Shown here: positions 1 through 40,559 of the stretch, piece by piece
How the letters are laid out: every line of letters begins with the position of its first letter
How positions within the stretch are numbered: position 1 is the first letter of the stretch
DNA from: Elainella sp. Prado103
GTDB lineage: Bacteria; Cyanobacteriota; Cyanobacteriia; Elainellales; Elainellaceae
Reading direction: 5' to 3'
Length of the DNA stretch: 40,559 bases
NCBI GenBank assembly: GCA_025454395.1
Contig: JALOOM010000036.1
Location: 1 to 40,559 of the forward strand
Notes under the pieces: generated by a model
The model's database searches: none
Seen by the model: only the letters and a program-made list of their open reading frames with translations
Told to the model about the DNA's origin: nothing
Position numbers and translations under genes: made by a program

Positions 1-453
1 ACGGTATAAGCTTACAGTCAACTGGAGGGAGTTATATTGTTTCTGAATCTTGCGTTCTAAGTATTTTTCAAGCTCTCGATCCCACTTAATATCTAATTCT
101 TGCCTTACTCCCTTTTCTAATCGATCGCTATACACCTCCACAAAATACTTCATTCGCTCAGTCAAAGCATCTTTTGAGAAATCATAAACCCACTCATCCC
201 GTTGAGTTGCAACACCTCTAGAAAAAAGCTGAAAAACGGCTTCCTGAGATTTTCCTGCTTTCACTTCCTTATCAATTAACGGCAAAAAGCTATCAAAATC
301 ATTATCCGTTAAATTAATCCAATTCGCCTTCTGATCTGGCGTAATGTGGTCAAACGGAATTTGCTCAAAGCGGGTATGTTCAAACCAGTCGAGCTTTTCT
401 TCCTTGGTCTGCTCATCCTGTAGCGTAAAGTAAAAAATCTTTGCCTTACTCAT
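1..453 (-). CDS. Type ISP restriction-modification enzyme, C-terminal (specificity) fragment, partial
   Basis: This reading frame starts at an ATG at 453 and runs off the left edge. Its start (MSKAKIFYFTLQDEQTKEE) and later stretches such as KANWINLTDNDFDSFLPL and GVATQRDEWVYDF match what I know of the C-terminal target-recognition part of type ISP restriction-modification proteins. It has no methyltransferase motifs of its own; those lie in the separate gene at 1063-2166. Its ATG overlaps the toxin stop codon (ATGA), so its translation is probably coupled to the toxin. The first two residues appear to come from the inserted module, because homology begins at about residue 4. It may be an inert remnant or may pair with the upstream fragment as a split enzyme. 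The sequence cannot decide, since the 3' end lies outside the window. Confidence 0.7.
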   Translation of the reverse strand, partial: MSKAKIFYFTLQDEQTKEEKLDWFEHTRFEQIPFDHITPDQKANWINLTDNDFDSFLPLIDKEVKAGKSQEAVFQLFSRGVATQRDEWVYDFSKDALTERMKYFVEVYSDRLEKGVRQELDIKWDRELEKYLERKIQKQYNSLQLTVSLYR

Positions 454-836
454 GCCCACAACCGCTGAATTGGATAAGCATCAAACTTTTTATCGGTGCT
501 AATAATAACAAGAGAATGATTGATAGCTTGTGCAATCAGAATGCGATCAAATGGATCGTTATGATGTAGCGGTAAATTTAGCAATTGGGCTGTATCTTCA
601 AAGGTAATAGGCAGCAAAAGAATATCAGAATTTGCAACTGTTGTTCCAATGGATTCATAGCTCTGCTTGAGTGATAACTTACCAAGCTTTAATTTAATCG
701 AAATTTCCCAAAGACTCGCAATACTGACATAAACCAAATCCGCAGCGTCAATCATTTCCCTCAAATCATCGGGAAGACTTGAAGAACCTTCAGTGAGCCA
801 GATAAAGGTGTGAGTATCTAGAAGAAATTGGCTCAT
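450..836 (-). CDS. PIN-domain toxin, VapC type
   Basis: A 128-residue protein of typical VapC length. PIN-domain acidic residues are visible: D7 in LLDTHTFIW, E44 in SLWEIS, D94 and D97 in NDPFDRILIAQA, and D115 in STDKKF. These form the Mg2+ site of a ribonuclease, and known VapC toxins cleave tRNA or rRNA and stop translation. The set looks complete, so the toxin should be active unless blocked. Its ATG overlaps the antitoxin stop by ATGA, and its own stop overlaps the start of the next fragment in the same way. The pair sits inside a type ISP restriction-modification gene. Family assignment is secure; the RNA target is unknown. Confidence 0.9.
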   Translation of the reverse strand: MSQFLLDTHTFIWLTEGSSSLPDDLREMIDAADLVYVSIASLWEISIKLKLGKLSLKQSYESIGTTVANSDILLLPITFEDTAQLLNLPLHHNDPFDRILIAQAINHSLVIISTDKKFDAYPIQRLWA

Positions 837-1063
837 TCCATATATTCCTTAAAATCTTCGAGAGGTTCATCAAAGTCATCAGGCAGTGGCAAAACAAAAG
901 TACCCTTCAAAATACCTGAGCGGCGTTTTTTTGGGAGTTGTTCCTCTCCGAATTTAGATTCTGAATAGTTTTCAATCAAATACTTAGCATAGTGCAAAAC
1001 CTCCTGCTTTAACGGCTCTGGCATTTGAGTAATGGTCTGCAAAATCTCTGTATCGGTCGTCAT
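833..1063 (-). CDS. DUF2281-type antitoxin (VapB-like)
   Basis: A 76-residue protein with an N-terminal helical part (EILQTITQMPEPLKQEVLHY) and the acidic C-terminal tail GILKGTFVLPLPDDFDEPLE, which is characteristic of DUF2281 proteins found next to PIN toxins in cyanobacteria. Such antitoxins usually bind the toxin with the C-terminal part and often repress their own promoter. I place the start at the ATG at 1063, eight bases after AAGGAG. A GTG at 1066 is the alternative. The Shine-Dalgarno lies inside the end of the upstream methyltransferase fragment, and the start codon shares one base with its stop (TGATG). Co-translation with the fragment is therefore likely, and no room is left for a separate promoter between the genes. 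Confidence 0.8.
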   Translation of the reverse strand: MTTDTEILQTITQMPEPLKQEVLHYAKYLIENYSESKFGEEQLPKKRRSGILKGTFVLPLPDDFDEPLEDFKEYME

Positions 1064-2166
1064 CACTTTGTCTCCTTGCGCTTTCGCACTAAAAACATCA
1101 CTGCAACACCTAATTTAATATCGAAAATATTTCCACTGGTATCACCAGCACGAATATCCCCACCAATGTCAACAATGTAAATATGATCAAATTCTCTTTC
1201 AACACACTTCCGAAAACCATCAAAGGCTTTAGCATCAACAAACGATCGATTAGTAATAAACGCAATAATGCCATTTTGACCTAACCTATCAGATGCCCAG
1301 CGAAAAAAGCGGGTATACATATCGTAAACAACAATTTGATTCTGAGCCGTTCCCTCCTTGATGTAGGTTTCCTTAATAGCTTTGTCGATGCCTTTGTAGA
1401 GTCGATTGGCATTGCGCTGATTAAAGTTTTCCTGATGTGCATTATAGGGAGGGTTGCCGATGATGACAGAAATCGTCTTTTCATTCTGTTGTTGAATTCG
1501 TGCTGTGTTCTGCACACTCATGGCAAACAGATCAAACTGATGTCCCTCTGTCGTGCAATGATCCAGCGTATCCACCAAGCAAATATTCTTGAATTCTTCG
1601 TATTTACCCATCTTTTGCTGATAGGTAAACTCAATATTCAAATTGGCAATGTAATAGGGCAAAATCGCTATCTCATTGCAGTGAATTTCATGTTTATATT
1701 TATGCTCTAGCTTATCCGCAGGCAAATATTCGATCAGTTCCGTCACATAAGTCCCTGTGCCCGTGCAGGGGTCAAGAATCTCCACCCCCGGATCGCTCAA
1801 CAACTTGCCAAAATGCTTATGGGTCAGATAATCCGCACTCTCAATCATGAAGCGGACGATTGCATTGGGGTAGCCCTTCCCCAGCTTCTTCTCGATTTCT
1901 TCGTCGAGTTTGTCGTACTGGTCTTTGCTCTCCCACCAGCCATGTTCCAGACGGATGGCATCCTTCACCGTGCCATCGGGAAACACCGTCGTATTGAACT
2001 TGGTCTTAAAATCTAGCTCTGGAATTAACAGATAGTTGCGGGGCTTGCAGTAATCATTCAGGAGCCGCTCAAAGGCATTACGAATGCTGGTTTCCTTTTT
2101 GGAACCACCATGGCGAATAATTTTTTCAACTTCTGCTTGGTACTGCGTCACCAGCAATCTGGACAT
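1063..2166 (-). CDS. Type ISP R-M enzyme, N-terminal nuclease/N6-adenine methyltransferase fragment (decayed)
   Basis: A 367-residue product. Residues 1-100 resemble the PD-(D/E)xK-like N-terminal domain of this family (D64 in FPDGT, then E79-S-K81 in WESKD). Residues 101-367 form a gamma-class adenine methyltransferase domain with the SAM motif LDPCTGTGT (131-139) and catalytic motif NPPY (238-241). In family members I recall, a long segment of roughly 200 residues separates the two parts. Here KLGKGYP runs directly into NAIVRFMIES, suggesting an in-frame deletion near 1858-1872. The product then stops at RKRKETK, where homology continues in the fragment at 1-453 after a toxin-antitoxin insertion. 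The start has a good Shine-Dalgarno, GGGAG, seven bases before the ATG. No helicase domain is present. Restriction is probably lost; methylation is doubtful but not excluded. Confidence 0.75.
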   Translation of the reverse strand: MSRLLVTQYQAEVEKIIRHGGSKKETSIRNAFERLLNDYCKPRNYLLIPELDFKTKFNTTVFPDGTVKDAIRLEHGWWESKDQYDKLDEEIEKKLGKGYPNAIVRFMIESADYLTHKHFGKLLSDPGVEILDPCTGTGTYVTELIEYLPADKLEHKYKHEIHCNEIAILPYYIANLNIEFTYQQKMGKYEEFKNICLVDTLDHCTTEGHQFDLFAMSVQNTARIQQQNEKTISVIIGNPPYNAHQENFNQRNANRLYKGIDKAIKETYIKEGTAQNQIVVYDMYTRFFRWASDRLGQNGIIAFITNRSFVDAKAFDGFRKCVEREFDHIYIVDIGGDIRAGDTSGNIFDIKLGVAVMFLVRKRKETK

Positions 2167-2396
2167 TCTGCAACTCCCGGAACCACGAAGCCTGGGTAAA
2201 GTGAGAACTAAAGCTCAGTACTCCCACTTAATCCCAATTCTGACTCATCGATAAGGTTCCGGATCTGAAACTAGGAAAGACGGTTGGACAAGTCGCTGCA
2301 TTAAGGCGGGCGAGACATGCTAAGCATAGGGATCTCACCAATTCCCTTCCGGTTACGCCTCCACTGAGAACTTGCGGCATAACAGAGAGATAGTCA
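2167..2396. other. Intergenic region without recognised gene
   Basis: This stretch separates the type ISP fragment from the CAP-domain gene, both on the minus strand, so it should hold the promoter of the type ISP operon. An open frame runs through it on the minus strand out of the CAP gene in another phase, but its residues resemble no family I know. No clear terminator for the CAP gene was seen. Confidence 0.4.
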
Positions 2397-3224
2397 TCAA
2401 AGGGGTGTCCCGAAATTCTGTGTCCAGTAATAGCGGTAGTTGACTGCGCCGGTGTCATTCTCCAGAAAATAGAATCCGATCCCAATCTCCTTCAGTAAAG
2501 GATGCAAAATATTCTGGCGGTGTCCAGGGCTATTCATCCAGGCTTCGACGGCTCCACTGGGCGTGGCAAAACCAGCAGCAATATTTTCTCCGATGAGGGA
2601 ATAGTTATATCCAGCCGCCAGGATTCGCTCATCTGCTTGTGATCCATTCGAACCCTTGTGTCCAAAGAAATCATTGAGAGCCATGTCTTGGCTGTGGGCT
2701 TGAGCGGAAGCATTCAGGCGGGGGTTGAGCCGCACTTCCTTCAAGCCTGCCTGCCGACGCTCTTGATTGACCAGTCCTACTACCTGTTCTGCAAATGACA
2801 GCGGTTGAGTCGCAGTAGTAGGTGGGGTCGGCGTACTGGTGCTATTTTGAGCAATCTGCAACTGATAGCGCGTGTTGCCTTGTTGGCGTGCCACTTGAAT
2901 ATAGTAAGTACCCGGTTCTAAGCGGCGGCTAATCTGTTCGTTGCGTCGCCCTTGCCGAGCCGAACGAGCCATCGCTTTACCTTGCCCATTCATCAGAATC
3001 AGATTGGCATTGGAGCGTAGCCCCGTTAACTGAACATTGAGGCTGCTCCGCTGGGTTAGCTGAATTCGGTAGGCATGGTTAGGTTTTTGGTCACCGAGGA
3101 CACCTTGATACCTGCGCTGTCCGAGCGGTAGGTTGACATTCGTTGCCGATCGAAGGGAGTTTGCCGAGCGCATAGGTTCATTTCCAGCTCCATGTTGAGG
3201 CAGAGCTAGTTTGACCCGATCCAC
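2397..3224 (-). CDS. PPC-domain plus CAP (SCP/PR1, YkwD-like) protein
   Basis: About 275 residues from a GTG start. Residues 48-126 form a PPC-like beta domain (TQRSSLNVQLTGLRSNANL, then LEPGTYYIQV). A Thr/Pro linker at 127-140 leads to a CAP domain at about 143-273. CAP signatures are clear: SAQAHSQDMA, FFGH (H189), GENIA (E213), NSPGHRQNIL (H235) and YWTQNFG. Bacterial YkwD-like CAP proteins are usually exported; their activity is generally unknown. No signal peptide is visible from this start, and the open frame has no upstream ATG before a stop at 3270-3272. The start is therefore uncertain; an ATG at residue 18 is another option. The next gene upstream on the same strand carries a similar PPC-like domain, suggesting related roles at the cell surface. 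Confidence 0.85.
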   Translation of the reverse strand: MDRVKLALPQHGAGNEPMRSANSLRSATNVNLPLGQRRYQGVLGDQKPNHAYRIQLTQRSSLNVQLTGLRSNANLILMNGQGKAMARSARQGRRNEQISRRLEPGTYYIQVARQQGNTRYQLQIAQNSTSTPTPPTTATQPLSFAEQVVGLVNQERRQAGLKEVRLNPRLNASAQAHSQDMALNDFFGHKGSNGSQADERILAAGYNYSLIGENIAAGFATPSGAVEAWMNSPGHRQNILHPLLKEIGIGFYFLENDTGAVNYRYYWTQNFGTPL

Positions 3225-3598
3225 TCCCTGGATCGCTAAGTGATTCCGTCTAAATTTAGACGATCCTTTTTAATAATTCCGTATTACCACTGCACCATTC
3301 AGTATGAAGTATTTGTAAACCCGCTGCTATTCCCAGTGTCAATTGCAAGCTTAAAGTTGGTAATCAGCCCTGGCTTTTCGTTATTAGCCCAATCATCAGA
3401 TCAAAGCCAAGCCGTTATGATGAGGTTGAACCACGCTAATGGATTCATCACTCAGCTTTAAAAATAAAAACTCACATTAATTTAAAAGAGCTAATTTTAA
3501 GCCCATCGTTAAAGCATGGTTTTCTGCAAAAAAAAGCCCCCAGATTGGAGGCTCCAGAATGAGTAGTGAGGTAAAAAAGCTACATCGGTTTCAGGCGT
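3225..3598. other. Intergenic region between the CAP and PPC/ELWxxDGT genes
   Basis: It holds the terminator of the upstream minus-strand gene at 3528-3553 and presumably the promoter of the CAP gene. A 12-base palindrome, TCTAAATTTAGA, lies at 3249-3260, just before the CAP start. A 73-codon plus-strand frame here has no family resemblance and is not called. Confidence 0.5.
3528..3553 (-). terminator. Intrinsic terminator of the PPC/ELWxxDGT gene
   Basis: On the minus strand AGCCTCC pairs with GGGGGCT (one G-T wobble) around the loop AATCT and is followed by eight T residues. It lies 46 bases past the stop codon of the gene at 3599-6274. This is a textbook rho-independent terminator. Confidence 0.85.
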
Positions 3599-6274
3599 TT
3601 AAGCAGGTAAACTCCAGGGTTCACTACCGTTGGTACCGTTATTAGCTAAGAAGAAGAGTTGTCCACCGATCGCTGCCAGGGAAGTGGGTGATGAGCTAAG
3701 GGCACCCTCTGCCAAGTTATAGGTCGATAAAGATCCTTGATTGCCACTCAGGGTCACCTTCCGCAGTTCTTCACCGTTGGTTGGATCGCTCGCCACGAAG
3801 AATAGACTATTGTTGACTACCTTCAGTTGCTTAAGTCCAGCCAAGGTCGAGAGGGAGCCTAACCCGGTCAAGCTCGAAAGTTTCACGGCACTAGCGTTAT
3901 TTTCATCGGTGATCCAGAGGGCTTGTCCAGCTCCATCGTCTGCCAGGAAGACCACCCGATTGCCTAACCGCAACAGATTAGAGGGGTTGGAGTTGCCACC
4001 TGCCCGAACATCTTGCACAACTTCAGGAATCACACCGTTTTCACTCGGATCTGTCGTGAACTTGAGGCGATGCAGTTCTGTGCCATCAGTTGGATCATTC
4101 CCCACAAAGTAAAGTGTTTTTGTTTGTTCGATGTAAACCATCGGAGGTCTGCTGTTTAGTGGCAACCCATCAAAGGCGGTGCCGTTCAAGTCATACCGGG
4201 TGTAGCCAGGGTTGACCGGGTTGAATAATGCACCTGAGTTGAAGGTATCAATGCGGATCAGCTCACGACTCCGCTCTTTACCGCTTGGAATTTCGATATC
4301 AGCGGTCAAGAATAGCTTGCCACCGACATTAATGAAATCAGCCGGTTCAGAACCATCATCCCCATCTGGACGCAAGAGCATCCGTTCAAGCACAACTCCA
4401 CTACTAGAAGTGATCGCTCGCCACAAATCTGTATCTCCACTGACATCACGGGCTGAGAAGTAGAGTGTGCCATCAATATTGGTCAACTCATCAAATACCG
4501 GATTTGTGGCATTCAGATCAGTACTGGTGACCTGGAAAGGAGTCGTACTCCCCTGGGTAATCCGATAAAGCTTGCGGATCCGGTTGGAACTGTTATCGAG
4601 TTCACTGGTGTAGAAGAATAGATCGTTGCCAACTACCGTCAAATCAGATGGATTAGAACTGCGAGTGCCAGGGGCTAAATCGGATACGAGTTTCGTGCCA
4701 TTGGAAGTACCATCACTGGTCCATAGTTCTGCCCCAGTGGCAGCCGTTTGGGCAACAAAGTAAAGCTGCCCATTGACATTTGTGAAATTGCTCAGTACAG
4801 ATGTCCCCTCGAACTCGAAGATGCGAGCGGTTCGGTTCAGCGTTCCTTCTGACTGCCACAACACATTCTTAGTGACTCCTCCATCATTCACTTTGGCAGA
4901 GAAGTAAGCCAAGCCACCGACTTCGGTGAAATTGGTCGCATCAGAACTACCCGTCCCGACCTGAATGTCTCGCACGATACTTGGATTGTCGCTTCGAGGC
5001 GAGAAGGATAACCGGAAGTTATAGGTTGATCCTTGTCCAACCGGACTATTAGCCTGTGGACGGACTCGAACAATATAGTCTGTCCCACCCGATAAAGTCC
5101 CCCCAAAGACTTCAGCGGCATTGCCCAAACTATCTGCTGACAATACATTCTGGGTAGATTGTCCTGCTTCGTATAAATCTACATCCAGGTTGCCAAACAG
5201 CGCACTGCCATCTGAAACCTTGCCCGTCAATTCAACTCGCACAAAACCACGCGAAGGTAACCGGAAGCGGTAGTAGTCTACTGGAGACTCTTTGCCACCT
5301 GACACCGCATAGTTGACTCGGCTCACTGGGGAGGCGACTGCACCAGGGGTTCCGGCGGGAGCCCCAATCACTCCTAAGTTTTGGGCCGTTGCTTCACTAT
5401 TGCCAACGGCATCAGCCAAATCGAGCAAGTTGAGCGAAAAATTAGTACTGGTAACATTGCCAGCCTTACGGAAGATACGGAGCAAATACTTGCCACTATC
5501 TAGCGGTTGAATAAACCGTTCTGCCGCTGTACCTGTATTTACAGAAGAACGCAATACCGTGCTAGCATCCGCCGAAAGCAACTGAATATCGGCATCAGCA
5601 CTGAGGCTAGTCAAGTTGAATTGAAAATCACCGGCTGCCACATCGATCGAGTAGCGTTTCTCCGGTTCTGCATCCGTAAGTTGCCCAGTAATGGAATTGG
5701 AAGGCAGGGGCACTACAGGAATGGGGGTTGGGCCAGGGTTGGGGTTGGGGTTGGGGTTAGGGTTGGGGTTAGGGTTGGGGTTAGGGCCAGGGCCAGGGTT
5801 GGGGCCAGGGTCAGGGTCAGGGTCAGGGCCAGGGAGCACAATTGCCTCAGTCTTAATCGTTGCAGTGTATGAAGTGCGGTTCCCCTGCTTGCGAAGGAAA
5901 CGAACAAAGTAATCCCCAGACTCTAAAGTAGCGATCGTGATTTGTTCGGATCGGTTGCCAGGCTTAGTCGATTGTCCAACGAGTTGAAAATTGCCGCGTC
6001 GATCTTTTGCTTTCAATTGCCTGAAGTCAGTTTTACCAATGCTTTTCAGCACGGTTTGTACGGGGCGCAGAAAGCGGTAGAGCTGCACATCAACATTATT
6101 TTTTCGAGCGATTCGCGATAACTCTAAATTAAAGCTACTCCGCTGAGTCGTATTGAATCGAACGAGATCATCAAAGTCTTTACGGTTAAAAGAACCACTG
6201 ACGCTGCTATTGCTAGATATGACTCTGGCTCCATTCAGCCGGCTATCTCGATCGCCACGTGCCGCTTTCGCCAT
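3599..6274 (-). CDS. Large PPC-domain protein with Pro/Asn linker and ELWxxDGT-type repeats
   Basis: About 891 residues from the ATG at 6274 (MAKAARGDRDSRLNG). The frame stays open to 6478, but that part translates a 14-bp tandem repeat and is unlikely to be coding. The order is an N-terminal PPC-like domain (TTQRSSFNLELS to LESGDYFVRFLRK), a low-complexity linker of Pro-Asp, Pro-Gly and Pro-Asn pairs, two more PPC-like domains (QPLDSGKYLLRIFRK, VDYYRFRLPSRGFVRVEL), then repeats such as GAELWTSDGTSNGTKLV, GTLYFSARD and GTELHRLKF. Repeats of this ELWxxDGT kind are predicted beta-propeller-like surface modules. Exported or adhesive function is plausible but not shown. No signal peptide is obvious. 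Its PPC-like module resembles that of the neighbouring CAP protein. Confidence 0.8.
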   Translation of the reverse strand: MAKAARGDRDSRLNGARVISSNSSVSGSFNRKDFDDLVRFNTTQRSSFNLELSRIARKNNVDVQLYRFLRPVQTVLKSIGKTDFRQLKAKDRRGNFQLVGQSTKPGNRSEQITIATLESGDYFVRFLRKQGNRTSYTATIKTEAIVLPGPDPDPDPGPNPGPGPNPNPNPNPNPNPNPNPGPTPIPVVPLPSNSITGQLTDAEPEKRYSIDVAAGDFQFNLTSLSADADIQLLSADASTVLRSSVNTGTAAERFIQPLDSGKYLLRIFRKAGNVTSTNFSLNLLDLADAVGNSEATAQNLGVIGAPAGTPGAVASPVSRVNYAVSGGKESPVDYYRFRLPSRGFVRVELTGKVSDGSALFGNLDVDLYEAGQSTQNVLSADSLGNAAEVFGGTLSGGTDYIVRVRPQANSPVGQGSTYNFRLSFSPRSDNPSIVRDIQVGTGSSDATNFTEVGGLAYFSAKVNDGGVTKNVLWQSEGTLNRTARIFEFEGTSVLSNFTNVNGQLYFVAQTAATGAELWTSDGTSNGTKLVSDLAPGTRSSNPSDLTVVGNDLFFYTSELDNSSNRIRKLYRITQGSTTPFQVTSTDLNATNPVFDELTNIDGTLYFSARDVSGDTDLWRAITSSSGVVLERMLLRPDGDDGSEPADFINVGGKLFLTADIEIPSGKERSRELIRIDTFNSGALFNPVNPGYTRYDLNGTAFDGLPLNSRPPMVYIEQTKTLYFVGNDPTDGTELHRLKFTTDPSENGVIPEVVQDVRAGGNSNPSNLLRLGNRVVFLADDGAGQALWITDENNASAVKLSSLTGLGSLSTLAGLKQLKVVNNSLFFVASDPTNGEELRKVTLSGNQGSLSTYNLAEGALSSSPTSLAAIGGQLFFLANNGTNGSEPWSLPA
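5720..5836 (+). repeat. G-rich telomere-like tandem repeat encoding the Pro/Asn linker
   Basis: The plus strand reads as a run of GGGGTT, GGGTTA, GGGCCA and GGGTCA hexamers. On the coding minus strand this gives the Pro-Asn, Pro-Gly and Pro-Asp pairs of the linker. The many runs of three or four G with 2-3 base spacers could fold into G-quadruplexes on the strand used as transcription template. Confidence 0.85.
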
Positions 6275-6353
6275 AACTGGATTACCCCATACTTTTTGAC
6301 ACAGTATATTCTTCCCTGTTTTGAGGACAAAGCAAGCAAAGTGGAGAAATTTC

Positions 6354-6463
6354 TTTGAGCCAACAAGTTTAAGCCAACAAGTTTGAGCCAACAAGTTTGA
6401 GCCAACAAGTTTGAGCCAACAAGTTTGAGCCAACAAGTTTGAGCCAACAAGTTTGAGCCAACG
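6354..6463. repeat. 14-bp tandem repeat, seven copies plus a partial one
   Basis: The unit TTTGAGCCAACAAG is repeated seven times, with one G-to-A change in copy 2, and then ends in a partial copy. It lies about 80-190 bases before the proposed start of the PPC/ELWxxDGT gene, in its likely promoter or leader region. Near-identity of the copies suggests recent expansion. Confidence 0.95.
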
Positions 6464-6929
6464 AAACCGCTGATTCAAACCCTTAAATCAGCCAAGCTGT
6501 CAATGAGGCTCTATCAACGTAACTCTACCATTGGAGGGAAAGGCTGAGCCTTGAGGATCTCTCTTGGGGTGGCCACAGCGGATTGAGAAGCGAAATAGAA
6601 TTCTCGTTATGAGTTTGATGCTTAGGCATTCATCCTCAGCCTTAAACGCTAGTTGTACTGGTTAATTTCTCTGTCTAGCTCGTTTTCTCTGTCTAGCTCG
6701 TTATTTTCTGCGCATATTACACCTCTGTTGATAACCTAAAGTCCTATTTGAATGTTCATTGATAGTCGGCCATCCTGATGCAGCAGCATGTCTGATGCAA
6801 GTAAATGTCTATTTTTTGCTACGGCAAATCATAGCGATCGTGCTTCAGCCGTACTTTAGCAGGAACGGCCCACATTTAAATTTGACGAAGCTTGTTAGCA
6901 GAGGTCTACGTTTACCGATCGTGGTTTTT
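6464..6929. other. Intergenic region, divergent promoters expected
   Basis: This lies between the minus-strand PPC gene and the plus-strand DUF2294 gene. A short duplicated stretch (TTCTCTGTCTAGCTCG twice) is near 6668-6703. The frame of the DUF2294 gene is open from 6759, but that part shows no family similarity. No RNA gene was recognised. Confidence 0.4.
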
Positions 6930-7361
6930 ATGACAACTCAAACGCTTACTCGTGGTCAACTTGAACGCAATCTATCTCAGCAGATCCAATCTCTTTATCG
7001 TATACAACTGGGGCACCAGCCTAGCAAAGTGACCTGTCAGTTATTTGATGAAAAGCTGGCTATCATTATTGAAAATTCCGTCACTCAACCCGAACAGCTT
7101 TTAGCAGAGGAGGGCAAACTAGAACTAGCAGAACAGGTACGAGCCGATTTAGATCAGGCGATGCGACCTCAACTCCGTTCCCTAGTTGAAACCGAACTCG
7201 GAGTGACGGTCTTAGATCTGCTGAGTGATGCCACTCTGGAAACGGGCCGTACAGGCATGATTGTGGTCTTAGAGAATTCGCCCCCTGTTCGCCAATCCAG
7301 TTCTGGACGTAAAGGTGTAAATCAGGAGAGTGATAGTGAAGTCAAAGCAAAGCAGACATAA
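6930..7361 (+). CDS. DUF2294 (MpsC-like, PF10057) domain protein 1
   Basis: A 143-residue protein from the ATG at 6930 (MTTQTLTRGQLERNL). The frame is open 57 codons further upstream, but homology starts at this Met. The family pattern is visible: an N-terminal helix (QIQSLYRIQLGHQPSKVTCQ), FDEKLAIIIENSVTQPEQLL, a central helix (LAEQVRADLDQAM), and VTVLDLLSDATLETGRTGMI. PF10057 includes MpsC of the staphylococcal membrane-potential-generating system. Whether cyanobacterial members share that role is unknown, and no mpsA or mpsB homologue is in this window. A paralogue follows 198 bases downstream. The 40-residue polar tail after VVLENS is extra compared with the domain core. Confidence 0.8.
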   Translation: MTTQTLTRGQLERNLSQQIQSLYRIQLGHQPSKVTCQLFDEKLAIIIENSVTQPEQLLAEEGKLELAEQVRADLDQAMRPQLRSLVETELGVTVLDLLSDATLETGRTGMIVVLENSPPVRQSSSGRKGVNQESDSEVKAKQT

Positions 7362-7559
7362 ATTTTACACAACTTGGACTCCGTATACAGCAATACCTCC
7401 ATTAACAGGGCAACCCATGGCAAAGAGATAGGTAAGGATAGGAAGATGGGTGTTGAGTGATGACGCTGATGCTTCGATCGCAATATCAATGCCCATCTAA
7501 AATCAATAACATCATCTGAGCCTGTCATTTTAAGCATTTACTGAGTGATAGCGTGAATC

Positions 7560-7922
7560 ATGGAGAAAACAAATGAGCAAGCCATCGCCGAGCAAGTTCG
7601 AGAACTCTACAGCGATCAACTTGGCAAGCAACCCTCATTCATTCTGTGTCAACAACATGAAGGGAGGCTCATTATTCTCATTGAGGACGGATTAACCCAG
7701 CCTGAACATTTATTGTTGAACCAAGGACAGGTCACATTGGTTCGTCAAATTCGGGATGGTTTACATAGCATCTTGCAATCTAAAATTCGTTTCATTATTG
7801 AAGATGTGAACCAGGTTCCGGTGCAGGATTTCTCAAGTGCGGCTCATTTAGAAACAGGTCAGATCAGCTTCGTTGCCACGTTAGCGGCTGCCTCTACTCA
7901 CCCTGATTCTCATGATGTTTAG
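7560..7922 (+). CDS. DUF2294 (MpsC-like, PF10057) domain protein 2
   Basis: A 120-residue paralogue of the gene at 6930. It shares the same landmarks in the same order: VRELYSDQLGKQPSFILCQ, GRLIILIEDGLTQPEHLLL, VRQIRDGLHSILQ, VPVQDFSSAAHLETGQISF. Compared with its neighbour it lacks the long polar tail. The two arose by tandem duplication but are well diverged, so the event is old. An ATG at 7560 is used; the 198-base gap before it leaves room for its own promoter. Function is unknown. Confidence 0.8.
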   Translation: MEKTNEQAIAEQVRELYSDQLGKQPSFILCQQHEGRLIILIEDGLTQPEHLLLNQGQVTLVRQIRDGLHSILQSKIRFIIEDVNQVPVQDFSSAAHLETGQISFVATLAAASTHPDSHDV

Positions 7923-8026
7923 CATCCAGGGCAGATTTACCTGCCCAGTCAATGCACTTATATCATGCTAATGTCTTGCTGATGTCATGCTCCTATGTGT
8001 GCTCCCATCACCAGATAGGCGAACCA

Positions 8027-8476
8027 TTAGCGATCGACGGGAAGGTAGCGGCTGACTAAGGTTTCCAAATCCTCAACCATATAAGGTTTACTCATATATT
8101 CAGCGAACCCTGCTGCAAGGAGTTGCTCCCGATCCTCCCACGTTGCCAGCCCAGTCACTGCAATAACTGGAATATGTGCTGTCCGCTGGTCTTGCTTCAG
8201 CAGATGAACAAAATCGATTCCATGGATATCTGGCAAAATCACATCTAGCAGGATCAGGGCAGGCTGACGCTCTTGAGCCATAACCAATGCAGCTTTACCA
8301 CTTGTTTCGCCAATAAACTCACAGTTTAAAATTTCTAATGCGCAACCCAAGAGCACTAAATTATCGTAGTCATCATCGATCGCTAAAACAATGGGTGCTT
8401 GAGACGATCGCTGCATACCATCCTTATCAGCACTGTCAAAACAAGCACTGTCAAATTCCATAGAGAAAGTCGTCAT
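8027..8476 (-). CDS. Single-domain response regulator (REC)
   Basis: About 149 residues, with a receiver domain after a roughly 28-residue N-terminal extension. Acidic pocket residues are in VLAIDDDYDN, the phosphoacceptor Asp is in LILLDVILPD, the switch Thr in VIAVTGLA and the conserved Lys in YMSKPY. There is no output domain, so it would act by protein contact, as CheY-like regulators do. I chose the ATG at 8476 because GGGAG sits about nine bases before it; a TTG at 8527 would add 17 residues. No kinase gene is adjacent, and the gene converges with the DUF2294 pair. Confidence 0.9.
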   Translation of the reverse strand: MTTFSMEFDSACFDSADKDGMQRSSQAPIVLAIDDDYDNLVLLGCALEILNCEFIGETSGKAALVMAQERQPALILLDVILPDIHGIDFVHLLKQDQRTAHIPVIAVTGLATWEDREQLLAAGFAEYMSKPYMVEDLETLVSRYLPVDR

Positions 8477-8828
8477 CGTCGCAACTCCCTGACCTAGAGC
8501 AATGAACATTGGGTCAAGAGCAGACAAGGCATTCCTTCAGGCGGCTAAAAAGACACCTAGAGCGGATTGGCTCGCTTATCGGGTGGTTCAATTGCGCTTA
8601 CTGCTTAGGTTGGCAAGGAGCAAACGACAATTGACTAATGCGATTCACCATCTAATGCGATTCACTATCTGATGATGTTGGTCTGCTTGGTGGCGGCGCT
8701 GCCTCACACCTTTTCTGGCACGGCGCTCTCATTGCACAGAGTTATGGCTGATTCAACTTGCTACTAGATCTATTCCTGAAGTAATCTCCTGAAGTAATCT
8801 CTTGAAACAACCCATTCCTAAAGGAATC

Positions 8829-8938
8829 AATGCCTGAACTCAAACGCCTGCAACATACTGTCTGAAACGCAATGCTTGAAATGCAATGTTTGAAACGTGA
8901 TGCCTGAAACGTCATGTCTGCAACATAATGCTAGAGAC
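8829..8938. repeat. Degenerate 14-mer tandem array
   Basis: Successive units such as ATGCTTGAAATGCA, ATGTTTGAAACGTG, ATGCCTGAAACGTC and ATGTCTGCAACATA keep a common ATGyyTGmAAcg pattern. They look like an old tandem repeat that has drifted by point mutation. Confidence 0.65.
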
Positions 8939-9355
8939 AAACCGCCAAGCGCTGGATTGAGCAGGGAATGAACCATATTCAGACGAGTAACGCTCAAGCT
9001 TAGCAATAATCAGGGACTTAGTAATAATTAGAGATCAAGAGTTAACGAGGTTTACAAAGCCTTAAGCATTGCAATTAATATATCAAGCTACCCAGTGCTT
9101 GGCAACTCAACTTCATCTTTCAAGGTCATCAATGATCCATCATCGCTGTTTAATGGATTGGACAGAGCGTGCTCGGCAGTAAAGACTAGCCCGCTAGCAA
9201 TGAGATGAGGCAGCTAAGCATTTGAAAACCACGATTTGAATCGATCGGATGCTTGAAAAGCTATCACTTCTACGGTTACTTTAAAAGGCGCATCTCAAAA
9301 AGGCACCTTTCAATCAGGTCTGATAGGTTGAAGCTGAAGCAGCATGGAGGAAACA

Positions 9356-9442
9356 GCGTTGAAGAAGCAGTGTTGAAGAAGCAGTGTTGAAGAAGCAGTG
9401 TTGAAACAGTAAATGTTGAAACAGTAAGTGTTGAAACAGTAT
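9356..9442. repeat. Two-phase tandem repeat just before the RodZ-like gene
   Basis: Three copies of GTGTTGAAGAAGCA (14 bp, the first with one change) are followed by three copies of GTGTTGAAACAGTAA (15 bp, small changes). The array ends 14 bases before the ATG at 9457 and so lies in the leader of that mRNA; the final unit runs directly into its Shine-Dalgarno GGGAGA. Confidence 0.9.
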
Positions 9443-9456
9443 GGGAGAGATTTAAC

Positions 9457-10503
9457 ATGGGCACTTTAGATACTGTCCAACAGGAGCAGCTAGAGGCGAT
9501 CGGTACTTATTTGAGCCAAGTCCGTGAAGGACAAGCCCGATCGCTGGAAGAAATTTCTGCGAAGACTTATATTCCCATGCGGTTGTTGAAAGCGATCGAA
9601 CTCGGTCAGGGCAAAACCTTACCCGAACCCGTCTTTATTCAAGGGTTTATTCGTCGATATGCAGATGCCCTAGGGTTAGATGGGATAGATTTGTCTCAGA
9701 AGTTTCCGGTCACTGTGACTCCTTTGCCGGTGATGACCGCGCCCACTCCCACTCGCTCGAATTCGCCTAAGCCCAACTCCTCCTTCAGCCGAGAACTGAA
9801 AACCAAAGAGGCAAACCAGGCGAGTTCCTTGAGTCAGCCTGAAGAGCTAGAATCCAACTCCCGATCGCGCACTCTACTGCCTTACATCGCAGCGGCAGGA
9901 TTACTTGCCTTGGGGGGCATCGCTCTGGCAGTCGTTCAAAATATTTCTGCTCGCCAGCCTACCACCCCGAAACAAGCTGTGGTTCTACCCCCTCAACCTT
10001 CTCCTGTCGATACTGCAACTCCCAGTCCTGCGGCAGTGTCCTCATCTCCTGGGGTTTCACCGGCTCCTGCGACCCGCACCTCTCCCTCGCCCCAAGCGGA
10101 AGTTAATGCTGCCGCCAGCAGTACTCGCCCCAATGCTCGCCCCAATGCTACCAATCAAACCCCCAATGCCGCCAGTGCCAGCTCGCCGACTCCGTCACCG
10201 TCAAGCACTGCACCAACCCCTCAACTGTCGCGATCGACATCCAACCCTAATGCTCCTGTGAATGTTGAGCTACAGACTACGGATGAAGCTTGGGTGCAAG
10301 TCATCGTGGATGGGCAGGTCAAAACCGAAGCCGTCTTACCCAGTGGCACTCGGCAAACCTGGACTGGCAATCGGGAAGTCATCGTGATTTCAGGCAATGC
10401 TGGAGCCGTTTCCGTTATCCACAATGGCAGAAGCCCCAAGCCCTTGGGAGCCCGCGGGGCCGTGAGCGAAATGACCTTTAAGCCAGAACCAAAACCCAAT
10501 TAG
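9457..10503 (+). CDS. RodZ-like protein: HTH, one membrane segment, C-terminal beta domain
   Basis: A 348-residue protein. Residues 10-80 form the helix-turn-helix domain of the RodZ family (LSQVREGQARSLEEISAKTY, PEPVFIQGFIRRYADALGL). A membrane segment follows at about 140-160 (LLPYIAAAGLLALGGIALAV), then a Pro/Ser/Thr/Ala-rich periplasmic linker (165-258), and a DUF4115-like domain at about 262-340 (VELQTTDEAWVQVIVDGQVK). RodZ links MreB to the cell wall machinery in rod-shaped cells. Cyanobacterial proteins of this layout are common, but their role is less certain. The start has GGGAGA about nine bases upstream. No partner gene lies next to it. Confidence 0.85.
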   Translation: MGTLDTVQQEQLEAIGTYLSQVREGQARSLEEISAKTYIPMRLLKAIELGQGKTLPEPVFIQGFIRRYADALGLDGIDLSQKFPVTVTPLPVMTAPTPTRSNSPKPNSSFSRELKTKEANQASSLSQPEELESNSRSRTLLPYIAAAGLLALGGIALAVVQNISARQPTTPKQAVVLPPQPSPVDTATPSPAAVSSSPGVSPAPATRTSPSPQAEVNAAASSTRPNARPNATNQTPNAASASSPTPSPSSTAPTPQLSRSTSNPNAPVNVELQTTDEAWVQVIVDGQVKTEAVLPSGTRQTWTGNREVIVISGNAGAVSVIHNGRSPKPLGARGAVSEMTFKPEPKPN

Positions 10504-10576
10504 GGGACACTAAACCCCCTGATCATTGCCTGGATTAAACTGCTAGCGTTAATGGAATTCCATCCTGCCAACAGAC

Positions 10577-11458
10577 TTAATGGGAGGCAAATAGCCCTGT
10601 CCCACGTAGTAAATCTAAAAAAGCAAACACGGCTGGTGGCTGTAACACGTTGGTTACGGTGGCAACTCCGATCACTCGTTCCAGCGGCACTGGCAGGGAT
10701 CGTACCGTAATGCCCGCAGGAATTGGCAGGGCCGCCAGCCGAGGCAGAATTGCCGCACCCAACCCCTGCGCGACTAAGCTCACGATCGTGGAATCCTCTT
10801 TGACCTCATAGGCTACCTTTGGGGCTTGTCCCCATTGGGCCCAGTGGTTGCGAACGGCGGAAGTGCATTCCGCATAGTTGTAAAGAATAAACGAATAGGT
10901 TGACAGCTCCGACCAAGTCAGTTTTTCGGGGATCGGTTGCGGCGAGGGCGGCAACAACACCACAAACTCATCACGGGCGATTTCCCAAGTGTCGAAGTCT
11001 TCAGACGATCGCGGCAACGGCACCAAACCCATATCGACTCGCCCCTCCCGCAAGGCTTGTTCAATGCTAATCGGATCGGCTTCTGTCAAACTCACTTCAA
11101 TATCGGGAAATCGTTGGCAGAAGCGGGCAATTTTGGGGGGGAGTAAATGGGTGGCAGCACTGCGAAACGAGGCGATCCTTACCCGCCCACCTTGAAGCCC
11201 TTTGGCTAGATTCACTTCATGATCGAGATGCTCGCGGGCTTGCAGGATCGTATCCACATGACGCAGCACTCGTTCGCCAATCAGGGTGGGATAAGCTCCG
11301 AACCGACCCCGCGTTAAGAGAGATACACCGAGTTCATTTTCTAGAGAGGCGATCGCCCGACTCACCGCTGATTGGGAAATATCTAGCTTCAAGGCCGCGG
11401 TTGAGAAACTCCCCTGATCCACGACCATCCGTAATATCCGCAAATGCTCGACATTCAT
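10577..11458 (-). CDS. LysR-family transcriptional regulator
   Basis: A 293-residue protein of standard LysR length. The N-terminal winged helix-turn-helix is clear (LRILRMVVDQGSFSTAALKL, SQSAVSRAIASLENELG), followed by the effector-binding domain (residues 90-290; GGRVRIASFRSAATHLLP, REGRVDMGLVPLPR). It is divergent from the cupin gene at 11607 with 148 bases between starts, the classic arrangement in which a LysR protein controls its neighbour and itself. A palindromic candidate operator lies at 11553-11573. The effector cannot be deduced. Confidence 0.93.
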   Translation of the reverse strand: MNVEHLRILRMVVDQGSFSTAALKLDISQSAVSRAIASLENELGVSLLTRGRFGAYPTLIGERVLRHVDTILQAREHLDHEVNLAKGLQGGRVRIASFRSAATHLLPPKIARFCQRFPDIEVSLTEADPISIEQALREGRVDMGLVPLPRSSEDFDTWEIARDEFVVLLPPSPQPIPEKLTWSELSTYSFILYNYAECTSAVRNHWAQWGQAPKVAYEVKEDSTIVSLVAQGLGAAILPRLAALPIPAGITVRSLPVPLERVIGVATVTNVLQPPAVFAFLDLLRGTGLFASH

Positions 11459-11552
11459 TCATTACATCCATTCGATTTCTGCATTGATGTGAATCGTTTC
11501 GGTTTTTGATCCAATGGGATTTGAAAAGCTATGTTGAATTACATTCACTTAA

Positions 11553-11573
11553 GTTTTCCAAACTTTTGAAAAC
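11553..11573. promoter_or_regulatory. Palindromic candidate operator between lysR-type and cupin genes
   Basis: A 21-base near-perfect palindrome has the 6-base outer arms GTTTTC and GAAAAC, inner AAA/TTT, and only one mismatched symmetrical pair. It ends 33 bases before the cupin ATG. LysR boxes commonly have the form T-N11-A inside imperfect dyads, so this is a good candidate site. Binding is inferred. Confidence 0.5.
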
Positions 11574-11606
11574 CCTATTATCTAATCCGAGACAGCGGCG
11601 TGACTT

Positions 11607-12098
11607 ATGTTTGAACTGATACCGTATGAAAAGTTTCGTGATACGCCCAATGTGAGATTCTTCGACATCACGATTCCTGATTCGAATGCGAGAGATCTGG
11701 TGTTTCATGATGGCCCAGCGGTCAGTCCCAACAATAGTGCTGAGGGTTACTGGCAGTTTTATTTGCATCCTCACCAGGAAGATAACCTGTTGGCGGTCAG
11801 TGGCGGACGCACCTTTTATCTGGTCAATTTTGCCTGGACACAGCCATTTCATATTGTGCGGCTAGAGGCGAACGGGGATATTTTGCGGATTCCACCTGGC
11901 ACATTTCATCGATCGGTTTCTGACCCTAACGGTTCACTGGTGCTGAATCAAGCGGTGCGATCGGCCCAAGCCACGATTGCCAGCGAGTTTCGGGTCTACA
12001 ACAGTGCTGAGATCCCGAAGCTGTGGCAGGCGACCTCCAAGAGTGCTGCACCGCCCCAAATTCACGGCTTTAGTCGCAATCATCTGCGGGTTGCCTAG
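11607..12098 (+). CDS. Cupin-fold protein
   Basis: A 163-residue protein with a single cupin core. The first metal-binding motif is in FYLHPHQEDNLLAVSGG (H-x-H with an acidic residue three positions on) and the second in GDILRIPPGTFHRSV. The protein probably binds a divalent metal in a beta-barrel; the substrate is unknown. It lies opposite the LysR regulator and 50 bases before the S9 peptidase gene, so it may be the first gene of a cupin-peptidase-rsmI operon. The short gap contains the hairpin GGAAC-TAGC-GTTCC with no T run. Confidence 0.75.
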   Translation: MFELIPYEKFRDTPNVRFFDITIPDSNARDLVFHDGPAVSPNNSAEGYWQFYLHPHQEDNLLAVSGGRTFYLVNFAWTQPFHIVRLEANGDILRIPPGTFHRSVSDPNGSLVLNQAVRSAQATIASEFRVYNSAEIPKLWQATSKSAAPPQIHGFSRNHLRVA

Positions 12099-12148
12099 AA
12101 AAACACCCCAAGGAACTAGCGTTCCGTACCGGAAAGCCACTATGCTCA

Positions 12149-14155
12149 ATGCTGAAGCAGTTATATTCTGAATCAGCATCCATGGCTCCAAGTCTTGCAC
12201 CCTACGGTAGTTGGAAATCGCCCCTCACCTCTGACCTGATTGTGGCGGGTAGCATCCGCTTGGGTGAAATTCGGCTAGATGGCGGCGATCTCTACTGGAG
12301 TGAGGGTCGCCCCACAGAATCGGGCCGAAGTGTGGTCGTTCGTGCCACTTCACCGGGGCAGACGATCGATATTACGCCTGTTGCCCCATTCAACGTCCGC
12401 ACCCGGGTACATGAGTATGGCGGGGGTGCCTATCAGGTGGTGGATGGAGTGGTTTATTTTGCCAACTTTGCCGATCAGCGGCTATACCGTCAAGCGGTCA
12501 ACGAACCCTCACCGAGTCTTCCTGCCCCCCTGACACCTGAAGCCCCTTATCGCTATGCCGATGCGGTGATCGATCGTCAACGCCAACGCCTGATTTGCGT
12601 GCGGGAAGACCATACTACCGCAGGAGAGCCAATCAATACGATCGTCTCCCTTGATCTGACCTTAGATGGAACCTTGGGTGAACTCACGGCTGGGGAAATT
12701 TTAGTGGCTGGAGCAGACTTTTATGCTGCGCCTCGGCTCAGTCCCGACGGTCGTTTCCTGTGCTGGCTCAGTTGGAATCATCCCAATATGCCTTGGGATG
12801 GCACGACATTGGAGTTGGCAGAACTAGATGCTCAAGGTGCGCTGGGGACACCGCAAGTGATCGCCGGTGGCAACAGTGAATCAATCTTTCAACCAGAATG
12901 GTCACCCGACAATCAACTCTATTTCATTAGCGATCGAACCAATTGGTGGAACCTGTATCGCTGGGAAGCCGGCCAGTCCGTGCCCCTGTGTGAGAAGTCA
13001 GCGGAATTTGGCCTGCCCCTGTGGGTGTTTGACATGACCACCTACGGCTTTGAGTCGGCAGAATCTTTGATTTGTACCTACGTAGAACAGGGTGTGCAGC
13101 ACTTAGCCAGACTCAACCTGAGTACCCTGGATCTGACAGAGATTGAAACCCCCTATTCCGCCATCAGTGGGCTAAAAGTAGCAGCCGGATCAGCCGCGTT
13201 TATTGGCGGCTCGACTACCAAACCCAGCGCGATCGTCCGACTAGATTTAGCCACAGGTGCGATCACCGAGCTACGCCAATCCAGTACCCTCACCGTCGAG
13301 CCTGGCTATCTTTCTATTCCACAGCCAATTGAGTTTCCCACCGAACAGGGTCTGACGGCTTATGGCTTCTACTACCCACCCCAAAATCAGGACTATCAGG
13401 CTCCTGCCTCCGAAAAGCCGCCCCTATTGGTGAAAAGTCATGGTGGGCCGACGGCTGCCACTTCCGCCACCTTCAATCCCAGCATTCAATATTGGACGAG
13501 TCGCGGCATTGCTGTTTTAGATGTCAACTATGGGGGCAGCACAGGCTATGGGCGAGACTATCGAGAACGCTTAAAAGGACATTGGGGCATTGTTGATGTG
13601 GATGATTGTAGCAACGGAGCCAGATATCTAGTTGAACAAGGTAAAGTGGACGGCGATCGACTCTGCATTGATGGTGGCAGTGCCGGTGGCTATACTACCT
13701 TGGCTGCTCTCACCTTCCGGAATGTGTTCAAAGCTGGGGCCAGCTATTACGGGGTGAGCGATCTAGAAGCTCTGGCCCGCGATACCCACAAGTTTGAGTC
13801 CCGATATCTCGATGGTTTGATTGGCAAATACCCTGAGGAACAGGCGATCTATCAAGCCCGATCGCCCATCACGGCCGTCCAGCAACTCGCTTGTCCCCTG
13901 ATCTTTTTTCAAGGTGACGAAGACAAAATTGTCCCGCCGAATCAGGCAGAGATGATGGTCGAGGTGTTGCGTCAGAAAGGCTTACCCGTCGCCTATGTCC
14001 TGTTTGAAGGCGAACAACATGGCTTTCGGAAGGCAGAAAATATCAAACGAGCCTTGGATGGAGAGCTGTATTTCTACTCCCGCGTCTTCGGATTTGAGTT
14101 GGCCGATCCCATTGAGCCGGTTGCGATCGAGAATATTGACGGGTTTACAGCATGA
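12149..14155 (+). CDS. S9-family peptidase (prolyl oligopeptidase/acylaminoacyl-peptidase type)
   Basis: A 668-residue protein if it starts at the ATG at 12149; an ATG at 12182 (MAPSLAPYGSWKSPL) is equally possible. The N-terminal half is a beta-propeller with WD-like blades (VHEYGGGAYQVVDGVVYF, FQPEWSPDNQLYFISDRTN). The C-terminal alpha/beta-hydrolase has the nucleophile Ser511 in DGGSAGGYTTL, Asp in GDEDKIVPP and His in EGEQHGFR. It also has LLVKSHGGPTA and the LDVNYGGSTGYGRDYRERL stretch typical of the S9C group. It should cleave short peptides, probably in the cytoplasm. Its stop overlaps the start of rsmI by ATGA, so the two are co-translated. Confidence 0.93.
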   Translation: MLKQLYSESASMAPSLAPYGSWKSPLTSDLIVAGSIRLGEIRLDGGDLYWSEGRPTESGRSVVVRATSPGQTIDITPVAPFNVRTRVHEYGGGAYQVVDGVVYFANFADQRLYRQAVNEPSPSLPAPLTPEAPYRYADAVIDRQRQRLICVREDHTTAGEPINTIVSLDLTLDGTLGELTAGEILVAGADFYAAPRLSPDGRFLCWLSWNHPNMPWDGTTLELAELDAQGALGTPQVIAGGNSESIFQPEWSPDNQLYFISDRTNWWNLYRWEAGQSVPLCEKSAEFGLPLWVFDMTTYGFESAESLICTYVEQGVQHLARLNLSTLDLTEIETPYSAISGLKVAAGSAAFIGGSTTKPSAIVRLDLATGAITELRQSSTLTVEPGYLSIPQPIEFPTEQGLTAYGFYYPPQNQDYQAPASEKPPLLVKSHGGPTAATSATFNPSIQYWTSRGIAVLDVNYGGSTGYGRDYRERLKGHWGIVDVDDCSNGARYLVEQGKVDGDRLCIDGGSAGGYTTLAALTFRNVFKAGASYYGVSDLEALARDTHKFESRYLDGLIGKYPEEQAIYQARSPITAVQQLACPLIFFQGDEDKIVPPNQAEMMVEVLRQKGLPVAYVLFEGEQHGFRKAENIKRALDGELYFYSRVFGFELADPIEPVAIENIDGFTA

Positions 14156-15135
14156 AAGTTCAGCCGCGCACCCTCTACGTGGTGGCCACACCGATCGGCA
14201 ATCTGGCAGACATGACCTTTCGGGCGATCGAGGTTCTCCGTCAGGTGAACTGGATCGCCGCAGAAGACACTCGCCATACGGGCAAGTTGCTGCATCATTT
14301 TCAGATTGACACCCCGCAAATCAGCTACCACGATCATAATCGCCAGAGCCGCCTCACCGATTTAATCCAGCGGTTGCAGCAGGGAAGCTCGATCGCGCTG
14401 GTCAGCGATGCTGGGATGCCCGGTATTTCCGATCCGGGCTATGAACTGGTGCAGGCTTGTATTGCGGCCGATCTGGCAGTGGTGCCGATTCCGGGTGCAA
14501 GTGCCGTGATCACTGCCCTGAGTGCGGCTGGCTTACCGACCGATCGGTTTGTGTTTGAAGGGTTTCTGCCAGCGAAAGGGGCTACCCGCCAAGAACGACT
14601 TGAGGCTTTACAGGCTGAATCGCGCACGATCGTCTTTTATGAAGCCCCCCATCGGTTGTTGTCCACGTTGCAGGATTTGCAGTCCGTGATGGGAGCCGAT
14701 CGACAGGTGGTGTTGGCGCGTGAATTGACCAAACTCCATGAACAGTTTTGGCGCGGCACCTTGGCAGAGTCTCTCCAGTATCATCAGCATCACAACCCGA
14801 TGGGAGAATATACGCTGCTCTTGGCAGGCGACCAATCAGCTCCGCTGCCCCTATCGGAAACCGCGCTGCTAGCTGAGTTACAAGCCCTGATCCGGCAAGG
14901 GCTGTCTCGATCGGCCGCCAGTCGGCAGTTAGCTCAACAAACTGCCTTACCGAAACGGCAAATTTACCAGTTAGCTTTGAGTATTCCTGACTTGAATAGT
15001 CTGGATCAGCCGGATTCCGATCTTCCAGTTTCCAATCAGCCAGTTTCCAATCAGCCAGTTTCCAATCAGCCAGTTTCCAATCAGCCAGTTTCCGATCAGG
15101 TCAATGCCCCAGCGCAACCGGAATCACCAGAATAG
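14152..15135 (+). CDS. rsmI: 16S rRNA (cytidine1402-2'-O)-methyltransferase RsmI
   Basis: A 327-residue protein of the tetrapyrrole-methylase fold. Family landmarks are LYVVATPIGNLADMT at the N-terminus, AAEDTRHTGKLL, ALVSDAGMPGISDPG, PIPGASAVITALSAAGL, GFLPAKG and FYEAPHRL. It methylates the 2'-O of C1402 in 16S rRNA using SAM. It overlaps the upstream peptidase gene by four bases. The last roughly 40 residues are unusual: five 15-bp repeats encode QPVSN units, followed by QPESPE. This tail lies outside the conserved domain, so function should be intact. Confidence 0.95.
   Translation: MKVQPRTLYVVATPIGNLADMTFRAIEVLRQVNWIAAEDTRHTGKLLHHFQIDTPQISYHDHNRQSRLTDLIQRLQQGSSIALVSDAGMPGISDPGYELVQACIAADLAVVPIPGASAVITALSAAGLPTDRFVFEGFLPAKGATRQERLEALQAESRTIVFYEAPHRLLSTLQDLQSVMGADRQVVLARELTKLHEQFWRGTLAESLQYHQHHNPMGEYTLLLAGDQSAPLPLSETALLAELQALIRQGLSRSAASRQLAQQTALPKRQIYQLALSIPDLNSLDQPDSDLPVSNQPVSNQPVSNQPVSNQPVSDQVNAPAQPESPE
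15025..15099. repeat. 15-bp tandem repeat in the RsmI C-terminal tail
   Basis: Five head-to-tail copies of CCAGTTTCCAATCAG, the last with one A-to-G change, encode repeated PVSNQ. The unit length is a multiple of three, so copy number can change without shifting the frame. The coding end is near; a second set of 9-base near-repeats (GAATCACCA) crosses the stop codon at 15133-15135. Confidence 0.95.
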
Positions 15136-15385
15136 CCAGAATCACCAAACCAGCTAGACCCTAGGGAGGGCTAACCGAACTCAGCCGCCCCTTGCCAATG
15201 CCTTCACCTCCGCTTTTAGAATTAAAATTGCGAGCCTCAGCCTCAGCTTGCCCCATTAGAATGAAAGCTGATTCAAGGTTGGCAGGCTTTGAGAATAGAT
15301 ATTCCGGATTCTGAATAGTGCGGATTCTGGAAATTCCCTGTTCTGGATGTAAGACGTTTGTGGATGTTAGGTGGATGTAAGACGG

Positions 15386-16576
15386 ATGATCACTCGTGCC
15401 CTTTCTATCATACTTGCCAGCTTTTTCAGTGCAATTTTTGCCTTTGCACCGATTGCACCCAGTTGGGCCGCTTCTGAGTTTCAGTCCACAACTCTGGGTG
15501 AGACTACCTCGATCGCACCAGCCCATTCCACCGGATTGATCGCCCAAGCCGCACCTCACACTAGCTTCGTGGCTTCAGCCGTCAACCGGATTGGACTGGC
15601 CGTGGTGCGAATTGACACTGAACGCACGATTACGCGCCAACCCGATCCCTTTTTTAACGATCCCTTTTTCCGGCGATTTTTTGGCGATAACATGATGCCC
15701 CAGGGCCCTTACGAAGAGCGGCTACAGGGTCAAGGTTCGGGCTTTATTGTCAATGCAGATGGCACCATTTTGACCAATGCCCATGTGGTTGAGGGAGCCG
15801 ATCGGGTTACGGTAATTTTGAAAGATGGCAGACGCTTGGAAGGCACCGTGTTAGGCGTTGATGAAGTGACCGATCTGGCCGTGGTGAAAGTACGGGGCGG
15901 TGGTTTACCCGTGGCTCCCTTGGGCGATTCTGATCAGGTGCAGGTGGGAGATTGGGCGATCGCCGTTGGCAACCCGTTTGGTTTAGATAATACGGTGACT
16001 TTGGGGATTGTCAGTACCTTGAATCGATCGAGCGCGTTAGCCGGCATTCCCGATAAGCGGTTAGACTTTATTCAAACCGATGCCGCGATCAATCCTGGAA
16101 ACTCCGGCGGCCCGCTGCTGAATGAAATCGGGGAAGTGATTGGCATCAATACGGCCATTCGAGCCAACGCGGCTGGGATCGGGTTTGCCATTCCGATCAA
16201 TAAAGCGAAAGAGGTGATGCCGATTTTGGCTCGCGGTGAAAAAGTCACCCATCCCTACTTGGGGGTGCAGATTGCCACCTTAACCCCAGATCTCGCCAAA
16301 CAGAATAACAGCGATCCCAACTCGACAGTGATGCTGCCCGAAGTTGCAGGCATCTTAGTGGTGGGCGTAGTGCCGAACTCACCGGCAGCGACCGCAGGCA
16401 TTCGTCGCGGCGATGTCATCACCCAAATTGACGGGCAATCGCTCACTGATGCGGAAGCTCTGCAAAATTTGGTGGATCGCAGTGGGATTGGCAAAACGCT
16501 ACGGGTCACCATTCGACGTGGCAACGCCACCCAGCAGTTGTCGGTGCGCACGGCTGAACTGGAGAACCGAAGTTAG
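15386..16576 (+). CDS. HtrA/Deg-type trypsin-like serine protease with PDZ domain
   Basis: About 396 residues from the ATG at 15386; a GTG at 15371 is an alternative. A signal peptide ([19 protein letters not shown], then APSWA) suggests export to the periplasm or lumen. The trypsin-like domain has His in [12 protein letters not shown], Asp in [10 protein letters not shown] and Ser in [10 protein letters not shown]. One PDZ domain follows ([20 protein letters not shown]). One protease domain and one PDZ match cyanobacterial HhoA/HhoB/HtrA, which handle misfolded proteins under stress; I cannot say which of the three it is. Short duplications (GTGGATGTAAGACG-like) lie right at the start codon. 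Confidence 0.95.
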
Positions 16577-16596
16577 GATTGATTCTAGGTCAATCC
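16576..16596 (+). terminator. Hairpin after the HtrA-type gene
   Basis: GGATTGA and TCAATCC form a perfect 7-base stem with the loop TTCTAGG, starting at the last base of the stop codon. There is no T run after it, so it may stabilise the mRNA end or work with Rho rather than act as an intrinsic terminator. Confidence 0.4.
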
Positions 16597-16695
16597 ATTG
16601 GCAGTTGTGGGGCGGGTATAGACAGAGATTGGGGCTCTCATGCCAAACCAAATCAGGATGACAACAGGGTTCTAACAAGAAGTGTGGCAGGGATA

Positions 16696-18357
16696 TCATC
16701 GGCTAAAGCGTTGCCGCAATCGATCGATCAACTGATCCATTTCCGGCAATCCTAACCGCATGGCCAGCAGCACAAACACACCGAGACCAGCCGCCCCTGC
16801 TACCGCCAATTGCGTCAACTGTGGTAGAAGGCCCTCTGTCCCCAATCCTAGTTCCAAGCCCCAGCGCGTCAGCCAACTGACTCCTCCGGCACAAGCACTA
16901 ATAGCTGTGAGTTGAGCGATCGGTCTGCTCCAATCTCGCCAAGGCAGACCGGCAATTTTTCGATCGAGCACTAGCAGCAGCCAGATCATCGAGACAATGT
17001 TGACCCCTACCGTCGCTAACACCAACCCTGCTGCACCAAAGGGACGGATCAGCAGAAAATCCAGCAAGGCATTGAGAAAAATGTTGGCAATGCTGATCCG
17101 AAACGGTGTTTCCCCATCTCCCAGCGCGTAAAATACCCGCACTAATACATCGCGTCCCAGATAGAAAAACATCCCCACAGCGTAGGCGATCAGCACCTGG
17201 GTGACAATCAGGGAAGCCTGTTGATCGAAGGCAAACCGTTCATACACCACACGCACGATCGGAAAAGCCAACGCAATAATCAGGGCACTTAACGGCAACA
17301 TGGTTAAGGCAGTCAGGAGTAAGCCCTGGCGAATTCGCTGCTTTAGATCAGTCCAATTGGCTGGATCGGCCAAACGAGATAGGATCGGCAACAACGGGAC
17401 TAAAATCACATTGGAAATGATCCCCAATGGGGTTTGAACCAGTAAATTGGCATAGCCTAACGCGGCGGCGGCTTGCGGAATGAAGGAAGCGAAGAACAGA
17501 TCGGTATAAACGTTGATTTGTAGCATCCCTGACGAGAAGGTAGCTGGAGTCATAATCCGCAGCACATCTCGGACTCCAGGTTGCTGAAAGTTAAACCGCA
17601 ATCGAAATCGTCCTAACCCGGTTTTCCACTGGGCCGGCAACTGCACCAGCCACTGCAACACAGCCCCTGCCACCGTACTCCAGGCCAGTACCAACCCTCC
17701 CAGCAAGGCATATTCTGGAGCCGTAATTTGATCGCCCAGTTGGAATGCCAAAATGCCTAAGCCAATTAACACGGTCAGGCTAGAAAACAAGGGGCTGACG
17801 GAGGGAAGCCAATAATGATCGGCCGCATTTAGGGTGCCAAACCCGATGCCAATCAGCCCTGCCAACACGGCCATCGGAGCCATAATCCGAAACTGTTGGA
17901 TAGCGATCAGCCGTGTTTCTTGCCCGATCGCCGTTCTGCCCAATCCTGGAGCTACCAGATCGATCAGCGGATCGGCAAACAGAATTAAGCCTACCGTCAC
18001 GAGCAGCAACACCCCAACCACCAAAGTCGTGATCGTTTCAATCAGAGGTGCGGCTTCCTCATGCCTGCGTTTAGACAAAACACTGACGATCGCACTATGG
18101 AATGGGCCGTTGATTCCCCCCAGCAGAATCAGCAAAAACCCTGGAATCACATAGGCATAGTTGTAGGCATCGGCAGCCACCCCCACTCCAAACACTGCGG
18201 CGATCGCCTGCTGACGCAATAGCCCAAACACCTTACTGAGCAGCGTTGCAGCCGCCACAATTCCAGCAATTCCAGCAAACGATCGCGAAGATTTAGGTTC
18301 AGACACAGGCACAGAAAAGAGTTTACAAAACGTCTCAGTTGAGCAGCACTTCCCCAT
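16696..18357 (-). CDS. murJ: Lipid II flippase MurJ (MviN)
   Basis: A 553-residue polytopic membrane protein of the MOP superfamily. The family N-terminus is present (GIVAAATLLSKVFGLLRQQA, AVFGVGVAADAYNYAYVIPG, GGINGPFHSAIVSVL), and about 14 hydrophobic segments can be counted along it. MurJ moves lipid II across the inner membrane for peptidoglycan synthesis. The ATG at 18357 adds about 20 residues before the conserved region; a GTG further in is possible. It follows the transaldolase gene on the same strand, but a terminator and about 270 bases separate them. Confidence 0.95.
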   Translation of the reverse strand: MGKCCSTETFCKLFSVPVSEPKSSRSFAGIAGIVAAATLLSKVFGLLRQQAIAAVFGVGVAADAYNYAYVIPGFLLILLGGINGPFHSAIVSVLSKRRHEEAAPLIETITTLVVGVLLLVTVGLILFADPLIDLVAPGLGRTAIGQETRLIAIQQFRIMAPMAVLAGLIGIGFGTLNAADHYWLPSVSPLFSSLTVLIGLGILAFQLGDQITAPEYALLGGLVLAWSTVAGAVLQWLVQLPAQWKTGLGRFRLRFNFQQPGVRDVLRIMTPATFSSGMLQINVYTDLFFASFIPQAAAALGYANLLVQTPLGIISNVILVPLLPILSRLADPANWTDLKQRIRQGLLLTALTMLPLSALIIALAFPIVRVVYERFAFDQQASLIVTQVLIAYAVGMFFYLGRDVLVRVFYALGDGETPFRISIANIFLNALLDFLLIRPFGAAGLVLATVGVNIVSMIWLLLVLDRKIAGLPWRDWSRPIAQLTAISACAGGVSWLTRWGLELGLGTEGLLPQLTQLAVAGAAGLGVFVLLAMRLGLPEMDQLIDRLRQRFSR

Positions 18358-18626
18358 TTAAGCGCTAATTGGACGCGATTTAGCGACCCGGCCAAGGTAA
18401 TCTTGATGCCGATGGGAAGATTGCCAAGCTGGCTCTTGTGCTGGAAACCGATGCTGTGATCGTCGCTGCCAGGGAAATGGACTAACTTCAAACCCCTGTC
18501 CTGGTTACAGCCGGAGCAAAGCCTCAACCCAGGAGAGTGCAATTTGCCCGTTAAAAAACCCGGTAGTGGTTACCGGGTCTGAATGGATTGAGTCGAGTCT
18601 CCCCGCCTCTACAAGTTCGAGGGCAA
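18358..18626. other. Region between the transaldolase and murJ genes
   Basis: It holds the transaldolase terminator at 18554-18579 and presumably the murJ promoter. Short frames on both strands, including a plus-strand peptide containing GKIAKLALVLETDAVIVAA, match nothing I recognise. Confidence 0.4.
18554..18579 (-). terminator. Intrinsic terminator of the transaldolase gene
   Basis: On the minus strand ACCCGGTA pairs perfectly with TACCGGGT around the loop ACCAC and is followed by a T run. It lies 48 bases after the transaldolase stop codon. Confidence 0.9.
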
Positions 18627-19808
18627 TTAGCTAACCTGAGCAACTTTGAGAACTGCGCCTAATCCTGCCCCCATCTCCTCTGGCGTAATTTTGCCATCCT
18701 TATTCATATCTAGCGCATCAAACACGGCATCACTACCGAGCCATTCTTCGCGGGTAATAAAACCATCTCCATCTAAATCATAGACATGGAACATATCTTC
18801 AGTGGCATGGAGCAACGTATCGCTGCCTTCCAAGCGGGAGAGTCGAGATGCCAATAGGACTTCGAGGGTTTCGAGCGCTTTCGTAAAACCTTTAATCCCC
18901 TCATCCAACTTTTCAGATGCCATGCGATCGGCCACATGCATTTGATCGAAGGTTTCCTTGTCCATCGAGATCTTCTCAATCTCCATTGTGGTCGCTGCCG
19001 CCGGGTCAAGCTTCCGATCCAATTCACCAACGGTAGACTGCAATTCACCCAGGAGGGCAGGGGAGATCGTTAACAGATCACAACCGGCCAGTTCGATGAT
19101 TTCGCCAACATTGCGGAAACTCGCTCCCATCACTTCGGTGGTGTAACCAAACTTTTTGTAGTAGTTATAGATGCGGGTAACCGACTGCACCCCCGGATCT
19201 TCAGCCCCGACATAATCGCGACCTGTATCTTTTTTATACCAGTCGAGAATCCGACCGACAAAGGGAGAAATTAAGGTGATGCCTGCTTCAGCACAGGCGA
19301 TCGCTTGGTGGAGTCCAAATAACAGGGTTAAGTTACAATGAATCCCTTCTTTTTCTAAAACTTCTGCCGCCTTAATTCCTTCCCAAGTGGCCGCGATTTT
19401 GATCAGTACCCGCTCGCGATCGACACCTGCCGTTTCATATTGGGCAATTAGAGACCGAGCCTTGTTGATCGTTGCCTCCGTATCATAAGACAAGCGGGCA
19501 TCCACTTCGGTAGAAACGCGCTTAGGCACAATTTCGAGGATCTTCAAGCCAAAGGCAACCGCTAGTCGATCGAAGGCGAGGGTGACAATGTCTTGATCGG
19601 AAGCACCCGATCCGGCATCTTGTTTGGCTTTTTTCAGCGTTTCATCCACAATTTCCTGATACTCAGGCATTTGCGCGGCTGCTGTGATTAACGAAGGGTT
19701 GGTGGTGGCATCGCGAGGGGTAAATTTTTCGATCGCTTGGATATCCCCGGTATCGGCGACAACGACCGTCATTTCGCGCAGTTGCTCTAACAGATTTCTT
19801 TCAGCCAT
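18627..19808 (-). CDS. tal: Transaldolase fused to a C-terminal EF-hand pair
   Basis: A 393-residue protein from the ATG at 19808 ([15 protein letters not shown]), with AAGGATT six bases upstream. Residues 1-330 are a class I transaldolase of the pentose phosphate pathway: the DATTNPSL motif (33-40), the Schiff-base Lys137 in [12 protein letters not shown], and [18 protein letters not shown]. It moves a dihydroxyacetone unit between sugar phosphates. The C-terminal 50 residues hold two EF-hand loops, [12 protein letters not shown] at 344 and [12 protein letters not shown] at 367, both with canonical ligand positions. This fusion is known in cyanobacteria. Calcium control of the enzyme is a reasonable inference but is not shown here. 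Confidence 0.95.
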
Positions 19809-19935
19809 CGGTTTAATCCTTCCGGTATTTGCTTTAGAGGCGAAGCGTGATTTTGGGTATCCTAAGCCCCAAAACTGAATTAAGGTTTCGATCAATCTTG
19901 TGCGATCAATCTCGATCGATTGACCTCATTAAACC

Positions 19936-19980
19936 GATCCAATGAGAACTGATCCAATGAGAATCGATCCAATGAGACTG
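19936..19980. repeat. 15-bp tandem repeat, three near-copies
   Basis: GATCCAATGAGAACT is followed by GATCCAATGAGAATC and GATCCAATGAGACTG, so the first 12 bases are identical in all three copies. It lies upstream of the transaldolase start. Confidence 0.85.
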
Positions 19981-20085
19981 AATCTGAATCCAGCCAGGCT
20001 AACCAACATGCTGAGTGTGATCCACTCAACCGTGTGATTGCACTACCCTCTTTCCCAACTTTTCTAACTACGGTTTCACTTGGTC

Positions 20086-20190
20086 ACGGTCTTACCAGTT
20101 ATGGTCTTACCAGTTATGGTCTTACCAGTTATGGTCTTACCAGTTATGGTCTTACCAGTTATGGTCTTACCAGTTATGGTCTTACCCAGT
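20086..20190. repeat. 15-bp tandem repeat, seven copies
   Basis: Five identical copies of ATGGTCTTACCAGTT lie at 20101-20175, with one slightly altered copy on each side. The array is about 240 bases upstream of the WD40 gene start. Identity of the central copies points to recent expansion. Confidence 0.95.
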
Positions 20191-20432
20191 CACCCTAGTG
20201 ATCCTAGCGTTGGATTGCAATGCACCTGAGCTTCTTTGCAAAGATTTCGGGATTCCAGGGGAGAAGGAGCCCGATTGGCAGCCTTGGCGATGATATCCAG
20301 CAACCTTCTGACTTCAGTCATCTTCTGAAATGCATCTCAAGCGATCGCTATGCCAAAAATTGACTCGTTGCAATAGCGAGAGCAATTCAGGCTAAGCTAA
20401 TCATCGTGCTGTTCGTGATTGCCCTGAAAATA

Positions 20433-23400
20433 ATGCGTGACCACTATGAAGTTGGTGGTAGTCTCAGACAAGATGCACCCAGTTATGTGACTCGGCAGGC
20501 TGATATCGACCTTTACAATGCCCTCCTGAATCGAGAGCTATGTTACGTTTTCAATGCTAGGCAGATGGGGAAATCTAGTCTGCGGGTGCGAATGCAAATG
20601 CAGCTAGAACAGCAGGGAATTCGTTGTGCCACCATTGATATGACTGGGCTCGGCAGCGAATATCTTACGCCGGAGCAGTGGTATAAAAGTCTCGCGGCTG
20701 ATCTGTTAAATAGTTTTCATCTATGGAATCAGATTAACTTCAAACAATGGTGGCAAACGCACAACGAGGTTTCTCCTTTGCGACGGTTGAGCCTGTTGCT
20801 TGAGGAAATTTTACACATTCATTGGCAACAAGAGCACCTCTTCATTTTCATTGATGAAATTGATACGCTGTTGAGCCTTCCCTTTGCAGTTGATGATTTC
20901 TTCGCCTGGATTCGCTATTGCTATAATCAACGGGCCCGCCAGGCAGATTATCAGCGGCTCAACTGGGTATTATTGGGGGTGACGGATCCAGCGGAATTGA
21001 TTCGCGATCGAACCAGAACTCCGTTTAACATTGGGCGAGCGATCGAGCTACGGGGCTTTCAACTCCATGAAGTTCAGCCCTTGATCGAAGGTTTGGTCGG
21101 GATTGTCACCGAACCAACCGTAATTATGCGAGAGATTCTGGCTTGGACAGGGGGGCAACCCTTCCTGACACAAAAGGTTTGTCGGCTCGTCTCTCAAACG
21201 GTGGAATTCAACCAAGCGGCACCATTGATGATTCCATCTGGCACAGAGGAGTTTTGGGTTGAGCAATTGGTGCGAACTCACCTGATTGAACATTGGCAAA
21301 GCCAAGATCAACCTGAACATTTGCGCACCATTCGCGATCGGCTCTTGCGCCAGGAGAAACGAGCAGGACGGCTCTTAGGCCTTTATCAGCAGATTCTTGA
21401 ATCTCACGGCGTGGCGATCGATGCCAATCCTGACCAAACCGAGTTGCTGTTATCTGGAATCGTCGAAAAGAAGCAGGATCGGCTGCGTATCAAAAATCGG
21501 ATTTACCAAGCAGTCTTTAACTTAGATTGGGTGCAAGAACAACTGAGTAAATTGCGTCCCTATTCTCAAACCTTTGATGCTTGGGTAGCCTCCCAACAAA
21601 CCGATCCCTCACGCCTTCTGCGAGGACAGGCCCTTTTGGATGCCCAACTATGGAGTCAGGATAAGCAGCTTAGCGATCTCGACTATCGTTTTTTGGCGGC
21701 CAGTGCCCAGTCCGATCGGCAAGAAGCACAACGGGCGATCGAGGCAGAACGAGCCCAAGAGATGCAAGTCTGGTTAATCAAAGAGCGTCAAACGGCCAAA
21801 CTGCAACGTCTGCTCATCGCCGGACTCAGTGCAACCCTCACGCTTGCGATCGGGATGAGTTTGCTGGCTTGGCGGCAGCATTTTGAGGCTCGTCTGAGCG
21901 AAATTGAAGCCCTTGTAGCTTCCTCGCGAGGCTTATTTGCAGCGAATCAACATCTTGATGCCATGGTCGCTGCTCTCAAGGCAGATCGACAGCAACAAAA
22001 GCTGATCAACCGGATCAAATTTCTCCAATTTATCCCTAAGCTGACCTACCTCGATCCATCCAAGACGAAACTCGCAACAGAAGTGGAAACTGTGCTCCGG
22101 CAAGCCATTTATGGATCGAATGAATTTAATCGCCTGATCGGACATCGCGGTGCGATCTTGAGTGTGGATATCAGTCCTGATGGCAAATTTTTAGCGACGG
22201 CCAGCAACGATAAAACGGTAAAAATTTGGCGACGGGATGGCTCTCTTTGGCAAACCCTCAATCATTCAGCCACCGTGCATCGAGTTGCATTTAGCCCGGA
22301 AAGCCAGCAGGTTGTTTCGGGCAGTTTAGATGGCACGCTCAGCCTCTGGAGCACCAATGGTCTGCGTTTAAAGGCAATTGATGCTCATCAAGCACCGATC
22401 TGGGGGGTGGATTTTAGTCCCAATGGTCAGCAGATTGCTTCAGCCAGTGGTGATGGGACAGTCAAACTGTGGAACCTTGACGGCACCCGATTAACCACCT
22501 TAACCGGACATACTAAATCGGTCTGGGCAGTGGCGTTTAGTCCAGATGGTCAACAGGTGGCGACCGCAGGGTTTGATACCACAGTCAAGTTATGGAGTGT
22601 TTCTGGCAAATTACTCCGAACTTTCTCAGGTCATCAGGGCCCGGTTTGGGATGTGGCTTTCTGCCCGCAAGCCAATTTGCTGATATCAGTGAGTGCTGAT
22701 CGCACGGCTAAACTCTGGCAGCCGAATGGCACCCTGGTGAGAACGATCGAAGGCAGTCGCTCGATCCTGGGGGTTGATTGCAGCGCCCAAGGTGACTATA
22801 TGGCGCTGAGCGGTCAAGACAATGTCGTTCAGATCTGGAAAGCCGATGGTACTTTCATCCGAGCCTTAAAACAACATGGTGCGGTGATTCGGGATGTGGC
22901 TCTGAGTATGGATGGCTTAATGGCGGCTTCCAGTAGTGATGATGGCACCGTCAAATTGTGGCAACGCAACCAATACTTGCTAAGACCGCTGTATGATCAC
23001 CAGGATACGATCTGGGAGATTGCAGTCAGTCCCGATGGCCAATGGATCGCCAGTGTCAGTGCAGACAGCACGCTCAAGCTCTGGCGATCGAATGGCACCC
23101 TCTGGAAGACGATCGACGGCAATATCGCAGGATTTCGGAGCGTCCGCTTCAGTCCTGATTCCCGCTGGATGGTGACAGGAGATGTGGGTCGAACCTTAAA
23201 ACTCTGGGATCTGGGCGATTCAGAAGCGGCTGAAGCGCGAGTCCGGTGGTCAGCCACTGCCCATCAAGCCAGTATCTATGCGGTGGCGATCAGTCCTGAT
23301 GGTCAACGCATTGCCTCTGCTGGCGATGATAAGACCATTAAGCTCTGGACTATGGAGGGCAAGCTGCTCCATAGCTTTCTGGCTCATCAGGAAAGAATTT

Positions 23401-23963
23401 GGCAACTCACCTTTAGCCCCCAAGGGGATCGCTTTGCCTCTGCCAGTGAAGACGGCACTGTCAAACTCTGGTATCTAGATGGCAAACCCATTGCCACCCT
23501 ACCAGCCCAAGGAGCCGTTTGGGGAGCTACCTTCACGCCCAACGGCGATCGACTCATTTCCGTCAGTCGGGACAATACCATCACCTTTTGGCAGGCAGAC
23601 GGCACTTTTTTGAAAACCATCTCTGCCCAAAGCCAAGGGGTCACTCGCGTTGCCTTCAGTCCCGATGGCACCACCTTCGCCACCGGCGGCATTGACAAGA
23701 CGGTGAAGCTCTGGAGTGCAACCGGCGAGTTGATCACTACACTGCCCGGACACCAAGGTATCGTTGTGAGTCTGTCCTTCAGTGCCGATGGTCAGTATTT
23801 AGTGTCTGGAAGCGATGAGGGCACTGTCATTTTGTGGGATTTGCCCGGCATTCGGGATCTAAACCCGAGAGTGTATGTCTGTGATTGGCTGCAAGATTAT
23901 CTCCGAACCAATACTGAAGTGGAAGCCGCCGATCGCCAGCTCTGCGAGCGAGTGACCGAATGA
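20433..23963 (+). CDS. AAA_35 ATPase-like domain, membrane segment and 14 WD40 repeats
   Basis: A 1176-residue protein from the ATG at 20433 (MRDHYEVGGSLRQDAPSYV), where AAA_35 homology begins. Residues 1-370 are the AAA-like domain, with a P-loop at 41-50 (NARQMGKSSL) and a Walker B with DEID at 137-144. A hydrophobic segment at about 457-480 (LLIAGLSATLTLAIGMSLLA) probably anchors it. I count 14 WD40 units from about residue 565 to 1140, enough for two seven-bladed propellers, many ending in the KLW form. The C-terminus (VCDWLQDYLRTN) is shared by related cyanobacterial proteins. Such proteins are assumed to be NTP-dependent sensors or scaffolds; the specific role is unknown. It overlaps the next gene by four bases. 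Confidence 0.88.
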   Translation: MRDHYEVGGSLRQDAPSYVTRQADIDLYNALLNRELCYVFNARQMGKSSLRVRMQMQLEQQGIRCATIDMTGLGSEYLTPEQWYKSLAADLLNSFHLWNQINFKQWWQTHNEVSPLRRLSLLLEEILHIHWQQEHLFIFIDEIDTLLSLPFAVDDFFAWIRYCYNQRARQADYQRLNWVLLGVTDPAELIRDRTRTPFNIGRAIELRGFQLHEVQPLIEGLVGIVTEPTVIMREILAWTGGQPFLTQKVCRLVSQTVEFNQAAPLMIPSGTEEFWVEQLVRTHLIEHWQSQDQPEHLRTIRDRLLRQEKRAGRLLGLYQQILESHGVAIDANPDQTELLLSGIVEKKQDRLRIKNRIYQAVFNLDWVQEQLSKLRPYSQTFDAWVASQQTDPSRLLRGQALLDAQLWSQDKQLSDLDYRFLAASAQSDRQEAQRAIEAERAQEMQVWLIKERQTAKLQRLLIAGLSATLTLAIGMSLLAWRQHFEARLSEIEALVASSRGLFAANQHLDAMVAALKADRQQQKLINRIKFLQFIPKLTYLDPSKTKLATEVETVLRQAIYGSNEFNRLIGHRGAILSVDISPDGKFLATASNDKTVKIWRRDGSLWQTLNHSATVHRVAFSPESQQVVSGSLDGTLSLWSTNGLRLKAIDAHQAPIWGVDFSPNGQQIASASGDGTVKLWNLDGTRLTTLTGHTKSVWAVAFSPDGQQVATAGFDTTVKLWSVSGKLLRTFSGHQGPVWDVAFCPQANLLISVSADRTAKLWQPNGTLVRTIEGSRSILGVDCSAQGDYMALSGQDNVVQIWKADGTFIRALKQHGAVIRDVALSMDGLMAASSSDDGTVKLWQRNQYLLRPLYDHQDTIWEIAVSPDGQWIASVSADSTLKLWRSNGTLWKTIDGNIAGFRSVRFSPDSRWMVTGDVGRTLKLWDLGDSEAAEARVRWSATAHQASIYAVAISPDGQRIASAGDDKTIKLWTMEGKLLHSFLAHQERIWQLTFSPQGDRFASASEDGTVKLWYLDGKPIATLPAQGAVWGATFTPNGDRLISVSRDNTITFWQADGTFLKTISAQSQGVTRVAFSPDGTTFATGGIDKTVKLWSATGELITTLPGHQGIVVSLSFSADGQYLVSGSDEGTVILWDLPGIRDLNPRVYVCDWLQDYLRTNTEVEAADRQLCERVTE

Positions 23964-24589
23964 CTCATCCCATGAAACATCCTCCCTACTGGCAATCCCC
24001 GGTGTTTGGGTACGTTGTGCTGGTCAGTCTGAGCATCTTGCTGACCCGCTTTTTTCATTTGGTGCTGCTCAATTGGCTCACCCTCTTTTTATTGCCCTTG
24101 TTCTGGCTCCTGTTGCTCGGATTGGTTGCGATCGGGCTGATCTGGTCGATCGGTTTTTATCTGAGTGCAGCTCCCATCGGTCAACATCGCGGGGGGCGAT
24201 CGGTGCCGTTGATGCTACAAATCGCGATTGTGCCGATCGCATTGGGACTACCGCTTGAGCAACTCTGGCTTACCTACAACTTCCATCGCTATCTGCCAGC
24301 TCGCCAGCAAGTCGTGGAACTGATTGAAACCAATCGACTGGGTTCAGGTATGTTTGCCTTGCCGGATGTTTATCGAGCCACCTCGATGGGCGGTCGCGAA
24401 GTTCAGGTGTTGTCTTGGCAGGGCAACTCCTATGTCCTGTTTTTTACGATGCAGATCTTTGGTGGAGCGGCTGGATTCATCTATAGCGAAAATGATATAC
24501 CGCCACCTGATGCCCTATTTGCAGGCTATCAAATGGTTCAAAAACGCCCGATTCAACCCCATTGGTACTATATCCAGATTGGGGATTAA
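23960..24589 (+). CDS. Membrane protein of unknown function, coupled to the AAA_35-WD40 gene
   Basis: A 209-residue protein that I do not recognise. Its N-terminal half has about three hydrophobic segments (FGYVVLVSLSILLTRFF, LTLFLLPLFWLLLLGLVAIG, MLQIAIVPIALGLPLEQLWL). The C-terminal half is soluble (GSGMFALPDVYRATSMGGRE to QPHWYYIQIGD). Its ATG overlaps the stop of the WD40 gene (ATGA), and the DUF2809 gene follows 15 bases later. Translation is thus coupled to that of the large protein, which suggests that the two act together at the membrane. Confidence 0.75.
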   Translation: MTHPMKHPPYWQSPVFGYVVLVSLSILLTRFFHLVLLNWLTLFLLPLFWLLLLGLVAIGLIWSIGFYLSAAPIGQHRGGRSVPLMLQIAIVPIALGLPLEQLWLTYNFHRYLPARQQVVELIETNRLGSGMFALPDVYRATSMGGREVQVLSWQGNSYVLFFTMQIFGGAAGFIYSENDIPPPDALFAGYQMVQKRPIQPHWYYIQIGD

Positions 24590-24604
24590 ACAAGGAAATC
24601 GTAA

Positions 24605-25009
24605 ATGTTTTTTTATCCTAAATACTTTTACTACGCCATACTCTTGTTTGTGACTGAGGTTTATATTGCTCTGTTCTTCAACGATCGCATCATTCGGCAT
24701 TGGGTTGGGGATGTGCTAGTGATCCTGCTGATCTACTGTTTCCTGCGCACCTTCTGGAAAATTCGGGTCACTCCAGCGATCGTTGGCGTGTTTGGCTTTG
24801 CCTGCGGGATCGAAGTCTTGCAGGCGTTTGACCTTGTCGGGCGGTTAGGGCTGCGCCACAATCGACTGGTTGCCACCGTTTTGGGTACAACCTTTGATTG
24901 GAAAGATATTCTGGCTTATGCGCTGGGAGCGGCGATCGTGCTGGTTTGGGAACATCGTAGCGGTAGCGGCAAGGGGAATGAGCAAAGCGGCAGGCAAAAC
25001 AACGTATGA
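24605..25009 (+). CDS. DUF2809 membrane protein
   Basis: A 134-residue protein with about four membrane segments. The DUF2809 pattern is present: VGDVLVILLIYCFLRTFW, FGFACGIEVLQAFDLVGRLG, LGTTFDWKDILAYALGA. An AAGGAAA Shine-Dalgarno precedes the ATG. It is the last gene of the three-gene operon with the AAA_35-WD40 protein. Function is unknown. The stop lies 12 bases from the stop of the convergent phosphatase gene. Confidence 0.85.
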   Translation: MFFYPKYFYYAILLFVTEVYIALFFNDRIIRHWVGDVLVILLIYCFLRTFWKIRVTPAIVGVFGFACGIEVLQAFDLVGRLGLRHNRLVATVLGTTFDWKDILAYALGAAIVLVWEHRSGSGKGNEQSGRQNNV

Positions 25010-25021
25010 GGACAGCGAACC

Positions 25022-26083
25022 CTATCCTTCTCCCCGGCTAGATTGGATCGGGCTAGATTGGATCGCTCCCAGTTGGTCAGCAGGCAACAGGATCCGCATC
25101 ATCTGTAACCACTGATCCGGGGTGGATAGGATTTTTTGAAGTAATTCGGGAGTTAACTGCCCAGCATTCGCCTGATCCAAAAGAGTCGCATAGGGAAGGT
25201 CGTGAGCCTGTTTTTTGAAGCCATCGGCACCATATTGGGTAATCAAGTCTGCGAGCTTGGCTTCAACTTGACGAATTGCGATCGGGGCAAGGGAGAGTAA
25301 ATTATTCATCCATTGCCGTTTTTGAGCCATAAAGACTGACAGATCCGAATAGGGAGCCCCCTGATACTCTTCACACATCGCCTTAATTTTGTCCCATTGG
25401 TAGCTATCCCAGGGTTTCGCTTGCATGACTGGCAATTGCCATTTCGCGATTTCTTCGCGCCAGTAATCTTTTGGCGATCGTACCTGCACGATCTCAAAAC
25501 CGGGCAGAATCACGGCAGTTAAGTTCCCGCCATGGCAGGCTCCTGTGTCAATTCCGTAGATTTTTTGTGTCGTAATGAGCGGACTATCTCCCACAACATG
25601 GTGCCCCACGATGACCGGCTTGGCTCCCGTGTAGGAGTGACTCCAGTAGATTTGCCCATAGCGTCTTTCTAGGTATTTTTCATCGGCTATGCAACCGCAG
25701 AGCACTTCTTCCCGTTGTTGAGCCATGGGAATATCACTTTCGACCGCAGCATGAACCAAAATAGCTGCCTCTAGTTCATGGTAATAAGGTAAGGTGCTGA
25801 CCCAGTTGAGAAATTCGTGATAGCGCTCACCAAACTGTAGCCTGACGATTTCTTGCGAATAGGAAAGGGTTTGCCGCAGGTGCTTGCGTTCATGGTTGCC
25901 CATCAGCACGATCGTGTTAGGACGATTTTTCAGCAGGTCATACACTTTGACAGAATCCGGACCGCGATCGACGATATCCCCCAAAGAAATTAAACAATCT
26001 GCTGCCGTGAGTTGCACTTTTTCCAGCAACTTGACCAGTTCTGTATAACAACCATGGATATCGCCAACGACGATTGTGCGCAT
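25022..26083 (-). CDS. PPP-family metallophosphoesterase (Ser/Thr phosphatase or ApaH-like)
   Basis: A 353-residue protein. The metal-site motifs of PPP phosphatases are all present near the N-terminus: GDIHG (8-12), GDIVDRGP and GNHE (with following RKHL), plus the later VVGHHVVGDSP and GIDTGACHGG. The substrate could be phosphoproteins or dinucleoside tetraphosphates; motifs alone do not separate the two. The C-terminal 150 residues are an extension beyond the catalytic core and end in a duplicated SSPIQSS, encoded by a 15-bp tandem repeat at 25036-25065. It converges with the DUF2809 gene. Confidence 0.9.
   Translation of the reverse strand: MRTIVVGDIHGCYTELVKLLEKVQLTAADCLISLGDIVDRGPDSVKVYDLLKNRPNTIVLMGNHERKHLRQTLSYSQEIVRLQFGERYHEFLNWVSTLPYYHELEAAILVHAAVESDIPMAQQREEVLCGCIADEKYLERRYGQIYWSHSYTGAKPVIVGHHVVGDSPLITTQKIYGIDTGACHGGNLTAVILPGFEIVQVRSPKDYWREEIAKWQLPVMQAKPWDSYQWDKIKAMCEEYQGAPYSDLSVFMAQKRQWMNNLLSLAPIAIRQVEAKLADLITQYGADGFKKQAHDLPYATLLDQANAGQLTPELLQKILSTPDQWLQMMRILLPADQLGAIQSSPIQSSRGEG
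25036..25065. repeat. 15-bp duplication at the phosphatase 3' end
   Basis: GGCTAGATTGGATCG occurs twice head to tail, starting 14 bases inside the stop-proximal end of the gene. It encodes the repeated QSSPIQSS at the C-terminus. Confidence 0.9.
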
Positions 26084-26385
26084 TGTTCCGGCTCAACGAC
26101 TTGTTTCAGCTCAACGATGCAGCTTCAGACAAGCAGAAAGTGCAACGCCAAAGCTTTAGGTTCGCTTCAGGTTTAGGGACAACGGCTAGCCAGCAAGATT
26201 GTGTTGATCCACCTAATCAGGCTCCCGTAAGAAAATGCCCATCTTAAAATCTTACAAAATTTAGGGCAAAATTTAGGGGGTGCTTTACCAGGTTCGCCTT
26301 TCAGCAAGCTTTTCTTGCGCTCCAGCTTGCGAATTGGCTTTCTCGCTAGTGATATTCGCCAGTGATATTCGCCCTATGCCTTTTT
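26084..26385. other. Intergenic region upstream of the phosphatase
   Basis: It should hold the promoter of the phosphatase gene on the minus strand. Short direct repeats are visible (CAAAATTTAGGG near 26256-26278 and AGTGATATTCGCC near 26348-26372). No gene was recognised. Confidence 0.4.
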
Positions 26386-26436
26386 CAAGTGTTGATCGAA
26401 TTCAAGTGTTGATCGAATTCAAGTGCCGATCGAAAA
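26386..26436. repeat. 17-bp tandem repeat across the dienelactone hydrolase stop codon
   Basis: Two identical copies of CAAGTGTTGATCGAATT are followed by a diverged third (CAAGTGCCGATCGAAAA). The stop codon at 26402-26404 spans the boundary between the first two copies, so the array determines the last residues of the protein. Confidence 0.9.
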
Positions 26437-27142
26437 ATTTGATCCAGCGCTGCCAAGCATCTGCCGCAGCCGCCGGATGATAATCCGATCGTTCGTCACA
26501 GAAAAAGCCATGCCCCGCATTGGGATAGATCTGCAATTGATAGTCTTTCCCCAGTGCTTGCAATCGGGCTTGAATTTGTTGGATGCGATCGAGGGGAATA
26601 AACGGATCTTGCCCACCAAAAAATAGCTGGATCGGCACCGTAATATTTGGCATTGCATCAAACCATTCATCCAGGATCATGCCGTAAAAAGCAGCCGCAG
26701 CCGTAATTTCATCAGAACAACGACAAGCGGTGAAAAAGGTTAATCCCCCGCCTAAACAGAACCCGGTCACGCCAATTCGATCCGGATCAACGGCTGGATG
26801 CGCTTTTAATTCTGCTAATGCCGATCGGAGATCATTTTCCATGGACTGATTCAAGTCTAAGCGCCACATCATCGCCATGGCCGCCTCTACTTGATCATAA
26901 CCAAATCGATTATTCGGTAAATCTCGATAGTATAAATCTGGAATCAGCACCATATATCCCTGCTGGGCGATCCGAGTCGCGATCTCTTGTATATGCGATG
27001 TGACCCCAAAGGCTTCCATCAGCAGCAGGATCGCCGCCTGGTTCCCCTGTTCACCAGAGTCTGCCCTAATCGGACTGAATAGATAGGCTGGCATCTGTCC
27101 ATCAGGCGTGGCAATGAGTTGTTCAGTTTGCTTCACCTGCAT
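26402..27142 (-). CDS. Dienelactone hydrolase family protein
   Basis: A 246-residue alpha/beta-hydrolase. The DLH landmarks are present: LLLMEAFGVTSHIQEIATR (the Glu near the oxyanion site), the Cys nucleophile in GVTGFCLGGGL, Asp in FGGQDPFIPL and His in NAGHGFF. Enzymes of this family hydrolyse lactones or esters; the substrate here is unknown. The start codon lies 26 bases before a four-copy 18-bp repeat. The end of the gene is built from another tandem repeat, giving the tail HLNSINT. It is transcribed in the same direction as the histidine kinase upstream, but 171 bases separate them. Confidence 0.92.
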   Translation of the reverse strand: MQVKQTEQLIATPDGQMPAYLFSPIRADSGEQGNQAAILLLMEAFGVTSHIQEIATRIAQQGYMVLIPDLYYRDLPNNRFGYDQVEAAMAMMWRLDLNQSMENDLRSALAELKAHPAVDPDRIGVTGFCLGGGLTFFTACRCSDEITAAAAFYGMILDEWFDAMPNITVPIQLFFGGQDPFIPLDRIQQIQARLQALGKDYQLQIYPNAGHGFFCDERSDYHPAAAADAWQRWIKFFDRHLNSINT

Positions 27143-27167
27143 TGAATTTCTTCCTCAATTCTTCTGC

Positions 27168-27237
27168 TTTCAACCTAGAATTTGCTTTCAACCTAGAATT
27201 TGCTTTCAACCTAAAATTTGCTTTCAACCTAAAAAGT
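27168..27237. repeat. 18-bp tandem repeat, four copies
   Basis: The unit GCTTTCAACCTAGAATTT is repeated four times, with G-to-A changes in the last two copies. It lies just upstream of the dienelactone hydrolase start on the minus strand, in the place of its leader or promoter. Confidence 0.95.
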
Positions 27238-27313
27238 AATCTCTGGTCTATGCTAGCCTCCAGAATCAAGTTGCGTGATTCCGGCTCGATTCTAACGATT
27301 AAGCTGGCTGCGG

Positions 27314-28756
27314 TTATGAAGTCATCATCGCCTCTGCTTCCATCAGCCAGACAACGGCGGCGGTACCTCGATCGTTTTGCCAATTGGTCGGTAACAAGTG
27401 GCTTGACAGAGCCGGGCTAAAAATTTGAATCTGTCCCTGCATTTGCTGCACTAATTCTCGGGCGATCGACAAACCCAGTCCAGTTCCCGGAATTCCCGTT
27501 GTGGATTGCACCCCACGATAGTGACGTTCAAACAAATGGGGTAAATCTTCTGGCGGAATTCCCGGCCCCGTATCCGCAATAATCAGACATTGATAGGAAG
27601 TTGCCGGATGCGCAGGTAAGGCGGTGATTGAGGTAGGCTCACCAGTAGGCACCGGAGTTGCAATGACAGGAGACTCGATCCAACGTTGCACAGCAACATA
27701 AATGCGACCTCCCGCCGGAGTATACTTCAGAGCATTATCCAACAGATTACTCACCACTTCCCGCAAGCCCTCTCGATCCATTTGCACCGGCGCGAGCGAT
27801 TCTGCGATCGAAGTTGCCAGGATTAACTGCCGATCCTGAGCGATGGCGGCGGCCGAATCCAGTAAAGGCTGTAGCACTGTAATCATCGACTCGGCTTGCA
27901 GGTGAATCGTGCGACCTAATAGCATTTTGGGCTCAGAAGCAGGAAGGGCGATCGCTGCCTGACTTTGAGGATCGACCGTATCAGCCTTCAGCAGGTGCTC
28001 TAGATCAGCAGGTTCAATGTCGATCGTGGCATCGATTTGTTTCAGCAGGTCTTGTAGGCGATCACTCTCGCGCACAATACTTTCTGCTACTGAGCGGTTG
28101 GCATCCTCCGTCCGTAGCCGTTTAATCAGTAATTTACCGAAGGTGCGTAAAGCGGTTAACGGATTGCGAAACTGGTGCAGCAAATCATCTAACAGATCAT
28201 GGCGACGTTCCTCTAACAACTGCTGCTGCTGAAGATCCTGACTGAACCATTGGGCTCGCCAGTCCAGAATGCGAGCTGCTGTTAAGGTTTGGGCAACCTG
28301 CTCAATCTGTTGCTGCTCAGTTTCATTCCAGGCCCGATCGGCTCTGGCAGTAACGAGCAAACCCATCACTTGCTCTTGGTAAATCAACGGCAGCACCATC
28401 TGTTGTTGAGGTAAGAGCACATCGATGGGGTCTAGGGCTGAAGCTGCGGTTAAGGCGGTATCCCAGCTAGGGAGGCGAGGCTGATGAGCAGATTCCCGAT
28501 CCACCGACTCCCATTCATAGCCAGACTGAGTCAGTAAGCGAGGTGACTTTTTGCCAACGTGAGTCAAAAAAGTCAGAATCTGTTCTTCTCCCCAATTTAG
28601 AGCCGCTTCAGGATGGGCAACGATCGGCAGCAATTGGGTATCGGCAGGATTCAAATCTTCCGTTAAATAAACAATGCTGAGGGCAGCTCCCAGTCCTTGT
28701 GTTAAGAGCGCAACTTGAGATTGGCAAAGGGTAACAAACTCGGAACTGGTGGGCAT
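27314..28756 (-). CDS. Sensor histidine kinase, Hik2/CSK-like (GAF, HisKA, HATPase)
   Basis: About 480 residues from the ATG at 28756 (MPTSSEFVTLCQSQVALLT). Residues 10-165 are GAF-like (VLPLIYQEQVMGLLVTARAD). The HisKA helix carries His194 in LLHQFRNPLTALRTFGKLL, a sequence very like that of Hik2 and the plastid sensor kinase CSK. The ATPase domain shows the N box (NLLDNALKYTP), G1 (DTGPGIP) and G2 (GTGLGLS). Hik2/CSK responds to redox or salt and signals to response regulators; that role is inferred from the H-box similarity. No membrane segment is present. No response regulator gene is adjacent. Confidence 0.85.
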   Translation of the reverse strand: MPTSSEFVTLCQSQVALLTQGLGAALSIVYLTEDLNPADTQLLPIVAHPEAALNWGEEQILTFLTHVGKKSPRLLTQSGYEWESVDRESAHQPRLPSWDTALTAASALDPIDVLLPQQQMVLPLIYQEQVMGLLVTARADRAWNETEQQQIEQVAQTLTAARILDWRAQWFSQDLQQQQLLEERRHDLLDDLLHQFRNPLTALRTFGKLLIKRLRTEDANRSVAESIVRESDRLQDLLKQIDATIDIEPADLEHLLKADTVDPQSQAAIALPASEPKMLLGRTIHLQAESMITVLQPLLDSAAAIAQDRQLILATSIAESLAPVQMDREGLREVVSNLLDNALKYTPAGGRIYVAVQRWIESPVIATPVPTGEPTSITALPAHPATSYQCLIIADTGPGIPPEDLPHLFERHYRGVQSTTGIPGTGLGLSIARELVQQMQGQIQIFSPALSSHLLPTNWQNDRGTAAVVWLMEAEAMMTS

Positions 28757-29298
28757 GATCGCACTGCTGGAAAACAAATTTGCTGCCGATCAACAGGCGC
28801 TGATCAAGGGAAGAAGGGCGCGTTTCTTGGCTTAGTGAGCCAGGGACTGCACAAGATTAACCCTTTTGCTTTCTGTCACAAGCTGACTGACAAGAACTGC
28901 CCTTTTACAAATTGTAATTGAGCCATCAACCCTTGAGTTGCTTCTGATCGCGCAGGCAGCTTTAACAACCCAGACACAATGAGCATGGCAAAACGAGAAT
29001 GAGTACCCACTTCACTCGCTGGCTGCCCCGGCAATTCTGGGGATCGAAACACAATGAGAGGGGAGATCACGCTGACGATGGAGATAAAGTCAGACTGGGA
29101 TCGCTTAACCGATGGTCTGAGAAAATTGGGTAGAACTACAGATTTGCTTTAGATTTTGTATCAATAGTTTAAAGGAAGTTGAAATTTTAATTTCAAGCCG
29201 ATATACTTTGCACGGTCTCAGTATTTTTGTAACTAGGGTTACATTACCGATAGTTACAGTATCTCGTCAAGGAGCAATCAAGAGAGGAGGTAGAGAGG
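28757..29298. other. Intergenic region between kinase and DUF3155 genes
   Basis: A divergent promoter region of about 540 bases. The DUF3155-proximal end has a GTA-N8-TAC dyad at 29229-29242. The rest contains no frame with family similarity and no tRNA-like fold that I could see. Confidence 0.4.
29229..29242 (+). promoter_or_regulatory. NtcA-type GTA-N8-TAC site upstream of the DUF3155 gene
   Basis: GTAACTAGGGTTAC fits the NtcA consensus GTA-N8-TAC with a GTAAC/GTTAC dyad. A TACAGT lies at 29255, closer than the usual 20-24 base spacing to the -10 element, so control by nitrogen status is only a possibility. Confidence 0.3.
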
Positions 29299-29610
29299 TT
29301 GGCAAGAAGACGTAAGCGGAAGAGTCGCCGTCGCCTTGAAGGACGCCGGATCTTGGAGTTGGTGCCCCAGTATAGCATTGAGAGTGGTGAGGACAAGCCC
29401 GTCACTGCTGCCCGTAAGTTTATTCAGGCTGAAGGTATTGCGCCACCGGCTTTGCTGTTGGTTAAGCGCAACGAGCATACCACAGACCGATACTTCTGGG
29501 CAGAGAAGGGACTCTTTGGTGCTCAATATGTAGAGGAAAATCATTTTCTGTTTCCCAGCCTGCGGTTTACAGAAGATGATGTTGAAACACTGGTGGCTGC
29601 CGGTCGCTAA
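29299..29610 (+). CDS. DUF3155 conserved cyanobacterial protein
   Basis: A 103-residue protein that begins MARRRKRKSRRRLEGRRILE and continues with PVTAARKFIQAEGI, LLLVKRNEHTTDRYFWAEKG and FGAQYVEENHFLFPSLRF. I recognise it as DUF3155. It starts with TTG, and a strong AGGAGGT Shine-Dalgarno eight bases upstream supports this. The very basic N-terminus could bind nucleic acid. Function is unknown. Its stop codon is the first three bases of a 17-bp tandem repeat. Confidence 0.88.
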   Translation: MARRRKRKSRRRLEGRRILELVPQYSIESGEDKPVTAARKFIQAEGIAPPALLLVKRNEHTTDRYFWAEKGLFGAQYVEENHFLFPSLRFTEDDVETLVAAGR

Positions 29611-29658
29611 CTTGTGACACTCTGTAACTTGTGACACTCTGTAACTTGTGGCACTTTG
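29608..29658. repeat. 17-bp tandem repeat starting at the DUF3155 stop codon
   Basis: TAACTTGTGACACTCTG is present three times, the last copy with two changes. The TAA of the first copy is the stop codon of the gene, so every copy carries a TAA. Confidence 0.95.
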
Positions 29659-29671
29659 TTGCAGGTTTAAT

Positions 29672-29716
29672 GAGTAGCAGGTCAGCGAGTGGCAGGTCAA
29701 TGAGTGGCAGGTCAAT
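29672..29716. repeat. 15-bp tandem repeat, three copies
   Basis: GAGTGGCAGGTCAAT occurs twice, preceded by a diverged copy GAGTAGCAGGTCAGC. It lies 13 bases after the 17-bp array that begins at the DUF3155 stop. Confidence 0.9.
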
Positions 29717-30086
29717 GAATGGAAAAGGGTTTGTGACAGAGCAATCTGTTACGTAGTCTATTCAACAGAAGGGTTTGTTCCAGGATGGTTTGTCTTAGAG
29801 GGTTTCTTCTAGGATGGTTTGTCCCCGGATGATCTGCTCCTGAATAGTCTGCCTCAGAGTTAATCTGTCTTCCAGTAGTCTGTCTAAGTAGTCTGTCTTA
29901 AAGTAGTCTACAGGTGTGCAGGTAACACCGATCGGTAGAGCATTCTCCGCAGCTTTCCGAGCATTTCTCCCAAATTATATTTCCATGAACGGAGCAGACA
30001 TTTGCGAAATTTTTGGAATGGAGAGATGCAACTGAAGTACCTGCAAACCGGGTGCGGGTGTGGGGCGAGATAGCATGTAACTCTCT

Positions 30087-30128
30087 ATGAAGACAGACTT
30101 ATGAAGACAGACTTATGAAGGCAGACTA
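30087..30128. repeat. 14-bp tandem repeat, three copies
   Basis: ATGAAGACAGACTT occurs twice, followed by ATGAAGGCAGACTA. It is about 160-190 bases upstream of the msrP start region. Confidence 0.9.
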
Positions 30129-30206
30129 TTGATTGAATCAATCGAATAGGTCATAGTGAGGCGGGGTTTTTAACTCCGCTTTCGCTTTATGGCCCATTGA
30201 TGGCCA

Positions 30207-30227
30207 AATATGGCCATATTCTTGACA
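30207..30227 (+). promoter_or_regulatory. 14-bp palindrome abutting a TTGACA box upstream of msrP
   Basis: The perfect palindrome AATATGGCCATATT is followed after one C by TTGACA. No good -10 box lies at the usual distance, although TATATT occurs near 30268. It may be an operator next to a promoter; this is inference from position and symmetry. Confidence 0.35.
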
Positions 30228-30291
30228 GAAATTTAAGAGAGCATTGTGCGTCCTGTCTGGGTTCCTCGTATATTAAGAATTGATACGCTAA

Positions 30292-31299
30292 ATGAACTCG
30301 TTGGCACGGTTGAAACCCATGGTTTTGATTCAAATTCCGCAGCGCTGGCAACTACCAGAACATCAGGTTACTTCAGAAACTGCTTTTTTTAACCGACGGC
30401 GATTCCTGAAAACCCTGGTGGGCGCAGGTATTGCTGGTTCTGCCCTGCCTTTGATCGGCTGTCAAGCTCAGACGGCGACTGACTCCCCCACGGTTGGTAC
30501 CCGTCCGCTGCCATTTAGCACCAACCCCTTGTTTACCCAAATCGCCGATCGGGATCTAACCAATGAGCTCGTGGCGGCCACCTACAATAATTTTTATGAG
30601 TTTGGCGGCACCAAAGGAATTTGGCGGAATGCGCAAGCTTTGCCAACAGAAGATTGGCAAGTTGAAGTGACTGGGCTCGTCAACAACCCTCGCACATTTG
30701 ACCTGGATGACCTGACGAAGTCTTTTCCGTTGGAGGAACGAATTTATCGGTTCCGTTGTGTCGAGGCTTGGGCAATGGTCGTGCCGTGGCTTGGCTTTCC
30801 GATGAATGCGCTTTTGCAGGCCGTTGATCCCAAGAGTAATGCCAAATTTGTGCGATTCACATCCTTTTTCGATCGGGAGATTACAAAGGGGCCAACCTTT
30901 CCGCCTAGTCAGTTTCTGCCCTTCCCTTACACCGAATCCCTGCGGATTGATGAAATGGCCAACGATTTGGCTTTCTTTGCTGTGGGTGTTTATGGCCATA
31001 CCTTACCGAAACAGCATGGAGCCCCTATTCGAGCGGTGATCCCCTGGAAGTACGGCTTTAAAGGCGCTAAGTCGATCGTCAAAATTGAATTGGTAGACAC
31101 CCAACCGGCCACTTTCTGGAATACCCTGAGTCCTGGTGAATATAAATTTGAGTCGAATGTCGATCCGGCAGTGCCCCATCCGCGCTGGTCGCAGGCCAAA
31201 GAGCGATTGATTGGAGCCAATGCCGAATTTGAGTGGCAAGAGGTGCCAACCCTGAAATACAACGGCTACGGTGAATTTGTGGCCTCGCTCTACAGCTAA
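30292..31299 (+). CDS. msrP: MsrP (YedY) periplasmic methionine-sulfoxide reductase catalytic subunit
   Basis: A 335-residue protein from the ATG at 30292, or 326 residues from the ATG at 30319 (MVLIQIPQRWQLPEHQVTSE), which fits the family better. The Tat signal NRRRFLKTLVGAGIAGSALP indicates export as a folded molybdoenzyme. The Mo-ligand Cys is in YRFRCVEAWAMVVPWLGFP. Other family blocks are NNFYEFGGTKGIW, PWKYGFKGAKSIVKIELV and the tail YNGYGEFVASLYS. MsrP repairs oxidised methionine in envelope proteins and uses molybdopterin; moaE for that cofactor lies 4 kb downstream. No msrQ haem partner gene is adjacent. Confidence 0.95.
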   Translation: MNSLARLKPMVLIQIPQRWQLPEHQVTSETAFFNRRRFLKTLVGAGIAGSALPLIGCQAQTATDSPTVGTRPLPFSTNPLFTQIADRDLTNELVAATYNNFYEFGGTKGIWRNAQALPTEDWQVEVTGLVNNPRTFDLDDLTKSFPLEERIYRFRCVEAWAMVVPWLGFPMNALLQAVDPKSNAKFVRFTSFFDREITKGPTFPPSQFLPFPYTESLRIDEMANDLAFFAVGVYGHTLPKQHGAPIRAVIPWKYGFKGAKSIVKIELVDTQPATFWNTLSPGEYKFESNVDPAVPHPRWSQAKERLIGANAEFEWQEVPTLKYNGYGEFVASLYS

Positions 31300-31319
31300 G
31301 CTCAAGGGATAAAGGTGCC

Positions 31320-32216
31320 ATGACAACCGGGCTGTTTGTTGGGCTGATCACGCTTGATGTGATTTACCTCATCCCTCAGTTGCCCACTGCCAATCAAAAG
31401 CTGGTGGCGCGAGATTATACGATCGCGGCGGGTGGGCCTGCCACAAACGCTGCGATCACTTTTCAGTATCTTGAACAAAATCCCCGATCCAACTCCCGCT
31501 TGATAGGAGTCTTAGGTTGCCACGCCCTGAGTCAGATTGTATTGGCGGATTTGCAGCAGCGAGCCATTGACTTGATCGATCTCGATCCAGATTCTGCTGA
31601 TCCTATACCGACCTCCTCCATTCTAGTGACCGAAGCAACTGGCGATCGAGCAGTGGTTTCACTGAATGCAATGCGCAGCCAAATTCCTGCCGATCGACTC
31701 GACCCCTACCCACTCGATACTCTGCTTCAGGGCATTGAGGTCGTTTTAATCGATGGACATCAAATGGCCATCAGCCACAAGATTGCTCAACAAGCCCGGG
31801 CTCAACGGATTCCGGTGGTCATTGATGCAGGGAGTTGGAAGCCTGGGTTTGAAACCGTTTTACCCCTGGCGGATTATGTCATTTGCTCAGCTAATTTCTA
31901 TCCCCCTCACTGTACAACCCAGGCAGATCTATTTGCCTATTTACAGCAACTGGGGGTGCCTCACATCGCCGTGACCCATGGAGCAGCACCGATCGAGTTT
32001 TGCTGTTCTGCTCAACCCAATTCAATTGAACGAGGACAAGTTCCTGTTCCCCAGCATTCTGTGATCGATACGGTGGGCGCAGGCGACATTTTTCACGGTG
32101 CATTCTGCCATTTCAGACGACAAGCTGACTTTCCCACCGCATTACACCAAGCGGCACAGGTTGCAGCCTACTCTTGCCGATCGTTTGGCACCCGTGCCTG
32201 GATGTCTAAGGGGTAA
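31320..32216 (+). CDS. PfkB-family carbohydrate kinase
   Basis: A 298-residue ribokinase-fold protein. The first signature is seen as AAGGPATNAAITFQYL, and the second as DTVGAGDIFHGAFCH, with the catalytic Asp in GAGD. Members phosphorylate sugars or nucleosides with ATP; the substrate cannot be told from the sequence. It starts 20 bases after msrP ends, preceded by AAGGTG, so it is probably co-transcribed with msrP. Its stop is 10 bases from the convergent gene at 32227. Confidence 0.9.
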   Translation: MTTGLFVGLITLDVIYLIPQLPTANQKLVARDYTIAAGGPATNAAITFQYLEQNPRSNSRLIGVLGCHALSQIVLADLQQRAIDLIDLDPDSADPIPTSSILVTEATGDRAVVSLNAMRSQIPADRLDPYPLDTLLQGIEVVLIDGHQMAISHKIAQQARAQRIPVVIDAGSWKPGFETVLPLADYVICSANFYPPHCTTQADLFAYLQQLGVPHIAVTHGAAPIEFCCSAQPNSIERGQVPVPQHSVIDTVGAGDIFHGAFCHFRRQADFPTALHQAAQVAAYSCRSFGTRAWMSKG

Positions 32217-32226
32217 TCAATTGGGG

Positions 32227-32676
32227 CTAGGGCGATGGTGGAGGCGTTTGCTGCGTCGAATGCTGAGAGGCATGTCTAGCTAGCCGATCGCGAATACTGG
32301 ACAACTGATCATGGCTATCGACCGGCGAGCGAGGAAAGGGCAAATCTGTATTGGGCCAAGTGGGCAGATCAAAGCAAGGGCAAGCATTCGATTGAATCCC
32401 CAAGCTAATCATCGGTACTGGCATCCCACAACGCGCACAATCACTGATATCCCAATCAGAATCGAGTAACTCATGCATGGACTGAGTCATACCATCTAGA
32501 TAACATTGCTTGCCTTCCGCAGATAAAACCCGCTGCCAGCAAGCTTCAAATGCGGGGCTGTAGTGGCTGCTTTCCATCACAGGCTGTGGCAAAACCACCT
32601 CATGCGGAAAGAGCAAGGGCTTTCCCAACTGAAACCAATATGCGAGGTAGCGCTTTACTTGTTCAGACGTTGCCAT
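32227..32676 (-). CDS. Conserved cyanobacterial protein with Cys pairs, unknown function
   Basis: A 149-residue protein. It opens MATSEQVKRYLAYWFQLGKP and has a possible zinc-binding set, CARCGMPVP and ACPCFDLPTWPN, followed by LPFPRSPVDSHDQLSSIRDR. I recall similar cyanobacterial proteins without assigned function. The four Cys residues in C-x2-C and C-x-C suggest a metal site; this is inference. The C-terminal tail is Gln/Pro-rich. Confidence 0.7.
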   Translation of the reverse strand: MATSEQVKRYLAYWFQLGKPLLFPHEVVLPQPVMESSHYSPAFEACWQRVLSAEGKQCYLDGMTQSMHELLDSDWDISDCARCGMPVPMISLGIQSNACPCFDLPTWPNTDLPFPRSPVDSHDQLSSIRDRLARHASQHSTQQTPPPSP

Positions 32677-32912
32677 AACCTAGGTGCTCTATCAATGAAG
32701 TGGAAGGGGCATGAGACAAAAGAACGCAGTCAAATGAACAGAAATAATTGACAGACTCAAGGTTTGACACCGGAAACTGCTTGACATGGATAGATTCACT
32801 TTAATTCCATGCTATCGAGTTCCACCTATATCTCTTGGATTAAAATCTAGAGCAAAGCTTAAGGTTCGATCGAGAGGTGGCAAAAAGCTGGTCTTGGAAT
32901 AAGGCAAGGATG

Positions 32913-33578
32913 CTACTGATCTTCTGACGACTCTGAGGGTGAAAATGCACCGAGTTGCCCTGGTAGAGGCTGGCCAATTTGCCTCAAATTGATGGCATAT
33001 CCTGCTGTCACCAAGTAAACCGCATCAGCGATCTGGCCAATCTTGCGAGTTGCTTGCCCTAATCGATCGCGGAACAATCGTCCTGATGGATAGGCAGGCA
33101 CCACCCCCCAACCTGTTTCCTCGGAGACAATAATGATCTGAGACTGGCGATGTTGGAGCTGATGGAGGAGTTGATTGAGGATCTGTTGCCAGTCTGATTC
33201 ACTTTGATCCAATAAATTTGCCAACCAGGTGCCAAGGGAGTCAATTAACCAGCAGTCTGGAGCAGGGACTGAGTTGAACACTACAGCTAAATCGATCGGT
33301 ACATGTAGGGTTTGCCAAGTGGAGGGACGACGTTGCTGATGCTGGAGAATCCGCGCCTGCCATTCCGGATCGTCAGGGTTAGTTTGGGCAGTCGCAACAT
33401 AGGTAACCGAAGGGTGACCCGTAACCGAAGGGTGACCCGTAACCGAAGGGTGACCTGTGACTGATGGCTGGTCTGTAATCAGGGGCTTGCCTAGATGAGA
33501 TTGCGCTGCCAGATATTCTGCCCATTCACTTTTGCCCGATCGGGCTGGGCCAGTAACCAAAATCAGCGGAGGTGTCAC
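32913..33578 (-). CDS. cobU: Adenosylcobinamide kinase/guanylyltransferase CobU
   Basis: A 221-residue protein with the P-loop GPARSGKS at 10-17, VTYVATA, the WLIDSLGTWLANLL block and VSEETGWGVVPAYPSGRLFRD with its catalytic neighbourhood. CobU phosphorylates adenosylcobinamide and attaches GMP in late cobalamin assembly. Between the P-loop helix and the strand SVTYVATA lies an insertion of SVTGHP units made by an 18-bp tandem repeat, which enlarges the protein by about 24 residues. Whether the loop tolerates it is unknown; the core motifs are intact. No other cobalamin gene is in the window. Confidence 0.93.
   Translation of the reverse strand: MTPPLILVTGPARSGKSEWAEYLAAQSHLGKPLITDQPSVTGHPSVTGHPSVTGHPSVTYVATAQTNPDDPEWQARILQHQQRRPSTWQTLHVPIDLAVVFNSVPAPDCWLIDSLGTWLANLLDQSESDWQQILNQLLHQLQHRQSQIIIVSEETGWGVVPAYPSGRLFRDRLGQATRKIGQIADAVYLVTAGYAINLRQIGQPLPGQLGAFSPSESSEDQ
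33403..33474. repeat. 18-bp tandem repeat inside cobU
   Basis: Three copies of GTAACCGAAGGGTGACCC (last base changed in the third) and a diverged fourth copy encode SVTGHP units. The repeat duplicates the start of the conserved strand VTYVAT, so it arose by expansion at that point of the gene. Confidence 0.95.
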
Positions 33579-34291
33579 AGTCTGAAAGTATCACAGTCTG
33601 AAAGGGGATGCAGATATCCTAACAGACCCGCATCTTTATCAGCTTGACCTGACCTGACCTTGCAACCCTGATTGCCTGATTGACTGACAAATCTTTTCCC
33701 CTCATCCCTAAATCCCTTCTCCCACTAGGGGCGAAGGGACTTCCCATCAAATCCTGGTTTGAAAGCCCCTCGCCCGCTCTGGGAGAGGGGTTGGGGTGTC
33801 GCTTGCTTCTGCGTAGCAGTGGGTAGTTTGAGTTTTGTCAGTCAATCAGCCTTGCAACCTCAATCGAGATTATCGAGATTAAGGTCACTTTGCCAATACG
33901 TCACCAAAAGTCACAATTAGAACGAAGAATTTATCGTAAAAGCAACTAGAATATGCAAATTGAGATTATTGTTGGGAAAAATTAGACAAAATTTAGATTC
34001 TGATGCTTGCAAGTAAGTTATGTAGACGATAGGGCAGGAGTTACTTTCTGCTTTCCTCTCTTCTCTTTCCTACCTGGGAGGGATGCTCAGATTGAGGATC
34101 TGTTCGAGTGATTGTGAAGCGATTGTAACTAGGTATAACCAGACATTCCAGTTTGGCTCAGTGACTGGATACTGATCAATTTTGAGTAGCAATCTCTTCA
34201 GAATTTTGCTAGCGTTCTACTTGGTGTTCTACCCGACATTTTCACCGGCGACAGTGTAGACTCGCAATCCTTGCTAGGGAATGAGGCTGTT
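33579..34291. other. Intergenic region with MITE
   Basis: A divergent promoter region between cobU (minus) and the gene at 34292 (plus). The left part carries a short CTGACC duplication and the MITE-like element at 33676-33849. The right 440 bases contain no recognised gene or RNA. Confidence 0.5.
33676..33849. mobile_element. 174-bp MITE-like element with perfect 16-bp terminal inverted repeats
   Basis: The ends CTGATTGACTGACAAA and TTTGTCAGTCAATCAG are exact reverse complements. The interior is also an imperfect inverted repeat (CCCTTCTCCCA near the left, TGGGAGAGGGG near the right), so the whole can fold into a long hairpin. It has no coding capacity. CCTTGCAACC lies at 33658-33667 on the left, eight bases before the terminal repeat, and again directly after the right end at 33850-33859, a possible target duplication. 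A 76-bp piece of the same element recurs at 37766-37841. Confidence 0.85.
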
Positions 34292-35284
34292 ATGAAATCA
34301 GGACTAAAGCGCATTGAGGCAACGCTTGATCAACTGCGTCCACAGGACGAAAAAGCAGGAGTGATGGAGTCGGGTACTCAGGAACCAGATTCTTCAGATC
34401 CGAAAGCACCCTCTCGCCCAGTCTCCTCTAAGAGCAGCTTAGAAAAAAAAGAGATTGAGAAAAAGGATCTTGCAGGAAAACCTGCTAAAACAATTCAGCC
34501 TTTTCCCATCCCCAAAACTCCACCGATCGCCACATCATCCACCGCTCAATCCCAGATAACTCCAGCGCTGGTGAGCCCCTCTCAGTCCACTTCAGGCTCT
34601 CCTTCCCCTGCAACCGCAGCGATCGGTCGCGCCCAGCCTCTAGCGGCAGCGCAGCCTCGCCCATCTGGAATGCGGTTGGCAGATGTTGCCCCCGATCTGG
34701 CATCCGATCCTTCTTTCCCGTCCGTTCCAGTTGCTCAATCTTTGGCGCTACCGAAATCGAAGCCGCCCAGTTTCAGTAAGCACCGTCATGCGGTCAATCC
34801 CGAGCTGGCGATTGGGTTGCTGAAGGAGATCGAAACGGTTGTGGTGAATTGGCAACTCAGCTTAGAGCAAACGGTACTGGAAATTCAGGCGCTTTACCTG
34901 GACGGCCCGATCGTCGATGGCTGGTTGGAGTCACATCCCTATGGCTCACCGCAGGTGATGCAGCCGATCGGCACTGCTACCCTCCGTCATGCTGAGATTG
35001 ATCGATTAATGGATTATGTCGAAGAAATCTGCCGGGTTCCGCCTGCTCCTGAAACCGGCGAGCTACCCCGCACCGGCTATCGGCTCTGTGGGTTAGATGC
35101 CGATGGTCAGCTTTGGTCTCGCCCTTGTCCAGCGCAGCAGGTTCCCTATGTTAGCTTAGCGATCGCTCGATATCAGAAACTGCGAATTCTGCTGGCCAAA
35201 AAGCAAGCTCTGGAAAATCGCTTAAATCAACTCATCCAGAACCTGACCCGCCTCCACGGGCAAATTCAAGAGCCGCTATGCTAA
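34292..35284 (+). CDS. Conserved cyanobacterial protein, disordered N-terminus and helical C-terminus
   Basis: About 330 residues from the ATG at 34292 (MKSGLKRIEATLDQLRPQD); a TTG at 34271 would add seven. Residues 1-170 are rich in Pro, Ser, Ala and Lys and look disordered. The C-terminal half is ordered: NPELAIGLLKEIETVVVNWQ, LEIQALYLDGPIVDGWLE, RLMDYVEEICRVPP, GYRLCGLDADGQLWSRPCP, and a final helix (RYQKLRILLAKKQALENRL) with coiled-coil character. I recognise no family function. The stop codon lies within a 16-bp tandem repeat, and moaE follows 59 bases later. Confidence 0.75.
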   Translation: MKSGLKRIEATLDQLRPQDEKAGVMESGTQEPDSSDPKAPSRPVSSKSSLEKKEIEKKDLAGKPAKTIQPFPIPKTPPIATSSTAQSQITPALVSPSQSTSGSPSPATAAIGRAQPLAAAQPRPSGMRLADVAPDLASDPSFPSVPVAQSLALPKSKPPSFSKHRHAVNPELAIGLLKEIETVVVNWQLSLEQTVLEIQALYLDGPIVDGWLESHPYGSPQVMQPIGTATLRHAEIDRLMDYVEEICRVPPAPETGELPRTGYRLCGLDADGQLWSRPCPAQQVPYVSLAIARYQKLRILLAKKQALENRLNQLIQNLTRLHGQIQEPLC

Positions 35285-35323
35285 GAGGCCGCTATGCTAA
35301 GAGGCCGCTATGCTAAGAGGTAG
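35269..35323. repeat. 16-bp tandem repeat across a stop codon
   Basis: The unit AGAGGCCGCTATGCTA occurs three times (the first copy lacks one G) and is followed by a partial AGAGG. The stop codon of the upstream gene (35282-35284) spans the junction of the first and second copies. It fills most of the gap before moaE. Confidence 0.95.
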
Positions 35324-35343
35324 TATCTAAAAGTCCTCTTTGC

Positions 35344-35853
35344 ATGAATTCGATCGCCCCTGAGCAAGATACCAGCCCAATCGCTTGTCACCCTAACGAT
35401 CACTTTGCAATCACTTTTGCGCCTCTCTCGATCGAGCAAGTTTATCAGCTTGCGGATGATGCGGCGAATGGGGCGATTGTGCTGATGAGCGGCATGGTAC
35501 GCAACAATACCGATGGCAAAGCAGTGATTGCCCTGGAATATCAAGCCTACGAACCGATGGCGATCCAAATTTTCCGCCAAATTGCCGCTGAAATTCGTCA
35601 GTGCTGGCGCGAGGTCACCCATGTTGTGATCCACCACCGCACTGGTAAGTTAGCGATCGGAGAAATTAGTGTGCTGGTGGCAGTGGGTTGTCCCCATCGA
35701 TCGGAGTCCTTTGCCGCTTGCCAATACGCCATTGATACACTCAAACACCAGGCTCCCATTTGGAAGAAAGAGTGGTACAGCGCCCAAGATGGTACCCTCT
35801 CCAGCAGTTGGGTAAGCATTGGAGCCTGTGAACAATCTGGAGAGGACTGCTAA
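35344..35853 (+). CDS. moaE: Molybdopterin synthase catalytic subunit MoaE
   Basis: A 169-residue protein. The MoaE core is present: GAIVLMSGMVRNNTDGKAV, LEYQAYEPMA, HHRTGKLAIGEISVLVAVG with the following HR, and the catalytic Lys region TLKHQAPIWKKEWY. With thiocarboxylated MoaD it adds sulfur to precursor Z (cPMP) to make molybdopterin. A short N-terminal extension of about 20 residues precedes the domain. No moaD is next to it. The cofactor serves enzymes such as MsrP, encoded 4 kb upstream. It converges with the adaptor gene on the other strand. Confidence 0.95.
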   Translation: MNSIAPEQDTSPIACHPNDHFAITFAPLSIEQVYQLADDAANGAIVLMSGMVRNNTDGKAVIALEYQAYEPMAIQIFRQIAAEIRQCWREVTHVVIHHRTGKLAIGEISVLVAVGCPHRSESFAACQYAIDTLKHQAPIWKKEWYSAQDGTLSSSWVSIGACEQSGEDC

Positions 35854-35882
35854 CCACTGAACGGAGGAAAAGCCCTGACTTG

Positions 35883-37223
35883 CTAATTGACAGGAGTTGG
35901 TTTAGATGGGTCAGAAACAGCATTAGAGATGGGCTCAGACAAAATGCTGAGTCGGATCGCCTGATTATTTTTGAGCACTCCACTGCTTCGGACAATAAAG
36001 CTTTCACCTGCCTTCAGACCCGATCGAATTTCTACTTGACCATTGCGAGTTTCACCGACCTGAACCGATCGAGTCACGGCCTTAGGTTGTTCGCCTGTCT
36101 GTTCCACCACAAACAAAGTCGTCGGTTGCTCCGGATCAACAAACGCGCTCTCTGGCACGATGACCTGCTGAGTGGCTGGAGATTGAAACTGCACCCTGGC
36201 TAGCAGACCACTGCCCAATTGTCCGCCCGGATTGGGTAAGGTGATCTCAATGGGTATGAGCCGAGCCGTGGGATCGGCAGCAGGGGATATGCGAGCAATT
36301 TGGCCATTCAACACTCGATCCGGAAAGGCATCAAGTTTCACTTGGGCGGCTTGTCCCACCTGGAGCGTATTCAACTGAAGCTCAGACACTTGCACAGTCA
36401 CTTTCAAGTTACTGAAGTCGCCGATTTGCAGAACTTCATCTCCTGGCTGCACCAAATCCCCTGGTTCGGCGGTTTTTGCCAATACCGCCCCCGATATAGG
36501 AGCGGTTAATAGGGAGAACGCTTTGCGCGTTTGCACCTCTGCTAGGGTCGCCTGTTGAGCTGCAACCCGCCGTTGATTGGCAATTACCCGCTGCTGCTGA
36601 GTTCGCACCTGCTCTTGCGCCGATCGCACCACCTGTTCTGCGGTTCGGACTGCGGTGACTGCCCGTTCTGCCTCCTGAGCAGTGATTGCCCCCTGAAGAG
36701 ACAATGATTGGAATCTTGCTGCATCTGCTTGGGCTTGTTCTAACTCCACGCGGGCTTGCTCTACACGAGCCTGGGCATCACTCACTTCAGCCTCAGCCTG
36801 CACCACCTCCGATTCCAAGGCCGCTAACTCAGAGCGCTCCTGGTTAACGAGGGCATCTAAAAGACGACTATCGACCTGCCCAACCGGGGCACCCTGGTTA
36901 ATCCGATCGCCCACATCAAAATTGAGTTCAAGCAGTCGCCCTTCCGTTTGTGCCCGTAAAGAAACCGTTCGCACTGGAGCCGTGGTTCCGGTGTATTCAA
37001 TCGCAGTTTCTAGTGTGCCTGTTGCGGCGATCGCAGTCTCCACAGCAACTGGAGCCCCCTCTTCCCTGGCTCCTCCCGGAGGAGAACCGGACTGAGGTTG
37101 AGCCGCACTGCGGGACAGACTACAGCTTGAAAGGGCAATGCAGCCAACCCCAAGGAAGAACCCAACCACCGTAGCCGATCGAGTTAGATATCGAGTTGGA
37201 TACAAACGGGACAAGAGCAGCAT
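35883..37223 (-). CDS. RND-type efflux periplasmic adaptor (membrane fusion protein), lipoprotein
   Basis: A 446-residue protein. An N-terminal hydrophobic segment ends in LSSC with Cys34 as the likely lipidated residue. The order is a beta-barrel/lipoyl part (TVSLRAQTEGRLLELNFDVG), a long coiled-coil hairpin of about 120 residues rich in Glu, Ala and Gln (VVQAEAEVSDAQARVEQARV), the second lipoyl half (LLTAPISGAVLAKTAEPGDL) and a C-terminal beta-barrel (VQVSELQLNTLQVGQAAQVK). It links an inner-membrane RND pump to the outer-membrane channel. The pump gene is not in the window, and the gene on its 3' side is convergent, so the adaptor seems to stand alone here. Confidence 0.9.
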   Translation of the reverse strand: MLLLSRLYPTRYLTRSATVVGFFLGVGCIALSSCSLSRSAAQPQSGSPPGGAREEGAPVAVETAIAATGTLETAIEYTGTTAPVRTVSLRAQTEGRLLELNFDVGDRINQGAPVGQVDSRLLDALVNQERSELAALESEVVQAEAEVSDAQARVEQARVELEQAQADAARFQSLSLQGAITAQEAERAVTAVRTAEQVVRSAQEQVRTQQQRVIANQRRVAAQQATLAEVQTRKAFSLLTAPISGAVLAKTAEPGDLVQPGDEVLQIGDFSNLKVTVQVSELQLNTLQVGQAAQVKLDAFPDRVLNGQIARISPAADPTARLIPIEITLPNPGGQLGSGLLARVQFQSPATQQVIVPESAFVDPEQPTTLFVVEQTGEQPKAVTRSVQVGETRNGQVEIRSGLKAGESFIVRSSGVLKNNQAIRLSILSEPISNAVSDPSKPTPVN

Positions 37224-37391
37224 GGAATTTCACGCTTGGGATTGAGACGGTGCTCTTATTATTACTTTTGTTGAAGCTTCTTGTCGTGCTTCGATCGCTA
37301 GAGAGCGACGAGAAAGTGGCTAGAGATTGTGGCTAGAGATTAAGGTTGAACCGGGAGTTCAAACCTTGGGTTCAACCGATCGATACAGACT

Positions 37392-37598
37392 CTAGTCTAG
37401 TTTGAGGGCATTCACCGGTACTTCTTCCCAAGATTCGACTTGACGCATTCGGGCGATCCATCCTTGCTGTTTCTGCTCTGGGGTCAAATTGGTTTCAAAG
37501 GAGTCATGGCATTCCTGAGCCTGGGCTTCATCCCGGCAAGCGATACAGGCACGGATGATGCCGCAGGGATCAATTTGCTCATTTACCCAAATCGTCAC
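37392..37598 (-). CDS. Small conserved-looking protein, unknown function
   Basis: A 68-residue protein from a GTG at 37598 (MTIWVNEQIDPCGIIRACIA), chosen because GGAGGA lies exactly eight bases upstream, the best Shine-Dalgarno in the area. The frame is open further, to a TTG at 37685, and includes an ATG at 37652, but no ribosome site supports these. Visible features are three Cys residues (in DPCGIIRACIACRDE), one further Cys in ECHDSF, and an acidic C-terminus (WEEVPVNALKLD). I do not know a function; a redox or metal role for the Cys cluster is only a guess. Confidence 0.65.
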   Translation of the reverse strand: MTIWVNEQIDPCGIIRACIACRDEAQAQECHDSFETNLTPEQKQQGWIARMRQVESWEEVPVNALKLD

Positions 37599-37765
37599 AA
37601 TAAAATTCCTCCAAACACTTGAGTCACCCGCCCCGAAATACCGGGACTCCATTAAGGTTTTACCGGAGTTATCTGCCAAACGCAAGCCGGGTCAGCGATT
37701 CTATCCATCCAGTCATCCCTGCGCTCCTCCGCCCCGATTAATTCAGACTGGAGTGTTTACAGCCG
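37599..37765. other. Region between small gene and MITE remnant
   Basis: It should hold the promoter of the small gene. The sequence at its right joins a MITE fragment that lacks its left half, so a rearrangement or deletion happened around 37765. No gene was recognised. Confidence 0.35.
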
Positions 37766-37841
37766 CCGCTCTGGGAGAGGGGTTGGGGTGTCGCTTGCTT
37801 CTGCGTAGCAGTGGCTAGTTTGAGTTTTGTCAGTCAATCAG
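37766..37841. mobile_element. Truncated copy (right 76 bp) of the MITE-like element
   Basis: These 76 bases match 33774-33849 with only one difference (GGCTAG for GGGTAG), including the terminal TTTGTCAGTCAATCAG. The left 98 bases of the element are missing. The near identity implies recent spread or gene conversion between the copies, which lie 4 kb apart. Confidence 0.9.
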
Positions 37842-37843
37842 GA

Positions 37844-38098
37844 GCGAACCTGAGCGGAGCACATTGGATAGAGACAAATTGAGGACGAGCCAACTGCCAT
37901 GCTGCTAATTTAAGCAGAGCGATCGTCCACTGCGCTTCTCTCAACGGGGTTAATCTGAGTGCAGCAAATTTGAATGCAGCTAACTTAACAGAAACCAGTC
38001 TGAGCCGAGCTAAGTTGGCTGGAGCAAAACTGACTTTAGCCGTGCTGCAAGGGGAAAATTTGAAGGGCGTAGATCTGCCGCAGCCCTACTTGCTGTAA
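37844..38098 (+). pseudogene. Pentapeptide-repeat protein remnant
   Basis: Reading from GCG at 37844 gives ANLSG, AHWIE, TN-stop-GR, ANCHA, ANLSR, AIVHC, ASLNG, VNLSA, ANLNA, ANLTE, TSLSR, AKLAG, AKLTL, AVLQG, ENLKG, VDL and a TAA at 38096-38098. The five-residue A(N/D)LxX rhythm stays in register across a TGA at 37880-37882, which sits at the position of the core Leu, a one-base change from TTA. There is no start codon. The 5' end is lost exactly where the MITE fragment ends. Pentapeptide proteins form right-handed beta-helices; this copy cannot make one whole. Confidence 0.8.
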
Positions 38099-38110
38099 GG
38101 ATAACTCAGC

Positions 38111-40150
38111 TCAAGAAGCGAGTTCTGCTAATTCTAGCCAGCGCTCTGTATTCAGTTCGATCGATCGTTCTAGTTCTGCTAGCCGCTCGGTTAGCTTTTG
38201 CATTTCAGAAAAGTTTTGAGTCGAATTCTCGTAGAGTCTTTTTTCGATTTCTTGTTTTTCTTGCTCTAGCTCCGGAATCTGATTTTCTAACTGTTCCAAC
38301 TCTCGTTTTTCCTTGTAGGAAAGTTTGCGAGGTTTATTATTAGCAGTAACTTTTGCAGTTACCTCTGAGTTAACATCAGCGTTGGTGTTATTAGTCGTTT
38401 TATTGTTAGGCTGGCTATTCTGAGACTGGCTATTCTGAGACTGGCTATTCTGAGACTGGCTATTCTGAGACTGACTATTCTGAGACTGACCATTCTGAGA
38501 CTGACTGTCACCTCGCGTTGCTTTCTGATCGGTTGGTGCTGTGGTAGTTTGCTGGTACTCTAAATACACCGAATAGTTGCCAGGGTACTGCCGAATCTTG
38601 CCACCTGGTTCCAGGGCAAAAATGGTCTCTACTGTGCGATCGAGAAAATAGCGATCGTGCGAAACCACAATAACGCAGCCGTTGAAATCTTCTAGATACT
38701 CTTCCAGTACCGCCAGTGTTTGCACATCAAGATCGTTTGTGGGTTCGTCTAGAATTAGCACATTGGGCGCACTCATGAGCACCCGCAGCAGGAAGAGCCG
38801 CCGTTTTTCACCCCCTGATAGTTTGTGAATGGGAGCATATTGCTGATTGGGTGGAAACAAGAAGCGCTCCAGCATTTGTGAAGCAGTAATCACCGAGCCA
38901 TCTGCCGTTTTCACCAGCTCGGCCACATCCTTGAGGTATTCAATCACCCGTTGATTGGGGTTTAGCATCAGATCATCGGAATGCTGATCAAAATAGCCAA
39001 TCTGGATCGTGCTGCCAATTTCCACCGTGCCGCGATCGGGCTGAACTTTCCCCGTGATGATATTCATCAACGTCGTTTTACCTGCACCATTGCCGCCAAT
39101 AATCCCAACCCGATCCTCTGGGTTGAACTCGTAGGTAAAATCCTGGATGAGTGTGCGATCTTCGTAGGACTTGGTGATACCGTTTAGCTCGATCACCTTT
39201 TTGCCGATCCGCCGTCCTGCCGTGGCGATTTCCACCTTGCCCTGGGTCTGCCGGAATTCCTTGGTCTGCATGTCATGGATGCGATCGATCCGGGCTTTCT
39301 GCTTGGTACTGCGAGCTTTTGGGCCACGCTTGAGCCATTCCAATTCCCGACGTAGCACCCCCCGATGTTTGCGCTGTGAGCTGGCTTCCGCCTCTTCGGC
39401 TAACGCTTTCTTTTCCAGATAGTAAGAATAATTGCCATCGAAGCTGTACAGTTCGCCCCGATCCAGCTCCAGGATGCGATTGGTGACGCGATCGAGAAAA
39501 TAGCGATCATGGGTAATCAGCAGTAGGGCTCCGCGATACCGATTCAGATAATTCTGTAACCATTCCACCGACAGGGCATCCAGATGGTTGGTCGGCTCAT
39601 CCATCAGTAACACATCTGGCTCAGACAGTAAGGCCGTCGCCAAAGCAATCCGTTTGCGGTAGCCACCTGACAGATCGCCCACCCGAACGCTAAAATCTTC
39701 GATCCCCAGCATCGACAGGACAATCTTGGCCTGGGTTTCGAGTTCCCAAGCAGCCAATGCATCCATCTGCTGGGTGATCTGAGACAGACGTGCCATCAAC
39801 TGATCGTGATTGCCGACTCCGTGGGCTAGCTGATCTGAAATTTCCTCATACTGCCGCACCAATCTCATCCGATCGCCACTATCGGCAAACACCTGTTCCA
39901 GGACGGTGCGATTTTCATCGACTTCTGGCTGTTGAGGCAAATAAACAATCCGCACGCCAGAATTCACTAAGCGCTCTCCAGCATCGATCGGTTCTAGCCC
40001 GGCAATCATTTTCAGCAGCGTCGATTTGCCTGATCCATTCGTGCCAATCAATCCGACCTTATCGGTTGAACCCAGGCTGAAATTCGCGTCTTTGAGGATT
40101 TCTTTAATGCCAAAATCCTTTTTTACTCCCTGTAGTGTAAAGATGCTCAT
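38111..40150 (-). CDS. uup: ABC-F protein, Uup type
   Basis: A 679-residue soluble protein with two ABC cassettes. Cassette 1 has Walker A GTNGSGKST, signature LSGGYRKR and Walker B LLMDEPTNHLD. Cassette 2 has GGNGAGKTT, LSGGEKRR and LILDEPTNDLD. A charged linker between them (RKHRGVLRRELEWLKRGPKA) and a C-terminal coiled coil (KRELEQLENQIPELEQEKQE) mark the Uup branch. ABC-F proteins act on ribosomes or branched DNA, not in transport. The segment before the coiled coil is expanded by a 15-bp tandem repeat encoding NSQSQ units, then an Asn/Thr-rich stretch. It ends 12 bases from the pentapeptide remnant. Confidence 0.95.
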   Translation of the reverse strand: MSIFTLQGVKKDFGIKEILKDANFSLGSTDKVGLIGTNGSGKSTLLKMIAGLEPIDAGERLVNSGVRIVYLPQQPEVDENRTVLEQVFADSGDRMRLVRQYEEISDQLAHGVGNHDQLMARLSQITQQMDALAAWELETQAKIVLSMLGIEDFSVRVGDLSGGYRKRIALATALLSEPDVLLMDEPTNHLDALSVEWLQNYLNRYRGALLLITHDRYFLDRVTNRILELDRGELYSFDGNYSYYLEKKALAEEAEASSQRKHRGVLRRELEWLKRGPKARSTKQKARIDRIHDMQTKEFRQTQGKVEIATAGRRIGKKVIELNGITKSYEDRTLIQDFTYEFNPEDRVGIIGGNGAGKTTLMNIITGKVQPDRGTVEIGSTIQIGYFDQHSDDLMLNPNQRVIEYLKDVAELVKTADGSVITASQMLERFLFPPNQQYAPIHKLSGGEKRRLFLLRVLMSAPNVLILDEPTNDLDVQTLAVLEEYLEDFNGCVIVVSHDRYFLDRTVETIFALEPGGKIRQYPGNYSVYLEYQQTTTAPTDQKATRGDSQSQNGQSQNSQSQNSQSQNSQSQNSQSQNSQPNNKTTNNTNADVNSEVTAKVTANNKPRKLSYKEKRELEQLENQIPELEQEKQEIEKRLYENSTQNFSEMQKLTERLAELERSIELNTERWLELAELAS
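38411..38500. repeat. 15-bp tandem repeat in the Uup linker
   Basis: Six copies of CTGGCTATTCTGAGA (the last two with one or two changes) encode NSQSQ units just before the C-terminal coiled coil. The length is a multiple of three, so copy number is free to vary. Confidence 0.95.
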
Positions 40151-40266
40151 GGTTCGGCCTGCTCGATCGATCTACCATCAGCACCTTAGCATAAGCCCCA
40201 TTTCAAAGGAGAAGGCAAACTTTGAATTCCAGGAGATTGAGGAGGACTGCTGATGTAATGTCAGCT

Positions 40267-40374
40267 TCACCGAGCTTCCAACATTTCCTCAAGCGTTAAA
40301 CCAATATCGATCGCGATCTGCCTGAGCAATCTAGGCGATATGTCCCGACCTTTGTGAAATGGAATTGTTGTGAC
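40267..40374 (-). pseudogene. HicA-like toxin remnant (C-terminal part)
   Basis: On the minus strand the frame VTTIPFHKGRDISPRLLRQI, continuing to GLTLEEMLEAR and a TGA at 40267-40269, matches the C-terminal half of HicA/YcfA-type mRNA interferases (TTIPxH followed by the LLRQI and LTxEE helices). A stop codon immediately precedes it, and the region upstream shows no intact frame with the GSH motif of the N-terminal half. It is therefore a fragment. No hicB-like antitoxin frame is nearby. Confidence 0.5.
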
Positions 40375-40462
40375 TCAACCAATAGTACGCACAACTGACC
40401 TTCCATCCAGCGCAACGCTGAATCAATGATTTGCCTGACTGGGGAATTGCAAGTTTGAATGC

Positions 40463-40490
40463 AAAAAGCGCCCCCCGAAGGAGACGCTTT
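40463..40490 (-). terminator. Strong intrinsic terminator with a TTCG tetraloop
   Basis: On the minus strand AAAGCGTCTCC pairs fully (two G-T wobbles) with GGGGGCGCTTT around the loop TTCG, and TTTTT ends the structure. C(UUCG)G is an exceptionally stable tetraloop. It would end transcription of a minus-strand gene entering from the right edge. Confidence 0.88.
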
Positions 40491-40539
40491 CATTCAATTC
40501 ATCAATGAGCTAATCAGTGAGTCGCAACTCAGCCGATGA

Positions 40540-40559
40540 TTAACCGTTGATTGCAGGCG
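40540..40559 (-). CDS. psbA: Probable 3' end of psbA (photosystem II D1), partial
   Basis: The last six codons visible at the edge read (A)PAING followed by TAA. APAING is, as I recall, a common end of the cleavable C-terminal extension of cyanobacterial D1 proteins. The strong terminator 50 bases downstream suits a highly expressed gene. With so few residues this remains a suggestion; sequence to the right would settle it. Confidence 0.4.

Follow-up and report, generated by a model that had tools for sequence, protein, structure and literature searches.

A MITE abundant in the cyanobacterium Elainella sp. Prado103 shares its ends with an IS4-type insertion sequence of relatives

A repeat and its probable mover

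A 174-bp element of Elainella sp. Prado103 is a MITE: it is short, has inverted ends and no gene, occurs in many dispersed copies with individual target duplications, and shares its ends with an autonomous element. From sequence comparison, we put at about 0.93 the probability that these ends belong to an IS4-type insertion sequence (IS) family whose transposase moved the copies, which would name the probable mover of an abundant repeat. The window, the whole 40,559-nucleotide stretch that we analysed, holds one long copy of the element and one truncated copy, with the following features.

33676 to 33849, plus strand: the MITE in its long form, 174 bp, defined by genome matches, inverted ends and a census of target duplications
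33676 to 33691, plus strand: left terminal inverted repeat, 16 bp and perfect, CTGATTGACTGACAAA, the same end as on IS4-type elements
33834 to 33849, minus strand: right terminal inverted repeat, 16 bp and perfect, TTTGTCAGTCAATCAG, the exact reverse complement of CTGATTGACTGACAAA
33658 to 33667, no strand: left copy of the target duplication CCTTGCAACC, a direct repeat flanking the element
33850 to 33859, no strand: right copy of the same direct repeat CCTTGCAACC
33667 to 33674, plus strand: an extra CCTGATTG, unit 1 of an 8-bp tandem duplication of the left end, read from the sequence (unit 2 is 33675 to 33682)
33699 to 33798, no strand: palindromic core, common to elements with other ends
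33799 to 33821, no strand: insert of net 21 bp that sets the 174-bp form apart from a 153-bp form, from comparison of copies
37766 to 37841, plus strand: truncated copy, the right 76 bp of the element with the right end intact and one base different

An earlier note on this DNA had described a non-autonomous element with exact reverse-complement termini and a self-complementary interior, and both descriptions held. The termini match over the full 16 bp, the arms are 95% complementary over 19 bp, and positions 33660-33865, folded as single-stranded DNA, reached -45.4 kcal/mol, compared with -24.9 (sd 3.4) in shuffled sequences (z -6.1; none of 200 shuffles was as good). The CCTTGCAACC repeat was likewise confirmed on both sides of the element. 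The eight extra bases on the left do resemble the terminal repeat, as had been noted; more exactly, they repeat the end perfectly in tandem, so that CCTGATTG is present twice. The element is overlapped by no open reading frame of 80 aa or longer, and lies between a cobU-like gene on the minus strand (32913-33578; Pfam CobU) and an open frame at 34271-35284 without a Pfam match. Rfam at gathering thresholds gave no match anywhere in the window. The cobU-like gene carries an in-frame tandem repeat of GHPSVT units (33400-33460) near the predicted CobU start, and this repeat region adjoins the intergenic region that bears the MITE.

Doubled ends occur elsewhere in the genome. At C26:91631-91663 (L042), MITE ends are duplicated in tandem without a full element, and at C26:32694 (L023) they are also duplicated in tandem; together with the window copy, these loci suggest that the ends are prone to short tandem duplication. 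L042, considered as a transposase locus, was rejected, as it holds a doubled end and no transposase.

Dispersed copies carry individual target duplications

The genome of Elainella sp. Prado103 (5.84 Mb in 157 contigs) bore out the expectation that further copies exist. A DNA search yielded at least 46 matches to the element, comprising at least 40 long ones, a lower bound because 40 of 147 first-look candidates were scored, and at least 6 short ones to a hairpin. The 16-bp end was found at 185 places with no more than 2 mismatches, versus 0 for a reversed control. A census of 101 own-genome loci (L001-L060, L139 and L359-L398), which covers part of these 185 ends, resolved 58 distinct elements with both ends when each end was required to match at 10 or more of 13 letters, the two together at 21 or more of 26, and their spacing to be 80-350 bp. 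All were 108-329 bp long, with 21 of 174 bp, 4 of 173 bp and 5 of 153 bp. Allowing duplication lengths of 8-11 bp, we recognised a target duplication in 51 of the 58 elements, 36 of them perfect; the best length was 9 bp in 29, 10 bp in 19, 11 bp in 2 and 8 bp in 1. When the right flanks were shuffled 300 times, duplications averaged 1.08, with a maximum of 5. The family has therefore spread by transposition and not by segmental duplication. The window copy is among the seven elements counted without a duplication, because the 8-bp repeat displaces its CCTTGCAACC pair. An initial census with less strict ends (77 rows, 29 duplications at a fixed 9 bp) had mispaired ends and was replaced by the stricter one.

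When the element was removed in silico from 26 of the first 30 copies (four were left out), no frame of 120 aa or longer was restored except one of 120 aa (L009), and the tested copies thus lie between genes. Among 100 listed end places, 20 were within 100 bp of a contig end; in practice, the MITE repeat breaks assemblies. Plasmid and phage collections contained no match to the element.

The earlier note had also proposed recent activity or conversion, on the ground that the 76-bp piece differs from the long copy by one base. That difference is real and falls at position 33823, positions 37766-37841 being otherwise identical to 33774-33849. For the family as a whole, 'recent' is too strong: pairwise comparison of 22 copies, each 174 bp long, gave a mean of 12 differing bases (range 2-26). 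A search for an exact empty site in four genomes of the same genus, which the note had advised, found none. Three of the four keep the flanking blocks without the element, but the intergenic difference exceeds the element itself: in G001, the genome of Elainella saxicola E1, 161 bp separate two conserved blocks that lie 666 bp apart in the window.

An IS4-type insertion sequence in relatives has the same ends

The MITE's ends also border an IS4-type insertion sequence in relatives, mostly 1.29-1.33 kb in length. The copy in Microcoleus sp. FACHB-1515 (L145; G023:C59) spans 1287 bp, has the ends CTGGTTGACTGACAAAACTC and CTTTTGTCAGTCAATCAG, is flanked by the duplication GAGTCTGGTC and contains one intact transposase gene of 394 aa. 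Its protein had a match at E 1e-20 or better in 50 of 114 genomes, own genome included, and among 30 fetched transposase loci 21 had both ends at 13 or more of 17 letters, 1287-1334 bp apart. In a scan of named genomes, 100 relatives were found and 80 kept, of which the 46 near-full-length ones were analysed, the remaining 34 being mostly partial matches or close to a contig end. Both ends (10 or more of 13 letters) were present at 40 of these 46 loci, compared with 0 for three permuted motifs, and half of the 40 had a duplication of 9-10 bp. Carriers among the named genomes are nearly all cyanobacteria; both ends are also present in an Anaerolineae MAG (L251) and in Methylocucumis oryzae (L303). 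In the congener E. saxicola E1, the transposase had at least 16 matches.

IS4-family elements encode a DDE transposase with a Y-2-R-3-E-6-K signature and generate target duplications of about 9 bp or more. The 12 transposases compared have the signature spacing; all 12 keep D, D, Y, R and E, and 9 keep K, with Q in the other 3. As in the IS4 family, the first five residues are conserved and K mostly so. The 9-10-bp duplications of the partner IS fall within the family's length range. The closest intact partner transposase scores below the curated cut-off of that model, which is nevertheless its best NCBIfam match (IS4_2, NF033591; 135.1 bits versus 152). With Pfam DDE_Tnp_1, L145 scored 22.3 against a cut-off of 23, and another locus, L121, scored 42.5. 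The MITE resembles IS4-family insertion sequences (NF033591) in its ends and its 9-10-bp duplication, and differs from them in having no gene and a core that is not IS sequence.

A transposase of this IS4-type family would recognise ends of the form CTGRTTGACTGACAAA and transfer the short element to a new site, where repair of a staggered cut would leave the 9-10-bp duplication. What we observed are the ends, the duplications, the genes for a transposase that lie in relatives within matching ends and similar duplications, and, in this genome, a fragment of such a gene next to a MITE-type end. The scheme would add to them the IS4-type family as the mover of these particular copies and the chemistry, which is that of the IS4 family. 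The core between the ends is an acquired palindromic repeat and not part of the IS.

The probable partner persists as a relic in the same genome

The window contains no transposase with these ends, in agreement with the earlier note; ends at no more than 3 mismatches belong there only to the two copies. The search that the note had advised, for a transposase with matching ends, turned up genes in relatives; the MITE's own genome yielded only a broken piece beside a MITE-type end. This relic (C50:19502-19786) is 58% identical to residues 296-391 of the L145 transposase and contains two stops; a 16-bp end starts 13 bp behind it, and the terminal 22 bp (TTGAGTTTTGTCAGTCAATCAG) match the right end of the MITE exactly. 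Contig C63 has two weak, divergent transposase pieces (42-45%), and a scan of these loci gave no pair of ends. A search with the L145 protein did not find an intact partner transposase in this genome. Since the assembly is broken at the MITE repeat, an intact IS copy could be missing from it. The copies are probably stranded without their mother IS, unless an intact copy sits in an assembly gap, and would then exemplify MITEs that survive in a genome longer than the IS that gave rise to them.

Two other accounts of the copies' origin compete with mobilisation by the IS4-type family. Another transposase could have been the mover, for example that of an IS4_3-type element on contig C153, whose gene, an open frame 425 aa long (IS4_3 score 363.2, cut-off 160), adjoins core-like sequence and one MITE-type end. 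The C153 element was at first taken for the mother IS because of that end to its right. It was rejected in this role, as its borders are a different inverted repeat, CTGTGTACACACAAGT (read by eye), and the IS4_2-type relatives carry the MITE ends directly; we therefore regard a different mover as very unlikely. Less credible still is an origin of the copies in segmental duplication or gene conversion instead of transposition. Given their near-identity 4 kb apart, conversion between the window copy and the 76-bp piece is conceivable, but at the level of the family the flanks, checked for sharing as the earlier note had advised, proved individual, each with its own direct repeat in 51 of 58 elements, which refutes segmental duplication. 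Mobilisation by the IS4-type family remains our preferred reading.

Two further observations concern transposase loci. The C153 element (L062, about 620-2172) is bracketed by inverted core-like sequence, with the MITE-type end lying to its right. A transposase match on contig C38 was rejected as a partner, having no such ends.

A palindromic core lies within several unrelated sets of ends

The core has outer arms CCCTCATCCC and GGGGTG(AGGG) and two hairpins, at about 33713-33739 and 33766-33790. Some match to the element was present in 45 of 60 genomes searched, own included, and often covered only the core. For comparison we fetched 40 further places from seven genomes, 39 for the core and one (L335) that was rejected as a core copy because it contains no core and matches cobU instead. 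In G041, the ends GGCAACAATATACTT and AAGTATATTAATGCC surround the core in one family (9 copies, 8 with an 8-bp duplication), and GAGTGCATCCCA and TGGGATGCTCTC surround it in a second (2 copies, duplication 8-9 bp). In G052 the core is enclosed by AGGCGATGTGCAACTT and AAGTTGCACATCGCCT, recognised at 5 of 6 places with no clear duplications, and in G011 by GGGCACT... and ...AGTGCCC (2 copies, 6 bp repeated); in G043 it is free-standing and in tandem. The reverse arrangement also exists, as other interiors lie within the same IS4-type ends with clean duplications at L134 (10 of 10) and at L144, L148 and L141 (9 of 9 each). At L128, L134, L144 and L148 (G038, G015, G018 and G020), the IS4-type ends surround a palindromic interior of the GTAGGTTGGGT / ACCCAAC kind.

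An alignment of 19 cores from 11 genomes, own included, showed arms that align and a variable middle. Nearest-neighbour comparison, in which end types were labelled by eye, clustered the cores of the own genome with those of G014, G016, G042 and G040, all with CTG-type ends (one label is doubtful); this suggests one old capture of the core. The G037 cores, which also have CTG ends, are closest, after other cores of G037 itself, to a free core of G043, suggesting another, separate capture. Four or more sets of ends, differing in duplication length, enclose the same double hairpin (about 100 bp), which in another genome is free or in tandem and which other palindromes replace within the same IS4-type ends. 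The core may accordingly be an independent cargo module, exchanged among transposon families that are not related, an idea that we offer tentatively and consider somewhat less probable than its opposite. If it is true, many cyanobacterial MITEs would be interchangeable composites of ends and hairpin, and the hairpin would be favoured at the birth of new MITEs. The shared core in any case offers a handle on the origin of MITE interiors other than those left by deletion within an IS.

A hairpin with a role of its own could also account for the element's retention, as a transcription terminator or mRNA stabiliser that is no longer mainly mobile. In keeping with this, 12 core cells in the alignment were changed on both sides of the two-hairpin structure with pairing kept, compared with 4.1 (sd 1.5) in shuffled alignments (0 of 500 as high), and the copies tested lie between genes. 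However, pairs showing such a change (3 versus 1.9 in shuffles; 67 of 500) are not exceptionally many, further pair types (9) fall below the shuffles (10.7), and an alternative fold, with the two halves of the core on each other, also fits, with 96.5% of cells paired. Intergenic placement is equally expected from selection against gene disruption. Retention for a hairpin function is thus unlikely in our judgement, although less so than the two accounts of origin considered above. As judged from the aligned sequences, the core is a conserved palindrome, and we do not extend this claim to one structure.

Relation to known repeats

As a kind, the element is already known; its mosaic interior is worth following. 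The MITEs of Anabaena sp. 90 (PMC3542288) are likewise short, with inverted ends and many copies mostly between genes; they were classed as type II because that genome yielded no IS bearing their ends. For the present MITE, by contrast, the partner was identified in relatives. Type II MITEs without a partner IS in the same genome, such as those in PMC3542288, may be of the present kind. Nezha, a cyanobacterial MITE, is reportedly of the same general kind (short, inverted ends, many copies, mostly between genes). A literature search by end sequences, by core sequences and by the topic of mosaic MITEs, with most subscription papers and ISfinder outside its scope, found no report of this repeat.

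The insert and the truncated copy

The signature of the 21-bp insert is present in 37 of the 58 own-genome elements, and the genome holds 67 occurrences of its sequence at no more than 2 mismatches; most of these places adjoin one of the ends listed (compared by eye). The second G041 family and G052 have similar inserts at the same core position. Elhai et al. 2008 reportedly described very small mobile repeats of cyanobacteria; the insert is of similar size and likewise lies inside a larger repeat. At L329 (G041:C42), a second small insert, like the 21-bp one, is located at the other rim of the core.

The 76-bp piece is probably an insertion whose left part has since been lost. The nine bases to its right, GAGCGAACC, have no second copy on its left side. 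Directly to the right of the truncated copy, a pentapeptide-repeat-like frame on the plus strand (37842-38110) contains an internal stop, as read by eye, and is probably a pseudogene. It is followed on the minus strand (38111-40150) by an ABC-F-like protein in which a run of SQN/NSQ repeats precedes the C-terminal domain.
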